Both the position numbers and the translations under genes were made by a program. The notes under the pieces were generated by a model, which saw nothing but the letters and a program-made list of their open reading frames with translations, made no database searches and was not told the DNA's origin. 64,000 nucleotides of DNA from Fusobacterium massiliense (lineage in GTDB: Bacteria; Fusobacteriota; Fusobacteriia; Fusobacteriales; Fusobacteriaceae), in the NCBI RefSeq assembly GCF_900095705.1, contig NZ_LT608325.1, positions 62,001 to 126,000 on the forward strand. Reading direction: 5' to 3'. Of the stretch, positions 1 through 64,000 are shown piece by piece. Position 1 is the first letter of the stretch. Every line of letters starts with the position of its first letter.

Positions 1-28
1 ACCAGTTCGAATCTGGTCGTCGCCTCCA
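1..28 (+). tRNA. tRNA-Cys, 3' part only
   Basis: Only the T arm (ACCAG-TTCGAAT-CTGGT), the 3' acceptor strand CGTCGCC, discriminator T and an encoded CCA are present; the 5' part lies outside the window. The inferred acceptor GGCGACG with U73 is typical of bacterial tRNA-Cys. The anticodon is not visible, so the isotype is inferred. Confidence 0.7.
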
Positions 29-78
29 TAAAAAACATTTGACAATTTAAAAATACTATGATAATATCTAAAAGGTAT

Positions 79-154
<76 letters not shown>

Positions 155-160
155 AATTAT

Positions 161-236
161 GCGTCATTAGCTCAGTTGGTAGAGCATCTGACTCTTAATC
201 AGGAGGTCACAGGTTCGACCCCTGTATGACGCACCA
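161..236 (+). tRNA. tRNA-Lys (CTT)
   Basis: Acceptor GCGTCAT/ATGACGC, A73 and encoded CCA. The anticodon loop CTCTTAA gives CTT, which reads AAG. Confidence 0.95.
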
Positions 237-244
237 TTTAATAA

Positions 245-319
245 GCCCCGTTCGTTCAGTGGTTAGGACATCAGATTTTCACTCTGGAAACAGGGGTTCG
301 ATTCCCCTACGGGGTACCA
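245..319 (+). tRNA. tRNA-Glu (TTC)
   Basis: 75-nt cloverleaf, acceptor GCCCCGT/ACGGGGT with a G-U first pair, CCA encoded. The loop TTTTCAC gives anticodon TTC. Confidence 0.96.
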
Positions 320-334
320 AAAAATATAAAATAT

Positions 335-410
335 GGTCGCATAGCTCAGTTGGGAGAGCACCTGCCTTACAAGCAGGGGGTCATAGGTTCAAGTCCTATT
401 GTGACCACCA
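335..410 (+). tRNA. tRNA-Val (TAC)
   Basis: Acceptor GGTCGCA paired with TGTGACC, encoded CCA. Anticodon stem CCTGC/GCAGG closes the loop CTTACAA, giving TAC. Confidence 0.96.
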
Positions 411-415
411 TAAAT

Positions 416-492
416 GGGGGTGTAGCTCAGTTGGTTAGAGTGCCTGCCTGTCACGCAGGAGGTCGCGAGTTCGAGCCTCGTCACTCCCGCCA
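416..492 (+). tRNA. tRNA-Asp (GTC)
   Basis: 77 nt. Acceptor GGGGGTG/CACTCCC with one G-U pair, G73 and encoded CCA. Anticodon stem CCTGC/GCAGG closes the loop CTGTCAC, giving GTC. G73 is the usual tRNA-Asp discriminator. Confidence 0.96.
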
Positions 493-495
493 TTT

Positions 496-571
<76 letters not shown>

Positions 572-580
572 GAAAAATAT

Positions 581-664
581 GCGGGGATGGCGGAATTGGC
601 AGACGCGCTAGACTTAGGATCTAGTGTCTTAGACGTGAGAGTTCAAGTCTCTCTCTCCGCACCA
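581..664 (+). tRNA. tRNA-Leu (TAG)
   Basis: 84-nt class II tRNA with a long variable arm. Acceptor GCGGGGA pairs with TCTCCGC (one G-U), CCA is encoded. Stem CTAGA/TCTAG closes the loop CTTAGGA, giving TAG. Confidence 0.95.
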
Positions 665-688
665 TTCAATAAAAAAAAGGGAAACTTT

Positions 689-764
<76 letters not shown>

Positions 765-782
765 AGACATTTAATTTAATAT

Positions 783-859
783 GGGGATATAGCTCAGTTT
801 GGGAGAGCGACGCACTTGCACTGCGTAGGTCAGCGGTTCGATCCCGCTTATCTCCACCA
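783..859 (+). tRNA. tRNA-Ala (TGC)
   Basis: Acceptor GGGGATA/TATCTCC with encoded CCA. Stem ACGCA/TGCGT closes the loop CTTGCAC, giving TGC. One G-U pair lies at the third position of the acceptor stem, the classic alanine identity site. Confidence 0.96.
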
Positions 860-864
860 TTTTT

Positions 865-941
865 GCCTAGGTAGCTCAGTTGGCTAGAGCATACGGTTCA
901 TACCCGTACGGTCGATGGTTCGAATCCATTCCTAGGCACCA
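865..941 (+). tRNA. tRNA-Met or tRNA-Ile2 (CAT), elongator type
   Basis: Acceptor GCCTAGG/CCTAGGC is fully paired, so this is not an initiator tRNA, which has an unpaired first position. Stem TACGG/CCGTA closes the loop TTCATAC, giving CAT. Elongator Met is the simplest call; a lysidine-modified Ile2 cannot be excluded by eye. Confidence 0.9.
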
Positions 942-1075
942 TTTTTTTTAATAAGATTTTATAAAATTCTAAATGTGCTAAAAATCAGAGCTTTTAAAAG
1001 CTAAAAACTTAATAAAGTTTTATAAATATGTATAAAATATAAAAATTACAACAGACAAAAAACAGGCAAATTTAA

Positions 1076-1107
1076 AAGAGATTCAATTAAGAATCTCTTA
1101 TTTTTTA
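1076..1107 (+). terminator. Terminator of the tRNA cluster
   Basis: Perfect 9-bp stem AAGAGATTC/GAATCTCTT with a 6-nt loop, followed by ATTTTTTAT. It lies 135 bp after the last tRNA and before the rpmB promoter. A shorter palindrome, AGCTTTTAAAAGCT, lies at 989-1002. Nothing else is seen between the tRNAs and rpmB. Confidence 0.8.
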
Positions 1108-1157
1108 TATGATTTTAATAGAATTTTAGCCCAAGTATATAAGCTTTTCAAAAAAAC

Positions 1158-1186
1158 TTGCAATTTTTTAAATTAAATGATAAAAT
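1158..1186 (+). promoter_or_regulatory. Sigma-70-type promoter of rpmB
   Basis: TTGCAA, a 17-bp spacer, then TAAAAT, ending about 40 bp before the start codon of rpmB. Confidence 0.65.
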
Positions 1187-1226
1187 AATTCGTATTATTA
1201 ATTAAGATTTTTAAGGAGGTGTGACT

Positions 1227-1484
1227 ATGCAAAGATGTGAAATAACAGGAACTGGTCTTATAAGTGGAAACCAAATATCTCACTCTCATAGATTAACAAG
1301 AAGAGTTTGGAAACCAAATTTACAAGTTACAACTATCGTTGTAAATGGTAGTCCAATAAAAATAAAAGTATGTGCTAGAACTTTAAAAAGTTTAAAAGGA
1401 GCTTCTGAAGTAGAAGTTATGAGAATTTTAAAAGATAATTCAGCTACTTTAAGTGATAGACTAGTAAAACACTTAAATAAGTAA
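1227..1484 (+). CDS. rpmB: 50S ribosomal protein L28 (bL28)
   Basis: The 85-aa product begins [10 protein letters not shown] and contains the L28 signature [13 protein letters not shown]; it is a structural protein of the large ribosomal subunit. The start is set at the ATG at 1227, because a perfect Shine-Dalgarno AAGGAGGT (1213-1220) lies 6 bp upstream; the in-frame GTG at 1221 directly abuts that site. The gene stands alone between its own promoter and terminator. Length is somewhat above the usual 60-80 residues but within the family. Identity is clear from the N-terminal half. Confidence 0.95.
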
Positions 1485-1517
1485 TATTTAAAAATTAGTG
1501 CACTGATTTTTAAACTG

Positions 1518-1545
1518 AAAACCACTCATTAGAGTGGTTTTTTTC
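1518..1545 (+). terminator. Terminator of rpmB
   Basis: Stem AAACCACTC/GAGTGGTTT (loop ATTA) followed by a run of T. Confidence 0.85.
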
Positions 1546-1548
1546 TTT

Positions 1549-1663
1549 CTATAGGAAAGTATAAAATAAAATACTTATTAGTCTCTGACGTCCGTATTAG
1601 TTCGAAGAGCCTGTTTTTATTGAGCTCGTAGAACTCATAGGGCTGTCAAGAGACTTTATTTAT
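1549..1663 (+). repeat. Dispersed hairpin element, copy 1 (type 1)
   Basis: Shell end TATAGGAAAGTATAAA, then the hairpin core at 1580-1655: left arm AGTCTCTGAC...GAAGAGC, an 11-nt loop and right arm GAGCTCGTAG...AGAGACT. It follows the rpmB terminator. Plus is defined here as the strand on which GACGTCCGTATTAG is read first. Confidence 0.9.
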
Positions 1664-1841
1664 ATATAAAGTATAAATATAAAAAAGTCTTTTTTATTTT
1701 TTTTGAAATTGATATTAAAAAATGTATCAAAATAGGGAAAAGTAATCGTTAAATAGTCCATATTTATTAGCTTTAGAAAACACTACAAAAATATAGACCA
1801 TTTTTTTAGTATAAGAATATCAAAAAAAAATAAAAAAATTC

Positions 1842-1870
1842 TTTACATTTTTTATTTTTTTTGGTATAGT
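1842..1870 (+). promoter_or_regulatory. Promoter of the liv operon
   Basis: TTTACA, 17-bp spacer, TATAGT, 40 bp before the livJ start. The stretch 1664-1841 before it is A+T-rich with no gene seen. Confidence 0.65.
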
Positions 1871-1910
1871 ATGCCTTAATAAAAAAACAAACTATATGGG
1901 AGGATTTATT

Positions 1911-3056
1911 ATGAAGAAAATTTTAACATCATTACTTGGAGCTTCAATGCTTTTTGTAGCATGTGGAGAACCAAAAACTGAAAAGGCATCAGGAGATGCA
2001 GAAACAATTAAAATAGGAGCTCTTGGACCATTAACAGGACCACTTGCAATATATGGAGTATCTGCAACAAATGGTTTAAAACTTGCTATTGATGAAATTA
2101 ATGCAAATGGAGGAATTCTAGGAAAACAAGTAGAATTAAACTTGTTAGATGAAAAAGGAGATTCTACAGAAGCTGTTAATGCTTACAATAAATTAGTAGA
2201 TTGGGGAATGGTAGCATTAGTTGGAGACATTACATCTAAACCAAGTGTTGCTGTTGCAGAAGTTGCTGCTCAAGATGGAATACCAATGATAACTCCAACA
2301 GGAACTCAACTTAATATAACAGAAGCTGGGTCAAATATATTTAGAGTATGTTTTACAGATCCTTATCAAGGAGAAGTATTAGCAAAATTTGCTAAAGAAA
2401 GTTTAAAAGCTAAAACAGCTGCAGTTGTTGTAAATAACTCAAGTGATTATTCAGACGGAGTTGCAAATGCATTTATAGCTGAAGCTGAAAAACAAGGAAT
2501 TGAAATTGTAGCTAAAGAAGGATACTCAGATGGAGATAAAGATTTTAAAGCTCAATTAACAAAGATTGCTCAAAAAAATCCAGATATTTTATTTGTACCT
2601 GATTATTATGAACAAGATGGTTTAATAGCTATACAAGCAAAAGAAGTTGGATTAAATTCAACTATACTTGGTCCAGATGGTTGGGATGGAGTTGCTAAGA
2701 CTGTAGATAAATCATCTTATTCAGCTATTGAAAATGTATATTTTGCTAACCATTACTCAGTAAAAGATAGTAATGAAAAAATTCAAAATTTCATAACTAA
2801 TTATAAAGCAAAATATAATGATGAACCATCAGCTTTCTCAGCATTAAGTTATGATGCTGCTTATATATTAAAAGCTGCTATTGAAAAAAATGGAAGTGTT
2901 GATAAAGAAAGTCTTGCAAAAGCAATAAAAGAAATAGAATTTGCTGGAATAACTGGTAGCTTAAAATATGATGAAAAAAATAACCCTGTAAAAGGTGTTA
3001 CAATGATAAAAATAGTAAATGGAGATTACACATTTGATTCAGTAGTTTCTAAATAA
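1911..3056 (+). CDS. livJ: Branched-chain amino-acid ABC transporter, substrate-binding lipoprotein
   Basis: This periplasmic binding protein captures leucine, isoleucine or valine (or a related amino acid) for the LivHMGF importer encoded downstream. The 381-aa product starts MKKILTSLLG and has a lipoprotein signal with a lipobox ending FVAC, so mature protein would begin at Cys18. The body carries the type I periplasmic-binding fold signature IKIGALGPLTGPLA. The start at 1911 is preceded by GGGAGGA (the in-frame ATG at 1896 overlaps that site). It opens a five-gene operon. Family assignment is firm; the exact substrate is inferred from the family. Confidence 0.92.
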   Translation: MKKILTSLLGASMLFVACGEPKTEKASGDAETIKIGALGPLTGPLAIYGVSATNGLKLAIDEINANGGILGKQVELNLLDEKGDSTEAVNAYNKLVDWGMVALVGDITSKPSVAVAEVAAQDGIPMITPTGTQLNITEAGSNIFRVCFTDPYQGEVLAKFAKESLKAKTAAVVVNNSSDYSDGVANAFIAEAEKQGIEIVAKEGYSDGDKDFKAQLTKIAQKNPDILFVPDYYEQDGLIAIQAKEVGLNSTILGPDGWDGVAKTVDKSSYSAIENVYFANHYSVKDSNEKIQNFITNYKAKYNDEPSAFSALSYDAAYILKAAIEKNGSVDKESLAKAIKEIEFAGITGSLKYDEKNNPVKGVTMIKIVNGDYTFDSVVSK

Positions 3057-3083
3057 GAATGAATAAAATAGGAGGATAGAGAA

Positions 3084-3971
3084 ATGGAGTTTTTGCTTCA
3101 AATAATTAACGGTTTACAAATAGGGAGTATATATGCTTTAGTGTCATTGGGATATACTATGGTGTATGGAATAGCTCAACTTATAAATTTTGCACACGGA
3201 GATATAATAATGATAGGAGCTTATGTTTCACTTTTCTCTATTCCTCTGTTTAATTCTTGGGGGTTTCCAATTTGGGCAACAGTAATTCCGGCAATTGTTG
3301 TTTGTGCTTTAATTGGATGCTTAGCTGAAAAAATAGCTTACAGACCACTTAGAAATTCACCTAGGATTTCTAATTTGATTACAGCTATTGGAGTTAGTTT
3401 ATTTATAGAAAATGTCTTTATGAAATTATTTACACCAAATACAAGATCATTTCCAAAGGTTTTTAATCAAGGACCTGTTAATTTGATAAATGGATTACAA
3501 ATAAGTTTTGGTGCATTCTCTACAATAATAGTTACAGTTATATTATTTATTTCTTTACACTTATTTATGAAGAAAACAAAATATGGAATGGCTATGATAG
3601 CAACAAGTCAAGACTATGCTGCTTCAGAGCTTGTAGGAATAAATGTAGATAGAACAATACAGCTAACATTTGCAATAGGAAGTGGACTTGCAGCTGTAGG
3701 ATCTGTATTATATGTCTCAGCATATCCTCAAATTCAACCATTGATGGGGTCTATGCTAGGAATAAAAGCATTCGTTGCAGCAGTATTAGGGGGAATAGGA
3801 ATATTACCTGGAGCTGTTGTTGGAGGATTTATATTAGGAATTATTGAAAGTTTAACAAGAGCATATTTATCATCTCAACTTGCAGATGCTTTTGTGTTTT
3901 CAATATTAATTATTGTTTTATTATTTAAACCAACTGGAATTTTTGGGAAGAATGTAAAGGAGAAAGTATAG
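3084..3971 (+). CDS. livH: Branched-chain amino-acid ABC transporter permease LivH
   Basis: 295-aa inner-membrane permease with about eight hydrophobic segments. It has the LivH N-terminal pattern INGLQIGSIYALVSLGYTMVYG and the permease loop VLGGIGILPGAVVGG before the last segments. It pairs with LivM to form the channel through which the LivJ cargo passes. It follows livJ by 27 bp, with AGGAGG upstream of the ATG, and runs directly into livM. Confidence 0.93.
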   Translation: MEFLLQIINGLQIGSIYALVSLGYTMVYGIAQLINFAHGDIIMIGAYVSLFSIPLFNSWGFPIWATVIPAIVVCALIGCLAEKIAYRPLRNSPRISNLITAIGVSLFIENVFMKLFTPNTRSFPKVFNQGPVNLINGLQISFGAFSTIIVTVILFISLHLFMKKTKYGMAMIATSQDYAASELVGINVDRTIQLTFAIGSGLAAVGSVLYVSAYPQIQPLMGSMLGIKAFVAAVLGGIGILPGAVVGGFILGIIESLTRAYLSSQLADAFVFSILIIVLLFKPTGIFGKNVKEKV

Positions 3972-3972
3972 T

Positions 3973-4953
3973 ATGGATAAGAACAAAAAATTAAGTTATT
4001 TAGCAACATATGCGCTACTTATAGGATTATACTTTATCTTATTTTCTTTGATAAATTCAGGTTTTATAAGTAGATATCAAATAGGAATATTAATATTGAT
4101 ATTAATAAATGTAATTTTAGCGGCTAGTTTAAATATAACAGTAGGTTGTTTAGGGCAAATAACTTTAGGTCATGCTGGTTTTATGTCTATTGGAGCATAT
4201 ACGGCAGCTCTTATAACAAAATCTGGTATAATTGCAGGGTATCCTGGGTATATTATAGCTTTGATTGTTGGAGGTTTGATAGCAGGAATAGTAGGGTTTG
4301 TAATAGGAATTCCAGCTTTAAGACTTACAGGAGACTACCTTGCAATAATAACTTTGGCATTTGGAGAAATTATAAGAGTTTTAATAGAATATTTCAAATT
4401 TACTGGAGGAGCTCAAGGTCTAACAGGAATACCTAGAGTTAACAATTTTACACTTATATATTTTATAACTATAATTTCGGTAATATTTATGTATTCTATA
4501 ATGACAAGTAGACATGGAAGAGCTGTTCTTGCAATTCGTGAAGATGAAATAGCAAGTGGAGCTTCTGGAATAAATACAACTTATTATAAAACTTTTGCTT
4601 TTGTATTATCAGCTATATTTGCTGGTATTGCTGGTGGAATCTATGCTCATAACTTAGGAATTTTAGGAGCAAAACAATTTGACTATAACTATTCAATAAA
4701 TATTTTAGTTATGGTAGTCTTAGGAGGAATGGGAAGTTTCACAGGGTCTATTGTTTCGGCAATAGTCTTGACAATATTACCAGAAGTTTTAAGAAGTTTT
4801 GCAGAATACAGAATGATAGTATATCCACTTATATTAATAATAATGATGTTATTTAGACCAAAAGGTTTACTAGGAAGAGAAGAATTTCAAATTAGTAAAG
4901 TTCTTGCTTGCTTAAGTAAAAAAATTAAAAGAGGTGAAGCTAATGGAAAATAA
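3973..4953 (+). CDS. livM: Branched-chain amino-acid ABC transporter permease LivM
   Basis: 326-aa inner-membrane permease, the partner of LivH. LivM hallmarks are SLNITVGCLGQITLGHAGFM near residue 60 and VLGGMGSFTGSIVSA near residue 255. Only one base separates it from the livH stop, and its 3' end overlaps the livG start by 11 bp, so translation is likely coupled. The C terminus is basic and cytoplasmic. Confidence 0.93.
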   Translation: MDKNKKLSYLATYALLIGLYFILFSLINSGFISRYQIGILILILINVILAASLNITVGCLGQITLGHAGFMSIGAYTAALITKSGIIAGYPGYIIALIVGGLIAGIVGFVIGIPALRLTGDYLAIITLAFGEIIRVLIEYFKFTGGAQGLTGIPRVNNFTLIYFITIISVIFMYSIMTSRHGRAVLAIREDEIASGASGINTTYYKTFAFVLSAIFAGIAGGIYAHNLGILGAKQFDYNYSINILVMVVLGGMGSFTGSIVSAIVLTILPEVLRSFAEYRMIVYPLILIIMMLFRPKGLLGREEFQISKVLACLSKKIKRGEANGK

Positions 4954-5722
4954 TAATCCAATTTTAGTGGCTAAAGATATTTCAATTAGCTTTGGAGCAT
5001 TAAAAGCAGTTGATAATTTTAATTTAGAAATAAAACCAAAAGAATTAATTGGCTTAATAGGGCCTAATGGTGCAGGAAAGACAACTGTCTTTAATATATT
5101 GACAGGTGTATATAATGCAAGTTCTGGAGAATATACTTTAGACGGAGAAAATGTTATAAAAACATCAACATCTGAACTTGTAAAAAAAGGACTTGCTCGT
5201 ACTTTCCAAAACATTAGACTTTTTAAGTATTTATCAGTAGTGGATAATGTTATAGCTGCATATAACTTTCGTATGAAGTATGGCGTATTGAAAGGAATGT
5301 TTCGTTTTCCATCTTTTTGGAGAGAAGAAAAAGAAGCTAAAGATAAGGCTATGGAACTTTTAAAAATATTTGATTTAGATAAGTATGCAGATATAGCTGC
5401 TGGTAATTTACCTTATGGAGAACAAAGAAAACTTGAAATTGCTAGAGCAATGGCAACAGAACCTAAAATATTACTTTTAGACGAGCCAGCTGCAGGAATG
5501 AATCCTAAAGAAACTGAAGATTTAATGAATACCATAAAATTAATAAGAGATAAGTTTGGAATAGCAGTATTACTTATAGAACATGATATGCAATTAGTTT
5601 TAGGAATTTGTGAAAGATTAGTTGTTTTAAATCATGGAACAATATTAGCAAGTGGGAATCCTAGAGAAGTTATTAATAATCCACAAGTTGTAGAAGCATA
5701 TTTAGGTAAGGAGGGAGATTAA
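4943..5722 (+). CDS. livG: Branched-chain amino-acid ABC transporter ATP-binding protein LivG
   Basis: 259-aa ABC ATPase energising LivHM. It contains Walker A GPNGAGKTT, a degenerate signature LPYGEQRKLEIARA typical of LivG, and Walker B ILLLDEPAAGMN, followed by the switch histidine in LIEHDM. The start is the ATG at 4943 behind GAGGTG; an in-frame GTG at 4934 lies inside that ribosome-binding site. It overlaps livM by 11 bp. Confidence 0.94.
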   Translation: MENNNPILVAKDISISFGALKAVDNFNLEIKPKELIGLIGPNGAGKTTVFNILTGVYNASSGEYTLDGENVIKTSTSELVKKGLARTFQNIRLFKYLSVVDNVIAAYNFRMKYGVLKGMFRFPSFWREEKEAKDKAMELLKIFDLDKYADIAAGNLPYGEQRKLEIARAMATEPKILLLDEPAAGMNPKETEDLMNTIKLIRDKFGIAVLLIEHDMQLVLGICERLVVLNHGTILASGNPREVINNPQVVEAYLGKEGD

Positions 5723-5726
5723 AAAA

Positions 5727-6440
5727 ATGGCAATGTTAGAAGTAAAAAATTTACATGTTTATTATGATAATATACATGCCTTAAAAGGAATTTCTCTTGA
5801 AATAAATGAAGGTGAAGTTGTATCTATTATAGGAGCTAATGGAGCAGGGAAAACGACAACTTTACAAACTATATCAGGTCTTATAAAACCTAAAAATGGT
5901 TCTATTACTTTTCAAGGAAAAGATTTGTTAAAAGAAAAAGCTAACAACATATGTAAAATTGGAATTGCTCAAGTTCCAGAAGGAAGAAGAATATTTTCAC
6001 AGTTAGCTGTTAAAGACAATTTAAAATTAGGACAATTTACAGTTAAAGATACAGCTGAAAATAAAGAAAAAGATAGAGCAGAAATATATAAAATTTTTCC
6101 TAGAATGTCAGAAAGAAAGAATCAAATGGCAGGAACATTATCTGGTGGAGAACAACAGATGCTTGCTATGGGAAGAGCTTTGATGAGTAGACCTAAACTT
6201 TTAATATTAGATGAACCATCAATGGGATTGTCTCCACTTTTTGTTAAAGAAATCTTTGAAGTTATAAAAAAATTAAAAGATCAAGGGACAACAATTTTAC
6301 TTGTTGAACAAAATGCAAAAATGGCTCTTTCAATTTCAGATAGAGCTTATGTAATAGAAACTGGAAAAATTACTCTAGAAGGTAAAGCATCAGATTTGTT
6401 ACATAATGATAGTGTAAAAAAAGCATATCTTGGAGGATAA
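5727..6440 (+). CDS. livF: Branched-chain amino-acid ABC transporter ATP-binding protein LivF
   Basis: 237-aa second ATPase of the Liv importer. Walker A GANGAGKTT, signature LSGGEQQMLAMGRA, Walker B LLILDEPSMGLSP, H-loop region LLVEQNA as usual for LivF. A GGAGG lies just ahead of the start, 4 bp after livG. The operon ends here with a terminator shared with the convergent glpK. Confidence 0.94.
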   Translation: MAMLEVKNLHVYYDNIHALKGISLEINEGEVVSIIGANGAGKTTTLQTISGLIKPKNGSITFQGKDLLKEKANNICKIGIAQVPEGRRIFSQLAVKDNLKLGQFTVKDTAENKEKDRAEIYKIFPRMSERKNQMAGTLSGGEQQMLAMGRALMSRPKLLILDEPSMGLSPLFVKEIFEVIKKLKDQGTTILLVEQNAKMALSISDRAYVIETGKITLEGKASDLLHNDSVKKAYLGG

Positions 6441-6443
6441 AAA

Positions 6444-6476
6444 AAGGCTGTTGCACTTTGCAACAGCCTTATTTAT
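6444..6476. terminator. Bidirectional terminator between livF and glpK
   Basis: Twelve-bp perfect stem AAGGCTGTTGCA/TGCAACAGCCTT with a 3-nt loop. A-rich on the left and T-rich on the right, so it can serve both converging genes. Confidence 0.9.
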
Positions 6477-6477
6477 T

Positions 6478-7989
<1,512 letters not shown>

Positions 7990-8104
7990 TTAAATATATT
8001 ATGAAAAATTAAATTATTAAATTATTAAATTATTAAAATTTGTGTATTATTTATATAATATAAAGTTTATAAAAATTTTATCATAAAAATGATTAAAAAA
8101 TATT

Positions 8105-8851
8105 TTAAATAGCAACACAAACGATAGATAAGAATGTGTCGAATATAAATGCACCAAGTATTGCACCTATGATTGGAGCAACAACAGGAACCCAAGCATA
8201 TTTCCAATTAGAATCTCCTTTTCCTTTTATAGGTAAAATAGCATGAGCAATTCTAGGTCCTAAGTCTCTTGCGGGATTTATTGCATAACCTGTTGCACCT
8301 CCTGTAGCAATACCAACTAAGACAACAAGTAAACCAACAATAAAAGGACCATTTCCAGGTTGAATTCCGACTTCTCCATACCCGATAGCTAAAATTCCAA
8401 CAACAAGAATAGCAGTTCCTATAATTTCAGTAACAACATTCCAAAGAGGAGCATCTATAGAAGGTCCTGTAGAAAAAACACCTAATTTTACTCCAGCTTC
8501 AGGTTCAGCATCCATTTGGACTTTATAAACAAGATAGGCTAAGGTTGCTCCGACTATACCTCCTAAAGTCTGTGCTATTATGTATCCAGGGACTAAAGAC
8601 CAGGCAAATCTTCCAGACATGGCAAGTCCAATTGTTAAAGCTGGGTTAAGATGAGCACCACTTACCCAACCGGTAGCATAGGCAGCTATCATTACTGCAA
8701 ATCCCCAACCAAAAGTTATAGTTATCCAACCGGCACCTTTTCCATAACTGTGTTTTAAACTACAAGTCATATTAGTTCCGTTTCCAAGGAGCAGAAGTAA
8801 AGCTGTTCCAACAAACTCTCCAACATACATACTCATACTTGTACAAACCAT
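8105..8851 (-). CDS. glpF: Glycerol uptake facilitator (aquaglyceroporin)
   Basis: 248-aa MIP-family channel for passive glycerol entry. Six hydrophobic segments and both pore motifs are visible: GAHLNPALT in the first half and INPARDLGPR in the second; the aspartate after NPAR marks the glycerol-conducting branch. GGGAGG lies before the ATG at 8851. On the minus strand a TATAAT (8921-8926) lies upstream, but its -35 box is poor. Encoded upstream of glpK. Confidence 0.94.
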   Translation of the reverse strand: MVCTSMSMYVGEFVGTALLLLLGNGTNMTCSLKHSYGKGAGWITITFGWGFAVMIAAYATGWVSGAHLNPALTIGLAMSGRFAWSLVPGYIIAQTLGGIVGATLAYLVYKVQMDAEPEAGVKLGVFSTGPSIDAPLWNVVTEIIGTAILVVGILAIGYGEVGIQPGNGPFIVGLLVVLVGIATGGATGYAINPARDLGPRIAHAILPIKGKGDSNWKYAWVPVVAPIIGAILGAFIFDTFLSIVCVAI

Positions 8852-9008
8852 AATAAGACCTCCCTTAAAATATATGTTTTATTTCAGAATAAAAACAATT
8901 ATTTTTGTTTTGTTAGTTTTATTATACCATAAAGTTTAAAAAAATAAAATTTTATTTGAAAGTTTTTTTGTTTTTTGTATTTATACTTTCTTATATAATT
9001 TATGTAAA

Positions 9009-9127
9009 ATAAATAAAGTCTCTTGACAGCCGTATGAGTTCTACGAGCTCAATAAACACAGGCTCTTCGAACTAATACGGACGTCAGAGACTAATTTTAA
9101 TTATTTAATTTTATATTTTCTTATAGA
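9009..9127 (-). repeat. Dispersed hairpin element, copy 2 (type 1)
   Basis: Hairpin core 9017-9092 read in the minus sense, followed by the A+T shell end at 9100-9127 (TTTAATTTTATATTTTCTTATAG). Arms are intact. It lies between glpF and the small gene at 9226. Confidence 0.9.
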
Positions 9128-9180
9128 ATAAAAAAAGTAATTATAAATTAATATTAAAATTATCAATTTATAATTACTTT
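9127..9180 (-). terminator. Terminator of the small gene at 9226-9336
   Basis: Perfect 16-bp inverted repeat AAAGTAATTATAAATT / AATTTATAATTACTTT (about 9135-9150 and 9165-9180). On the minus strand it is followed by a T run. Confidence 0.7.
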
Positions 9181-9225
9181 CTTGTTTATACTATTATTTT
9201 TGTATTATTAAAAGTAAGTATGGAA

Positions 9226-9336
9226 TTATATTGATTTTAGAAAATTAATAGCTTCTTTTAAAGTTAGTTGAGATATAAAAAATATTTCATCATCAGTTAA
9301 CAAATTAAATTTTCTTTTAAATTCTAAGCAATGCAT
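9226..9336 (-). CDS. Small protein, 36 aa, unknown
   Basis: Not recognised. The product starts MHCLEFKRKF and ends LKEAINFLKSI; it is charged, with no membrane segment. The start at 9336 is supported by AAGGAG about 8 bp upstream. A longer in-frame reading from 9417 is not possible, because a well-formed promoter (9389-9417) covers that start. Promoter, ribosome site and downstream terminator together make a plausible monocistronic small gene. Its first residues (M-x-C-x-x-FKR) resemble those of the other small product at 12220-12345, which may be chance. Confidence 0.5.
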   Translation of the reverse strand: MHCLEFKRKFNLLTDDEIFFISQLTLKEAINFLKSI

Positions 9337-9388
9337 ATAAAACATCTCCTTTTTGTATATAAAATAATCTACATTTCTATTTGACATA

Positions 9389-9417
9389 ACTGTATCATAT
9401 TTTATATACAAAGTCAA
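9389..9417 (-). promoter_or_regulatory. Promoter of the small gene
   Basis: On the minus strand TTGACT, 17-bp spacer, TACAGT. Expected leader about 46 nt before the ATG at 9336. Confidence 0.65.
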
Positions 9418-9436
9418 TAAAATTTTTTTATTTTTT

Positions 9437-9494
9437 TATAGAAAAGTATAAATTTAAGTGTTTATTAGTCTCTGACGTCCGTATTAGTTCAAAG
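9437..9494 (+). repeat. Dispersed hairpin element, copy 3 (truncated)
   Basis: Shell end TATAGAAAAGTATAAATTTAA and the left hairpin arm to TTAGTTCAAAG are present. The loop and right arm are missing, so no hairpin can form. Confidence 0.75.
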
Positions 9495-9591
9495 GAATGT
9501 CTGCTAAAGTGTTTTATTGATTGTACAAAATAGTAATTTTAGGAAAAATAAAAATAAAATGAGAATGAGAATGAGAATGTATACTTTTATA

Positions 9592-9620
9592 TAGACAAAA
9601 AAAATAAAATTTGTTATAAT
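9592..9620 (+). promoter_or_regulatory. Promoter of the S24 repressor, flanked by GTATAC boxes
   Basis: TAGACA, 17-bp spacer, TATAAT. GTATAC occurs at 9579-9584 and again at 9637-9642, on either side of the promoter, and a hexamer GAGAAT is repeated three times at 9561-9578. The GTATAC boxes could be autoregulatory operators (inference). Confidence 0.6.
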
Positions 9621-9657
9621 TAATGTATATTAAATTGTATACTCTTTGGAGGTTTTT

Positions 9658-10317
9658 ATGAGTTTTGGAAAGTTTTTAAAAGAAATAAGATTAAAAAATA
9701 AAGATAGTTTAAGAAGTCTAGCAGAAAAAATGGAACTACACTTTACTTTTATAGATAAGATAGAAAAAGGGACAGCTCCTATTTCAAAAACATTTATTGA
9801 AAAAATTGTAGATATTTATCCTGAAGAAAAATCAAAATTAAAAAAAGAATACTTGAAAGAAATATTACCAAAAATGTTTCAAAATGAAGATGCCGGAAAA
9901 GTTATAGAAAATGATAAGATTTTAAATTTGCCTGTTTATGGAAAAGCAAGTGCAGGAAGAGGATATATAAATATGGAAAGCCCTGACTATTATATGCCGG
10001 TATTAAAAGGGAATTTTTCTAAAAGAAGTTATTTTGTAGAAATAACAGGGAATAGTATGTATCCAACACTTGAAGATGGACAATTTGCTTTGGTTGACCC
10101 AGATAATCTTGAATATGTAAAAAATAAGATATATGTAATCACATATAATGATGAAACATATATAAAAAGATTAGAAGTTAAAGAAAAATTGGGAATTATA
10201 AGCTTAAAAAGTGACAATCCAGAATATGATGATATAGATATATCAGGAGATATGCAAGAATATTTTAGGGTCAATGGAAGAGTTGTGGAAGTAATCTCCA
10301 AGAAAAAATTATTGTAG
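9658..10317 (+). CDS. LexA/CI-like repressor: HTH plus S24 autoprotease
   Basis: 219-aa DNA-binding repressor. Residues 1-60 form an XRE-type helix-turn-helix (LRSLAEKMELHFTFIDKIEKG); residues 90-215 form an S24 peptidase domain. The likely nucleophile is Ser133 in GNSMYPTLEDG and the general base Lys170 in YIKRL, 37 residues apart as in LexA. A potential cleavage bond Ala99-Gly100 lies 34 residues before the serine, also as in LexA. So RecA-triggered or stress-triggered self-cleavage is plausible. The start at 9658 follows GGAGG; an in-frame TTG at 9646 overlaps it. It could be the cell's SOS-like regulator or a domesticated prophage CI; no phage genes are nearby. Confidence 0.85.
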   Translation: MSFGKFLKEIRLKNKDSLRSLAEKMELHFTFIDKIEKGTAPISKTFIEKIVDIYPEEKSKLKKEYLKEILPKMFQNEDAGKVIENDKILNLPVYGKASAGRGYINMESPDYYMPVLKGNFSKRSYFVEITGNSMYPTLEDGQFALVDPDNLEYVKNKIYVITYNDETYIKRLEVKEKLGIISLKSDNPEYDDIDISGDMQEYFRVNGRVVEVISKKKLL

Positions 10318-10330
10318 AAATAAAAAGCTA

Positions 10331-10359
10331 TTGCTATATGTGAAAAAATTTTATATAAT
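10331..10359 (+). promoter_or_regulatory. Promoter of the Asp23/AmaP/nusB operon
   Basis: TTGCTA, 17-bp spacer, TATAAT. A second TATAAT lies at 10370-10375. Confidence 0.55.
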
Positions 10360-10424
10360 TAAAATATACTATAATTATTGAGTTATAGTATGCTTATTTT
10401 TTGAAACAATATGGAGGTGTTTTT

Positions 10425-10793
10425 ATGTCAGAATTAGGAAATATAAGAATAGCAGATGATGTGGTAAAAACTATAGCAGCAAAGGCAGCAGCAGATGTTG
10501 AAGGTGTGTATAAATTAGCTGGTGGAGTTGTAGATGAAGTTAGCAAAATATTAGGAAAAAAAAGACCAACTAATGGTATAAAAGTTGAAGTTGGAGAAGT
10601 TGAATGCAGCATAGAAGTATATTTAGTTATAAAATATGGATACAGAATTCCTGAAGTTGCAGAAGAAGTTCAAAAAGCAGTTTTAGAAGAAGTTTCTAAA
10701 CTTAGTGGGTTAAAAGTTGTAGAAGTAAATGTCTATGTCCAAAATGTTAGAATCGAAGAAACTGTTGAAACATCAGAAGATTTTGAAGACTAA
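10425..10793 (+). CDS. Asp23/Gls24 family envelope stress protein
   Basis: 122-aa member of the DUF322/Asp23 family: the N-terminal pattern NIRIADDVVKTIAAKAAADVEG and the later KVVEVNVYVQNVRI are typical. In Gram-positives Asp23 binds the membrane through AmaP and responds to envelope stress; here the AmaP-like and DUF2273 partners are the next two genes. Start ATG at 10425 behind GGAGG. nusB closes the operon, the same order as in many clostridia. Confidence 0.88.
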   Translation: MSELGNIRIADDVVKTIAAKAAADVEGVYKLAGGVVDEVSKILGKKRPTNGIKVEVGEVECSIEVYLVIKYGYRIPEVAEEVQKAVLEEVSKLSGLKVVEVNVYVQNVRIEETVETSEDFED

Positions 10794-10808
10794 TTTTGGG
10801 TGGTGTAT

Positions 10809-11381
10809 ATGTTTAAAAAACTAATATTTCTTTTGGCTTGGCTAGGTATATTTTTAATATCTCTTGTTAGTATAAATTATATACTTTTACCTAATCAATT
10901 TATATTTGAAAATCCATTTTTGGATTTAAAAGAAATAACAGCTTTTGAATTTAAAATGGCTGTATTGGTTATTTCAACTATTTATATTTTTATATGTCTT
11001 ATTAAATTTTTCTCTATTTTTGAAAGAAAAAAAGACTATGAAAAAAAGACTGAAAATGGGACATTAAAAATTTCAAGAAACACTATCAATAATTATGTTG
11101 CAGATTTATTGAGAAGAGATGTTGATATAACTGGAATAAAAGTTAATAGTGAATTAAAAGGGAAAAAATTTTTAGTTTATATAAAATTTGAATTATTAGC
11201 TAAGTTGAATATAAGTGCTAAAATAGAAGAAGTCCAAGCTATGGTAAAAAAAGAATTAACAGAAAATGTTGGCGTTGATGTAAGCAAAGTGCTAGTAAAT
11301 ATATCTAAATTAGGTATTAAAGAGAAAGAAGTTGAAAAAGAAGTCAACAAACAATATAGTGATGTAGAGGAGAATATTTAG
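10809..11381 (+). CDS. amaP: AmaP-like membrane anchor of Asp23
   Basis: 190-aa protein with two N-terminal membrane segments (about residues 5-28 and 50-70) and a cytoplasmic C-terminal half. The latter has an Asp23-like fold pattern (NTINNYVADLLRRDVDITGIKV) and a charged tail. It would tether the Asp23 protein from the preceding gene to the inner membrane. Start taken at the ATG at 10809; in-frame GTG codons at 10800 and 10803 lie within the GGGTGGTG ribosome site. Confidence 0.75.
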   Translation: MFKKLIFLLAWLGIFLISLVSINYILLPNQFIFENPFLDLKEITAFEFKMAVLVISTIYIFICLIKFFSIFERKKDYEKKTENGTLKISRNTINNYVADLLRRDVDITGIKVNSELKGKKFLVYIKFELLAKLNISAKIEEVQAMVKKELTENVGVDVSKVLVNISKLGIKEKEVEKEVNKQYSDVEENI

Positions 11382-11606
11382 ATGCCAGACAATATTTTAG
11401 AAATTTTAATTGAAAAAATTATTAATAATTGGAAAAAAGTTTATGGAACTATTCTGGGATTTATAGTAGGACTTACTGTTGTTAGCTACGGTTTATTCAA
11501 GGCTATCATCATATTTGCTTTTGCTTTTATTGGGTATAAATTAGCAGACTCAAATTTTGTAAAAAGAGTAAAAAAAGCTATTATAAATAGGCTGAAAGAG
11601 GATTAA
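11382..11606 (+). CDS. DUF2273-like small membrane protein
   Basis: 74 aa, with a central hydrophobic stretch (GTILGFIVGLTVVSYGLF and a second segment) flanked by basic ends. Size, position between an AmaP-like gene and nusB, and the TILGFIVGL pattern fit DUF2273 proteins of Asp23 operons. It starts on the base after the amaP stop. Role unknown, presumably part of the envelope Asp23 complex. Confidence 0.7.
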   Translation: MPDNILEILIEKIINNWKKVYGTILGFIVGLTVVSYGLFKAIIIFAFAFIGYKLADSNFVKRVKKAIINRLKED

Positions 11607-11609
11607 TTG

Positions 11610-12071
11610 ATGAGTGAGAATTTTGATGAAGTAGAAAGAAAGCCAAAGAGTGGAAGAAGACTAGTTAGAGATGAACTTTTTAAAATTATTTTTGAAGTTG
11701 AAGCTGATGAAAATTCGAAAGAAAGAATTAAAGTTATTTATGACCAATATATAGTTAGAGATGAGGAACTTAGACCTAAATTAAATGGAGAAGAATTAGC
11801 TTTTATAGAAAAATATATAAATGGAATACAAGAAAAAAATGAAAAAATTGAAAAAATTATTTCAGAAAATATGGAGAACTGGAGCTTAGATAGGATAGGA
11901 CTAGTAGAGAGAACTCTATTAAAAATATCAGTTTATGAATTGTTAGAAGAAGATGTACCAACAGAAATTTCTGTGAATGAAGCTGTGGAATTAGCAAAAG
12001 AGTACGGAGACACTAAAGCATATGAATTTGTAAATGGAGTCCTAGCAAAAGTTATTAAAGCAGAAAAATAA
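11610..12071 (+). CDS. nusB: Transcription antitermination protein NusB
   Basis: 153-aa all-helical RNA-binding factor that, with NusE (S10), binds boxA RNA and supports rRNA antitermination. Signature features: RRLVRDELFKIIFEVE at the N terminus and ISVYELLEEDVPTEISVNEAVELAKEYGDTKAYEFVNGVL at the C terminus, described here by its hallmark VNEAVELAK. Start ATG at 11610; a TTG lies directly before it at 11607. Followed by a terminator. Confidence 0.93.
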   Translation: MSENFDEVERKPKSGRRLVRDELFKIIFEVEADENSKERIKVIYDQYIVRDEELRPKLNGEELAFIEKYINGIQEKNEKIEKIISENMENWSLDRIGLVERTLLKISVYELLEEDVPTEISVNEAVELAKEYGDTKAYEFVNGVLAKVIKAEK

Positions 12072-12097
12072 AAGGAACTATTTACTAGTTCCTTTTT
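12071..12097 (+). terminator. Terminator of the Asp23-nusB operon
   Basis: Stem AAAGGAACTA/TAGTTCCTTT with a 5-nt loop and a T run. Confidence 0.85.
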
Positions 12098-12103
12098 CTA
12101 CTT

Positions 12104-12219
12104 TATAGGAAAGTATAAAATTAAATAATGAAAATCAGTATCTGATGTCCGTATTAGTTTAAAGATCCTATGTTCATTGAGCTCGGAGAACTCATACGGC
12201 TGTCAAGAGACTTTATTCA
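12104..12219 (+). repeat. Dispersed hairpin element, copy 4 (type 1, diverged)
   Basis: Shell end TATAGGAAAGTATAAAA, core 12137-12212 with several substitutions (GTATCTGATGTCC on the left arm). The right end touches the stop codon of the small gene at 12220. Confidence 0.88.
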
Positions 12220-12345
12220 TTAAAATGTTTTATTTAAAATACCGATACTAGCAAGAATAGTTGCAGTAGTAATCAATTTTTTAGTTATTTTTCTTTCTAA
12301 AATTCTATTAAAATCGTCTCTCTTGAAGTTTCTACATGTATTCAT
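12220..12345 (-). CDS. Small protein, 41 aa, with hydrophobic C-terminal segment
   Basis: Not recognised. The product begins MNTCRNFKRDDF, is strongly basic in its first half (ILERKITKK) and has a short hydrophobic stretch LITTATILASIGIL before the end. That amphipathic design fits a small membrane peptide. GAAAGAGG lies just ahead of the ATG. A fully consensus promoter (12379-12407) sits 34 bp before the start, overlapping the end of mntP. It could be a type I toxin-like or regulatory peptide, but no antisense RNA promoter was identified. Confidence 0.55.
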   Translation of the reverse strand: MNTCRNFKRDDFNRILERKITKKLITTATILASIGILNKTF

Positions 12346-12378
12346 AGTATTACCTCTTTCTAATTTTATAATAAAATT

Positions 12379-12407
12379 ATTATATAGTTAAATAGTTTTA
12401 TTGTCAA
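12379..12407 (-). promoter_or_regulatory. Consensus promoter of the 41-aa small gene
   Basis: On the minus strand a perfect TTGACA, 17-bp spacer and a perfect TATAAT, immediately after the mntP stop codon. Confidence 0.8.
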
Positions 12408-12415
12408 TATAAATA

Positions 12416-12967
12416 TTAAACTATAGTTTTTATAGCAATAAATAAAAGTAAGAAAGCACCAATAAAATGAGATTTATTTCCTAAGAAATCCCCTGTTTTA
12501 TTACCTAATATAAAACCAATACCAGATATAATAAAAGTTATAATTCCAATTTCGATTGTATACAGAAGAGTTTGATGAAAGGGTAAAATAGCAAGAGTCA
12601 ATCCTACAAGTAATGAATCAAGACTAGTTGCAATTCCCATGATGAAAAGTGTTTTAAAATCTAATGTGTTTTCATCGTATTTCATATCTTCTCCTTTAAA
12701 AGCTTCTTTTAACATCATAAGCCCTAAAAATAAGAAAATAAAAAAGGAAATGTATTTTGAATAGGTAGAAATATAGTAGATAAATAAATTTCCAGAAATA
12801 GAACCTATTAAAGCCATTAAAAATTGAAAAAGTCCAAAAGTTATAGATATTTTAAAAAAATTAATTTTTTTATTTGAATTTATTGAAGCAATACCTTGAT
12901 AAATAGCAAGAGACATTGCGTCCATTGCAAGAGCAAGTGCTGTCATAAAAAGATTAAAAGCAGTCAT
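12416..12967 (-). CDS. mntP: Manganese efflux pump MntP
   Basis: 183-aa inner-membrane exporter with six predicted helices. The two DUF204 half-repeats each carry the acidic motif: ALALAMDAMSLAI in helix 1 and GIATSLDSLLVG in helix 4. It exports Mn2+ and limits manganese toxicity. Start at 12967 behind GGAGG; an upstream in-frame TTG at 12979 belongs to that site. Unlike many mntP genes, no yybP-ykoY riboswitch fits in the 72 bp to the divergent comM; that RNA is found here ahead of the ATPase at 31411 instead. Confidence 0.88.
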   Translation of the reverse strand: MTAFNLFMTALALAMDAMSLAIYQGIASINSNKKINFFKISITFGLFQFLMALIGSISGNLFIYYISTYSKYISFFIFLFLGLMMLKEAFKGEDMKYDENTLDFKTLFIMGIATSLDSLLVGLTLAILPFHQTLLYTIEIGIITFIISGIGFILGNKTGDFLGNKSHFIGAFLLLFIAIKTIV

Positions 12968-13039
12968 TTTATCCTCCAAAAAATATAGTCATTTATTTTA
13001 ACATTTTCTATAAAAAAAGTAAATAATAGGAGTTGAATT

Positions 13040-14536
13040 ATGAATAAAAAAATTTTCAGCAGTAGTTATTTAGGTTTAGAGACATATTTAGTTGAAGTAG
13101 AGATAGATATTTCAAGGGGTTTACCTATGTTTTCAATTGTTGGAATGGGAGATACAGCTATCTTAGAAAGTAAATTCAGAGTAAAAGCAGCATTAAAAAA
13201 TTCAGATTACGATATTACACCACAGAAAATTGTAGTTAATTTATCTCCGGCAGGCATAAAAAAAGAAGGAGCTCAGTTTGATTTAGCTATTGCTATTGGA
13301 ATAATATTAACTATGAAGCTTTTAAAAGATACAAATAAAATTATAGAAAATTATATCTTTGTTGGAGAACTTTCTCTTGATGGAGCAGTAAAGGGAGTTA
13401 ATGGTGTTATAAATAGTGTTATTCTTGCAAAAGAAAAGAAATTTAAGGGAGTAATTATACCTTGGGAAAATAGAAATGAAGCAAGTCTTATAGATGGAGT
13501 TGAAATAGTTCCTGTAAAACATATTTCAGATGTAGTTAATTTCATGAATACTGGAGAGAAATTAGAGTTTGAAAAAATACAAGAAGATAAATATGATGAT
13601 GATATATTAGATTTTTCAGATGTTAAAGGTCAATATTTAGCAAAAAGAGCTATGGAAATAGCAGCTGCAGGGGGTCATAATATATTGTTAATAGGAAGTC
13701 CTGGCTCTGGAAAATCAATGCTTGCTAAAAGAATGATAGGTATACTTCCTGAGATGGAAGAAGATGAAATTATAGAGAGTACTAAAATACATAGTATAGC
13801 AGGGGAATTGAATGAAAAAAAACCTATAATTTCTAAAAGACCAGTAAGAATGCCACATCATAGTACAACACTTGCTGCTATGGTTGGTGGAGGTAAGAAA
13901 ATTCTACCCGGTGAAATAAGTTTGGCTAGTGGTGGAATTTTAATTTTAGATGAAATGAGTGAATTTAATCGTTCTGTATTAGAAGCATTAAGACAACCTC
14001 TTGAAGATGGAATAGTTAGTATAACTAGAGCTATGTATAGAGTGGAATTTAAAACTAATTTCTTATTGGTAGCAACTTCAAATCCTTGTCCTTGTGGTAT
14101 GTATTTTGAAGATAATTGTAAGTGTTCAAGTTATGAAGTTGAAAAGTATATGAAAAAATTATCTGGGCCGATATTGGATAGAATAGATTTAGTAATAGAA
14201 ATAAAAAGGCTAAGTGAAGATGAACTTGTTAATTCGAAAATTGAAGAAAAAAGCAAGGATATAAAAGCAAGAGTAATTAAGGCAAGAGAAATACAAAGAA
14301 AAAGATATGGTGAAAATAAAGTAAATGCAAAGATTAATCAATATGAATTAAAAAAATATTGTGCTATTGATGAAGAAGATAAAAAGTTTTTAGTTACAGT
14401 TTTAGAAAAATTGAAAGTATCAGCAAGAAGTTTTGATAAGATTCTAAAAATAGCAAGAACTATTGCAGATTTAAATGGAGAAGAAAATATAAATAGAAAA
14501 CATTTGATGGAAGCAATTTCTTTCAGAAGAAAATAA
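13040..14536 (+). CDS. comM: YifB/ComM-family AAA+ ATPase (Mg-chelatase-like)
   Basis: 498 aa. The N-terminal Lon-like fold (ISRGLPMFSIVGMGDTA, VVNLSPAGIKKEG) is followed by an AAA+ module with Walker A GSPGSGKSM near residue 220 and Walker B LILDEMSEF near residue 312. A C-terminal Mg-chelatase-type subdomain and a CPCG...CKC cysteine cluster (about residues 354-366) follow. ComM-type proteins act as hexameric helicases promoting branch migration in natural transformation. It heads a long operon that also contains a PilT-like ATPase and a ComEA-like HhH protein. Confidence 0.88.
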   Translation: MNKKIFSSSYLGLETYLVEVEIDISRGLPMFSIVGMGDTAILESKFRVKAALKNSDYDITPQKIVVNLSPAGIKKEGAQFDLAIAIGIILTMKLLKDTNKIIENYIFVGELSLDGAVKGVNGVINSVILAKEKKFKGVIIPWENRNEASLIDGVEIVPVKHISDVVNFMNTGEKLEFEKIQEDKYDDDILDFSDVKGQYLAKRAMEIAAAGGHNILLIGSPGSGKSMLAKRMIGILPEMEEDEIIESTKIHSIAGELNEKKPIISKRPVRMPHHSTTLAAMVGGGKKILPGEISLASGGILILDEMSEFNRSVLEALRQPLEDGIVSITRAMYRVEFKTNFLLVATSNPCPCGMYFEDNCKCSSYEVEKYMKKLSGPILDRIDLVIEIKRLSEDELVNSKIEEKSKDIKARVIKAREIQRKRYGENKVNAKINQYELKKYCAIDEEDKKFLVTVLEKLKVSARSFDKILKIARTIADLNGEENINRKHLMEAISFRRK

Positions 14537-14563
14537 AAAAATATGATAAAATAGGGGTGTATT

Positions 14564-15568
14564 ATGTTTGATGAAATTTTAACTTATGGAAGAGGAATAG
14601 GAGCATCAGATATTCATATTTTAGAAAACGAAAAAATTTATTTTAGGGTAAAAGGAGAGTTGATTTCTTCAGATAAATTTAAAAATGATATCTTAAAAGA
14701 CATTGATATTTGGAGTATTTTCCATAATGAAATTCTCTATAATATAGGTGTCAATAAAAATAATCATTTAAGTACAGATAAAAAAGAATATGTAGATAAG
14801 GACTTTGCTTATACTGACAAAAATAATAATAGATACAGAGTTAGTATTTTTGAATCTATGAGAAAAATAGGCTTGGTAATTAGAATAATTAATAATAAGC
14901 CTGTAAATTTAGAAGAAAATTTTATAAATAAAGTTTTAGATGAGGAAATATTAAATTTAAAAGATGGATTAGTTTTGGTGACAGGAATTACTGGGAGTGG
15001 GAAATCCACAACACTTGCAAATATTATAGAAAAATTTAATGAAAAGTATAGTTATAAAATTTTAACTATTGAAGACCCTGTAGAGTATGTATATAAAAAT
15101 AAAAAATCTATAATTATTCAAAGAGAAATAGGAGAAGATACAGAAAGTTTTAGAAAAGCTTTAAAAAGCTCATTAAGACAAGATCCAGATATTGTGATGG
15201 TTGGAGAAATTAGAGATGAAGAAAGTTTGTCAGCCGTATTGACATTGGCAGAAACAGGACACTTAGTTTTTTCAACTTTACATACTATGAATACAGTTGA
15301 AAGTATAAATAGAATGTTATCTATGGTGGCAGAAGATAAGAGAACTTATGTAAAAGAACAGTTATCATCTGTGCTTAGATTTATTTTTTCACAAGAATTA
15401 ATAAATAAAAATAATAAAGTAGTACCAATTTTTGAAATATTAAATAATACTAAGGCTATATCAAATTTGATATTGACCAATAAATTTAATCAAATTTCAG
15501 TTTTAATTGAAAGTGGAATTGAAAATAATATGATAACAAAAGAAAAATATAAGAAATTACTAGAATGA
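14564..15568 (+). CDS. pilT: PilT-like type IV pilus / secretion ATPase
   Basis: 334-aa GSPII-E/PilT-family ATPase that would power pilus retraction or DNA uptake at the inner-membrane base. Walker A TGITGSGKST near residue 143, the Asp box IEDPVEYVY, Walker B DPDIVMVGEIRD and the His box ETGHLVFSTLHT are all present. Short length and lack of an N-terminal PilB extension favour PilT. Its stop overlaps the next start as ATGA. Confidence 0.83.
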   Translation: MFDEILTYGRGIGASDIHILENEKIYFRVKGELISSDKFKNDILKDIDIWSIFHNEILYNIGVNKNNHLSTDKKEYVDKDFAYTDKNNNRYRVSIFESMRKIGLVIRIINNKPVNLEENFINKVLDEEILNLKDGLVLVTGITGSGKSTTLANIIEKFNEKYSYKILTIEDPVEYVYKNKKSIIIQREIGEDTESFRKALKSSLRQDPDIVMVGEIRDEESLSAVLTLAETGHLVFSTLHTMNTVESINRMLSMVAEDKRTYVKEQLSSVLRFIFSQELINKNNKVVPIFEILNNTKAISNLILTNKFNQISVLIESGIENNMITKEKYKKLLE

Positions 15569-16986
15569 GAGGAAGAAATTTGTTAATAAAATCAAATAAA
15601 GAATTAAATGCCAGAAGTATTGAAGAGTTTTCTCGAATAATGCTTCCCACTTTATTAAATGAAGAGATAATTTTTGAAGTGTATGAAACTAAAGAAATTA
15701 TAAAAATAGAAACAAAAATAGAAAAATTAAATAAAAAAATAGAATTTGAATATAAAAATTTAGGAAGCAAAATCGAAGACCAAGTTCTCACAATGGCAAA
15801 GATAAGTCTTTTAAAATTGATGGAAGTTAAATATACTTGGGGCTCTTTGATGGGAGTAAGGCCAACGAAAGTATTAAGAAGGTTACTTGTAAATTCTTGT
15901 ACTTATGATGAAGCTAGAGAAATATTAAAAAATTTTTATATGGTAACACATAAAAAAATAGATTTAATGGAGACAGTTGTAAAAAAAGAAATAGAGCTAA
16001 TGGATAAAAAATATATAAATTTATATGTAGGGATTCCTTTTTGTCCAACTAAGTGTAAGTATTGTTCTTTTGCTTCATATGAAATAAATGGCGGAGTTGG
16101 AAGATTTTACGATGATTTTGTTTTAGCTTTATTAAAAGAAATAGAAATTGTGGGGAAATATTTAAAAACATATGATAAAAAAATATCCTCTATCTATTTT
16201 GGTGGAGGGACACCAAGCACTTTAAATGAAAAAGATTTAGATTTAGTGTTAAAAACATTTATAGAAAATATAGATATGTCAACAGTTAAGGAGTTTACAT
16301 TTGAAGCAGGGAGAGAAGATTCTCTTAACATTGATAAATTAAGAATATTGAAAAAATATTCTGTAGATAGAATTAGTTTAAATCCACAATCTTTTAATTT
16401 AGATACTTTGAAAAGAGTAAATAGAAAGTTTAATAGAGAAAACTTTGATTTAATTTATAAAGAAGCTAAAAAATTAAACTTTATAGTAAATATGGATTTC
16501 ATAATCGGTTTACCAGAAGAAACAACTGAGGAAATTATTGCAACAGTAGAAGAAATTAAAAAGTATGATATAGATAACTTAACTATCCATTGTTTGTCAT
16601 TTAAAAGAGCTTCAAAATTATTTAAGGAAAGTCAGGATAGAGAAAATATAGATAGAGCTTTAATTGAAGAAAAAATAGAAGAAATAGTGAAAGAAAAAAA
16701 TATGAAACCTTACTATATGTATAGACAAAAAAATATAATAGAGTGGGGAGAAAATATAGGATATTCTAAAGAGGGTAAAGAATCTATATTTAATATTGAA
16801 ATGATTGAGGAAAACCAAAATACAATGGCTTTAGGTGGTGGAGGAATAAGTAAAGTTGTGGTTGAAGAAAGAAATGGTATAGACTATATTGAGAGATATG
16901 TAAACCCAAAAGACCCAGCTTTATATATAAGAGAACTGGATAAGAGATGTAGTGAGAAAATAGAGATGTTTGAGAAATATAAATAG
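15565..16986 (+). CDS. hemZ: Radical SAM HemZ/HemN-like protein
   Basis: 473-aa radical SAM enzyme. The cluster motif CPTKCKYC lies near residue 157, preceded by an N-terminal domain of about 150 residues, as in HemZ-type oxygen-independent coproporphyrinogen dehydrogenases. The motifs YFGGGTPS and FEAGREDSLN follow, the latter characteristic of the HemZ branch. The likely reaction is oxidation of coproporphyrinogen III or a related tetrapyrrole; some members of this superfamily are heme chaperones (HemW) instead. Starts inside the pilT stop codon. Confidence 0.78.
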   Translation: MRGRNLLIKSNKELNARSIEEFSRIMLPTLLNEEIIFEVYETKEIIKIETKIEKLNKKIEFEYKNLGSKIEDQVLTMAKISLLKLMEVKYTWGSLMGVRPTKVLRRLLVNSCTYDEAREILKNFYMVTHKKIDLMETVVKKEIELMDKKYINLYVGIPFCPTKCKYCSFASYEINGGVGRFYDDFVLALLKEIEIVGKYLKTYDKKISSIYFGGGTPSTLNEKDLDLVLKTFIENIDMSTVKEFTFEAGREDSLNIDKLRILKKYSVDRISLNPQSFNLDTLKRVNRKFNRENFDLIYKEAKKLNFIVNMDFIIGLPEETTEEIIATVEEIKKYDIDNLTIHCLSFKRASKLFKESQDRENIDRALIEEKIEEIVKEKNMKPYYMYRQKNIIEWGENIGYSKEGKESIFNIEMIEENQNTMALGGGGISKVVVEERNGIDYIERYVNPKDPALYIRELDKRCSEKIEMFEKYK

Positions 16987-16997
16987 GGAGAGAAAAA

Positions 16998-17519
16998 ATG
17001 AAAAAAATAATAGGGATTTTAGTGTTTACTATAACATTTTTTAATTTGTATGCAACTCCGGAAGATTTATCAAAAGATGACTATAAATTAATAATGAGCT
17101 CTCAAGATATGAGAAAGGATAAGGAGGAACATTTAGATATAAATAAAGCAACAAAACAAGAAATGTTATCTCGTGGTGTAGCTAGTAGCTATGTTAATAA
17201 AATTCTAGAATATAGAGAAATAACCGGTGGATTTGAAAAAATAGAGAATTTGAAAGATATAAAAGGAATAGGACAAGCAACTTATGAAAAATTAAAAAAA
17301 TTTTTTAAAGTTGCATCTGAACCTAAAAGAAAAGATTTAAGCATTAATACTGCTGATGACTTAACTCTAAAATATTTTGGATTTAGCAAAAAAGAAATAA
17401 AAGAATTAAGAAAATATTTGGATAAATATGATAGAATAAGTAATAATATAGAACTTAAAAAAGTTATAGATAAAAAGAAATATGAAAAATTAAAAGATAA
17501 TATTAATTACGGGGGATAG
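16998..17519 (+). CDS. Secreted helix-hairpin-helix protein (ComEA-like)
   Basis: 173 aa. An N-terminal signal peptide (about residues 1-20, MKKIIGILVFTITFFNLYAT) is followed by a helix-hairpin-helix region (LDINKATKQEML, ENLKDIKGIGQATYEKLKKF) of the ComEA type, and by a second weaker HhH-like half. ComEA proteins bind incoming DNA in the periplasm. The second domain and the company of comM and pilT support a role in DNA uptake, but that is inference. Located 12 bp after hemZ. Confidence 0.7.
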   Translation: MKKIIGILVFTITFFNLYATPEDLSKDDYKLIMSSQDMRKDKEEHLDINKATKQEMLSRGVASSYVNKILEYREITGGFEKIENLKDIKGIGQATYEKLKKFFKVASEPKRKDLSINTADDLTLKYFGFSKKEIKELRKYLDKYDRISNNIELKKVIDKKKYEKLKDNINYGG

Positions 17520-17520
17520 A

Positions 17521-18378
17521 ATGGCAAGATTAATAAGAGGAATAAGTAAAAATGCTAGATTTTTTATAACTGACACAACAGATGTAGTAAAAGAAGCTCA
17601 AAAAATTCATAACTATGATGATGTTTCTTTAGAAATATTTAGCAAGTTTTGTACTTTGGCTATACTTATGGGAGCAACTTTAAAAGGAGAAGATAAATTA
17701 ACAGTAAGAACTGATACAGAGGGATATATAGAAAATATAGTAGTTAGTACAGATTCAAGTGGAAGTATTAAGGGATATCTAGCAAATACAAATCAAGAAA
17801 ATGCTAATGAGCTAGGTCATGGAATGATGAGAATAATAAAAGATATGGGCTTAAAAGAACCATATATTGGTATAACAAATATAGATTATACAAAATTAGC
17901 TAATGATATTTGTTCATATTTTTATGACTCAGAACAAATACCAACTGTGATATCTTTTGCAAGTGATATAACAAATGAGGGTAAAGTTTTATGTGCTGGT
18001 GCTTTTATGGTTCAACTTCTACCAAATGCAGAGGAAGATTTTATAGATAAATTAGAAAGAAAAATTCAGGCAATAAGACCTATGAACGAACTTATGAAAG
18101 GTGGAATGAGCTTAGAGCAAATAGCTAATCTTTTGTATGATGACATGGAAACTGAAGATGACAGTTTAGTTGAAGACTATGAAATATTGGAAGAAAAAGA
18201 AGTAAAATATAGTTGTGATTGTAATTCAGATAGATTTTATAAAGGAATTATAACATTGGGAAAAGAAGAACTTACTAACATTTTTAAAGAAGAACCAGAA
18301 ATTCAAGCCGAATGTCAATTTTGTGGTAAAAAATATAAATTTAAGGAAGAAGATTTTACAGATATTTTAAAAAATTAA
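17521..18378 (+). CDS. hslO: Hsp33 redox-regulated chaperone
   Basis: 285-aa holdase activated by oxidation. The C-terminal zinc site is complete: CDC followed about 30 residues on by CQFC (CxC...CxxC). The N-terminal fold contains GMMRIIKDMGLKEPYIG. It begins one base after the previous stop. In an oxygen-sensitive anaerobe it would protect proteins during air exposure. Confidence 0.93.
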   Translation: MARLIRGISKNARFFITDTTDVVKEAQKIHNYDDVSLEIFSKFCTLAILMGATLKGEDKLTVRTDTEGYIENIVVSTDSSGSIKGYLANTNQENANELGHGMMRIIKDMGLKEPYIGITNIDYTKLANDICSYFYDSEQIPTVISFASDITNEGKVLCAGAFMVQLLPNAEEDFIDKLERKIQAIRPMNELMKGGMSLEQIANLLYDDMETEDDSLVEDYEILEEKEVKYSCDCNSDRFYKGIITLGKEELTNIFKEEPEIQAECQFCGKKYKFKEEDFTDILKN

Positions 18379-18399
18379 TAAAAACAGAAAAGAGGAAAA

Positions 18400-19158
18400 A
18401 TGAAAATAATAGATTCACATGTTCATTTAAATTTGAGTCAATTTGATGAAGATAGAGATGAGGTTTTAAAAAGAGTTGAGGAAAAATTAGATTTTGTTGT
18501 AAATATAGGATTTGACCTTAAAAGTAGTGAAAAAGGTGTGGAATATGCAGATAAATATTCATTTGTTTATGCAACTATTGGGTTTCATCCAGATGAGATA
18601 GAGGGATACAGTGATGAGGCTGAAAAGAAATTAGAGGAGCTTGCAAAAAATCCTAAGGTTTTAGCAATAGGGGAAATTGGATTAGATTATCATTGGATGA
18701 CAAGACCAAAGGAAGAACAATGGGAGATTTTTAGAAGACAGTTAAGACTTGCTAGAAAATTAAATAAACCTGTGGTAATTCATACAAGAGAAGCTATGGA
18801 AGATACTATTAATATATTGAATGAATTTCCAGATATAACTGGAATTTTACATTGTTATCCAGGTTCTGTTGAAACAGCCAAAAGAATGGTAGACAGATTT
18901 TATTTAGGAATAGGTGGAGTGCTAACATTTAAAAATGCAAGAAAATTAGTTGAGGTTGTTTCAGAAATTCCTATAGAAAAATTAGTCATAGAAACTGATT
19001 GTCCATATATGGCTCCTACTCCATATAGAGGTCAAAGAAATGAACCTATCTTTACAGAAGAAGTTGCAAAAAAAATTGCTGAATTAAAGAATATGAGTTA
19101 TGAAGATGTAGTTAGAATAACTAATGAAAATACTAGAAAGGCATATAGAATGATATGA
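18400..19158 (+). CDS. tatD: TatD-family metal-dependent hydrolase
   Basis: 252-aa TIM-barrel hydrolase. Metal ligands are seen in DSHVHLN (residues 5-11), GEIGLDYHW, VIHTREA, LHCYPGS and the terminal ETDCPYMAP. Related enzymes act as 3'-5' DNA/RNA exonucleases or D-aminoacyl-tRNA deacylases. It overlaps acpS by 4 bp. Confidence 0.92.
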   Translation: MKIIDSHVHLNLSQFDEDRDEVLKRVEEKLDFVVNIGFDLKSSEKGVEYADKYSFVYATIGFHPDEIEGYSDEAEKKLEELAKNPKVLAIGEIGLDYHWMTRPKEEQWEIFRRQLRLARKLNKPVVIHTREAMEDTINILNEFPDITGILHCYPGSVETAKRMVDRFYLGIGGVLTFKNARKLVEVVSEIPIEKLVIETDCPYMAPTPYRGQRNEPIFTEEVAKKIAELKNMSYEDVVRITNENTRKAYRMI

Positions 19159-19523
19159 TAATAGGTATTGGTAATGATATTATTGAAATAGAAAGAATAG
19201 AAAAAGCAATATCAAAAGAGGGGTTTAAAAATAAAGTTTATACAGAAAGAGAACTTGAGAATATAATTAAAAGAGGAAATAGAGTGGAAACTTATGCAGG
19301 AATTTTTTCAGTAAAAGAAGCTATATCTAAAGCCATTGGTACTGGAGTTAGAGAGTTTTCTCTTTTAGATTTAGAAATATTGAACGATGATCTAGGAAAA
19401 CCCTATGTTATTGTATCTGAGAAAGTGGATAAAATTTTAAAAAGTAAAAAGAATGATTATAGAATTGAAATTTCAATTTCACATTCTAAAAAGTATGCCA
19501 CTGCAATGGCAATATTATTTTAA
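19155..19523 (+). CDS. acpS: Holo-[acyl-carrier-protein] synthase
   Basis: 122-aa phosphopantetheinyl transferase that converts apo-ACP to holo-ACP with coenzyme A. The Mg-binding motif GIGNDIIEIERIEKA is at the N terminus and FSVKEAISKAIGTG is the second motif. It starts within the tatD stop (ATGA). Its own stop overlaps the ribosome-binding site of prfB. Confidence 0.94.
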   Translation: MIIGIGNDIIEIERIEKAISKEGFKNKVYTERELENIIKRGNRVETYAGIFSVKEAISKAIGTGVREFSLLDLEILNDDLGKPYVIVSEKVDKILKSKKNDYRIEISISHSKKYATAMAILF

Positions 19524-19532
19524 GGAGGTTAA

Positions 19533-20631
19533 ATGGATATTTTAGAAATTAAAAGAGAATTTTTAGAAATGAAAGAAAAAACTGAAGAGATTAGGAGGTC
19601 TCTTTGACTTAGATAAGAGAAAGAATACTATAAAAGAACTAGAAAAATTAACTTTTGTAGATGGATTTTGGTCTGATAAAAGAAAAAGTTCTGAAATAAT
19701 AAAAAATATGAATTTTGAAAAGAATATAGTTTCAAAGTATGAAAGTTTAGCTAGTGAGGTTGCTGATGAAGAAGTTCTAGTTGATTTTGTTGAAAGTGGA
19801 GAAAATTCTTTTGAGGTTGAACTTATAGAAAAACACAAAATTTTAAAAAAAGATATAGAAGAATTTGAAATTGATTTAATGTTAGATGGAGAATATGATA
19901 TGAACAACGCCATCGTGACTATACATTCTGGAGCAGGAGGAACAGAAGCTTGTGATTGGGCTGATATGCTTTATAGAATGTATTTAAGATGGTGTAATTT
20001 AAAAAAATATAAAGTATCAGAATTAGATTTTATGGCAGGGGATAGTGTTGGAGTAAAGTCAGTAACTTTTTTGGTTGAAGGAATAAATGCTTATGGTTAC
20101 TTAAAATCTGAAAAAGGGGTTCATAGACTTGTTAGAATATCTCCTTTTGATGCCAATAAAAAGAGACATACTTCTTTTGCATCTGTTGAAGTTGTACCGG
20201 AAGTTGATGAAAATGTTGAAGTAGAAATAAATTCAGCAGATATAAGAATAGATACTTATAGAGCAAGTGGAGCTGGGGGACAGCATGTTAATATGACAGA
20301 TTCAGCAGTTAGAATAACACATTTTCCAACAGGAGTCGTTGTAACCTGTCAAAAAGAGAGATCTCAACTTAGCAATAGAGAAACTGCTATGAAAATGCTA
20401 AAATCAAAACTTTTAGAAATAGAGTTAAAGAAAAAAGAAGAAGAAATGAAAAAAATTCAAGGAGAACAATCGGATATTGGTTGGGGAAATCAAATAAGAT
20501 CTTATGTGTTCCAACCTTATGCTTTAGTTAAAGATCATAGAACAAATACTGAAATTGGAAATGTAAAGGCTGTTATGGATGGAAGTATAGATGATTTTAT
20601 AAACTCTTACTTAAAATGGATAAAAAAATAA
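19533..20631 (+). CDS. prfB: Peptide chain release factor 2, programmed +1 frameshift
   Basis: Recognises UAA and UGA at the ribosome and triggers peptide release. Reading begins at the ATG at 19533 (AAGGAGG 5 bp ahead), runs 24 codons to CTT TGA and must shift +1 there, continuing with GAC at 19606; the joined product is 365 aa, the normal length. The anticodon-like SPF tripeptide lies in RISPFDANKKRH and the catalytic GGQ in RASGAGGQHVNM. Reading only the second frame would miss the N-terminal domain. Last gene of the comM operon. Confidence 0.95.
19593..19608 (+). promoter_or_regulatory. prfB autoregulatory +1 frameshift site
   Basis: Internal Shine-Dalgarno AGGAGG, 3-nt spacer TCT, slippery CTT, in-frame TGA followed by C. 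This is the classical RF2 arrangement: low RF2 slows termination at UGA and favours the shift. Confidence 0.95.
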
Positions 20632-20722
20632 TACTTTTGTAAATTAATTGTTAAGAATTGATTATTTATAATTAAAGAAAGTAAAAAATAAATTTTTTAA
20701 ATATTCAAAAATGTCTATTATC

Positions 20723-20751
20723 TTGACATTGAAATACAGATGTAATATACT
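20723..20751 (+). promoter_or_regulatory. Promoter of fabG-thl
   Basis: TTGACA, 17-bp spacer, TATACT, with the transcript expected to start about 40 nt before the fabG ATG. Confidence 0.75.
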
Positions 20752-20797
20752 TCTATAAGGGGAGATATACTTATTGATAATATGATTGGAGGATTTA

Positions 20798-21517
20798 ATG
20801 AACAGACTAGAAGGAAAAGTAGTTCTTGTTACGGGAAGTGCAAGAGGAATAGGAAGAGCTATTGTTGAAAAACTTGCAGCTCACGGAGCAAAAATGGTGA
20901 TTTCATGTGATATGGGAGAAACTTCTTATGAGCAAGCAAATGTAGTTCACAAAATATTAAATGTAACTGATAGAGAAGCAATAAAAACTTTTGTAGATGA
21001 AGTTGAAAAAGAATATGGTAAAATTGAAGTTCTTGTAAATAATGCTGGAATAACAAAAGATGGATTGCTTATGAGAATGTCTGAAGAACAATGGGATGCT
21101 GTTATAGATGTTAACCTGAAAGGTGTTTTCAATATGACACAAGCAGTATCAAAATCAATGTTAAAAGCAAGAAAAGGATCTATTATTAATATGGCCTCTG
21201 TTGTAGGTTTACACGGAAATCCAGGGCAAACAAACTATGCTGCAACTAAGGGAGGAGTAATTGCTATGTCTAAAACTTGGGCAAAAGAGTTTGGAAGCAG
21301 AAGTGTTAGATCGAATTGTATTGCACCAGGATTTATTCAAACTCCAATGACAGATATTTTACCTGAAGATGTAATTAAAGGAATGTTAGATGCTACTCCA
21401 CTTGGAAGATTAGGACAAGTTGAAGATATAGCTAATGCAGTATTATTCTTAGCAAGTGATGAATCTTCATTTATAACAGGAGAAGTTTTATCTGTTGCTG
21501 GTGGATTAATGTTATAG
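20798..21517 (+). CDS. fabG: 3-oxoacyl-ACP / acetoacetyl-CoA reductase (SDR family)
   Basis: 239-aa short-chain dehydrogenase using NADPH. Cofactor motif TGSARGIGRA, NNAG at about residue 83, and the catalytic YAATK preceded by the serine in INMASVVG. The FabG-specific ending SFITGEVLSVAGGL is present. Being next to a thiolase it may reduce acetoacetyl-CoA rather than serve only fatty-acid synthesis; both uses are known for the family. Start at 20798 behind GGAGG. Confidence 0.88.
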   Translation: MNRLEGKVVLVTGSARGIGRAIVEKLAAHGAKMVISCDMGETSYEQANVVHKILNVTDREAIKTFVDEVEKEYGKIEVLVNNAGITKDGLLMRMSEEQWDAVIDVNLKGVFNMTQAVSKSMLKARKGSIINMASVVGLHGNPGQTNYAATKGGVIAMSKTWAKEFGSRSVRSNCIAPGFIQTPMTDILPEDVIKGMLDATPLGRLGQVEDIANAVLFLASDESSFITGEVLSVAGGLML

Positions 21518-21566
21518 TATATAATTTTTTTATATAAAATTTTTGAATAATTTGAGGAGGAAAATA

Positions 21567-22775
21567 ATGAGTAAAGTTTATGTAGTGGCAGCAAAAAGAA
21601 CACCTATTGGAAGTTTCTTAGGTTCTCTATCATCTTTAAAACCAGGAGATATGGGAGCATTAGTTGTAAAAAATATATTAGAAGAAACTAAAATAGATCC
21701 AGCTATTATAGATGAAGTTATAGTTGGAAACGTTTTAAGTGCAGGACAAGCTCAAGGAGTAGGAAGACAAGTAGCAATAAAAGCAGGAATACCTTTTGAA
21801 GTTCCAGCATATTCTATAAACATTATTTGTGGAAGTGGAATGAAATCTGTTATCACAGCTTATTCAAACATTAAAGCTGGAGAATCTGATGTAGTTATCG
21901 CTGGAGGAACTGAATGCATGTCAGGTGCTGGATTTATTCTTCCAGGAGCTATAAGAGGAGGTCACAAAATGGCTGACCTTAAAATGAAAGACCATATGAT
22001 TTTAGATGCTTTAACAGATGCTTATCATGATATTCATATGGGAATAACTGCTGAAAATATAGCAGATAAATATAACATTTCAAGAGAAGAACAAGATGCT
22101 TTTGCTTATGAATCTCAAAAGAAAGCTATAGCAGCTGTTGATTCTGGAAGATTTAAAGATGAAATAGTTCCAGTTATTATACCTAATAAAAAAGGAGATA
22201 TTACATTTGATACAGATGAATATCCAAATAGAAAAACAGATTTAGAAAAATTAGCTAAATTAAAACCAGCATTCAAAAAAGATGGAACAGTTACAGCAGG
22301 AAATGCTTCAGGATTAAATGATGGAGCATCTTTCTTATTACTTGCATCTGAAGAAGCTGTAAAGAAATATAATTTAAAACCATTAGTTGAAATTGTTTCA
22401 ACAGGTACAGGTGGAGTAGATCCATTAATAATGGGTATGGGACCAGTTCCAGCAATAAGAAAAGCATTGAAGAAAGCAGATTTAAAATTACAAGATATGA
22501 ATATAATTGAATTAAATGAAGCTTTTGCAGCTCAATCTTTAGGAGTTATCAGAGAACTATGTACTGAACATGGTGTAACTGCTGATTGGTTTACAGATAA
22601 AACAAATGTAAATGGGGGAGCTATTGCTTTAGGACACCCAGTTGGAGCATCAGGAAACAGAATAACAGTTACTTTAATTCATGAAATGAAGAAAACTGGA
22701 GTAGAATATGGTCTTGCTTCTCTATGTATAGGTGGAGGAATGGGAACAGCTCTTGTACTTAAAAATGTAAAATAA
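21567..22775 (+). CDS. Acetyl-CoA C-acetyltransferase (thiolase)
   Basis: 402-aa cytoplasmic thiolase condensing two acetyl-CoA to acetoacetyl-CoA, the first step of butyrate formation. The acyl-accepting cysteine is in NIICGSGMKS, the histidine in GHPVGASG and the second cysteine in CIGGGMGTAL. Start at 21567 after GGAGG; an in-frame upstream TTG is ignored. Later pathway genes (crotonase, 3-hydroxybutyryl-CoA dehydrogenase) are at 34573-36220. Confidence 0.94.
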   Translation: MSKVYVVAAKRTPIGSFLGSLSSLKPGDMGALVVKNILEETKIDPAIIDEVIVGNVLSAGQAQGVGRQVAIKAGIPFEVPAYSINIICGSGMKSVITAYSNIKAGESDVVIAGGTECMSGAGFILPGAIRGGHKMADLKMKDHMILDALTDAYHDIHMGITAENIADKYNISREEQDAFAYESQKKAIAAVDSGRFKDEIVPVIIPNKKGDITFDTDEYPNRKTDLEKLAKLKPAFKKDGTVTAGNASGLNDGASFLLLASEEAVKKYNLKPLVEIVSTGTGGVDPLIMGMGPVPAIRKALKKADLKLQDMNIIELNEAFAAQSLGVIRELCTEHGVTADWFTDKTNVNGGAIALGHPVGASGNRITVTLIHEMKKTGVEYGLASLCIGGGMGTALVLKNVK

Positions 22776-22788
22776 TAATTAAATTATA

Positions 22789-22895
22789 AATAAATAAAGT
22801 CTCTTGACAGCCGTATGAGTTCTACGAGCTCAATGAACACAGGCTCTTCGAATTAATACGGACGTCAGAGACTTTAATTTTATACTTTCCTATAG
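22789..22895 (-). repeat. Dispersed hairpin element, copy 5 (type 1)
   Basis: Intact hairpin core 22798-22873 in the minus sense, followed by the shell end TTTATACTTTCCTATAG. It lies between the thiolase stop and a terminator. Confidence 0.9.
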
Positions 22896-22899
22896 AATG

Positions 22900-22932
22900 A
22901 AAAAAGCAAGTCATTTTTGACTTGCTTTTTTG
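22900..22932. terminator. Bidirectional terminator between thiolase and FMN-binding gene
   Basis: Thirteen-bp stem AAAAAGCAAGTCA/TGACTTGCTTTTT with a 4-nt T loop; serves both converging genes. Confidence 0.88.
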
Positions 22933-22940
22933 TTATTATA

Positions 22941-23306
22941 CTATTTTTGCTTTTCAATATCTTTTATAGCAAGCTTTAAAGCTCTCTTACAAGCTGCTGA
23001 AGAAACAGTAGCTCCTCCAATATTATCAAGGTTAGTACAGTTTTGTGTTTCTTTTGCAGTAGAAATTAGTTTTGTGATAGCAGGCCCTCCTAATTTAGGA
23101 GTTTCTTCATGTTGAGCAGTAATATCTTTTATAATAATTTTTCCATTATTTTTAGTTGCTTTTATTGTTACAACAACGGGAATCCCATCTTCATTAAAAC
23201 CAATTGATTTTCCTTTTCCTTCGTATATTTTTTCTTCAGAAAAAGAGAATGAACTAAAAATACAAAGAGAAAAAGCAATTAAACTTTTCAAATTAAAAAT
23301 TTTCAT
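22941..23306 (-). CDS. Exported FMN-binding domain protein
   Basis: 121 aa. A signal peptide (about residues 1-23) precedes an FMN_bind domain ending in the covalent-flavin consensus: IGGATVSSAACKRAL, where the Thr/Ser would carry FMN through a phosphoester bond, as in RnfG, NqrC and PplA. So it is probably a periplasmic flavin electron carrier. It follows pgk by 14 bp on the same strand. Flavin attachment is inferred from the motif. Confidence 0.8.
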   Translation of the reverse strand: MKIFNLKSLIAFSLCIFSSFSFSEEKIYEGKGKSIGFNEDGIPVVVTIKATKNNGKIIIKDITAQHEETPKLGGPAITKLISTAKETQNCTNLDNIGGATVSSAACKRALKLAIKDIEKQK

Positions 23307-23320
23307 ATAAAAATCCTTTC

Positions 23321-24517
23321 TTATTTATTTGCTATAGCTTCAACACCTGGTAAAACTTTTCCTTCTAAAAATTCAAGAGATGCTCCACCACCAGTAGAGA
23401 TGTGAGTAAATTTGTCAGCAAAACCTAAACTAATAGCAGCAGCAGCAGAATCTCCTCCACCTATTATAGTAACAGCATCAGTAAGATTAGCTATAGATTC
23501 ACAAACACCAATAGTTCCTTTGGCATAATTAGGCATTTCAAAAACACCCATAGGTCCATTCCATACAACAGTTTTAGCTGTTTTTATATAACTATCAAAT
23601 AGTTTTATAGTTTTTTCTCCAACATCAAGTCCCATTTGATCAGCTGGAATGCTGTCAACATCAACAGTCGAATGTTTAGCATCATTATTAAATTCTCCAG
23701 CTACAACAGTATCCACAGGTAAAACTATTTTACCATTTGCTTTAGCTAATAAATCTTTTGCTAAATCTAATTTATCATCTTCAACTAATGAAGTTCCAAT
23801 ATTTTTACCTTGAGCTTTGAAGAATGTGAACATCATAGCTCCTCCAATTAAAATTTTGTCGGCTTTAGTTAATAAATTTTCAATGACACCAATTTTATCT
23901 GATACTTTAGCACCACCTAAAATTGCAATTAAAGGTCTTTTTGGATTATTTACAGCTTCTCCTATAAATTTTAATTCTTTTTCAACTAAGAAACCAACAG
24001 CAGAGTTTCCATTTCCAATATTTTCTGCAATACCTACATTAGAAGCATGTGCTCTATGAGCAGTTCCAAAAGCATCGTTTACAAAAACATCTCCTAGTGC
24101 TGCCCAATATTTACCTAATTCAGCATCGTTTTTAGATTCTTTTTTACCATCTAAATCTTCAAATCTTGTATTTTCAAACATTAAAACTTCACCAGATTTT
24201 AAGTTGTTGATGGCAGATTCTAATTTTTCTCCTCTTGTTTCAGGAATAAAAGTAACAGTTTTTCCTAAATGTTCTGATAGTTTTTCAGCAACAGCTTTTA
24301 AACTTTTTGAAGCCTTATCTTCCTCAGTTTTTACTTTTCCTAAGTGAGAGAATAAAATAAGTTTAGCATTTTGTTCTAAAGCATATTTTATTGTAGGTAA
24401 AGCTTGAATTATTCTATTTTCATCAGTAATTACTCCATTTTTCATTGGAACATTGAAGTCAACTCTCATTAATACTTTCTTATTATTTAATTCTAAATCA
24501 GTTATTATTTTTTTCAT
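23321..24517 (-). CDS. pgk: Phosphoglycerate kinase
   Basis: 398-aa glycolytic enzyme transferring phosphate from 1,3-bisphosphoglycerate to ADP. N-terminal [14 protein letters not shown], and the nucleotide loop IGGGDSAAA with [12 protein letters not shown] near the C terminus. Downstream of gap on the minus strand, with a terminator-like hairpin between them. Confidence 0.96.
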
Positions 24518-24545
24518 ACTTCTCTCCTAATTTTTATTTTTAAAA

Positions 24546-24571
24546 AAGTGGAACAAATTAATGTTCCACTA
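24546..24571 (-). terminator. Terminator between gap and pgk
   Basis: On the minus strand AGTGGAAC...GTTCCACT closes a hairpin followed by a T run. A second small hairpin AAAGTC/GACTTT with a T-rich tail lies at 24601-24627 and may be a remnant of the dispersed element. Confidence 0.65.
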
Positions 24572-24632
24572 TTTAATTGCTAATATTCTATTTTAAAAAT
24601 AAAGTCTCTATTTTTATTTTTAATGGACTTTC

Positions 24633-25811
<1,179 letters not shown>

Positions 25812-25883
25812 TTAGCTATATGTCAAATTTTAGATGGACATATTTTTATCGTAAAATAGATTATTTTTTTATCTTTTATTTTG

Positions 25884-26264
25884 TTATATCAACTCCAAAA
25901 AATTTTTTGGAACTTTTCTCACTTTTTGTTTTGAATAATCGTAAGCAAGTAGAGTTGTTGAACCTTGGATACAAATCTCATTATTTTCCATTACTTTATA
26001 TTCAAATATTATTTTTAATCCTTCTACTCTTACATTTTCTATGATTACCTCTATTGTTTGATCCAAAAAAAGTTGCTTTTTATATTGTACATAAGCATCT
26101 GTCTGAATAACTCCAGCATCTTCACCAATATTAAGTTCACTTAAATTTAAGCTTTCAAAAAACTTTTCTCTAGCCCATTGAAAAAAAAGCAAAGCTCTCT
26201 CATTACCAACATGATTTCCTAGGTTAATATCTTCCTTTTTTATTGTGTAAGTATATTTGAACAT
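25884..26264 (-). CDS. Hotdog-fold acyl-CoA thioesterase (4HBT family)
   Basis: 126 aa. The N-terminal motif DINLGNHVGNERALLFFQWARE matches the DxxxHVNNxxY region of 4-hydroxybenzoyl-CoA-type thioesterases, with Gly in place of the first Asn. The rest has the alternating pattern of a single hotdog domain (IIENVRVEGLKIIFEYKV). Probably hydrolyses acyl-CoA thioesters; the substrate cannot be told. It stands alone between repeat elements. Confidence 0.75.
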   Translation of the reverse strand: MFKYTYTIKKEDINLGNHVGNERALLFFQWAREKFFESLNLSELNIGEDAGVIQTDAYVQYKKQLFLDQTIEVIIENVRVEGLKIIFEYKVMENNEICIQGSTTLLAYDYSKQKVRKVPKNFLELI

Positions 26265-26282
26265 TTTCCCTCCATTTCATAT

Positions 26283-26370
26283 AAATCAAGTCTCTTGATA
26301 CTTATATGAGCTTTACAAGCTCCATAGACTAACATCAGAGACAAATGTTACTATTCAATTTTATACATTT
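26283..26370 (-). repeat. Dispersed hairpin element, copy 7 (degenerate)
   Basis: AAGTCTCTTGATACTTATATGAG...CATCAGAGAC: outer arms are recognisable, the centre is shortened, and the shell end ATTTTATACATTTGTATA follows. Confidence 0.65.
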
Positions 26371-26386
26371 GTATAACTTTTTTATT

Positions 26387-26507
26387 ATATAGGAAAGTAT
26401 AAATTTAATATGAAAATTAGTCTCTTGACAGCCGTATGAGTTCTACGAGCTCAATAAACACAGGCTCTTCGAACTAATACGGACGTCAGAGACTTTATTT
26501 ATAGAAT
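26387..26507 (-). repeat. Dispersed hairpin element, copy 8 (core reversed in its shell)
   Basis: Shell end TATAGGAAAGTATAAATTTAA on the left, as in plus-sense copies, but the intact core (26419-26494) is read in the minus sense. See findings. Confidence 0.88.
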
Positions 26508-26514
26508 AAAAAAG

Positions 26515-27057
26515 TTACCTACTTAATTTTCTTAAAGCCTTAAAAAGTTCTTTGTTTTTTATTATTTCAACAGCATATTTCATAAAATCTTCAAATTTTT
26601 CATCATCTAAATTTAATTCATCTTTTATATAATCCTCTAATTTTTTAATTTCCTGTGGAAATAGTACAGGTCTTGTAGATAAATTAATTTCTTCTACTGA
26701 TCTATCTCCATTAAGAAAAGCTATGATTTTTTTCCAATTATCAATAGGATCTATTTTTCTAAGTAACATTATGGATTTGTAGTCTAACTCAGGGATTTCT
26801 CCATAGCCTTTTCTTTTAAGAAAACTCAAAGTTTCATCATCGTCTCTGGTGAATAATACAAGTTCACCTGCTTTTTTCATATTCATAATTTTAGGCATTT
26901 TTTTAGCCTTTCCAGTTGTTTTTAAATATTTAGAAAGGGGTAGAGATTTTACCTCACTATAGAAATCAATAGCAAAATCATTAAAAGATTTATTTTCAGG
27001 AATGTTATTATTTTCTATTATATCTACCATTGAATCAATTTTTTCAAAATTAAACAT
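26515..27057 (-). CDS. Hypothetical protein, 180 aa
   Basis: Not recognised. A soluble, highly charged, mostly helical product without signal peptide or membrane segment. It starts MFNFEKIDSM and contains KKAGELVLFTRDDDETLSFL; the end is lysine-rich. The start at 27057 follows TAGGAGG. A good promoter (27145-27173) drives it, diverging from the promoter of the 54-nt repeat RNA, so the two units share a 56-bp control region. It could be part of the same accessory module as the repeat RNA, but there is no direct evidence. Confidence 0.7.
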   Translation of the reverse strand: MFNFEKIDSMVDIIENNNIPENKSFNDFAIDFYSEVKSLPLSKYLKTTGKAKKMPKIMNMKKAGELVLFTRDDDETLSFLKRKGYGEIPELDYKSIMLLRKIDPIDNWKKIIAFLNGDRSVEEINLSTRPVLFPQEIKKLEDYIKDELNLDDEKFEDFMKYAVEIIKNKELFKALRKLSR

Positions 27058-27144
27058 AAATCCTCCTAGCACTATTAAGTGCTATTAAAAAAATTTTATA
27101 TAAATTTTTAGATATTTAGCATATCTTTTTATTTTTAGTAATTC

Positions 27145-27173
27145 ATTATATATTAAAACTCTATAAAATTCAA
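27145..27173 (-). promoter_or_regulatory. Promoter of the 180-aa hypothetical gene
   Basis: On the minus strand TTGAAT, 17-bp spacer, TATAAT; leader about 80 nt. Confidence 0.7.
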
Positions 27174-27229
27174 TATTTTATACTTTTATAATTCAATTTT
27201 TCTAAATTGTAATTTAGGTAGAATTATTA

Positions 27230-27258
27230 TTGAAAAAAAAACGTTTTATTGTTATAAT
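27230..27258 (+). promoter_or_regulatory. Promoter of the 54-nt repeat RNA
   Basis: TTGAAA, 17-bp spacer, perfect TATAAT. Transcription would start near 27265, about 38 nt before the first repeat. Confidence 0.82.
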
Positions 27259-27302
27259 ATAAAAAATAGTTATTAAGTTTTATAATTTAGTGTTGGTCAA
27301 GC

Positions 27303-27534
27303 AACCGAAAAACCTGAAGAGATATGCTAGACATAAGGGCTAGTTAGTTGGCAGGTAACCGAAAAACCTGAAGAGATATGCTAGACATAAGGGCTAGTTA
27401 GTTGGCAGGTAACCGAAAAACCTGAAGAGATATGCTAGACATAAGGGCTAGTTAGTTGGCAGGTAACCGAAAAACCTGAAGAGATATGCTAGACATAAGG
27501 GCTAGTTAGTTGGCAGGCAACTGAAAAACTTGAC
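27303..27534 (+). repeat. 54-bp direct tandem repeat, 4.3 copies
   Basis: Head-to-tail units with no spacers. Each contains ACCTGAAG, GATATGCTAG, ACATAAGGGCTAG and TTAGTTGGCAGG in that order. Near-perfect identity suggests recent amplification or homogenisation. Confidence 0.97.
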
Positions 27535-27538
27535 AAAG

Positions 27539-27566
27539 AGGCTACTTATTAAGTAGCCTTTTATTA
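27539..27566 (+). terminator. Terminator between the repeat RNA and the downstream gene
   Basis: Perfect 9-bp stem AGGCTACTT/AAGTAGCCT with a 3-nt loop, followed by TTTATTATT. The tail is short and interrupted, so partial read-through is possible. Confidence 0.85.
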
Positions 27567-27567
27567 T

Positions 27568-27683
27568 TCTGTAAGAAAGTATAAAATTAAATAGCAAAAT
27601 TAGTCTTTGACGCCTGTTAGTACAAAGAGCTTGTGTTTATTGAGCTCATAAACTCATACGGCTGTAAAGAGACTTTATTTATC
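27568..27683 (+). repeat. Dispersed hairpin element, copy 9 (type 1, diverged)
   Basis: Shell end GTAAGAAAGTATAAAATTAAA, core 27602-27674 with small deletions on both arms. It sits between the RNA terminator and the ribosome-binding site of the next gene, and forms that gene's leader. Confidence 0.87.
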
Positions 27684-27692
27684 GGAGGAACT

Positions 27693-28601
27693 ATGCAGGG
27701 AAATATAGTTTTAAAGAAATTAAGTCTTGCTCAAAAAATATATGAAGAATACTTTTTAAATAAAGAGTTTTTATGTGTTTATGAAGAACAAGGGGTATTT
27801 AAAGAATTTAAATTAGTGTTTAATTCTGGACATTTTAAACATCTTACAGGAGTTGAATATATAAAAAATAATCAGGAGAGTTCTGCTAAAAATTTTTATA
27901 AAGCTGTTAAAAATGGGAGATTAAATTTATCTAATATTAAAATTGGAAACTTTGCAAAAATTAAATTGAAATATTTTCCAGATTTACAAAATATTTTTTA
28001 TTCCCCTTCAATTTATTATAAATTTTCTCCTGAAAAAGGAAATAGTAATTGGCTTTTTATAGATTCTTTTATTACTAAAAATAATAGTAAATTTAAAGCT
28101 ACCTCCTTAGGAATTACAGAAGAGAGTAACAATAAATTCGTTCCTTCATCATTATTTTATGATATTCCAGAAAGAAAAGGAAAATATATTGGTAAAGTTT
28201 TGCTTGTTGGATTTAGAAATATTTTAGAAAAAGAGACTGTTTATAATACTATTTTCAGAGTAGCTAATATTCATAATATTTCTAATGAAATTAAAAATAA
28301 ATTTAGAAATTTAGAAAATTATAATTGTTTCACAGGAAATATTTTAAAAAATTTTCAACATAAAAAAGGAGAATTTAGGTGGATAGCTAAAGATGATGTA
28401 ATCAAACAAGGTATTTCTAAAAAAATTAATGCTGAATTAAAAACTTTAAATAACTCTAATCTTGATGAAGAAAAAATTTATAAAAGTACTCCAATAGGTT
28501 ATTATAATGTTATTGATTTAGAAATATCAGAGGAAATAGAAAAAAATTTTGTTTCATTAAAACAAGAGAAAACTATAACTATCAAATCTAGTAAAAAATA
28601 A
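27693..28601 (+). CDS. Putative PBECR4-type nuclease, candidate type III toxin
   Basis: 302 aa, soluble, no signal peptide. Near the N terminus FKLVFNSGHFKHLTGVEY (His47, His50) followed by KNFYKAVKNGRLNLSNIKI resembles the PBECR4 group of Barnase/EndoU/ColicinE5-D/RelE-like nucleases; this is recognised by eye and not proven. A middle part (IPERKGKYIGKVLLVGF) and the C-terminal part are unfamiliar. It does not resemble ToxN, CptN or TenpN and is about twice their size. The start is the ATG at 27693 behind CGGAGGA; an in-frame upstream reading would lie in the repeat element. Lying behind a repeat RNA and its terminator, it is in the position of a type III toxin. Confidence 0.6.
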   Translation: MQGNIVLKKLSLAQKIYEEYFLNKEFLCVYEEQGVFKEFKLVFNSGHFKHLTGVEYIKNNQESSAKNFYKAVKNGRLNLSNIKIGNFAKIKLKYFPDLQNIFYSPSIYYKFSPEKGNSNWLFIDSFITKNNSKFKATSLGITEESNNKFVPSSLFYDIPERKGKYIGKVLLVGFRNILEKETVYNTIFRVANIHNISNEIKNKFRNLENYNCFTGNILKNFQHKKGEFRWIAKDDVIKQGISKKINAELKTLNNSNLDEEKIYKSTPIGYYNVIDLEISEEIEKNFVSLKQEKTITIKSSKK

Positions 28602-28660
28602 AAGTAAAAAAATTGAAGTATAAAAACTTTATAATAATAATAATAAAATAAGAGGAAAAA

Positions 28661-29530
28661 ATGAAAAAATATATTGTTGAACATGAATATGATGGATATG
28701 AAATAGGAACTTATTTGAAAGAGACAAAAGGCTATTCAAGTAGAGGACTAAGAAATTTAGAAATTTATTTGAATGGAAAAAGAATAAAAAATAATGCAAA
28801 GAAAATAAAAAAATTAAATAGAATTGTTATAATTGAAAAAGAAAAAAGTACTGGTATAAAAGCTATGGATATTCCACTTGACATTGCTTACGAAGATGAA
28901 AATTTATTGATAGTGAATAAAGAACCCTATATAATTGTTCACCCTACACAAAAAAAAGTAGATAAGACACTAGCTAATGCTGTTGTAAATTATTTTGAAA
29001 AAACTGTGGGGAAAACTTTAGTTCCTAGATTTTACAATAGATTAGATATGAACACATCAGGGCTTATTATTATTGCTAAGAATGCCTACACTCAAGCTTT
29101 TTTACAAGATAAGACGGAAGTAAAAAAAACATATAAGGTTATAGTTGGTGGAATAATAGAAAAAGATGATTTTTTTATTGAGATACCTATTGGAAAAATT
29201 GGGGATGACTTAAGAAGAATAGAACTTTCTGAAGAAAATGGAGGGAAGTCTGCTAAAACTCATATTAAAGTTTTAGAAAGAAACTTTGAAAAAAATATTA
29301 CTTATCTTGAGGCTAGATTGTATACGGGTAGAACACATCAAATAAGAGCACATTTAAGTCTTATAGGTCATGCACTTGTGGGAGATGAACTTTATGGTGG
29401 AGATATGAAATTAGCTAAAAGGCAAATGTTACATGCATATAGATTAGAGTTTCAAAATCCTAAAACTTTAGAAGATTTAGTTGTTGAAATTGATATACCT
29501 AAAGATATGAAAGAAATTTTAAATATTTAA
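28661..29530 (+). CDS. RluA-family 23S rRNA pseudouridine synthase
   Basis: 289-aa enzyme with an N-terminal S4-like RNA-binding part (SSRGLRNLEIYLNGKRIK) and a catalytic domain. The catalytic aspartate is in RLDMNTSGLIIIAKN (about residue 128); also YTGRTHQIRAHL, the second hallmark. It isomerises specific uridines in 23S rRNA or tRNA. Size fits the RluD/YhcT branch; which uridine is modified cannot be told. Confidence 0.9.
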   Translation: MKKYIVEHEYDGYEIGTYLKETKGYSSRGLRNLEIYLNGKRIKNNAKKIKKLNRIVIIEKEKSTGIKAMDIPLDIAYEDENLLIVNKEPYIIVHPTQKKVDKTLANAVVNYFEKTVGKTLVPRFYNRLDMNTSGLIIIAKNAYTQAFLQDKTEVKKTYKVIVGGIIEKDDFFIEIPIGKIGDDLRRIELSEENGGKSAKTHIKVLERNFEKNITYLEARLYTGRTHQIRAHLSLIGHALVGDELYGGDMKLAKRQMLHAYRLEFQNPKTLEDLVVEIDIPKDMKEILNI

Positions 29531-29559
29531 AATTATATTTGAAGAAATGAAGTGAAGAA

Positions 29560-29685
29560 AAGAAAAGTCTCTTGAAGCCGTATGAGTTCTACAAGCTCAG
29601 AAAACACAGGCTCTTCGAACTAATACGGACGTCAGAGACAAAAAAATGTAATTTAATTTTTACTATTTAATTTTATCATTATAAG
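29560..29685 (-). repeat. Dispersed hairpin element, copy 10 (type 1)
   Basis: Core 29566-29639 in the minus sense, with a 2-bp deletion (CTTGAAGCCG) in one arm, then a degenerate shell end. Confidence 0.87.
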
Positions 29686-29689
29686 AAAA

Positions 29690-29806
29690 TATAATAAATA
29701 AAGTCTCCTGACAGCCGTATGACTCTTCCGAGCTCACTGAAATACTCTCCAGAGTAATACGGACGTCGGAGACTAATTTTTTATTAAATTTATACTTTCT
29801 TATAAA
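29690..29806 (-). repeat. Dispersed hairpin element, copy 11 (type 2)
   Basis: Core 29702-29774 of the second subtype, with AGTCTCC/GGAGACT as the outer helix and ACTCT/AGAGT as the inner helix, then the shell end AAATTTATACTTTCTTATA. It lies directly next to copy 10. Confidence 0.9.
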
Positions 29807-29902
29807 ATAAAAAAAACTTTACTAATAGCGATAAAATGCTATAGAAAACAAGAGCAAAAAAAATAAATGACTTAAAATTTGGTAGAAAAGTTTAAAAAAA
29901 TA

Positions 29903-29931
29903 TTTACAAAATGAAAAAAATATTGTATACT
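29903..29931 (+). promoter_or_regulatory. Promoter and leader hairpin of fomA
   Basis: TTTACA, 17-bp spacer, TATACT. The leader has a 7-bp hairpin GACCTAT/ATAGGTC (29947-29967) near its 5' end, which could stabilise the mRNA of this abundant protein (inference). Confidence 0.75.
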
Positions 29932-30009
29932 GACATCAATGGGAAAGACCTATATGGGAAATAGGTCAAAAAAAATAAAAAAAATAAAAAAATTAAGGGG
30001 GAAAAAACC

Positions 30010-31104
30010 ATGAAAAAATTAGCATTAGTATTAGGTTCTCTATTAGTAGTTGGAACAGCAGTATCTGCTAAAGAAGTTATGCCTGCACCAGTAGCAGCAC
30101 CTGAAAGAGTAGTAGAAGTTGTTGAAAAACCAGTTATCGTTTATAGAGACAGAGAAGTAGCTCCAGCTTGGAGACCAAATGGATCAGTAGATGTTCAATA
30201 CAGATATTATGGAGAAGCAGAACACTCAAGACCTTATTCTGAAAGAAATGATCTTGCAGAAAACACTAACGCAGGAAGATTACAAACTACTGCAGCTGTT
30301 GCTCTTACTGAAAATCAAAAAATAGATGTAAGAGTAAGAAACTTCCATGGATTAAAATCAGAAGCTGGAAAAGATAAAGTAGAAAAATCTAAAGATTCAT
30401 ACAGATTAAGACACTACTATAACTTTGGAACTTTAGGAACTTCTAAAGTTAAAGCAGAATCTGAATTAGCTTATAACCAAAAAGCAAATGATGGAGGAAA
30501 ATCTATAAAAGGATCAGTTTTCTTTGATTTCTCAGATTATATTTTCTCTAATCAATTCTTCAAAGTTGATAAATTAGGATTAAGACCAGGATACAAACAT
30601 GTATGGAATGGACATGGACATGAAGGAGTTAAAAACGAATATCATTTAGCATTTGAATCTGAATATACTTTACCTTTAGGATTCTCAGCTGAATTAGACT
30701 ATGATACTTACTATACAGCTCATAGAAGTCATGCAGTTGAAAGAGCTAACGACACTAATAAAAGACATGAATGGAATGGAGAATTAACTGCTACATTAAA
30801 GAACAGAACTCCATTATATAAATCTGGAGCATTCGAAGTGGCATTCAATGTAGAAGGTGGATATGATACTTACAATATGCACCAATACAAAAAAATAGGT
30901 GGAGTAGATGGAACTTCTGTTGACAGAAGAGACTATGAATTATACTTAGAACCAACTGTACAAGTTTCTTATAAACCAACTGATTTCGTAAAATTATACG
31001 GAGCTGTTGGAGGAGACTACAGAAATAGAGTAACTGGAGAAAGCGAAGTAAGAAACTGGAGATGGCAACCAACTGCTTGGGCTGGTATGAAAGTTTCTTT
31101 CTAA
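30010..31104 (+). CDS. fomA: Major outer-membrane porin FomA
   Basis: 364-aa beta-barrel porin, the dominant fusobacterial outer-membrane protein and an adhesin and immunogen in the family literature. A signal peptide (about 20 residues, ending AVSA) is followed by a Pro/Val-rich linker (VEVVEKPVIVYRDREVAPAW), alternating amphipathic strands and the C-terminal WAGMKVSF ending in phenylalanine, the outer-membrane assembly signal. Codons are more uniform than in neighbours, as expected for high expression. Strong promoter, AGGGGG ribosome site, and its own terminator. Confidence 0.93.
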   Translation: MKKLALVLGSLLVVGTAVSAKEVMPAPVAAPERVVEVVEKPVIVYRDREVAPAWRPNGSVDVQYRYYGEAEHSRPYSERNDLAENTNAGRLQTTAAVALTENQKIDVRVRNFHGLKSEAGKDKVEKSKDSYRLRHYYNFGTLGTSKVKAESELAYNQKANDGGKSIKGSVFFDFSDYIFSNQFFKVDKLGLRPGYKHVWNGHGHEGVKNEYHLAFESEYTLPLGFSAELDYDTYYTAHRSHAVERANDTNKRHEWNGELTATLKNRTPLYKSGAFEVAFNVEGGYDTYNMHQYKKIGGVDGTSVDRRDYELYLEPTVQVSYKPTDFVKLYGAVGGDYRNRVTGESEVRNWRWQPTAWAGMKVSF

Positions 31105-31146
31105 TCTAGCTTTAGCTAAGGTTAAAATTGACAAAAAAATAAAATT

Positions 31147-31174
31147 AAGCCGTGAAATTTTTCACGGCTTTTTT
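31147..31174 (+). terminator. Terminator of fomA
   Basis: Eleven-bp stem AAGCCGTGAAA/TTTCACGGCTT with a 2-nt loop and a T run. Confidence 0.92.
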
Positions 31175-31182
31175 GCTTGTTT

Positions 31183-31302
31183 CCTATATAGGAAATTATG
31201 GATTTAAATAACAAAAAATAGTCTCTGACGTCCGTATTAGTTCGAAGAGCCTGTGTTTATTGAGTTCGAAATTTATATAGATATCAAGGGCTTTTATTTA
31301 AT
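31183..31302 (+). repeat. Dispersed hairpin element, copy 12 (right arm degraded)
   Basis: Shell end TATATAGGAAATTATGGATTTAAA and a perfect left arm from 31220, but the right arm (31261-31291) has decayed to GAGTTCGAAATTTATATAG. Confidence 0.8.
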
Positions 31303-31410
31303 AAAAAAGTATAAATTTAATATAAAAAATAGTCTCCGATGCCCGTATTACTCTGGAGAGCATTTTGGTGAGCTCGGAAGAGTCATACGGCTGTCAGGAG
31401 ACTTTATTTA
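31303..31410 (+). repeat. Dispersed hairpin element, copy 13 (type 2)
   Basis: Shell end AAAAAGTATAAATTTAA, core 31331-31403 with type 2 helices (AGTCTCC/GGAGACT and ACTCT/AGAGT). It abuts the stop codon of the ATPase gene. Confidence 0.9.
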
Positions 31411-33999
31411 TTATCTATAAGCAATAGTTTTATAAGTTTGAATAATTATTGTTGGAACTATTGATAGAACATAAATTTGTATAAAATTCATAGGTTCAAG
31501 AGCAGTTGTTCCAAAAATATTAAACATTTGAGGGCTTAATAAAACTAAGTTTAAAAGAACGAAACCAATAGCAAAGGCAATTATAGAAAATTTATTTTTA
31601 AAGAAACTAATAGCAAATACATTTCTTACACCTCTATAATTTATTCCATGGAATAATCTAGCAAGACATAGAGTAGCAAAAGCCATAGTAGAACCTTTCA
31701 GAGCACTTTCTTTTAATCCTATATAAAAAGCAATTATGATAAAAATAGCAATTAAGACACCTTCGATTAAAAGTTTAGTAGAAAACTTATTAGTTAAAAT
31801 TGCCTCATTAGGATCTCTAGGTTTTTCATCTAAAATATCTTCATTTTTAGGTTCAACTCCAACAGCAATTGATGGTAGACTATCAGTTAATAAATTAATG
31901 AATAATAGTTGAACTGGACTAAATATTACTGGTAAATTAGCAAGTGATGAATAAAGTACAGCTAATATCGCAGCAGTATTCCCAGAAAGTAAGAAACCTA
32001 TAGAATTTTTAATATTTCTATATACATTTCTACCAGTTATAATAGCTTTTACAATAGTAGAGAAATTATCATCTGCAAGTATCATAGAAGCAGCATTTTT
32101 TGAAACTTCTGTTCCTGTAATTCCCATAGCTATTCCAATGTTAGCTCTTTTTAAAGCAGGGGCATCATTCACTCCATCTCCTGTCATAGCACAAATTTTA
32201 CCTCTTTTTTGCCAAGCAGAAACTATTCTTATTTTATGTTCAGGAGAAACTCTTGCATAAACCGATATTTGTTCAACAGATTTTTCAAGCTCTTCATCAC
32301 TCATTTTTTCAAGTTCAATACCTTCAAGAACTTTATCTCCCTCTTTATATATACCAATATTTTTAGCAATAGTTCTAGCAGTTATTTTATGATCTCCAGT
32401 TATCATAACAGGTTTAATTCCACCTCTAATACATTCTTGGACAGCAAGTTTTGATTCTTCTCTTGGTGGGTCAATCATACCAACTAGAGCATGGAAAATA
32501 TAGTCATTTTCATCATCAGTAGTAAGATTTTTACTTTCATCTATATATTTATAAGCAAAAGTAAGAACTCTCAATCCTTCTTCTGCTAATTCGTGATTAT
32601 ATTTTTCAATTTCTTTTATAAAAGTATCTGATATAGGAAGTATATTTCCATTTTCATCAGTATAATATTTGAATCTTGTTACTAACGAATCGAAAGCTCC
32701 TTTAGTAAAGACAATTTTTTTGTTATCTTCTGTATCATATAAGACAGTCATTAATTTTCTATCTGAATCAAATGGAATCTCAGATAATCTTTTATTATCT
32801 TTTCTGATATCTCTAAATGATAAATCATATTTTTGACTAAGATGAATAAGAGCTGTTTCTGTTGGGTCTCCTATTGTATCAGTTGCATCTGTACAAAGAA
32901 TAAAACTTTTTAATAATAAATTATCTATTTTATTATTAAATTTTAAAGAGTACTCATCATCTAATTTTTCATTTATAAATATTTTTTTAACAGTCATTTT
33001 ATTTTGAGTAAGAGTTCCTGTTTTATCAGAACATATAACAGAAATAGAACCAAGTGCTTCTATTGATTTTAGCTCTTTAACAATAGCATTTTCTTTAGAA
33101 AGTTTTTCAGTTTCTAGAGATAAAACTATTGTAATAATAGGGCTTAAAGATTCTGGTATAGCTGCAACAGCAAGTGCAACGGCAAGTAGTAAAGACTCTA
33201 AGATTGTATTGCCATGATAAACATAGATAGCAAAAATAAATAAACAAAGTATAACAATTCCTAAAGTTAATTTTTTTCCAAAACTATCTAAGGCTTTTTG
33301 TAATGGAGTAATATTTTCTTCAGTTTGATCTAAAAGTCCTGCAATTTTTCCAAGTTGAGTATTCATTCCAGTATTAGTAACAAGGACTTTAGCTCTTCCA
33401 TAATTTACTAAGCTACCAGAAAAAACCATATTAATTTGATCTCCTAAAGCAGAATCTTCATATTCAAGGACAGCATCAGTTTTCTCTATCGAGTTAGATT
33501 CTCCAGTAAGAGAATTTTCATTTACTAATAGAGAGAAATTTTCAATAATTCTACCATCAGCAGGAACAATATCTCCAGCTTCAATGATTATAATATCTCC
33601 AGGTACAAGTTCAGTTGAATCAATTTCTAATTGTTCATGTTCTCTGATTACTTTACATTTTGGAGAAGACATCTTTTTTAAACTATCTAAAGATTTTTGA
33701 GCTTTAACAGTTTGAAATGCTCCTAGTAATGAGTTTAAAATAACAACTAAAACTATAACAAAGCTACTTTCTTTATTTCCAGAAAAAAATGAAATAGCTG
33801 CTGCAATAAGCAGTATGATCACAAGAGAATCTTTAAATTGATCAAAGAATATTTTTATAAGACCGTCTTTTTCTTTTTCAATAAATTTGTTTTCTCCGTA
33901 CTTTTTTCTTCTACTAGCAACATCATCTTCAGTTAAACCAGATATTTTTGTTTGAAATTCTTCAAACAATTCTTCTTTTGTTCGTGTAAAATATTTCAT
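31411..33999 (-). CDS. P-type cation-transporting ATPase, probable Mn2+ exporter
   Basis: 862-aa P2-type ATPase with ten predicted membrane helices. Phosphorylation motif DKTGTLTQNKMTV, actuator loop LTGESNSIEK, the helix-4 motif IPESL and the hinge MTGDGVNDAPALK are all present. The sequence alone suggests a Ca2+/Mn2+ pump. A yybP-ykoY riboswitch with its terminator lies upstream on the same strand (34309-34425), and that RNA senses Mn2+ and controls exporters, including P-type ATPases of the YoaB/MgtA type. Mn2+ export is therefore the best guess. Two hairpin elements lie in the long leader between the riboswitch and the start codon. Confidence 0.87.
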   Translation of the reverse strand: MKYFTRTKEELFEEFQTKISGLTEDDVASRRKKYGENKFIEKEKDGLIKIFFDQFKDSLVIILLIAAAISFFSGNKESSFVIVLVVILNSLLGAFQTVKAQKSLDSLKKMSSPKCKVIREHEQLEIDSTELVPGDIIIIEAGDIVPADGRIIENFSLLVNENSLTGESNSIEKTDAVLEYEDSALGDQINMVFSGSLVNYGRAKVLVTNTGMNTQLGKIAGLLDQTEENITPLQKALDSFGKKLTLGIVILCLFIFAIYVYHGNTILESLLLAVALAVAAIPESLSPIITIVLSLETEKLSKENAIVKELKSIEALGSISVICSDKTGTLTQNKMTVKKIFINEKLDDEYSLKFNNKIDNLLLKSFILCTDATDTIGDPTETALIHLSQKYDLSFRDIRKDNKRLSEIPFDSDRKLMTVLYDTEDNKKIVFTKGAFDSLVTRFKYYTDENGNILPISDTFIKEIEKYNHELAEEGLRVLTFAYKYIDESKNLTTDDENDYIFHALVGMIDPPREESKLAVQECIRGGIKPVMITGDHKITARTIAKNIGIYKEGDKVLEGIELEKMSDEELEKSVEQISVYARVSPEHKIRIVSAWQKRGKICAMTGDGVNDAPALKRANIGIAMGITGTEVSKNAASMILADDNFSTIVKAIITGRNVYRNIKNSIGFLLSGNTAAILAVLYSSLANLPVIFSPVQLLFINLLTDSLPSIAVGVEPKNEDILDEKPRDPNEAILTNKFSTKLLIEGVLIAIFIIIAFYIGLKESALKGSTMAFATLCLARLFHGINYRGVRNVFAISFFKNKFSIIAFAIGFVLLNLVLLSPQMFNIFGTTALEPMNFIQIYVLSIVPTIIIQTYKTIAYR

Positions 34000-34072
34000 T
34001 TAACACACTCCTTTATATTTAATTTTAAAATTTAAAACAATAATGAAACTAAAATAAAACATTTTAGTTTTT

Positions 34073-34188
34073 TTAATAAAGTCTCTTGACAGCCGTATGA
34101 GTTCTACGAGCTCAGAAAACACAGGCTCTTCGAACTAATACGGACGTCAGAGACTATTAATTATTATTAATTTATATTTTCTTATATA
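34073..34188 (-). repeat. Dispersed hairpin element, copy 14 (type 1)
   Basis: Intact core 34080-34155 in the minus sense and shell end AATTTATATTTTCTTATATA. It lies inside the ATPase mRNA leader. Confidence 0.9.
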
Positions 34189-34189
34189 A

Positions 34190-34309
34190 CAAATAAAGTC
34201 TCTTGACAACCGTATAAGTTTTACAAACTCATAAAATATAGGCTATTTAAACTAATGTAGACACCAGAAACTATTAATAACTATTAAATTTATATTTTTC
34301 TATATAATA
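34190..34309 (-). repeat. Dispersed hairpin element, copy 15 (decayed type 1)
   Basis: Core 34197-34272 has the same length as type 1 with many transitions (CCGTATAAGTTTTACAAACTC, CTAATGTAGACACC). It is tandem with copy 14, also inside the ATPase leader. Confidence 0.82.
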
Positions 34310-34346
34310 AAAAAACTTTTGATATGAAAAAGATCATACCAAAAGT
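34309..34346 (-). terminator. Riboswitch-controlled terminator
   Basis: On the minus strand ACTTTTG-G-TATGA pairs with TCATA-T-CAAAAGT, followed by seven T. Its 5' arm overlaps the 3' strand of riboswitch helix P1, so the two folds exclude each other: ligand-bound P1 would prevent termination. Confidence 0.85.
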
Positions 34347-34425
34347 CTTGTTACCAAAATGGTTACAGTACCAGAAAATAAATTTCGTGATGTTGATACT
34401 GTGATTTATAACTACTCCCTTTTAT
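34341..34425 (-). promoter_or_regulatory. yybP-ykoY family Mn2+ riboswitch
   Basis: Minus-strand RNA with the conserved AAAAGGGAGTAG (5' side of P1 and loop L1), a CAGTA/TACTG helix enclosing the TCAACATCACG loop, a GTAACC/GGTAAC hairpin, and the closing CAAGACTTTT pairing with AAAAG. Order and conserved loops match yybP-ykoY. Family knowledge: it binds Mn2+ in a pocket formed by L1 and L3 and turns on efflux genes. Confidence 0.85.
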
Positions 34426-34456
34426 TATGAGAAATAAATTTTTTATTGTTGGAGTA

Positions 34457-34485
34457 ATTATAGCATAGTTGGACTATAAATTCAA
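34457..34485 (-). promoter_or_regulatory. Promoter of the Mn2+ riboswitch / ATPase transcript
   Basis: On the minus strand TTGAAT, 17-bp spacer, TATAAT, about 30 nt before the riboswitch. The plus-strand promoter for crt in 34486-34560 is not clear. Confidence 0.75.
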
Positions 34486-34572
34486 TAGCTTTTTTATTGA
34501 TTTTTAAGTTTATATATGCTATGATAGGCTTAAGATTTAAGGATTAATATTAGCTTATTGGGAGGTTAAAAA

Positions 34573-35349
34573 ATGTCAGTTGTATCTTATAGACAAGAAA
34601 ATTTTGTTGGAATAGTAACAATAGAAAGACCGGAAGCCCTAAATGCACTAAATTCAGAAGTTTTAGGAGAGTTAAATCAAATTTTTGCAAATATTGATTT
34701 AGAAACAACAAGAGTAGTTTTATTAACTGGGTCTGGAACTAAATCTTTTGTAGCTGGAGCAGATATATCAGAAATGATGCCTTTAAATAGAGCTCAAGGT
34801 GCAAAATTTAGTAATAAAGGAAATGAAATTTTTAGAAAAATTGAAAATTTTCCTATTCCAGTTATTGCAGTTGTTAATGGTTTTGCTCTAGGTGGAGGCT
34901 GTGAAATTGCAATGAGTTGTGATTTTAGAGTTTGTTCTGAAAATGCAGTGTTTGGACAACCAGAAGTAGGACTTGGAATAACTCCTGGATTTGGGGGAAC
35001 ACAAAGACTTGCAAGGTTAATAGGTGCAGGAAAGGCTAAAGAGCTAATATATACAGGGAATGCAATAAAAGCAGATGAAGCATTAAGAGTTGGTCTAGTA
35101 AATCATATATTTCCACAAGAACAATTAATGGAAGAAGCAATGAAAATAGCTAATAAGATAGCAAAAAATGCTCCCTTTGCAGTGAGAGCTTCGAAGAAAG
35201 CAATAAATGAAGGATTAGAACTTGATATAGATAGAGCTATTATAGTTGAAGAAAAACTATTTGGAGATTGTTTTACAACGGAAGATCAAAAAACAGGAAT
35301 GAATGCTTTTTTAAATAAAATTAAAAATGTAGAATTTAAAAATAAATAA
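34573..35349 (+). CDS. crt: Enoyl-CoA hydratase (crotonase)
   Basis: 258-aa hydratase converting crotonyl-CoA and 3-hydroxybutyryl-CoA into each other. Oxyanion-hole segments SFVAGADISEM (about residues 58-68) and NGFALGGGCEIAMSCDFR, and the catalytic glutamates in the latter and in GQPEVGLGITPGFGGTQRL, are present. GGGAGG precedes the ATG. It forms a pair with the dehydrogenase gene 31 bp downstream, the central two steps of butyrate formation. Confidence 0.93.
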   Translation: MSVVSYRQENFVGIVTIERPEALNALNSEVLGELNQIFANIDLETTRVVLLTGSGTKSFVAGADISEMMPLNRAQGAKFSNKGNEIFRKIENFPIPVIAVVNGFALGGGCEIAMSCDFRVCSENAVFGQPEVGLGITPGFGGTQRLARLIGAGKAKELIYTGNAIKADEALRVGLVNHIFPQEQLMEEAMKIANKIAKNAPFAVRASKKAINEGLELDIDRAIIVEEKLFGDCFTTEDQKTGMNAFLNKIKNVEFKNK

Positions 35350-35380
35350 TAGAAGATTTTTAAAAAACGGAGGTATTTTT

Positions 35381-36220
35381 ATGAAAGTTGGAGTTATCGG
35401 AGCAGGAACTATGGGAGCAGGAATTGCTCAAGCATTTGCACAAACAGAAGGATTTACAGTTGCATTATGTGACATAAATAATGAATTTGCAGCAAATGGT
35501 AAGAATAAAATAGCTAAAGGTTTTGAAAAAAGAATAGCAAAAGGAAAAATGGAACAAGCTGAAGCTGATAGAATCCTAGCTGCAATCACAACAGGAACAA
35601 AAGAAATTTGTGCAGACTGTGATTTAGTAATAGAAGCAGCAATAGAAAATATGGAAATAAAAAAACAAACATTTAAAGAATTAGATGCAATTTGTAAACC
35701 AGAAGCTATATTTGCAACAAACACATCATCACTATCTATAACAGAAATTGGAGCAGGATTAAATAGAGCAATGATAGGAATGCACTTCTTTAATCCAGCA
35801 CCAGTAATGAAATTGGTTGAAATAATAGCTGGACTTCATACACCAGTTGAAGTTGTTGAAAAAATTAAAAAAATATCTGAAGAAATTGGAAAAGTTCCAG
35901 TTCAAGTAGAAGAAGCTCCAGGATTTGTTGTTAATAGAATTTTAATTCCTATGATAAATGAAGCTATAGGAATCTATGCAGAAGGAGTAGCAACTGTTGA
36001 AGGAATAGATACAGCTATGAAATTGGGAGCAAATCATCCAATAGGACCTTTGGCATTGGGAGATTTAATAGGTCTTGATGTTTGCTTAGCTATAATGGAT
36101 GTTTTATATCATGAAACAGGAGATAGCAAATACAGAGCTCATACTTTATTAAGAAAAATGGTTCGTGGAAAGAAATTAGGACAAAAAACAGGTCAAGGTT
36201 TCTACGATTACACAAAATAA
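35381..36220 (+). CDS. hbd: 3-hydroxybutyryl-CoA dehydrogenase
   Basis: 279-aa NAD(P)-dependent dehydrogenase reducing acetoacetyl-CoA. Rossmann motif GAGTMGAGIAQAFA at the N terminus, MHFFNPAPVMKLVEI with the catalytic histidine, and GFVVNRILIPMINEA in the C-terminal domain. Downstream of crt. No butyryl-CoA dehydrogenase or etf genes are in this window. Confidence 0.94.
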   Translation: MKVGVIGAGTMGAGIAQAFAQTEGFTVALCDINNEFAANGKNKIAKGFEKRIAKGKMEQAEADRILAAITTGTKEICADCDLVIEAAIENMEIKKQTFKELDAICKPEAIFATNTSSLSITEIGAGLNRAMIGMHFFNPAPVMKLVEIIAGLHTPVEVVEKIKKISEEIGKVPVQVEEAPGFVVNRILIPMINEAIGIYAEGVATVEGIDTAMKLGANHPIGPLALGDLIGLDVCLAIMDVLYHETGDSKYRAHTLLRKMVRGKKLGQKTGQGFYDYTK

Positions 36221-36268
36221 AATAAAAAGTAATTTAATTTTAATTCATTAAATTTAAAATTATATATT

Positions 36269-36345
36269 AGGTATATCTGTACATTGATATTTCAAATTTT
36301 TATAGGATTTTGAAATAAAAATGTTAAGATATACCTTTTTTTATA
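36269..36345 (+). terminator. Long hairpin terminator after hbd
   Basis: Outer stem AGGTATATCT/AGATATACCT followed by seven or more T; inside, ACATT/AATGT and ATTTCAAA/TTTGAAAT extend the structure. Confidence 0.8.
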
Positions 36346-36468
36346 GGAAAATATAAAATTAAATAGTAAAATTAGTCTCTGACGTCCGTATTAGTTCGAA
36401 GAGCCTGTGTTCATTGAGCTCGTAGAACTCATACGGCTGTCAAGAAACTTCATTTTCTATAAAAAAGT
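36341..36468 (+). repeat. Dispersed hairpin element, copy 16 (type 1)
   Basis: Shell end TTATAGGAAAATATAAAATTAAA, near-consensus core 36374-36449 of exactly 76 nt, and a right shell TTTTCTATAAAAAAGTAT. Confidence 0.92.
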
Positions 36469-36517
36469 ATAAAAATGATTAAAAATTATCCAATTAAAAA
36501 AAATCTGATAAAAAATG

Positions 36518-36546
36518 TTGAAAAAAAATGAAAAATCTATTATTAT
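36518..36546 (+). promoter_or_regulatory. Promoter of fprA
   Basis: TTGAAA, 17-bp spacer, TATTAT, ending 45 bp before the start codon. Confidence 0.65.
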
Positions 36547-36590
36547 AGTTAAGTGAGATTAAACACTTTATATTGATAGGGAGGAATAAA

Positions 36591-37814
36591 ATGTATTGTT
36601 GTACTAGAATAAACGATGATATTATTTGGATTGGTGTTAATGATAGAAAAACACAAAGATTTGAAAATTATATTCCATTAGATGCAGGAGTAACATATAA
36701 TTCATACTTAATATTAGATGAAAAAATTTGTATTATTGATGGAGTTGAAGAAGGAGAAAATGGTGATTTTCTAGGAAAAGTTGAAGCAGTTATAGGTACA
36801 ACACCCATCGATTATATAGTTGTAAACCACGTTGAACCAGATCATTCAGGTTCTATAAAAAATTTATTAAAATTATATCCTAATATGAAAGTAGTTGGAA
36901 ATGCAAAGACTATAATGATGTTAAAATTATTAGGATTAAATTTACCAGATGAAAGAACTCATATTGTTAGAGAAAAAGATGTTTTAGATCTAGGAAAGCA
37001 TAAGTTAACTTTTTATTTAATGCCAATGGTACACTGGCCAGAATCTATGTCTACTTATGATTTAACAGATAAAATATTATTTTCAAACGATGCTTTTGGA
37101 AGTTTTGGAACTTTAGATGGAGCTGTTTTTGATGATGAAGTAAATACAGATTTTTTTACTGATGAAATGAGAAGATATTATTCAAATATAGTTGGGAAAT
37201 TTGGAGCCCCAGTAAATGCAATTTTAAAAAAATTATCAGATGTTGAAATTTCTTGTATTTGTCCTTCTCACGGATTGATATGGAGAAAATATGTTCCTGA
37301 AGTTATAAAAAGATATCAAAAATGGGCTAATATGGAACCTACAAAAGAAGGAGTTGTAATAGTATACGGAAGTATGTATGGTCATACAGCAGAAATGGCT
37401 GAAGTTTTAGGGAGAGAATTAGGTAATAGAGGAATTAAAGATGTCATAATTTATGATTCATCAAAAACTGACCATTCATATATTTTTAGTACAATATGGA
37501 AGTACAAAGGTTTAATGCTAGGGTCTTGTGCACATAACAATGCTGTGTATCCAAAGATGGAGCCTTTACTACATAAACTTGAAAATTACGGGCTAAAGAA
37601 TAGATACTTAGGAATTTTTGGAAATATGATGTGGAGTGGTGGAGGAGTAAAAGGAATAAAAGACTTTGCTGATAAACTACCAGGACTTGAACAAATAGGA
37701 GAACCTATAGAAATAAAAGGTCATATAACTCCTCTTGAAAGAGAAAGATTGATTGAATTGGCTGCAAAAATGGCTGATAAATTAATAGCTGAAAGAGAAA
37801 CTGAAAAATATTAA
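36591..37814 (+). CDS. fprA: FprA-type flavodiiron protein
   Basis: 407-aa A-type flavoprotein. An N-terminal metallo-beta-lactamase-like diiron domain (HVEPDHSGSI near residue 83, VHWPESM, CPSHGLIWR) is followed by a flavodoxin domain (VIVYGSMYGHTAEMAEVL near residue 258). It reduces O2 to water or NO to N2O, protecting an anaerobe. No rubredoxin domain is fused. The start at 36591 follows GGGAGG. Confidence 0.94.
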   Translation: MYCCTRINDDIIWIGVNDRKTQRFENYIPLDAGVTYNSYLILDEKICIIDGVEEGENGDFLGKVEAVIGTTPIDYIVVNHVEPDHSGSIKNLLKLYPNMKVVGNAKTIMMLKLLGLNLPDERTHIVREKDVLDLGKHKLTFYLMPMVHWPESMSTYDLTDKILFSNDAFGSFGTLDGAVFDDEVNTDFFTDEMRRYYSNIVGKFGAPVNAILKKLSDVEISCICPSHGLIWRKYVPEVIKRYQKWANMEPTKEGVVIVYGSMYGHTAEMAEVLGRELGNRGIKDVIIYDSSKTDHSYIFSTIWKYKGLMLGSCAHNNAVYPKMEPLLHKLENYGLKNRYLGIFGNMMWSGGGVKGIKDFADKLPGLEQIGEPIEIKGHITPLERERLIELAAKMADKLIAERETEKY

Positions 37815-37861
37815 AATAAAAATAAAATTTTCTTAGCCTGTTAGACTAACTATTTATTTTT

Positions 37862-37980
37862 GTATAGAAAAGTATAAAAAATAAATAGAGAAAATTAGTC
37901 TCTGACGTCCATATTAGTTCGAAGAGTCTGTGTTCATTCAGCTTGTAGAACTCATACGGCTGTCAAGAGACTTTTTTATG
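37862..37980 (+). repeat. Dispersed hairpin element, copy 17 (type 1)
   Basis: Shell end TATAGAAAAGTATAAAAA, core 37897-37972 with a few substitutions on the right arm (GCTTGTAG). Confidence 0.9.
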
Positions 37981-37990
37981 CTATGAATAG

Positions 37991-38019
37991 TAGACAGACA
38001 GGCTCTTTTTAGATATAAT
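37991..38019 (+). promoter_or_regulatory. Promoter of yebC
   Basis: TAGACA, 17-bp spacer, TATAAT, 40 bp before the GTG start. Confidence 0.7.
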
Positions 38020-38058
38020 AAAAATTAGAATAAATAAAAAATGATTAGGAGGTTTTTT

Positions 38059-38808
38059 GTGTCTGGACATAGTAAATGGAATAATATACAACATAGAAAA
38101 GGTGCACAAGATAGAAAAAGAGCAAAATTATTTACAAAATTTGGGAGAGAATTAACAATAGCAGCGAAGGAAGGTGGAGGAGATCCTAACTTTAACCCAA
38201 GATTAAGACTTGCTATTGAAAAAGCTAAAGCTGGTAATATGCCTAAGGATATACTAGAAAGAGCTATAAAAAAAGGAACGGGAGAACTAGAAGGTGTAGA
38301 TTTCACAGAGATGAGATACGAAGGATATGGTCCTGCCGGAACAGCTTTTATTGTTGAAGCTGTAACTGATAATAAAAATAGAACTGCTTCTGAAATGAGA
38401 ATGACATTTTCTAGAAAAGATGGAAATCTTGGAGCAGATGGAGCTGTATCTTGGATGTTCAAGAAAAAAGGTTTGATAACTATAAAAGCAGAAGGAGTAG
38501 ATTTAGATGAGTTTATGATGGCTGCTTTAGAAGCTGGGGCAGAAGATGTTGAAGAAGATGAAGGATATTTTGAAGTAACAACAGATTATACTGAGTTTCA
38601 AACAGTTTTAGAAAACTTAAAAAATGCAGGGTATTCTTATGAAGAAGCTGAAATAACAATGATACCTGAAAATAAAGTTGAAATAACAGACTTAGAAACA
38701 GCTAAAAAAGTTATGGCTCTTTATGATGCTTTGGAAGATTTAGATGATTCTCAAGATGTTTATTCAAATTTTGATATTCCTGATGAAATATTAGAACAAT
38801 TAGATTAA
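38059..38808 (+). CDS. yebC: YebC/PmpR-family protein
   Basis: 249 aa, beginning with the invariant SGHSKWNNIQHRKGAQDRKRAKLF, here from a GTG start with AGGAGG 7 bp ahead; the ATG at 38041 would add residues not present in the family. YebC proteins were described as transcription regulators and later as ribosome-associated factors easing translation of proline stretches; which applies here is unknown. Acidic C-terminal third. Confidence 0.94.
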   Translation: MSGHSKWNNIQHRKGAQDRKRAKLFTKFGRELTIAAKEGGGDPNFNPRLRLAIEKAKAGNMPKDILERAIKKGTGELEGVDFTEMRYEGYGPAGTAFIVEAVTDNKNRTASEMRMTFSRKDGNLGADGAVSWMFKKKGLITIKAEGVDLDEFMMAALEAGAEDVEEDEGYFEVTTDYTEFQTVLENLKNAGYSYEEAEITMIPENKVEITDLETAKKVMALYDALEDLDDSQDVYSNFDIPDEILEQLD

Positions 38809-38819
38809 GATAGAAATGT

Positions 38820-38846
38820 AGGGCTGTTGTGAAATAGCCCTTATTT
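38820..38846 (+). terminator. Terminator of yebC
   Basis: Six-bp stem AGGGCT/AGCCCT with a 10-nt loop, followed by TTATTTATT. Weak but well placed. Confidence 0.6.
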
Positions 38847-38848
38847 AT

Positions 38849-38969
38849 TATATAGGAAAGTATAAAATTAAATAGCAAAATTAGTCTCTGACGTCTGTAT
38901 TAGTTCAAAGAGCCTGTGTTCATCGAGCTCGTAGAACTCATACGGCTGTCAAGAGACTTTATTTATCAC
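38849..38969 (+). repeat. Dispersed hairpin element, copy 18 (type 1)
   Basis: Shell end TATATAGGAAAGTATAAAATT, core 38883-38958, close to consensus. It ends about 30 bp before the recG start and so may form its leader. Confidence 0.92.
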
Positions 38970-38998
38970 ATAGAAAATTATAAAAATTAGGAGTTATT

Positions 38999-41068
38999 AT
39001 GATAGGAAAGTATTCTGATATATACCTTAGCTTAGAGCAACTTCCAAGCAAAACTTTGACAGATAGACAATTAAAAAATTTAAAATCTTTAGGTATAGTT
39101 AATGTATATGACCTTTTATATTACTTTCCTAGGGCCTATGATGATAGAACAAATATAAAAAAAATAGAAGAATTAAGATTTAATGAATATGTTGTTGTAA
39201 AAGCTAGTATTATGAGTGTTGTAAATATGACAGTTAGGACTGGTAAAAAAATTGTAAAAGCTTTTGTAAATGATGGAACAGGTCTTATGGAAATTCTATG
39301 GTTTGGTATGCCTTATATAAAGAAGTCGTTGAAGATAGGAGAAGAATATTTATTTATAGGGCAGTTAAAGAAATCTAATGTTTTTCAAATGGTAAATCCT
39401 GAATACAAACTTTATTCAGGGCAAAAAAAGATGGCTATCAATGAAATATTACCAATATATAGTTCTAGTAAAAATATAACTCAAAATGATTTGAGAAAAA
39501 TTATAAAAAAAATATTAGATTTATTTCAAAAAAATATTTGTGAAAATATTCCACTTGAACTTATTGAAAAATATAAAATATTAGATAGAGAAAAAGCTGT
39601 AAAAGAAATTCATTTTCCAAGTTCTTTAAAAAATATTGAAGATGCAAAGAGAAGATTTGCAATAGAAGAGTTGTTAATATTAGAATTAGGAATTTTAAAA
39701 AATAGATTTTTGTTGGAAAATTCTGATACAAAAAAATATGAGATTGAAGGGAAAAAAGAAAAAGTACAACTTTTCTTATCTCAACTTTCTTTTTCTCTTA
39801 CAAATGCTCAAAAAAAAGTTATAAAAGAAATTTATGATGAAATATCAAAAGGGAAAATAGTTAATAGACTTATACAAGGAGATGTTGGAAGTGGGAAAAC
39901 GATAGTAGCTATGGTAATGCTTATTTATATGGCTAATAATGGTTACCAAGGAGCACTTATGGCTCCAACAGAAATTCTTGCTAATCAACATTATTTAGGA
40001 ATAAAAGAAAGATTAGAAAAAATTGGATTGAGAGTTGAAGTTTTAACTTCTAGCATAAAAGGAAAGAAAAAAGAGAAATTAATCGAAGAAATAAAAGAGG
40101 GATTAGTTGATATAGTTATTGGGACACACTCTCTTATTGAAGATGAAGTAGTTTTTAAAAAATTAGGACTGATAGTTATAGATGAGCAACATAGATTCGG
40201 AGTAAATCAAAGAAATAAATTAAGAGAAAAAGGTTTTCTAGGAAATTTACTTGTAATGAGTGCAACACCCATACCTCGTTCTTTAGCTTTGAGTATATAC
40301 GGAGATTTAGATTTATCTATTATAGATGAAAGACCACCTGGAAGAACTCCTATAAAAACAAAATGGATAGCTAATGAAGATGATTTGGAAAAAATGTATA
40401 ATTTTATCCATAAAAAAATAAATGAAGGACATCAAGCATATTTTGTTGCTCCACTCATTGAAGAAAGTGAAAAAATGGTTGTGAAATCTGTTGATAAAGT
40501 TTATGAAGAAATTGAAAAAAGATTTTTTGATAAAAGAATAGGAATTATACATGGAAAAATGAAAGCCAAAGAAAAAGATGAAGTAATGTTAAAATTTAAA
40601 AATAAGGACTATGACATACTTGTTGCAACAACAGTTATTGAAGTTGGGATTGATGTCCCCGCTTCAACAATAATGACTATTTACAATGCTGAAAGATTCG
40701 GTTTATCGGCTCTACATCAATTAAGGGGTAGAGTAGGAAGAGGTTCTAATCAATCTTATTGCTTTTTAATATCAAATCCAAGTTCTGATACTTCAAAACA
40801 AAGATTATCAATAATGGAAGAAACTGAAGATGGTTTTAAAATAGCTGAAGAAGATTTAAAATTAAGAAATTCTGGAGAAATTTTTGGTTTAAAGCAAAGT
40901 GGTTTTAGTGATTTAAAATTTATAGACATAATTTATGATATTAAAACTATAAAGCTTGTAAGAGATGAGTGTATTGAATATCTAAAGAAAAATAAAGGCG
41001 AAATTAAAAATACATATTTGAAGTATGACATAGAGAAAAAATTTTCTGATGTGCAATCAGGAAACTAA
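38999..41068 (+). CDS. recG: ATP-dependent DNA helicase RecG
   Basis: 689-aa branch-migration helicase for stalled forks and Holliday junctions. An N-terminal wedge/OB part (about residues 60-150) precedes the SF2 motor: Walker A GDVGSGKT near residue 300, DEQH box (VIDEQHRFG), SATPIPRSL, and the C-terminal motif QLRGRVGRG. The RecG-specific tail SGEIFGLKQSG is present. Length is standard. GGAG lies before the ATG. Confidence 0.95.
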   Translation: MIGKYSDIYLSLEQLPSKTLTDRQLKNLKSLGIVNVYDLLYYFPRAYDDRTNIKKIEELRFNEYVVVKASIMSVVNMTVRTGKKIVKAFVNDGTGLMEILWFGMPYIKKSLKIGEEYLFIGQLKKSNVFQMVNPEYKLYSGQKKMAINEILPIYSSSKNITQNDLRKIIKKILDLFQKNICENIPLELIEKYKILDREKAVKEIHFPSSLKNIEDAKRRFAIEELLILELGILKNRFLLENSDTKKYEIEGKKEKVQLFLSQLSFSLTNAQKKVIKEIYDEISKGKIVNRLIQGDVGSGKTIVAMVMLIYMANNGYQGALMAPTEILANQHYLGIKERLEKIGLRVEVLTSSIKGKKKEKLIEEIKEGLVDIVIGTHSLIEDEVVFKKLGLIVIDEQHRFGVNQRNKLREKGFLGNLLVMSATPIPRSLALSIYGDLDLSIIDERPPGRTPIKTKWIANEDDLEKMYNFIHKKINEGHQAYFVAPLIEESEKMVVKSVDKVYEEIEKRFFDKRIGIIHGKMKAKEKDEVMLKFKNKDYDILVATTVIEVGIDVPASTIMTIYNAERFGLSALHQLRGRVGRGSNQSYCFLISNPSSDTSKQRLSIMEETEDGFKIAEEDLKLRNSGEIFGLKQSGFSDLKFIDIIYDIKTIKLVRDECIEYLKKNKGEIKNTYLKYDIEKKFSDVQSGN

Positions 41069-41486
41069 ATAAAGTATCTTAATAAGAATAGATTATTTTA
41101 TAACCTAAAAATTAAAAATACTAAATTTATTTTAAAGAGGTAATAGAGGAAAAGTAAAATCACTTTGTAGTTTAATGTTCCCGTATTATCTCTTTTTGTT
41201 TTCTAATGGGAAATTTAAGTATATTGATAAAACAAAATTGGAATATACTTTTAAAATATAAAATCAAAAATTAAACATGAAATTGAGTTATTTTTACTCT
41301 CTTTTCAATAGACTAATAAATTTATATTGAAATAAAATTTAAATCATAGTAAACTTATGTAAAGTAGTAGTTTATATATCTTATTTATTTTAATATAAAT
41401 AAAATAAATATTTGAATGTACTATTTTATCTGTGGTTTACGTAAAAAAATAAAATAAATTATATAAATGAAAGGTGGTTTTTATCA
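41069..41486 (+). other. Intergenic stretch with two hairpins, recG to pflB
   Basis: No gene seen. A 12-bp stem AAAGAGGTAATA/TATTATCTCTTT (41134-41194, one G-U, 37-nt interior) runs into a T-rich tail and may terminate recG or be a small structured RNA. A second hairpin AAGTATATT/AATATACTT lies at 41217-41250. TTGAAA at 41327 is a weak candidate for the pflB promoter; no good -10 is spaced correctly. Confidence 0.5.
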
Positions 41487-43718
41487 ATGGAAGCTTGGAG
41501 AAGTTTTAGAGATGGTAAATGGAAAGAAAGTATTAATGTTAGTGATTTTATAAAACAAAATTACACTGAATACACTGGAGATGAATCTTTCTTAGAAGGT
41601 CCTACTGAAAATACTTTAGAATTATGGAAAATTTTAAGTGGAATGCTTAAAATAGAAAGAGAAAAAGGAATTTATGATGCAGAAACAAAAATTCCTTCAA
41701 AGATTGATGCATATGGACCTGGATATATCAGTAAAGAATTAGAAACAATAGTTGGTTTACAAACTGATGCTCCTTTAAAAAGAGCTATATTCCCAAATGG
41801 TGGATTAAGAATGGTTGAAAATTCTTTAGAAGCATTTGGATATCAATTAGATCCAACTACTAAAGAAATCTATGAAAAATATAGAAAGAGTCATAATTCT
41901 GGAGTTTTCTCTGCTTATACACCTGCAATAAAAGCTGCAAGACATACTGGTATTATAACTGGACTTCCTGATGCATATGGAAGAGGAAGAATAATAGGAG
42001 ACTATAGAAGAGTTGCTCTTTATGGTGTTGATAGATTAATTGCAGAAAGAAAAAGAGAATTCGATGCTTATGATCCTGAAGAAATGACAGAAAATATTAT
42101 TAGAGATAGAGAAGAAATGTTTGAACAATTAGAAGCATTAAAAGCTCTAAAAAGAATGGCAGCAGCTTATGGTTTTGATATTGGAAGACCTGCTGAAACA
42201 GCTCAAGAAGCTATCCAATGGACATATTTTGGTTACTTAGGAGCAATCAAAGATCAAAATGGAGCAGCAATGAGTTTAGGAAAAACTGCTGGTTTCTTAG
42301 ATGTTTACATTGAAAGAGATTTAAAAGAAGGAAGAATAACTGAAAAACAAGCTCAAGAATTTATTGACCACTTTGTTATGAAATTAAGAATAGTTAGATT
42401 CTTAAGAACTCCAGAATACGATCAATTATTCTCAGGAGATCCAGTATGGGTTACAGAATCAATAGGTGGTATGAATAACGATGGAAGATCTTGGGTAACT
42501 AAAAATGCTTTCAGATATTTAAATACTTTATATAATTTAGGAACTGCTCCAGAACCTAACTTAACAATTTTATGGAGTGAACAATTACCAGAAAACTGGA
42601 AAAAATTCTGTTCAAAAGTTTCAATAGATACATCTTCATTACAATATGAAAATGATGATATTATGAGACCACAATTTGGAGAAGATTATGGAATAGCTTG
42701 TTGTGTATCTCCTATGGCTATAGGAAAACAAATGCAATTCTTTGGAGCAAGAGCAAACTTGCCTAAAGCATTGTTATATGCTATAAATGGTGGTAAAGAT
42801 GAAGTAAAGAAAGAACAAGTAACACCTGCTGGACAATTTGAAAAAATTACTGGTGATTATTTGGAATTTGATGAAGTTTGGGAAAAATATGATAAAATGC
42901 TTACTTGGCTTGCATCAACTTATGTAAAAGCATTAAATATTATTCACTACATGCATGACAAATATTCTTATGAAGCATTAGAAATGGCTCTACATTCATT
43001 AGATATTAAAAGAACAGAAGCTTGTGGTATAGCTGGACTTTCAATAGTTGCTGACTCACTTGCTGCTATTAAATATGGTAAAGTAAGAGTAATAAGAGAT
43101 GAAGCTGGAGATGCTGTTGATTATGTTGTAGAACAACCATATGTTCCATTTGGAAATAATGATGATAGAACAGATGAATTAGCAGTAAAAGTTGTAAGAA
43201 CATTTATGAACAAGATTAGAAGTCATAAAATGTATAGAGATGCTGAACCAACTCAATCAGTATTAACTATAACTTCAAATGTAGTTTATGGAAAGAAAAC
43301 AGGAAATACTCCAGATGGAAGAAGAGCAGGAGCTCCATTTGGGCCAGGAGCAAACCCTATGCACGGAAGAGATACTAAGGGAGCTGTTGCTTCTCTAGCT
43401 TCAGTTGCAAAATTACCGTTTGAAGATGCAAACGATGGAATTTCTTATACATTTGCAATAACTCCTGAAACTTTAGGAAAAACAGATGATGAAAAGAAAA
43501 ATAACTTAGTTGGACTTCTTGATGGATATTTCAAACAAACAGGACATCACCTAAATGTAAATGTATTTGGAAGAGAATTACTAGAAGATGCTATGGAACA
43601 TCCAGAAAATTATCCACAATTAACAATTAGAGTTTCTGGATATGCAGTAAACTTCATAAAACTAACAAAAGAACAACAATTAGATGTAATAAACAGAACT
43701 ATCAGTAATAAAATGTAA
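41487..43718 (+). CDS. pflB: Pyruvate formate-lyase (formate C-acetyltransferase)
   Basis: 743-aa glycyl-radical enzyme converting pyruvate and CoA to acetyl-CoA and formate. The adjacent catalytic cysteines are in GIACCVSPM (about residues 408-409) and the radical glycine in [10 protein letters not shown] near the C terminus. N-terminal [12 protein letters not shown] is typical. It depends on activation by PflA, encoded 250 bp downstream, and would be inactivated by oxygen. AAGGTGG ribosome site ahead of the ATG. Confidence 0.96.
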
Positions 43719-43728
43719 TAAAATAAAT

Positions 43729-43752
43729 AAGGGGAGAATTTTTCTCCCCTTT
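43729..43752 (+). terminator. Terminator of pflB
   Basis: Ten-bp stem AAGGGGAGAA/TTCTCCCCTT with a 3-nt loop; the tail is short (TTAC). Confidence 0.8.
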
Positions 43753-43836
43753 ACATTAGTATTATAGTAAAAAATAATTCGTTACTAGTCAAATTTTTAT
43801 TCTAAAATTTGGAGTGTAACTCTCTTATTTTTATTC

Positions 43837-43953
43837 TATAGGAAAGTATAAATTTAAATAATAAAAGTTAGTCTCTGACGTCCGTATTAGTTCGAAGAGC
43901 CTGTGTTCATTGAGCTCGTAGAACTCATAAGGCTGTCAAGAGACTTTATTTAT
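43837..43953 (+). repeat. Dispersed hairpin element, copy 19 (type 1)
   Basis: Shell end CTATAGGAAAGTATAAATTT, intact core 43870-43945. It lies between pflB and pflA and ends 14 bp before the pflA start, overlapping its leader. Confidence 0.92.
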
Positions 43954-43967
43954 TTGAAAGGGAAAAT

Positions 43968-44699
43968 ATGCAAGGTTATATAAATTCATTTGAATCATTT
44001 GGAACTAAAGATGGACCGGGAATAAGATTTGTAGTTTTTATGCAAGGCTGTCCTCTAAGATGTCTTTATTGTCATAATGTTGATACTTGGGAGTTAAGAG
44101 ATAAAAATTATATTAATAGTCCAGAAGAAGTTATAGCAGAGTTAAATAAAGTTAAGGCATTTTTAACTGGAGGTATAACAGTTTCAGGGGGAGAGCCTCT
44201 ACTTCAAGCAGATTTTGTTTTGGAGCTTTTTAAGTTATGTAAAGAAAACAATATACACACAGCTTTAGATACTTCAGGCTATATATTTACTGAAAAATCA
44301 AAAAAAGTTTTAGAATATACAGATTTAGTTTTATTAGATATAAAGCATATAGATAAAGAAATGTATAAGAAAATTACTTCTGTTGATTTAGAACCAACAC
44401 TTAACTTTTTAAAATATCTAGAAGAAATTAAAAAGCCAACTTGGATTAGATATGTTCTTTTACCTGGGTATAGTGATGATATTAAAGATTTAAATGAATG
44501 GGCAAATTTTGTGTCAAAATTTAGTGTTGTTAAAAGAGTAGATATACTTCCATTTCATCAAATGGCAATTTATAAATGGGAGAAAACAGCAAGAGAATAC
44601 AAATTAAAAGATACAAAAACGCCTACTAAAGATGAAATAAAAAAAGCTGAAGATATTTTTAAAAAATATGACTTACCGTTGTATGTTGAAAGAAAATAA
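43968..44699 (+). CDS. pflA: Pyruvate formate-lyase activating enzyme
   Basis: 243-aa radical SAM enzyme that installs the glycyl radical on PflB. Cluster motif CPLRCLYCHN at residues 29-38, preceded by the GTKDGPGIRFV stretch typical of PflA, then TVSGGEPLLQ. The start follows GAAAGGG, directly after a hairpin element. Confidence 0.95.
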   Translation: MQGYINSFESFGTKDGPGIRFVVFMQGCPLRCLYCHNVDTWELRDKNYINSPEEVIAELNKVKAFLTGGITVSGGEPLLQADFVLELFKLCKENNIHTALDTSGYIFTEKSKKVLEYTDLVLLDIKHIDKEMYKKITSVDLEPTLNFLKYLEEIKKPTWIRYVLLPGYSDDIKDLNEWANFVSKFSVVKRVDILPFHQMAIYKWEKTAREYKLKDTKTPTKDEIKKAEDIFKKYDLPLYVERK

Positions 44700-44833
44700 T
44701 TTTAAGAATGAATTTACCAAAGTTATAAAATAGTTTATTAAATTTTGAAAAAGTAAAATATATATTTTATATGATAAATTAAAAATTTTACTTTACAAAG
44801 TTTAGTTTATATAATACACTTATATAGTTAGAC

Positions 44834-44858
44834 ACACTATATATAGTGTATTATTTTT
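44834..44858 (+). terminator. Terminator of pflA
   Basis: Palindrome ACACTATATATAGTGT followed by ATTATTTTTTT. The 130 bp between pflA and this site show no gene. Confidence 0.7.
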
Positions 44859-44876
44859 TTAGAACCACTATATTAA

Positions 44877-44989
44877 GTAAATAAAGTCTCTTGACAGCTA
44901 TACGAATGAGTTCTACGAGCTCAATGAACATAGGCTCTTCGAACTAATACAACGTCAGAAACTAATTTTGCTATTTATGCCTATAAAAT
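44877..44989 (-). repeat. Dispersed hairpin element, copy 20 (type 1, with insertion)
   Basis: Core 44885-44963 in the minus sense, with a small insertion in one arm (CAGCTATACGAATGAG) and a shortened other arm (TACAACGTCAG). The shell end runs into the nrdH ribosome site. Confidence 0.85.
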
Positions 44990-45008
44990 AAAAAAGGAGT
45001 TTTTAGAA

Positions 45009-45212
45009 ATGATAAAAGTATACGGAAAAGAAAATTGTAGTAAATGTACATCTTTAAAAAATATTTTAGCTAGTAGAAATATTGAGTTTGAATATATAGA
45101 AGATTTAAAAACACTTATGATAGTTGCAAGTAAAGCTAGAATTATGAGTGCACCCGTTATTGAATATAATAATAATGTATACACAATGGAAGCCTTTCTT
45201 GAGGTGATTTAA
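45009..45212 (+). CDS. nrdH: NrdH-like glutaredoxin
   Basis: 67-aa thioredoxin-fold protein with the redox pair in ENCSKCTSLK (Cys10 and Cys13) and the cis-Pro region MSAPVIE. It is likely the electron donor for the ribonucleotide reductase encoded immediately downstream. AAGGAG precedes the start. NrdH usually accompanies class Ib enzymes, whereas the NrdA/NrdB here look like class Ia. Confidence 0.8.
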   Translation: MIKVYGKENCSKCTSLKNILASRNIEFEYIEDLKTLMIVASKARIMSAPVIEYNNNVYTMEAFLEVI

Positions 45213-47498
45213 TTGAATTTTGAGAGAAGAAAAGTTATCAATAGAGATGGAATTATTGAAGAATTGAACATTGAAAAGATTAGAGAAAAACTTGAAAGAG
45301 CTTGTGAAGGTTTAGAAGTAAATATGGTTGAACTTGAAAGTAAAATTGATTCAATTTATGAAGAAAATATTACTACTCAAAAAATTCAAGCCTCTCTTAT
45401 CAACTCAGCCGTTGCTATGACTACTTTTGAAGAAAGTGATTGGTCTTATGTAGCAGGAAGATTACTTATGATGGAAGCTGAGAGAGAAGTCTATCATGCA
45501 AGAGGTTTTTCATACAATGATTTTCCGAAAATGATAAAAAAAATGATAGAGTTAGGTCTATATGACAATAGACTTGCAACTTATACAGATGAAGAATTAC
45601 AAGAACTAGCTAGTTTTATCGTTGTGGATAGAGATATGGTTTATGATTATGCCGGAGCAAATATGCTTGTTAATAGATACTTGATAAGATATGATGGTAA
45701 GAGTTATGAATTACCTCAAGAAGTATTTATGGCTATATCTATGATGTTATCTCTAAATGAAGAAAAAGTAAAAACTTCAAATAATAAAAAAAGTAGAATT
45801 GAAATAGCAAAAGAATTTTACGATGCATTATCACTTAGAAAATTGTCATTAGCTACACCTATTTTAGCAAATTTAAGAATACCTAACGGGAATTTATCAT
45901 CTTGTTTTATCACTGCTATAGACGATAATATAGAATCAATTTTTTATAATATAGATTCTATTGCTAAAATTAGTAAAAATGGTGGAGGAGTAGGAGTAAA
46001 TGTTTCTAGAATAAGAGCTAAAGGGTCTATGGTAAATGGGTATTACAATGCAAGTGGTGGAGTTGTACCTTGGATAAGAATTATCAATGACACAGCTGTT
46101 GCTGTAAATCAACAAGGAAGAAGAGCAGGTGCTGTTACAGTTGCACTTGATACTTGGCATCTAGATATAGAAACTTTCTTAGAACTTCAAACTGAAAATG
46201 GAGATCAAAGAGGTAAAGCTTACGATATTTATCCCCAAGTTGTTTGTTCAAATCTTTTTATGAAAAGAGTAAAAAATAATGAAACTTGGACTTTAGTTGA
46301 CCCATATGAAGTAAGAAAAATTTATGGAGTAGAACTTTGTGAACTTTATGGATACGAGTTTGAAGAACTTTATGAGAAAATCGAGAAAGATAATAATATT
46401 AAAATAAAGAAAGTTTTAAATGCTAAGGATTTGTTTAAAAGTATCATGAAAACTCAATTAGAAACAGGTATGCCATATATTTTCTATAAAGATAGAGCTA
46501 ATGAAATGAACCATAATTCACATATGGGAATGATAGGTAATGGAAATTTATGTATGGAAAGTTTCTCTAATTTTAAACCGACAGTTGATTTTATTGAAGA
46601 TGAAAATGGAAATACTTCTATAAGAAAAAGTGAAATGGGAGAAATTCATACATGTAATTTAATTTCTATGAACTTAGCTGAACTTACTCAAGAAGAAATT
46701 GAAAAATATGTTGCTCTTGCTGTTAGAGCATTGGACAACACAATAGATTTAACAGTAACTCCGTTGAAAGAGTCAAATAAACATAATTTATTATATAGAA
46801 CTGTTGGAGTTGGAGCTATGGGCTTAGCTGATTACTTAGCTAGGGAATATATGATATATGAAGAATCTGTTAATGAAATAGATGAACTTTTTGAAAGAAT
46901 AGCTATTTATGCAATAAAAGCATCAGCATTACTTTCAAAAGAAAGAGGATCTTATAAAGCATTTAAAGGTTCTAAATGGGATCAAGGTTTATTCTTTGGA
47001 AAAACTAATGAATGGTATCAAAAAAATTCTAAATTTAAAGATGAGTGGAATGAAGCTTTTTATTTAGTTCAAGCTCATGGTCTTAGAAATGGAGAGCTTA
47101 CAGCTATAGCTCCAAATACATCAACATCATTACTTATGGGGTCGACAGCTTCTGTTATTCCAACATTCTCAAGATTTTTTATAGAAAAAAATCAAAGAGG
47201 GGCTACACCTAGAACTGTAAAACATCTAAAGGATAGAGCTTGGTTTTATCCAGAATTTAAAAATGTTAATCCTATAACTTATGTAAAGATTATGGCAAAA
47301 ATTGGTTCGTGGGTAAGTCAAGGAGTATCTATGGAACTTTTATTTGACCTAAATAAAGATATAAAAGCTAAAGATATTTATGATACATTAATTACAGCTT
47401 GGGAAGAAGGTTGTAAGAGTGTTTATTATATAAGAACTATACAAAAGAATACAAACAATATAGCCGATAAAGAGGAGTGTGAAAGCTGTAGTGGATAG
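45213..47498 (+). CDS. nrdA: Ribonucleoside-diphosphate reductase, large subunit
   Basis: 761-aa catalytic subunit reducing NDPs to dNDPs. An N-terminal ATP-cone (INRDGIIEELNIEKIREKLE) for allosteric activity control, catalytic segments LSSCFITAIDD, NGGGVGVNVSR and NLCMES, and C-terminal redox cysteines in ECESCSG. Length and ATP-cone fit NrdA. The start is a TTG at 45213 with GAGGTGA ahead, on the base after the nrdH stop. Its 3' end overlaps nrdB by 8 bp. Confidence 0.93.
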   Translation: MNFERRKVINRDGIIEELNIEKIREKLERACEGLEVNMVELESKIDSIYEENITTQKIQASLINSAVAMTTFEESDWSYVAGRLLMMEAEREVYHARGFSYNDFPKMIKKMIELGLYDNRLATYTDEELQELASFIVVDRDMVYDYAGANMLVNRYLIRYDGKSYELPQEVFMAISMMLSLNEEKVKTSNNKKSRIEIAKEFYDALSLRKLSLATPILANLRIPNGNLSSCFITAIDDNIESIFYNIDSIAKISKNGGGVGVNVSRIRAKGSMVNGYYNASGGVVPWIRIINDTAVAVNQQGRRAGAVTVALDTWHLDIETFLELQTENGDQRGKAYDIYPQVVCSNLFMKRVKNNETWTLVDPYEVRKIYGVELCELYGYEFEELYEKIEKDNNIKIKKVLNAKDLFKSIMKTQLETGMPYIFYKDRANEMNHNSHMGMIGNGNLCMESFSNFKPTVDFIEDENGNTSIRKSEMGEIHTCNLISMNLAELTQEEIEKYVALAVRALDNTIDLTVTPLKESNKHNLLYRTVGVGAMGLADYLAREYMIYEESVNEIDELFERIAIYAIKASALLSKERGSYKAFKGSKWDQGLFFGKTNEWYQKNSKFKDEWNEAFYLVQAHGLRNGELTAIAPNTSTSLLMGSTASVIPTFSRFFIEKNQRGATPRTVKHLKDRAWFYPEFKNVNPITYVKIMAKIGSWVSQGVSMELLFDLNKDIKAKDIYDTLITAWEEGCKSVYYIRTIQKNTNNIADKEECESCSG

Positions 47499-48525
47499 AA
47501 AAAAATTATTTAATCCAGATGGTGATGATACATTAAATGCAAGAAAGATTATAAAGGGAAATTCCACAAATTTATTTAACTTAAATAATGTTAAATTTCA
47601 ATGGGCTAATCAACTATATAGAACTATGATGGCTAACTTTTGGATACCTGAAAAAGTTGATTTAACTCAAGATAAAAATGATTATGAAAACTTAACTGTC
47701 CCTGAAAGAGAAGCCTATGATGGAATATTATCTTTTTTAATATTTTTAGATAGTATACAAACTAATAATATTCCTAATATATCAGACCATATAACAGCTC
47801 CGGAAGTTAATTTGCTACTTGCAATTCAAACTTTCCAAGAAGCAATACATTCTCAATCTTATCAATATATAATAGAATCTATACTTCCAAAACAAAGTAG
47901 AGATTTGATTTATGATAAATGGAGAGATGATAAGGTTCTATTTGAAAGAAATAGCTTTATAGCTAAAATATATCAAGATTTTATAGATGAACAATCAGAT
48001 GAAAATTTTGCTAAGGTTATTATAGCTAACTATTTGTTAGAGTCTCTATATTTCTACAATGGATTTAACTTCTTCTATCTATTAGCAAGTAGAAATAAAA
48101 TGGTTGGGACATCTGATATTATAAGACTTATCAATAGAGATGAACTTTCTCATGTTGTTTTATTTAGAAGTATGGTAAAAGAAATTAAAAACGATTATCC
48201 AGAATTTTTTACTGCTGAAACTATTTATTCTATGTTTAAAACAGCTGTTGAACAAGAAATAAATTGGACAGAACATATAATAGGAAATAAGGTTCTTGGA
48301 ATAACTTCTCAAACAACAGAAGCATATACAAAATGGCTTGCTAATGAGAGATTAAAATCTTTGGGATTGGAACCGTTATATCCTGGATTTAATAAGAATC
48401 CATACAAACATTTAGAAAGATTTGCTGACACTGAAGGAGAAGGAAATGTTAAATCAAATTTCTTTGAAGGAACAGTAACAAGTTATAATATGAGTTCTTC
48501 TATCGATGGTTGGGAAGATTTCTAA
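47491..48525 (+). CDS. nrdB: Ribonucleoside-diphosphate reductase, small subunit
   Basis: 344-aa radical-generating subunit. Metal ligands are seen in FLDSIQ, QEAIHSQSY (E..H) and RDELSHVV (E..H); the tyrosine four residues after the first histidine matches the radical Tyr122 of E. coli NrdB. The start is set at the GTG at 47491 (product MDRKKLFNPDG); GAGGAG lies 13 bp upstream. A GTG at 47479 is too close to that site. Overlaps nrdA. Confidence 0.92.
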   Translation: MDRKKLFNPDGDDTLNARKIIKGNSTNLFNLNNVKFQWANQLYRTMMANFWIPEKVDLTQDKNDYENLTVPEREAYDGILSFLIFLDSIQTNNIPNISDHITAPEVNLLLAIQTFQEAIHSQSYQYIIESILPKQSRDLIYDKWRDDKVLFERNSFIAKIYQDFIDEQSDENFAKVIIANYLLESLYFYNGFNFFYLLASRNKMVGTSDIIRLINRDELSHVVLFRSMVKEIKNDYPEFFTAETIYSMFKTAVEQEINWTEHIIGNKVLGITSQTTEAYTKWLANERLKSLGLEPLYPGFNKNPYKHLERFADTEGEGNVKSNFFEGTVTSYNMSSSIDGWEDF

Positions 48526-48556
48526 GTAAATTTTAAATTATATTAATTAGAAAAAA

Positions 48557-48598
48557 TAACACCTATAATCTTTTTTATAAAAATTATGGGTGTATTAT
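48557..48598 (+). terminator. Terminator of nrdHAB
   Basis: Stem AACACCTATAAT/ATTATGGGTGT with an A+T loop, followed by ATTATTTTA. Confidence 0.75.
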
Positions 48599-48600
48599 TT

Positions 48601-48730
48601 TATATAGGAAAGTATAAATTTAAATAGCAACCTGACAGCCGTATGACTCTTCCGAGCTCACCGAAATGTTCTCCAGAGTAATACGGACGTCGGAGACTAA
48701 TTTTCATATTAAATTTATACTTTCCTATAA
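48601..48730 (-). repeat. Dispersed hairpin element, copy 21 (type 2, both shell ends)
   Basis: The most symmetrical shell: TATATAGGAAAGTATAAATTTAAATAGCA on the left and AAATTTATACTTTCCTATA on the right. The type 2 core (48631-48698) lacks the first bases of its outer arm (AACCTGACAGCC). Confidence 0.92.
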
Positions 48731-48734
48731 AATA

Positions 48735-48760
48735 AAAAATCCCACAGTTTTCTGTGGGAT
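48735..48760 (-). terminator. Terminator of rplM-rpsI
   Basis: Nine-bp stem ATCCCACAG/CTGTGGGAT, loop of four T, with a T run on the minus strand. Confidence 0.9.
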
Positions 48761-48779
48761 AATTTTTTGAATAAACCAA

Positions 48780-49178
48780 TTATCTTTTTGAGAATTGAGG
48801 GCTTCTTCTTGCTTTTTTCTTACCGTATTTCTTTCTTTCAACCATTCTTGAGTCTCTAGTTAAGAATCCAGCTTCTCTTAAAGCTTCTTTTAAGCTTTCA
48901 TCAGCAAGTAATAAAGCTCTTGCAACACCATGTCTGATTGCTCCTGCTTGTCCTGCATTTCCTCCACCTACTACATTAACTTTTACTCCATATTTAGATA
49001 AAGTTTCTGTTAATGCTAAAGGTTGTTCAACTATTTTAGATAAGATTGCTCTTCCTCCAAAATAATCTGCCATTGCTTTACCGTTTATTTCTACTCCTTG
49101 ACCACCAGGGATTAATCTTACTCTAGCTACCGAAGTTTTTCTTCTACCAGTTCCTAAATATTGAATTGTATCTGCCAC
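48780..49178 (-). CDS. rpsI: 30S ribosomal protein S9 (uS9)
   Basis: 132 aa beginning [21 protein letters not shown], with [20 protein letters not shown] and the basic tail [12 protein letters not shown] that reaches the P-site tRNA. It lies 11 bp downstream of rplM, the conserved L13-S9 pair. Confidence 0.97.
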
Positions 49179-49189
49179 TGTTCTACCTC

Positions 49190-49624
49190 CTATAATTCTA
49201 CCTTATTTGGTTTTTGAGCTTCATGAGCATGTTCAGCTCCTGCAAATGCTCTAAGTCTAGTTAGTTGTTGTCTTCCTAATTTGTTTTTTGGAAGCATTCT
49301 CTTAACAGCTAGCATTAAAAGTTCTTCAGGTTTTTTAGCTAGGATTTCTCCTAATTTTCTAGCTCTTATTCCTCCAGGGAATCCAGAGTGATTGTAGTAA
49401 ACTTTGTTGTTTAATTTGTTTCCAGTTACAACAATTTTATCTACATTTGTAACTACAACATAATCTCCACCATCGATATGAGGAGTAAATGTTAATTTTT
49501 CTTTACCCATTAATTTTTTAGCTATCTCAACAGCTAATCTTCCTAAAATTTGTCCTTCTGCGTCGTAGTGATGCCATTCTCTAACAACGTCTTCTTTTCT
49601 TTGCATAAAAGTATATTTTTTCAC
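49190..49624 (-). CDS. rplM: 50S ribosomal protein L13 (uL13)
   Basis: 144 aa. Contains [43 protein letters not shown] and the [16 protein letters not shown] signature. The start is a GTG at 49624 with AGGAGG 8 bp upstream. The leader (49625-49700) can form CCTTT/AAAGG and TTATATT/AATATAA hairpins and may serve autogenous control, as L13 leaders do elsewhere (inference). Confidence 0.97.
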
Positions 49625-49706
49625 TTTTAAATCCTCCTAATATGGTTATATTTTTCTAATATAACGCAACGGTCCTTTGTGGGAAAGGTTAAATTTATAC
49701 CTAGTT

Positions 49707-49735
49707 ATTATATTACTTTTTTTGATATATGTCAA
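49707..49735 (-). promoter_or_regulatory. Promoter of rplM-rpsI
   Basis: On the minus strand perfect TTGACA, 17-bp spacer, perfect TATAAT; leader about 75 nt. Confidence 0.85.
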
Positions 49736-49763
49736 TTAAAATTGCACTAATTATTTTTTATAT

Positions 49764-49795
49764 TTGACAAATCTAAAAAAAAATGCTAGTATAAT
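49764..49795 (+). promoter_or_regulatory. Promoter of the glycine riboswitch / symporter transcript
   Basis: TTGACA followed by TAGTAT at 17 bp or TATAAT at 20 bp; the composite TAGTATAAT makes either possible. It diverges from the rplM promoter. Confidence 0.7.
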
Positions 49796-49821
49796 CAATC
49801 ATAGAATCGAATAATTAATCG

Positions 49822-49990
49822 GATGAAGATATGAGGAGAGATTTTTTATTAAAAATAAAAAACACCGAAGAAGTAACTCTTTCAGGTAAAAGGACTCATA
49901 TTGGACGAACCTCTGGAGAGATTATCATAAAGATAACACCGAAGGAGCAAAGCCATTTTGGCCTAAACTCTCAGGTAAAAGGACGGAGGA
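49822..49990 (+). promoter_or_regulatory. Tandem glycine riboswitch (gcvT type)
   Basis: Two consecutive aptamers. The first runs from GAGGAGAG through ACACCGAAGAAGTAA, CAGGTAAAAGGACTC and GGACGAACCTCTGGAGAG. The second holds ACACCGAAGGAGCAAAGCC, CAGGTAAAAGGACGGAGG. These conserved cores define the cooperative glycine riboswitch, well studied from F. nucleatum. Downstream of it come a small GAATTG/CAATTC hairpin and a terminator, then a glycine/alanine symporter gene. Confidence 0.95.
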
Positions 49991-50059
49991 ATTGTGCAAT
50001 TCTTATAAAAATTTTATTTTTTTATTTTTATTGTATAATTCTTTTATATTTGATATTCA

Positions 50060-50088
50060 GAGGTCTTTAGAAAAAGACCTTTTTTTAT
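50060..50088 (+). terminator. Expression-platform terminator of the glycine riboswitch
   Basis: Eight-bp stem AGGTCTTT/AAAGACCT with a 4-nt loop followed by a T run, 70 bp after the second aptamer and 39 bp before the start codon. Confidence 0.85.
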
Positions 50089-50126
50089 TTATTCGATGAA
50101 ATTATAATATAAAAGGAGAAGTTTTT

Positions 50127-51479
50127 ATGTTAAGTGTTATTGCAGAAATTAATAATTTATTTTGGGGAATGATTTTAATTATACTTTTAGTTGGAACAGG
50201 ATTTTTTTATACAGTCAAATTAAAATTTGTTCAAGTTAGAAAATTTAAAAGAGGAGTAAGACAACTTACTGGAGATTTTAATATGAATGGAAAATCTGCA
50301 GACCACAATGGAATGTCTTCGTTTCAAGCTTTAGCAACAGCAATAGCTGCTCAAGTTGGGACAGGAAATTTAGCTGGAGCTGCTACTGCAATAGTATCAG
50401 GGGGACCAGGGGCTATATTCTGGATGTGGGTAAGTGCTTTTTTTGGAATGTCAACAATTTATGCTGAAGCTATCTTAAGTCAGCTTTTTAAAAGAAAAGT
50501 AGAGGGAGAAGTAACAGGGGGACCAGCATATTATATTGAAGAATTATTTAATAAAAATTTTATAGCTAAAATTCTTGCTATCTTTTTTGCTTTATCTTGT
50601 ATTTTAGCTTTAGGATTTATGGGAAATGGTGTTCAAGCAAACTCGATAGGAGTTGCAATGGAAAATGCTTTTTCTATCCCTCCACTATTAACAGGGATTA
50701 TAGTAGCGTTATTAGGAGGTTTTGTTTTTTTTGGAGGAGTTAAGAGAATAGCATCATTTACAGAAAAAGTAGTACCTTTTATGGCAGGTCTATATATTTT
50801 AATTTGTTTAATAATAATTTTTATTAATTATGATAATATTTTTCCAGCATTTCAAGCAATTTTTGTAAATGCTTTTTCTACAAAATCTATACTTGGTGGG
50901 TTTTTAGGAATGGGTGTGAAAAAAGCAGTTAGATATGGAGTTGCTAGAGGATTATTTTCAAATGAAGCTGGTATGGGTTCAACTCCACATGCACATGCAA
51001 TAGCTAAGGTTGAAAATCCAGTTGAACAAGGAAATGTTGCTCTTATAACTGTTTTTATTGATACTTTTATAGTTTTAACTATGACAGCTCTTGTAATTTT
51101 GACTTCTCATAATGTTGTTGGTGGAGTAGAATTAACAGGAATTTCTTTAACTCAAGTTGCATTTGAAAAAACTTTAGGTTACTTTGGAAATATATTTATA
51201 GCTGTTGCTTTATTTTTCTTTGCTTTTTCTACAATAATTGGTTGGTATTTCTTTGGAGAAGCTAATATAAAATATCTTTTTGGAAAAAAGGCTATCGGTA
51301 TATACAGAGTACTTGTTATGATTTCTATCTTTTTAGGAACTACTCAAAAAGTTGATGTTGTATGGGAGTTAGCAGATTTATTTAACGGTCTTATGGTTAT
51401 ACCAAATTTAATTGCATTAATTTTATTACATAAATTAGTGTCAAAAACATCTAACGAGTATGATGAACTTCATAAATAA
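50127..51479 (+). CDS. Alanine/glycine:cation symporter (AGCS family)
   Basis: 450-aa membrane transporter with about eleven helices. Family signature AAQVGTGNLAGAATAIVSGGPGAIFWMW near residue 72 and FSNEAGMGSTPHAHA near residue 285. It imports alanine or glycine with Na+ or H+. The glycine riboswitch upstream argues for glycine as a physiological substrate; whether it acts as importer or as exporter of excess glycine depends on the riboswitch sign. Confidence 0.93.
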   Translation: MLSVIAEINNLFWGMILIILLVGTGFFYTVKLKFVQVRKFKRGVRQLTGDFNMNGKSADHNGMSSFQALATAIAAQVGTGNLAGAATAIVSGGPGAIFWMWVSAFFGMSTIYAEAILSQLFKRKVEGEVTGGPAYYIEELFNKNFIAKILAIFFALSCILALGFMGNGVQANSIGVAMENAFSIPPLLTGIIVALLGGFVFFGGVKRIASFTEKVVPFMAGLYILICLIIIFINYDNIFPAFQAIFVNAFSTKSILGGFLGMGVKKAVRYGVARGLFSNEAGMGSTPHAHAIAKVENPVEQGNVALITVFIDTFIVLTMTALVILTSHNVVGGVELTGISLTQVAFEKTLGYFGNIFIAVALFFFAFSTIIGWYFFGEANIKYLFGKKAIGIYRVLVMISIFLGTTQKVDVVWELADLFNGLMVIPNLIALILLHKLVSKTSNEYDELHK

Positions 51480-51483
51480 AAAA

Positions 51484-51571
51484 ATAAATAAAGTCTCTTG
51501 ACAGCCGTATGAGTTCTACGAGCTCAATAAACACAGTTTCTTCAAACTAGTACGGACGTCACAGAGACTAA
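51484..51571 (-). repeat. Dispersed hairpin element, copy 22 (type 1, no shell)
   Basis: Core 51492-51569 in the minus sense, with changes in one arm (CAGTTTCTTCAAACTAGTACGG) and a 2-bp insertion (GTCACAGAGACT). The right shell is absent. Confidence 0.87.
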
Positions 51572-51587
51572 TAAGCATGAATGAATA

Positions 51588-51625
51588 AAGGAGCTGTTAC
51601 ATCTTTAATTTTGTAACAACTCCTA
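51588..51625. terminator. Bidirectional terminator between symporter gene and asd
   Basis: Stem AGGAG-C-TGTTACA / TGTAACA-A-CTCCT with A- and T-rich flanks. Confidence 0.8.
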
Positions 51626-51647
51626 ATTTTCTTTATAAAATTTTATT

Positions 51648-52718
51648 TTAATCTAAATATCCAAGTTTTTTAATTAATTCAGCTGTAAGTACAGCACCTC
51701 CAGCAGCACCTCTTAAAGTATTATGAGAAAGTCCTACAAATTTATAATCGAATAAATTATCTTCTCTTAAACGACCAACAGTAATTTGCATTCCTTTTTC
51801 ATTATCTCTATCTAAAATAGGTTGAGGTCTATCATTTTCTTCATAATAATGTAAAAATTCTTTTGGTGCTAAAGGTAAATCAGTTATTTCTGACTTAAAA
51901 TTCTTTATCTTTTCTATTAATACATCTTTACCTGGATTTTTTTCTAAGTTAAATGAAACACAAGCTAAATGTCCATCTAATACGGGAACTCTAATACATT
52001 GAGCAGAGAATTTCATTTTATCATCTAATTTAATTTCTCCATCTTCAATATGACCAAATATTTTTAGTGGTTCTATTTCACTTTTTTCTTCTTCACCACC
52101 TATATAAGGAATAATATTTCCTACCATTTCTGGCCATTCTTCAAAAGTTTTCCCACTTCCAGATATAGCTTGATAAGTACAAATACTTGCTTCTTTTATT
52201 CCAAATTCTTTTAATGCAGCAAAAACAGGAACATAACTTTGAATTGAACAATTAGGTTTAACAACTATAAATCCTTTTTTAGTTCCTAATCTTTTTCTTT
52301 GAACATCTACTATTTCTAAATGATGAGCATTAATTTCTGGAATAATCATAGGTACATCAGCTTTCATACGATTAGCTGAATTGTTTGATACAACAACGAC
52401 TTCTTGTTTTGCATAAGCTTCTTCTAGTGCAACTAATTCTTTTTTATCTAAATTAACTGCACAAAAAATCATATCTATATCTTTTGAAACTGCTTCCACT
52501 TCCATTGCATCTTCAACTATCATATTTTTTGTAAATTCAGGCATTTTATTGTCGATTTTCCATTTATTTTGCATAAGCTCTCCATATTTTTTACCAGCCG
52601 AATTTTTTGATGCAGCAAGTTTTACTACATCGAAATATGGATGATTTTCTAAAAGGACAAGTAATCTTTGCCCAACCATTCCTGTTGCTCCAACAACAGC
52701 TACTCTTGATTTTTTCAT
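51648..52718 (-). CDS. asd: Aspartate-semialdehyde dehydrogenase
   Basis: 356-aa NADPH enzyme reducing aspartyl phosphate, the second step towards threonine, methionine and lysine. Cofactor motif VVGATGMVGQRLL, the catalytic cysteine in KPNCSIQSY and AISGSGKTF with GGEEEKSE after it, as in the archaeal/fungal-type branch. It lies at the end of the minus-strand thr cluster, 46 bp after thrB. Confidence 0.93.
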   Translation of the reverse strand: MKKSRVAVVGATGMVGQRLLVLLENHPYFDVVKLAASKNSAGKKYGELMQNKWKIDNKMPEFTKNMIVEDAMEVEAVSKDIDMIFCAVNLDKKELVALEEAYAKQEVVVVSNNSANRMKADVPMIIPEINAHHLEIVDVQRKRLGTKKGFIVVKPNCSIQSYVPVFAALKEFGIKEASICTYQAISGSGKTFEEWPEMVGNIIPYIGGEEEKSEIEPLKIFGHIEDGEIKLDDKMKFSAQCIRVPVLDGHLACVSFNLEKNPGKDVLIEKIKNFKSEITDLPLAPKEFLHYYEENDRPQPILDRDNEKGMQITVGRLREDNLFDYKFVGLSHNTLRGAAGGAVLTAELIKKLGYLD

Positions 52719-52746
52719 TTTTTTCTTCCTTTCTTTTTTCTATATT

Positions 52747-52770
52747 ATTTAATTTTATACTTTTCTATAG
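52747..52770 (-). repeat. Solo shell end of the dispersed element
   Basis: ATTTAATTTTATACTTTTCTATAG, matching the shell terminus of the hairpin elements, without any core. It lies between thrB and asd. Confidence 0.6.
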
Positions 52771-53640
52771 AGTAAAAATTGTTCCTTTTTTATCTACTTT
52801 TGTTATAATAGCTTTCCATTCATATTTTAAAGATTTTAACTTTTCTGTAATTTCATTTAAATTTTTCTCATCTTTTATTATATTAATAAGAGTTGAGCCA
52901 CTTCCAGAAATAAAAAATCCACAACTATCTATGCTCTCACAAATATTTCTAACTTCATCATATTCGTGTATTAATAATTTTCTATAGGGTTCGTGTATTT
53001 TATCATCTAGAATATTTTTTAAAATTTCAGTATCATAGTTTTCAAAACTTTTCAAAACTATTCCTAATCTACTCAAAGAATAAATAGCATCTTTAAAATT
53101 TAATTCTTTAGGTAAAGCTTTTCTAGCTTCTTCTGTTTTTGTTTCAAAATTTGGAATAAGTGCAATAAAATTAAATCTCTCATCTACATCATATTGAACA
53201 TTGTATGGATTTCCATCTACTGAGCAAGAAGCACATAAATTTCCAAATATAGCAGGTGCAACATTATCTGGGTGCCCCTCTATTTCTGTAGCGATTTTTA
53301 AGATTTCATTTTTATTTATCTCAGTATTTGTTAGCAAATATGCCCCATATATTCCAGCTACGACACAAGTAGCACTACTTCCTAGCCCTCTAGCAATAGG
53401 AGCTTGTTCTTTAACAGAAATTTTAACTCCTATAATAGGTTTATTTAAGTATTCTAAAGCTTTTTTAAAAGCTATATACACTAGATTATTTTCATTGCAG
53501 AACTGCTTGTCAAACCCATAAAATTCAAGTTTCTCATTTTTTTCAAAAGTAAAAACAGAATATATTTGAAAAGCCATTCCTAATGTATCAAAACCACAAC
53601 CAACATTGGCTGATGTCATAGGTACTCTAACTTCAAACAT
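52765..53640 (-). CDS. thrB: Homoserine kinase
   Basis: 291-aa GHMP kinase making O-phosphohomoserine. The ATP loop PIARGLGSSATCVVAG (about residues 83-98) and N-terminal RVPMTSANVGCGFDTLG are hallmarks; ISGSGSTLI is the third motif. Its ATG shares one base with the thrC stop (TAATG), so translation is coupled. Confidence 0.94.
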   Translation of the reverse strand: MFEVRVPMTSANVGCGFDTLGMAFQIYSVFTFEKNEKLEFYGFDKQFCNENNLVYIAFKKALEYLNKPIIGVKISVKEQAPIARGLGSSATCVVAGIYGAYLLTNTEINKNEILKIATEIEGHPDNVAPAIFGNLCASCSVDGNPYNVQYDVDERFNFIALIPNFETKTEEARKALPKELNFKDAIYSLSRLGIVLKSFENYDTEILKNILDDKIHEPYRKLLIHEYDEVRNICESIDSCGFFISGSGSTLINIIKDEKNLNEITEKLKSLKYEWKAIITKVDKKGTIFTL

Positions 53641-55091
53641 TATTTACTTGCCTCCAAAACATATTGTCCCATTTCTTCTTTTTTTATAACATCACTATGT
53701 AGTATAGTTTTTTCTTTTAAATTACTTAAGTTTTTAGGGATTTCAACTTGAGTATAACTATGAAGTTTTTCCATCAATTTAAATTCATCTTCATCATTTT
53801 CATTTAAAACTGCTTTTGCAACACTAGCACAGAATTTATAAGGAGAAGCAGTTGATAAAACTATTATTTCTCCCTCTAAATCTTTTTGTTCTAACATAAC
53901 TTTATATGCAACTGCAGTATGAGGGTCTAGTAAATATTTTTCTTCATTCCATACTTTTGAGATTATAGTAGATGTTTCTTCATCTGTAGCATAACCTGCA
54001 ATGAAATTAGTCTTAATTTTTCCTAAAATTTCATCATTAACTTTATATTTTCCTGTTTCATTAAGTTCTTTCATAAGACTTTTTATATACTCAGCATCTC
54101 CATCTGCTAAATCATAAAGTAATCTTTCCAAGTTGCTAGATATTAAAATATCCATACTAGGAGAAATAGTTTTCAAAAATTCTCTATTTCTATTATATTC
54201 TCCCGTTTTTAAGAAATCATAAAGAACATTATTTTCGTTGCTAGCACAAATTAATTTGTTTACAGGTAAACCTAATTTTTTAGCATAGTATCCTGCTAAG
54301 ATATCACCGAAATTACCAGTTGGAACAACAAAATTTACCTTATCTCCAACTTTTATTTTATTGTTTTTAATTAAATCGATATAGGCAACAAAATAGTAAA
54401 CTATTTGAGGTGTTAAACGACCTATATTGATAGAGTTAGCACTTGAGAATTTCTTTTTTCCTAGAGCTTTTTGTAAATCTTCATTTAAAAATATATTTTT
54501 TACACCAGTTTGAGCATCATCAAAATTACCTTCTATGGCACAAACTTTTGTGTTTTTACCTTCTTGAGTTCTCATTTGTAGCTCTTGAACTTTACTTACA
54601 CCGTTTTTAGGGTAGAAAACTACGATTTCTGTTTGTTGTACATCTTTAAATCCTTCAAGTGCTGCTTTTCCTGTGTCTCCACTTGTTGCAGTTAAAATTA
54701 ATATTTCTTTGTCCGTTCCTTCAAGTGCTAATTGAATCAGTTGGGGTAATAAAGTTAATGCAACATCTTTAAATGCACTTGTAGGTCCATGAAATAACTC
54801 AAGTATATGAGCTTGTTTTAAAGATACAAGAGGAGTAACAGATTTTACATAAAATTTATTGTAAGCACTTGATATAGCTTTTTTTAATTTTTCTTCATCA
54901 AATGAAAAGAATAATTTTAGAATTTCAAGAGCAATTTCATTATAATTTTTTGTTAATAGTTCTGTTATATCTATTTTTTTATTGTTTAAATCTTTTAAAA
55001 CGAATAGTCCACCATCATCACTTAATCCTTGTAAAAGAGCAATTTTATCGTCTTTTTCAATTTGGTTGTTTCTTGTACTTATATATTTCAT
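53640..55091 (-). CDS. thrC: Threonine synthase
   Basis: 483-aa PLP enzyme converting O-phosphohomoserine to threonine. The PLP lysine is in GPTSAFKDVAL (about residue 105) and the phosphate loop in TATSGDTGKAALEG. Start at 55091 behind GGAGAG; an in-frame TTG/ATG extension to 55133 is unlikely. First gene of thrC-thrB-asd. Confidence 0.95.
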   Translation of the reverse strand: MKYISTRNNQIEKDDKIALLQGLSDDGGLFVLKDLNNKKIDITELLTKNYNEIALEILKLFFSFDEEKLKKAISSAYNKFYVKSVTPLVSLKQAHILELFHGPTSAFKDVALTLLPQLIQLALEGTDKEILILTATSGDTGKAALEGFKDVQQTEIVVFYPKNGVSKVQELQMRTQEGKNTKVCAIEGNFDDAQTGVKNIFLNEDLQKALGKKKFSSANSINIGRLTPQIVYYFVAYIDLIKNNKIKVGDKVNFVVPTGNFGDILAGYYAKKLGLPVNKLICASNENNVLYDFLKTGEYNRNREFLKTISPSMDILISSNLERLLYDLADGDAEYIKSLMKELNETGKYKVNDEILGKIKTNFIAGYATDEETSTIISKVWNEEKYLLDPHTAVAYKVMLEQKDLEGEIIVLSTASPYKFCASVAKAVLNENDEDEFKLMEKLHSYTQVEIPKNLSNLKEKTILHSDVIKKEEMGQYVLEASK

Positions 55092-55139
55092 ACTTCTCTC
55101 CTTGATATAATATTCTCTATATGATAGTATCAAAATCTA

Positions 55140-55245
55140 TAATAAATCTGATATAGATCATGTTTATATAAAATAAGAATAAAACTTCTCTCCTTATTCC
55201 ATATTGGCTGTACTACTCAACCACCATATTGATATGTTCTTATGG
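55140..55245 (-). ncRNA. Candidate right end / guide-RNA (reRNA) region of the TnpB element
   Basis: The minus-strand sequence immediately after the tnpB stop contains TATGGTGGTTGAGTAGTACA and the short repeats CATATCAATATGG and CCAATATGG. In IS200/IS605-type elements this zone is the right end and encodes the scaffold of the TnpB guide RNA. Exact borders are not determined. Confidence 0.4.
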
Positions 55246-56547
55246 CTATATCAACTTGCTTGTAAATATATTATTAAATTTTAAATATTCCAATGGCTCT
55301 ATTAATTTTTCTCCTGATTTTCTTAATATATTCAATGCACCATTTAAATCTGCATTTATTATTTGCCCTTTATTCGTTTTATACAGTCCTCTCTTTACTC
55401 TCTTTCCACTAAATATGTATTCTGTATAATCATTTTCTTTATATATTGGTATTTTATCATTATCAAGATAACTTGCTTTTGATGTATAACTTTCTTCTTG
55501 TTCTTTATACTCAATTCCATTATCTTCTAACTTATATTTCAATATTTCCAATATTTTTCTAAAGGCTATACTTACAAAATTTTGATTGTTTGTCACTCCT
55601 ATATTTATTTTCTCCTTCCAACCTTTATTATATCCTACTACTAATTTTGAAATTTTTTCTTTTCTTAATATTTCTATCAATTTATTAGTATAATATCCTA
55701 TATAATTTCTTAATTGTTCTCTTCTCTTATATAGTAATAGCATTATTTTCCTTGATATATGATTATTACTAGGTAATGAACTTTGTAGACTTGCTTTCAT
55801 CTTATTAAAATACTGATTAATAGATTTTAATTTACTTCCTTTTATTGATATTCCTTTCTTATTATAATTAAATACTATTGTAAATAAATTTTCTAGTCCT
55901 ATATCTATACTTGCAACTCTATCATTCTTTTCACCTTGTTTTATTTCTTTTTCATAGATAAGTTCGCATATAAATTTATCATTTTTATTATATATTCTAA
56001 AGCATTTACATTCTAAATTTTTGTGTCTGTTAGCTATTTTAATTCCTTGTTTCATCTTATCAGTACCAATATATCCTAATTTCAACTTCTTCTTAGAAAT
56101 TACCTGATTATTATATTCAACTAAATTATATTTTTTCTTATATCTAGGAATATTAATTTGTTTATCATAAGTTTTAGTCATTTTCATTTTCAATAATTTC
56201 CAATAAGAAGTCCAATCATTTTTAAGTTTATCAACTATATTTTGTACTATTTTTAAGTTAATAGAATATTGTTTTAACTTAGAAAATTCACAAATAAGCT
56301 TATAAAACAAAGATGTAAACTGCTTGTTTTCTTCTATATATTCTAAAAATAAATCTTTTAAACTAGGATATTCATCTATAAATTCTAAAGAATATTTATG
56401 TTTGTTAGAATTTTTAAAGTAAAGTTGTCTTAGAATATAGTTGGCAAAGTTATATATTTCTTTACTTTCTATTAGTTGAGTTTTAATGTATTTATAATCT
56501 GTATGAGATTTTTTTATATTAAACTTAACTATTCTCTTAATTTTCAT
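55246..56547 (-). mobile_element. tnpB: Lone TnpB (IS200/IS605-type RNA-guided nuclease)
   Basis: 433 aa. RuvC-I aspartate is Asp215 in VASIDIGLEN and RuvC-III aspartate is Asp400 in IINADLNGALNI. At the usual RuvC-II position the sequence is LVVGYNKGWKE (303-313), without the canonical glutamate; EESYTSKAS (Glu351/352) probably supplies it, as in the branch with a rearranged site. The CxxC zinc ribbon is also missing. No tnpA is nearby, so it cannot move by itself unless helped in trans. AAAGGAG precedes the ATG. It separates thrC from the restriction-modification genes. Confidence 0.88.
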
Positions 56548-56869
56548 TCTCTAACTCCTTTTTATTAAACTTCTTTTTGATTTATACCATTCGGATAGAT
56601 TATATCATAATTGTCACAAATAGACTAAAAAATTATTATATTTTGTGAAATTTTATAATACAACAAATAATATTTTTTACAACTAAAATATAAAAAATAT
56701 TATTTATAAGTCCTATTTATAATATTGCTACTAACTTATCAATTACTATATTTTAATAATTTAAAAATCTCCTTAAATAGTTAAAAAAACTTGTAATTTA
56801 CAATATAAATATTGCCATACTTATGATATAATATGTAGCAATTAAAAAATAAAGTGAGGTTTACTAAAA

Positions 56870-58735
56870 ATGTTAAAAGATAATTTACTTTATAATGAAA
56901 ATGTAAAAGAAAATAGTAAAGAAATTGAACTACTAAAAAAATATTTTCCTAATTATTTTAATAAAAATGGAGATTTTTTATTTAATCAGTTCCAAAGTAT
57001 GTTGAAACAAAACAATACAATTTTTGATAAGGAAGGATATGAAATAAAATTTTTAGGAAAATCTTATGCGAGATATTTAAGTTCCAAAAAAACTGAAACT
57101 TTTATTGTACCTCATTCTCAACATAATGAAATAGAAAAAAATAAAGATAGTGAAAATATTTATATTATAGGAGATAATATAGATGCCTTAAAGCATTTAT
57201 TGGGCTCTTATTCAGAGAAAATAAAATGTATTTATATAGATCCTCCGTATAATACAGGTTCTGATGGATTTGTTTATTCAGATAATTATAAATTCACAGT
57301 AAACCAACTTGTTAATACTATTGGAATTGATGAAAATGAAGCTGAAAGAATTTTAAATTTATCAGGAAAAAGTTCTCATTCTGCTTGGCTTACATTTATG
57401 TATCCGAGACTTATTTTAGCAAGAGATTTACTTTCTGAAGATGGAGTAATTTTCATTTCTATTGATGATAATGAACAAGCTAATCTTAAATTAATTTGTG
57501 ATGAAATTTTTGGAGAAGAAAATTTTATAGCAAATTTCATTTGGAATAATAAATATACTGTTTCAAATGATACTGATATTTCTTATCAACATGAAAATAT
57601 TTTATCTTATAAAAAATCAGCGAACTTCTTTTTAAACTTGTTGCCAAGAACTGAAAAGCAAAATAAAGATTATAAGAATAGAGATAATGATCCAAAAGGT
57701 CCTTGGAAAGCTACTCCTTTACATGCTAGAAGTGGGAGCGAAACTGGAAGATATCAAGTTATTTTTGAAAATGGAATAGCTTGGGAAGCACCAATTGGTC
57801 GTTTTCCTAGATATTCAAAAGAGAAACTAATTGAATTATATCAAAATGGTGAATTATATTTCAATAAAAATGGAGGTGTTGATAAAAAAACTTATTTGAG
57901 TGAAGTTAGAGAGGGAATAACCTGTGGGACATTGTGGAGCTATGAAGAAGTTGGACATTCACATGGGAATAATGAAGAACTTTCTTCTTTACTTGGAAAA
58001 GGCATTTTTAATGACCCAAAAGGAACTTTGTTATTAGAAAAAATATTAAACATCTCAACTAATAAAAATTCAATTATTCTTGATTTTTTCTCTGGTTCAG
58101 GAACAACAGCTCATGCAGTAATGAAGCTTAATTCAGAAGATGGTGGAAATAGAAAATATATCTGTGTACAAATTCCAGAACTAATAAAAGAAGATAAGCC
58201 AGCAGCTAAAGAAGGTTATAAAACAATAGATGAAATAGGAAGAAAAAGAATTGAACTTTCTGCTGAAAAAATAAAAAAAGAAACTAATGCCAACATAGAT
58301 TATGGATTTAAGTTATATTCATTAGAAACACTTCAAGATAATATTATAGAAAAACTTAATTATTTTGATGATAACCCTAAGTTAATACCTGAAGATATGA
58401 TAAAAATTTTTGATACAGATATTACAGAAGCTAAAAATTCTATTCTTTCTACTTGGCTTGTTTCAGATGGATATGGGCTAACAGTAAAAACTGAAAAATA
58501 TAGATTAAAAGATTTTGACGCTGATAAAATAGAAAATTCATTATATATTATATTAAAAGGACTTAGTTCAGAGGATGTAACAGAATTGATAAGAAAAATT
58601 GAAACTACAGAACTTGATATTACAAGAGTTGTTATATATACCCACTCTATAATTTTTAATGTATTACAAGAATTAAGAAAAAATTTAAAAAATCTTAGAA
58701 ATAATAAAAATGTTGAATTGATTGAGAGGTATTAA
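56870..58735 (+). CDS. mod: Type III restriction-modification DNA methyltransferase (Mod)
   Basis: 621-aa adenine methyltransferase, beta class: motif IV IDPPYNTGSDGF near residue 121 precedes motif I DFFSGSGTTAHAV near residue 406, with the target-recognition region between them. It methylates one strand of an asymmetric site and guides the Res subunit. The N-terminal region has no simple-sequence repeat, so no phase-variation switch is seen. TATAAT at 56827-56832 is a likely -10; the 322 bp to tnpB otherwise show nothing. Stop and Res start are one base apart. Confidence 0.93.
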   Translation: MLKDNLLYNENVKENSKEIELLKKYFPNYFNKNGDFLFNQFQSMLKQNNTIFDKEGYEIKFLGKSYARYLSSKKTETFIVPHSQHNEIEKNKDSENIYIIGDNIDALKHLLGSYSEKIKCIYIDPPYNTGSDGFVYSDNYKFTVNQLVNTIGIDENEAERILNLSGKSSHSAWLTFMYPRLILARDLLSEDGVIFISIDDNEQANLKLICDEIFGEENFIANFIWNNKYTVSNDTDISYQHENILSYKKSANFFLNLLPRTEKQNKDYKNRDNDPKGPWKATPLHARSGSETGRYQVIFENGIAWEAPIGRFPRYSKEKLIELYQNGELYFNKNGGVDKKTYLSEVREGITCGTLWSYEEVGHSHGNNEELSSLLGKGIFNDPKGTLLLEKILNISTNKNSIILDFFSGSGTTAHAVMKLNSEDGGNRKYICVQIPELIKEDKPAAKEGYKTIDEIGRKRIELSAEKIKKETNANIDYGFKLYSLETLQDNIIEKLNYFDDNPKLIPEDMIKIFDTDITEAKNSILSTWLVSDGYGLTVKTEKYRLKDFDADKIENSLYIILKGLSSEDVTELIRKIETTELDITRVVIYTHSIIFNVLQELRKNLKNLRNNKNVELIERY

Positions 58736-58736
58736 A

Positions 58737-61709
58737 ATGTCAATTAAATTAAGTATTTTACCCCACCAAACAGAGTGTTTAGAGAGAGCTTTACAAGTTT
58801 TTGATAAAATAAGATTGGATGAAACAAATGAGCCTTATGCGAACCCTCTTATTGACAGAAATGATACTACTTTAAAAAGAAATATTTGGGAAATTCAGGA
58901 AAATTTTAATGAAAAGAAAATTCCTAAAGAATATCGTACATACAGAGAAAATAATTTTGGGATTGATATTCGTATGGAAACAGGTACTGGAAAAACTTAT
59001 TGTTACACAAGGTTAATTTATGAATTAAATAAAAAATATGGATTTCATAAGTTTATTGTTTTAGTACCTACTACTCCAATAAAAGAAGGGACTAAAAGTT
59101 TTATTATATCTGATTATGCTAATAAACATTTTTTAGATTTATATCCTAATAAAAAAATAACTTTATCTGTTTTAAATGCACAAAAAAAAGTAAAAGGAAA
59201 AAGGAAATTGTTTCCTCAAGCTATTTCAGAATTTGCAAGAGGAACTAAATTAGAAAAAACAAAAATTAGTGTACTTCTTATGAGTAGTGGAATGCTCTTA
59301 TCAAAAAAAACAATGGATCAAGAATATGATCAAGCTCTTTTTGGGACCTATTCTAACCCTTATGATACATTAAAAGCAACTCGTCCAATTGTAATTATTG
59401 ATGAGCCTCATAAGTTTAAAATTGAAAATAAGGCATATACAACATTAATTGAGAAGATTAATCCCCAATGCATTATTCGTTTAGGTGCAACATTTCCTAG
59501 TAAAGCAAAGAGTAAAGAGAAAGATTATAATAATCTAATATATAATTTAGGGGCTTGTGAAGCTTTTAATAATAATTTAGTTAAAGGTGTTGCAACACAA
59601 ATGATTGAACAAGAAAATTTAAATGAGGTAAAAATTAAATTATTAGATTTTTCAAGCAAGTCTAAATTTTGTAAATTTAAAAATGAAAAAACAAATAAAA
59701 ATTATGAATTAAATATTGGAGATAGTTTAACTATTATAGATGAAAATTTTAAAGGTATTTCTATCGAGAGTATTGGAAAAACAGAAGATGATGATATAAA
59801 AACTGGAGTTGTTCTTTCCAATGGACAAATTTTATCTAAAGGAGAAAAAATTTATTCAAGTATTTATGGAGAGACATATCAGAGCTTAATGTTAAAACAA
59901 GCTATAGAAAATCACATTAAACAAGAGCGTGAAAACTTTTTTAGAGAAAGAAAAATTAAGACCTTATCACTTTTTTTTATTGATAGCGTTTATTCATATC
60001 GTGATAATGGAAAAGATGGGACTCTTAGAAAAAAATTTGAAAAAATATTAAAAGAAAATTTAGAAGAAGAATTAAAAAAATATTCCCCAAGTGATTTAAA
60101 AATTCATAAAGAATATGTTAGTTATCTAAAAAGTTCTTTAAAAGATATTTCAGCAACTAATGGTGGGTATTTTTCTGAGGATAATTCAACTTCTGATGAA
60201 GAAATCCAAAAAGAAGTAGAACAAATTTTAAGAGATAAGCAAAGTCTTCTAACTTTTAAAGATGATAATGGAAATTGGAATACAAGAAGATTTATATTTT
60301 CAAAATGGACTCTTCGTGAAGGATGGGATAATCCAAATGTATTTCAAATATGTAAATTACGTTCAAGTGGATCAGAAATTAGTAAATTACAAGAAGTTGG
60401 AAGAGGACTAAGGCTTCCTGTTGATGAGTATGGAAATAGAATTTCAAATGAACAATTTTATTTAACTTATTTAATTGACCATTCTGAAAAAGATTTTGCT
60501 GAAAACTTAATACAAGAAGTAACTAAAGATGGGGATATGACTAAGAATTTAGTTGTTGATGATAAAATTTTAGAAAAAGCTGCTCAAGATAGAGGAATTG
60601 AGAAGACAAAGTTATTTGCAAAACTATTACTTGAAAATTTTCTTGATGATAATAAGAATATAATTTTAGAAAATATGGAAAAATTTTTTGTTGAATATCC
60701 AGAGTTTAGTACTGGTTTACAACAAAATAAAATCATAGATAAGAATAAAAATCAATCTGGAACAGTTGGGATTCGCAGGGAAAAATTTAATAAGATCAGA
60801 GACTTATGGAAAAAAATTAATCAGAAATATTATTTAAAACTTGATGAAATAAGTGAAGATGAATTATATGAAGCAATTTTAGAAATTTTGAAATCTGATA
60901 TAGCAGATGAATTAAGTGTAAAAGTAATAGAGAAAAAAATAAGTCCATCAGACGGTAGCTTTGAGATAAAAGAAGAAATGATTAATTATTATCATTTTAA
61001 TGAAAATATGGAATATAATACTTTTTTAAAACAAATACAAAAAAGTACAGGAATATCGTTTTTTATAATGCATAAAGCTTTATGTGCATATAACAAAATA
61101 AAAAAATTGGAACAGTCTTTTTTTAATCAGAAAACTGTAGTTAAGTTTACAGAGAAATATCAAGAATGGTTTGAAAAAACATTTCTTAAAAGATTTTCAT
61201 ATAAAGCTTTAGAAATTGATTCTCTTGAAACACAACTTACTGATATTAATGGAGAGCCAAAAGAGAGAATTATTCAAGGACTTGTTGGAATTATGAAAGA
61301 TGAAAGAATCGTAACTCCTGATAATTTTTTATATGATACTGTTGTATTTGATAGTGGAAAAGAAAAAGAAAATATAGAGTCTAGTAATATTAAAGAGGTT
61401 GTTGTATTTGGAAAAATTCCAAGAAAAAGTATACAAGTTCCTCTTTATTTCGGTGGAACAACAAGCCCAGATTTTATGTATATAATAAAAAAGGATAATG
61501 ACTATCAATTAAATCTTATTGTTGAAACTAAAGATGTAAAGAAAAATTCTGACATAAGGAATGAAGAAGAACATAGAATATTATCAGCTGAAGAGTTTTT
61601 TAAACAGTTAAAAGCTGATGGAGTTAATATTTCTTTTAAAAAACAAATAAAATCAGATAATATTATAAAAATAATTAAAGACTTAATAGAAAATGAAAGG
61701 CAGGATTAA
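58737..61709 (+). CDS. res: Type III restriction enzyme Res subunit
   Basis: 990-aa helicase-nuclease. SF2 motor: Walker A ETGTGKTYCY near residue 85, DEPH box in VIIDEPHKF, and helicase motif VI in QEVGRGLRLP. The C-terminal endonuclease is visible as SPDFMYII...LIVETKDV (PD...ExK). Full length, no frameshift. Starts at 58737 after GAGAGG, 1 bp after mod. It ends one base before hom, with no terminator. Confidence 0.93.
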   Translation: MSIKLSILPHQTECLERALQVFDKIRLDETNEPYANPLIDRNDTTLKRNIWEIQENFNEKKIPKEYRTYRENNFGIDIRMETGTGKTYCYTRLIYELNKKYGFHKFIVLVPTTPIKEGTKSFIISDYANKHFLDLYPNKKITLSVLNAQKKVKGKRKLFPQAISEFARGTKLEKTKISVLLMSSGMLLSKKTMDQEYDQALFGTYSNPYDTLKATRPIVIIDEPHKFKIENKAYTTLIEKINPQCIIRLGATFPSKAKSKEKDYNNLIYNLGACEAFNNNLVKGVATQMIEQENLNEVKIKLLDFSSKSKFCKFKNEKTNKNYELNIGDSLTIIDENFKGISIESIGKTEDDDIKTGVVLSNGQILSKGEKIYSSIYGETYQSLMLKQAIENHIKQERENFFRERKIKTLSLFFIDSVYSYRDNGKDGTLRKKFEKILKENLEEELKKYSPSDLKIHKEYVSYLKSSLKDISATNGGYFSEDNSTSDEEIQKEVEQILRDKQSLLTFKDDNGNWNTRRFIFSKWTLREGWDNPNVFQICKLRSSGSEISKLQEVGRGLRLPVDEYGNRISNEQFYLTYLIDHSEKDFAENLIQEVTKDGDMTKNLVVDDKILEKAAQDRGIEKTKLFAKLLLENFLDDNKNIILENMEKFFVEYPEFSTGLQQNKIIDKNKNQSGTVGIRREKFNKIRDLWKKINQKYYLKLDEISEDELYEAILEILKSDIADELSVKVIEKKISPSDGSFEIKEEMINYYHFNENMEYNTFLKQIQKSTGISFFIMHKALCAYNKIKKLEQSFFNQKTVVKFTEKYQEWFEKTFLKRFSYKALEIDSLETQLTDINGEPKERIIQGLVGIMKDERIVTPDNFLYDTVVFDSGKEKENIESSNIKEVVVFGKIPRKSIQVPLYFGGTTSPDFMYIIKKDNDYQLNLIVETKDVKKNSDIRNEEEHRILSAEEFFKQLKADGVNISFKKQIKSDNIIKIIKDLIENERQD

Positions 61710-61710
61710 A

Positions 61711-62841
61711 ATGAAAATAGCAATTTTAGGTTTTGGTACAGTAGGTAGTGGAGTTTATGAAATTTCAAAAACTTCTAAAAATATTGAAGTAAAAAAAGTT
61801 CTTGAAAAAGATTTAACTAAGATAGATATAGCAACAGATAATTATGATGAAATTATAAATGATAAAGAAATAGAATTAGTTGTTGAATGTATGGGAGGAC
61901 TTCATCCTGCTTATGAGTTTATTATAAAAGCATTACAAAACAAAAAACATGTAGTTAGTGCAAATAAAGCAGTTATAGCTAAGTATCTTGATGAATTTTT
62001 GAAAGTTGCTCAAGAGAATAATGTAGATTTTCGTTTTGAAGCAAGTGTTGGAGGTGGGATTCCTTGTTTAGCAGGAATACAAAAAATTCGTCGTGTAGAA
62101 AATATAGATAAATTTTATGGAATTTTTAATGGTACAAGCAATTTCATTCTAGATAATATGTATAGATTTGAAAATGAGTTTTTTACAACATTAAAAACTG
62201 CACAAGAATTAGGATATGCAGAAGCTGATCCAAGTGCAGATATAGATGGTTACGATGTCACAAATAAAGTTATAATTAGTTTTGCTTTAGCTTATGATGG
62301 TTTTATAAAAAATGAATTTCCATGTTTTACTTTAAGAAATATAACAAAAGAAGATATATTATATTTCAAGAAACAAGGATTTATAGCTAAGTATATAGGA
62401 GAAGCTATCACAAAAGATGATTTGTATGAAGCAAGTGTAATGCTTAATTTATTCCCTGTTAATGCTTTAGAAGGAAATGTTTTAAGCAACTACAATATAG
62501 TTACTGTTAAATCTCATACTATGGGAGAAGTTAAATTTTATGGTCAAGGAGCTGGAAAGTTACCGACTGCCAATGCAATAGTACAAGATATTTTTGATAT
62601 TATTGATAATATTAATTATCATAAAATTAATATAGAAAAAGAATATAAATATTCTTCAAATTTATTAAAACATAAGTATGTTCTTCGTTTTAATGAGAAA
62701 GTCGAATCAGAAAAAATTGAAAAAATTGATAATGATAATGGAAGATATTACTGCTATACAAAAGAAATTACTCAAAAAGAATTGTTAGATTTAATAGGAA
62801 ATTCAGATTGTTTAGTTACAAAATTAAGTGAGGAGTTATAA
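61711..62841 (+). CDS. hom: Homoserine dehydrogenase
   Basis: 376-aa NAD(P)H enzyme reducing aspartate semialdehyde to homoserine. Rossmann motif GFGTVGSGVYEI, SANKAVIAKY, GTSNFILDNM and the catalytic stretch EADPSADIDGYDVTNK. The C-terminal part is short and lacks a clear ACT domain. The start at 61711 has AGGCAGGA ahead, which lies inside the end of res; an ATG at 61693 is in frame but lacks a site. Confidence 0.92.
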   Translation: MKIAILGFGTVGSGVYEISKTSKNIEVKKVLEKDLTKIDIATDNYDEIINDKEIELVVECMGGLHPAYEFIIKALQNKKHVVSANKAVIAKYLDEFLKVAQENNVDFRFEASVGGGIPCLAGIQKIRRVENIDKFYGIFNGTSNFILDNMYRFENEFFTTLKTAQELGYAEADPSADIDGYDVTNKVIISFALAYDGFIKNEFPCFTLRNITKEDILYFKKQGFIAKYIGEAITKDDLYEASVMLNLFPVNALEGNVLSNYNIVTVKSHTMGEVKFYGQGAGKLPTANAIVQDIFDIIDNINYHKINIEKEYKYSSNLLKHKYVLRFNEKVESEKIEKIDNDNGRYYCYTKEITQKELLDLIGNSDCLVTKLSEEL

Positions 62842-62843
62842 TA

Positions 62844-64000
62844 ATGTTAAGAGTTGCAAAATTTGGTGGAAGTTCTGTTGCAAGTGCAGAACAATTTAAA
62901 AAAGTAAAAAATATTGTTAATATGGATAAAACTCGTAAGTTTGTTGTAGTAAGTGCTGTTGGAAAAGCTAATAAAGAAGATAATAAGATAACAGATTTAC
63001 TTTATCTTTGTTATGCTCATGTTAAATATAATATGAACTGTGAACATATTTTTAGTATTATTGAAAAAAAGTTTACAGATATTGCTCAAGAGTTAAATTT
63101 AAAATTTGATATAAAAGGTGAACTTAGAAAATTAAAAGAAAAATTAGATAGCAAAAAAATTACAGAAGAATATTTGGTTAGTAGAGGAGAATATTTAACA
63201 GCTCTATTAATGTCAGAATACTTAGGATATAAATTTTTAGATGCTCAAGATTTGATTTTCTATAATTATGATAATCGTTTTGATTATGAAAAAAGTGAAA
63301 AAGCTTTTGAACTTATAGAAAAAACAGGAGAAAATTTTGTTATTCCTGGGTTCTATGGAGCTTATCCAAATGGGGAAGTAAAACTTATGACTCGTGGTGG
63401 TGGAGATGTAAGTGGGGCAATAGTTGCAAGTCTTGCTAATGCAAGTGTCTATGAAAACTGGACAGATGTGTCTGGAGTTTTAATGGCAGACCCTAGAATC
63501 ATACCTAATCCTAAACCTATAAAAGTTGTAAACTACAATGAATTAAGAGAGCTTTCTTATATGGGAGCTAGTGTATTACATGAAGAAGCTGTTTTCCCTG
63601 TTGCTTTGAAAAAAATACCTATTCAAATAAGAAATACAAATAAACCAGAAGATTTTGGTACTATCATAAAAAATACAGATGATGATAATTCAGAAGCGTT
63701 TGAAAAAAATACAATAACAGGTATTGCTGGGAAAAAAGATTTCTCTATCATTACAATAAGAAAAGTTCATATGTCTAATGAAGTTGGACTTATAAAAAAA
63801 GCTCTAACAGTCTTTGAAGACTATAATGTTAGCATTGAACATATTCCTAGTGGAGTAGACTCTTTTTCTGTTGTAGTAGAAAGTAAAGCTGTAAAACCTT
63901 TTGTTTATGAACTTATGGGTAAACTTAGAAAGGCTACTTCTGCTGATGAAGTTACTTTAACTAATGAAATTTCATTGATTGCTACTGTTGGAACTGGAAT
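62844..64000 (+). CDS. Aspartate kinase, 3' end outside the window
   Basis: First 385 residues visible. It phosphorylates aspartate, the entry step of the pathway. N-terminal KFGGSSVASAEQFKK, catalytic RGEYLTALLM and TRGGGDVSGAIVA, followed by a regulatory region that begins an ACT domain (ISIITIRK-like, VGLIKKALTVFEDYNVSIEHIPSG). It starts 2 bp after hom with GAGGAG ahead. The stop codon is not in the window. Feedback by threonine or lysine is likely but unproven. Confidence 0.9.
   Translation, partial: MLRVAKFGGSSVASAEQFKKVKNIVNMDKTRKFVVVSAVGKANKEDNKITDLLYLCYAHVKYNMNCEHIFSIIEKKFTDIAQELNLKFDIKGELRKLKEKLDSKKITEEYLVSRGEYLTALLMSEYLGYKFLDAQDLIFYNYDNRFDYEKSEKAFELIEKTGENFVIPGFYGAYPNGEVKLMTRGGGDVSGAIVASLANASVYENWTDVSGVLMADPRIIPNPKPIKVVNYNELRELSYMGASVLHEEAVFPVALKKIPIQIRNTNKPEDFGTIIKNTDDDNSEAFEKNTITGIAGKKDFSIITIRKVHMSNEVGLIKKALTVFEDYNVSIEHIPSGVDSFSVVVESKAVKPFVYELMGKLRKATSADEVTLTNEISLIATVGTG

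What the first reader, a model, noticed from the sequence alone, without database searches (positions are those of the whole stretch)
27230..28601. Candidate new family of type III (RNA-protein) toxin-antitoxin system
Seen: a TTGAAA-17-TATAAT promoter, four 54-nt tandem units plus a partial fifth with stops in all six frames, a perfect 9-bp terminator hairpin, then a well-initiated 302-aa gene. Established: type III systems (ToxIN, CptIN, TenpIN) have exactly this order, a repeat RNA antitoxin, a leaky terminator and an endoribonuclease gene. Inference: the 302-aa product, with a possible PBECR4-type nuclease motif, is the toxin and the 54-nt units are the antitoxin. Both the repeat length (known ones are about 34-48 nt) and the protein size differ from the described families, so this may be undescribed.
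Basis: partly seen in the sequence, partly recalled or inferred. Interest (0 to 1): 0.92.

Follow-up and report, generated by a model that had tools for sequence, protein, structure and literature searches.

The report
RNA-guarded nuclease toxin gene pair
A Fusobacterium-type genome carries a predicted RNA-cutting toxin next to a folded repeat RNA that probably keeps it switched off, and the same pairing turns up in many phages, plasmids and bacteria, including beside two RNA families that are catalogued only as small RNAs.

Summary
In detail: promoter-like site, 54-nt units x4.3 (27303-27533), terminator, then a 302-aa gene. The protein is a PBECR4 nuclease (Pfam PF18813, 7e-19) with the predicted active-site His50 and Ser153, plus a C-terminal domain that related fusobacterial elements also attach to ToxN, CptN and zeta toxins.

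A covariance model of the unit matches 50 of 97 PBECR4 loci of phages, plasmids and genomes. The unit's stems covary, and hairpin loops pair with linkers in mirror order (first with last): 16 of 16 non-redundant arrays against a shuffled mean of 3.5. Most other solo PBECR4 genes that I read have, by eye, another structured leader. The Rfam drum RNA sits directly before PBECR4 genes or remnants in 27 of 29 places.

In one plasmid the array lies on the opposite strand behind the gene, and solitary arrays exist, so the RNA probably acts in trans. Best reading: a type III-like toxin-antitoxin class whose toxin has no detectable sequence similarity to ToxN or CptN. Toxicity, neutralisation and RNA binding are inferred, not shown. 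My searches of an open-access library found no paper linking these parts.

The parts
27230..27258 (+). sigma-70-like promoter, TTGAAA-17-TATAAT with TG before the -10
27292..27305 (+). first hairpin (hp0) GUUG-[GUCAAG]-CAAC; its loop can pair with the last linker CUUGAC, 6 bp
   Evidence: sequence; rule tested on other arrays
27303..27533 (+). predicted RNA antitoxin array, 54-nt units x4.3; each unit has stem P (CUAG..CUAG), hairpin S1 (GUUG..UAAC or CAAC), A-rich spacer and linker (CCUG, last one CUUG)
27529..27534 (+). last linker CUUGAC, partner of the hp0 loop, which closes the array
   Evidence: sequence; the minimum-energy fold also pairs GUCAAG with CUUGAC
27536..27562 (+). intrinsic terminator between RNA and gene
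27600..27682 (+). degenerate copy of a dispersed ~100-nt repeat, between terminator and RBS (approximate limits)
   Evidence: families D8, D9, I9-I11
27693..28601 (+). predicted toxin gene, 302 aa
27729..28136 (+). PBECR4 nuclease domain, residues 13-148 (Pfam match); His50, Lys93 and, just behind it, Ser153 conserved
28305..28598 (+). C-terminal domain (residues 205-302) shared with ToxN, CptN, zeta and ArdC proteins of fusobacterial elements

Best explanation
It is a type III-like toxin-antitoxin locus whose toxin is a PBECR4 endoribonuclease and whose antitoxin is the array RNA. One promoter makes an RNA of about 300 nt that mostly ends at the terminator; occasional read-through makes the toxin mRNA (inferred from the order of parts). 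The RNA folds as one closed body: each unit has two covarying hairpins, and hairpin loops pair with linkers in mirror order, hp0 with the last linker (comparative evidence here). The RNA binds and masks the nuclease. When transcription stops (phage infection) or the locus is lost, the RNA decays first and the freed enzyme cuts RNA and halts growth (inferred from known type III systems). The C-terminal domain is an accessory module used by toxins and an ArdC-type protein of fusobacterial elements; its role is unknown.
For: PBECR4 match 7e-19. His50 is invariant and position 153 is Ser or Thr in all 16 rows of A6, matching the His plus C-terminal Ser/Thr that Iyer 2017 gives for five of six PBECR families (passages). 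Class-A array at 50 of 97 PBECR4 loci (includes near-identical copies and the 17 loci that fed the model). Unit stems: 97.8% of cells paired against 71.6% shuffled, 79 double-change cells against 27.1, 8 of 9 pairs with compensatory changes. Loop-linker pairing in 16 non-redundant arrays (4 Watson-Crick pairs): hp2 with L0 16 of 16 (5000 shuffles: mean 3.5, max 10), hp1 with L1 14 of 16 (mean 3.2, max 9), hp2 with its own L2 0 of 16 (2 if G-U is allowed), L2 with the hp0 region summed length 85 (mean 67, max 78). Same C-terminal domain on two ToxN and two CptN-type toxins; repeat arrays stand before both CptN genes and the plasmid ToxN, about one unit by eye before the other ToxN. In L029 the array is on the opposite strand, 3' of PBECR4, and arrays without a PBECR4 gene in the fetched stretch occur: both fit a trans-acting RNA.
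Against: No toxicity, nuclease or RNA-binding data. PBECR domains also occur in phage head and polyvalent proteins (Iyer 2017, passages); nine PBECR4 matches lie in open frames of 1000 aa or more, and the seven of them fetched as loci show no class-A RNA. L009 has no leader. The L029 array pairs each loop with its own linker, against the mirror rule, and in L073 the hp1 loop CAAG does not fit its own linker CUCG. In one search the number of further pair types is not above shuffles (17 against 16.8). The leader as a whole does not fold better than shuffles without pseudoknots (z -1.18). Fold searches gave no reliable PDB relative. The repeat element between terminator and RBS could weaken toxin expression here.
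Confidence: 0.8

Rival explanations
1. The leader RNA is a cis-acting regulator (attenuator or ligand-sensing element) that controls read-through into a PBECR4 effector, and never binds the protein.
For: Array and terminator sit in the 5' leader in the array loci that I read apart from L029, the layout of an attenuator. Mirror pairing gives a closed fold that could compete with an alternative one.
Against: L029 has the array on the opposite strand behind the gene. Arrays persist where no PBECR4 gene follows in the fetched 1.5 kb: two units in L170, L174, L178, L181 and L189, one in L180, and two arrays in L193. The window toxin shares its C-terminal domain with known type III toxins.
Confidence: 0.1
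2. PBECR4 is an anti-host or anti-defence RNase of mobile elements, as Iyer 2017 proposed, and the RNA is its substrate, guide or packaging partner, not an antitoxin.
For: Members lie on phages and plasmids (8 phage and 93 plasmid records for one query); large open frames carry the domain; Iyer 2017 suggests RNA targets such as crRNA (passages).
Against: Solo PBECR4 genes also sit in large genome contigs as small promoter-RNA-terminator-gene cassettes, e.g. L093 in a 3.4-Mb contig (a prophage there is not excluded). A folded partner made in excess of the mRNA, which the terminator implies, fits inhibition better than guidance.
Confidence: 0.08
3. The array is only a tandem duplication of a dispersed repeat, without a link to the gene.
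For: The neighbourhood does hold dispersed repeats.
Against: The units occur at one place in this genome and recur with covarying stems at PBECR4 genes of distant bacteria.
Confidence: 0.02

Closest known systems
ToxIN / AbiQ, CptIN, TenpIN (type III toxin-antitoxin)
   Same: Order promoter, tandem-repeat RNA, Rho-independent terminator, toxin gene (criteria in PMC8860590, passages; PMC5086642, passages); loop-to-outside pairing as in pseudoknots; shared C-terminal domain with ToxN and CptN in fusobacterial elements.
   Different: The toxin has no detectable sequence similarity to ToxN or CptN, whose structures the review places with MazF/Kid/CcdB. Units are 43-57 nt, mostly 50-57 (spacing of hairpins); loops pair across units in mirror order, not each with its own unit.
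AbiF with RCd22 RNA, C. difficile
   Same: Structured RNA with its own terminator directly before a toxin gene; RNA neutralises the protein in trans; reported as similar to type III (PMC12373285, abstract and passages).
   Different: AbiF belongs to the Abi_2/AbiD/F family with structural links to Cas13 ancestors (same paper), not PBECR; its RNA motif (RF03085 in that paper) did not come up in the window or the 28 loci scanned.
PBECR domains of phages and polyvalent proteins (Iyer 2017, PMC5512222)
   Same: Same nuclease family and predicted active site.
   Different: In the passages read that paper treats them as effectors; the terms 'noncoding RNA' and 'type III toxin' do not occur in its main text.
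drum RNA (RF02958) and Bacilli-1 RNA (RF02931)
   Same: Directly upstream of PBECR4 genes: drum 27 of 29 places including six remnants, Bacilli-1 4 of 8.
   Different: Separate Rfam families; the window has neither.

Membership tests
Type III toxin-antitoxin class (layout criteria) | -35/-10 promoter before the repeats | tested here: met
   11 of 12 matches; promoter-like sites as such are not enriched in the region
Type III toxin-antitoxin class (layout criteria) | tandem array of nucleotide repeats | tested here: met
   period 54, 4.3 copies
Type III toxin-antitoxin class (layout criteria) | terminator between array and toxin gene | tested here: met
   27536-27562
Type III toxin-antitoxin class (layout criteria) | toxin open reading frame follows | tested here: met
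Type III toxin-antitoxin class | antitoxin RNA forms pseudoknots (loop pairs outside its hairpin) | tested here: met
   comparative only; in the window hp0 GUCAAG with CUUGAC; the inner units are identical and cannot tell which linker each loop uses
Type III toxin-antitoxin class | RNA neutralises the toxin by direct binding | not testable with these tools
   needs expression and pull-down
Type III toxin-antitoxin class | toxin cuts the precursor RNA into units | not testable with these tools
   needs northern blot or 5'/3' RACE
ToxIN, CptIN, TenpIN families | toxin sequence homologous to ToxN, CptN or TenpN | tested here: not met
   Pfam hit is PBECR4 only at E up to 1; hhalign of A8 with one ToxN E 0.37, with one CptN E 0.068 over 11 columns; TenpN not compared directly
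ToxIN, CptIN, TenpIN families | MazF/Kid-like toxin fold | tested here: inconclusive
   model mostly confident for residues 1-190 but no reliable PDB match
PBECR4 (PF18813) | score above the curated cut-off | tested here: met
   69.4 bits against 27
PBECR4 (PF18813) | His in the N-terminal part and C-terminal Ser/Thr | tested here: met
   H50 invariant and position 153 Ser or Thr in 16 of 16 rows of A6; criterion from Iyer 2017 (passages); function of these residues not tested
Rfam RNA families | any Rfam family at the array | tested here: not met
   gathering scores; E up to 1, locus L012

The most novel reading that the evidence does not exclude
PBECR4 nucleases form an independent, widespread class of RNA-neutralised toxins (Fusobacteriota, Bacillota, Pasteurellaceae, high-GC viral contigs, phages, plasmids), unrelated in sequence to ToxN. 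Their antitoxins include a mirror-folded array RNA and several single-copy RNAs, so that Rfam drum and Bacilli-1 gain a function. In fusobacterial elements the same C-terminal domain on PBECR4, ToxN, CptN, zeta and ArdC proteins would be a shared delivery or docking tag.
Probability: 0.55. Interest if true: 0.9.

Novelty: new variant of a known kind. Interest (0 to 1): 0.82.

Why it matters
In the passages read here the accepted type III toxins are one homologous group (PMC12373285; PMC5086642). A second toxin lineage that came under RNA control separately would show that RNA-neutralised toxins evolved more than once, would assign a partner to RNA families that Rfam types only as sRNA genes (drum, Bacilli-1), and gives a pairing rule (first loop with last linker) that can be broken and restored by mutation in a laboratory strain.

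Tried and rejected
Rejected: (1) chance or coding repeat: stops in six frames, covariation. (2) Known Rfam RNA: none at the array. (3) Membership in ToxIN or CptIN by sequence. (4) Each unit as an independent pseudoknot: own-linker pairing of hp2 is 0 of 16 in non-redundant arrays; L029 is the exception.

Led nowhere: PHROGs and PADLOC gave no family; the PDB sequence search gave one chance hit, E 0.76; Foldseek had no PDB match at E 0.001 or below, best 0.15, and VIA-align best Z was 2.6; the second structure job had not finished. Whole-leader folding was not clearly more stable than shuffles (z -1.18); pseudoknots are not modelled there. One search found no relative of the window protein in genome contigs. 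In my terminator scan 31 of 44 solo genes scored and 7 of 9 Leptotrichiaceae-type genes also did; it misses stems with mismatches, seen by eye at L013, L016, L027, L035.

Rows dropped before counts: the 24 loci are my choice, near copies mostly left out. One search used 20 of them (not the window with identical inner units; L036 and L093 with one parsed hairpin; L073, a near copy of L031 whose hp1 does not fit its own linker), reduced to 16 by identical loops and last linker. One search used 97 loci; left out were L007, L025, L038-L043, L045, L048 (copies or second halves), L001-L005 and L028. One search used 31 loci; left out were the window's own array and those of G018 and G032 (already known to precede PBECR4), second units of the same arrays, and matches without a locus. 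One search assumed a wrong start for L161, put right. In one search the 21-residue matches of L170, L174, L181 come from a query frame that runs into the array, and the weak L178 match (E 7.9e-4) lies on the other side of the array; none was counted. My PBECR4 profile (32 proteins) contains the locus of L131.

Full report
Observation. All stated elements are present: promoter 27230-27258, 54-nt array 27303-27533 at 4.3 copies, stops in six frames, terminator 27536-27562, gene 27693-28601. The array occurs at one place in its genome. A degenerate copy of a dispersed repeat sits between terminator and RBS. The locus looks accessory: the two other held genomes of the genus have the flanking rluA-like gene at 80-81% identity but no PF18813 match, no array and no match to PBECR4 or to the adjacent 26515-27072 gene in the 1.5-kb flanks.

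Protein. Residues 13-148 match Pfam PBECR4 at 7e-19. In an alignment of 16 members His50, Leu51, Gly53 and Lys93 are invariant and position 153 is Ser or Thr in every row, which fits the catalytic pattern that Iyer et al. 2017 describe for PBECR (passages read). The AlphaFold model is confident for most of residues 1-190, with a dip around 101-140, and not for the C-terminal 100. Fold searches were inconclusive.

C-terminal domain. Residues 205-302 match the C-termini of an ArdC-MPTase polyvalent protein and a ToxN in a congener. They also match a CptN (NCBIfam CptIN model 7.5e-32) and a ToxN (Pfam 3.9e-47) on Fusobacterium polymorphum plasmid pKKCOM1330A, and that plasmid's zeta toxin. A further CptN-like gene with a 46-nt array carries it too (CptN-like by eye). 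A profile of the domain matched 4 of 98 Fusobacteriota genomes, one of them weakly, and a tblastn with one copy matched 1 of 72,556 plasmid records. So in these elements one domain is exchanged between unrelated toxins, four of the six other carriers being type III toxins. A delivery or docking role is a guess.

Relatives. PF18813 matched 14 of 98 Fusobacteriota genomes, 33 of 295 genomes of one Bacillota order and 4 of 398 of its phylum (both include the centre genome, chosen because it had a match), besides phages and plasmids. Arrays homologous to the window's stand before PBECR4 genes of Enterococcus, Streptococcus, Lactobacillus, Latilactobacillus, Erysipelothrix, Avibacterium and Actinobacillus records or their phages. 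A covariance model of the unit matched 50 of 97 PBECR4 loci at E 0.01 or better; 17 of these supplied the model, and many are near copies.

RNA structure. In 31 units stem P and hairpin S1 are paired in 97.8% of cells (shuffled 71.6%), 8 of 9 pairs show compensatory change, and sliding the partner by 1-3 columns drops pairing to 24-42%; the count of further pair types is not above shuffles. In 16 non-redundant three-hairpin arrays the last hairpin's loop pairs with the first linker in 16 of 16 and with its own linker in 0 (2 with G-U); the middle one pairs with its own linker in 14; the last linker pairs with the first hairpin region (summed length 85, shuffled mean 67, max 78). None of 5000 shuffles reached the observed value for hp2:L0, hp1:L1 or L2:hp0. 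The relatedness of arrays is not removed by the shuffles. In the window, GUCAAG of the first hairpin fits CUUGAC of the last linker. Three arrays read by eye outside that set, in L161 and L193, agree (in L161 the first hairpin was not settled); L029 does not.

RNA-gene link in reverse. Of 31 array matches from genome scans that I followed, 18 have a PBECR4 gene or piece downstream, several of them only short remnants. Thirteen have none: six with array and no gene (L170, L174, L178, L180, L181, L189), one at a contig end (L172), two single-unit matches (L158, L160), two weak matches that are probably chance (L162, L166), L161 before an ATPase-like gene, and L193 with two arrays before a ToxI-ToxN locus. 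In L029, which looked like a gene without RNA, the array is on the other strand directly behind the gene with its own terminator. These cases favour a trans-acting RNA.

Other leaders. Solo PBECR4 genes without the array mostly have another leader that looks structured, usually with a terminator, judged by eye; L009 is an exception, L099 is unclear, and nine such loci were fragments, copies or not read. Rfam drum RNA was found at 29 places in 24 of 189 genomes, 25 of the places over Rfam's cut-off. The next gene is PBECR4 by my profile in 21 (one of them, L131, is the locus of a profile member) and a PBECR4 remnant lies directly downstream in 6 more; L120 and L137 have none. Bacilli-1 RNA was at 8 places in 8 of 246 genomes, 6 over the cut-off; 4 are followed by PBECR4, 4 not. 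One skipping-rope match lies behind the L107 gene and was not pursued.

Literature. Full-text searches of the open-access library: PBECR4 0 papers; PBECR 2, of which passages of one were read; drum or skipping-rope RNA a few papers, none about toxins by title, not opened; type III searches with no PBECR system in the titles and abstract starts listed. Passages were read of PMC12373285, PMC8860590 and PMC5086642. Weinberg 2017, recalled as the source of the drum RNA, is not held. Absence from print is therefore claimed only for these searches; preprints are not held.

Verdict. The locus meets the layout criteria of type III systems and fails the toxin-homology criterion of the named families. 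It is best described as a type III-like system with a PBECR4 toxin. Shown here: domain, layout, homology of arrays, covariation, mirror pairing, association with two Rfam RNAs. Inferred: toxicity, neutralisation, trans action, anti-phage role.

Noticed in passing
window 27600-27682, 29560-29781, 31204-31414, 34075-34290: Dispersed ~100-nt repeat with inverted copies, one degenerate copy between the array terminator and the toxin RBS.
   Followed up: partly
L193 (G336:C80), reverse complement 1210-1560: Two class-A arrays without PBECR4 directly before a ToxI-ToxN locus; possible solitary antitoxins or decoys of a mobile element.
   Followed up: partly
L029 2569-2678 (minus): Class-A array convergent to and behind the PBECR4 gene of a Ligilactobacillus salivarius plasmid, each loop pairing with its own linker.
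   Followed up: yes
L114-L142: Rfam drum RNA directly upstream of PBECR4 genes or remnants in 27 of 29 places.
   Followed up: yes
L101-L104, L106, L108 upstream of PBECR4: Another shared single-copy leader with motifs like GCCYGACAGAGGC and ATCTGATCRYTRGTC, seen by eye; no Rfam match at gathering score in the leaders of the four scanned (L101, L103, L104, L106).
   Followed up: partly
L010, L013, L016 upstream of PBECR4: Single-copy leader with CTCGGTCATTGGAG-like start, perhaps a diverged array.
   Followed up: no
L028 1451-7703 (pKKCOM1330A): Zeta, CptN and ToxN toxins on one plasmid all end in the same ~100-aa domain.
   Followed up: partly
L107 1414-1491 (minus): Skipping-rope RNA (RF02924) just downstream of a Bacilli-1/PBECR4 locus.
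   Followed up: no
L027 2601-2688, 3678-3763, 4118-4203: Three RatA antitoxin RNA matches around the PBECR4 locus of an Enterococcus phage record.
   Followed up: no
window 49823-49989: Tandem glycine riboswitch aptamers.
   Followed up: no
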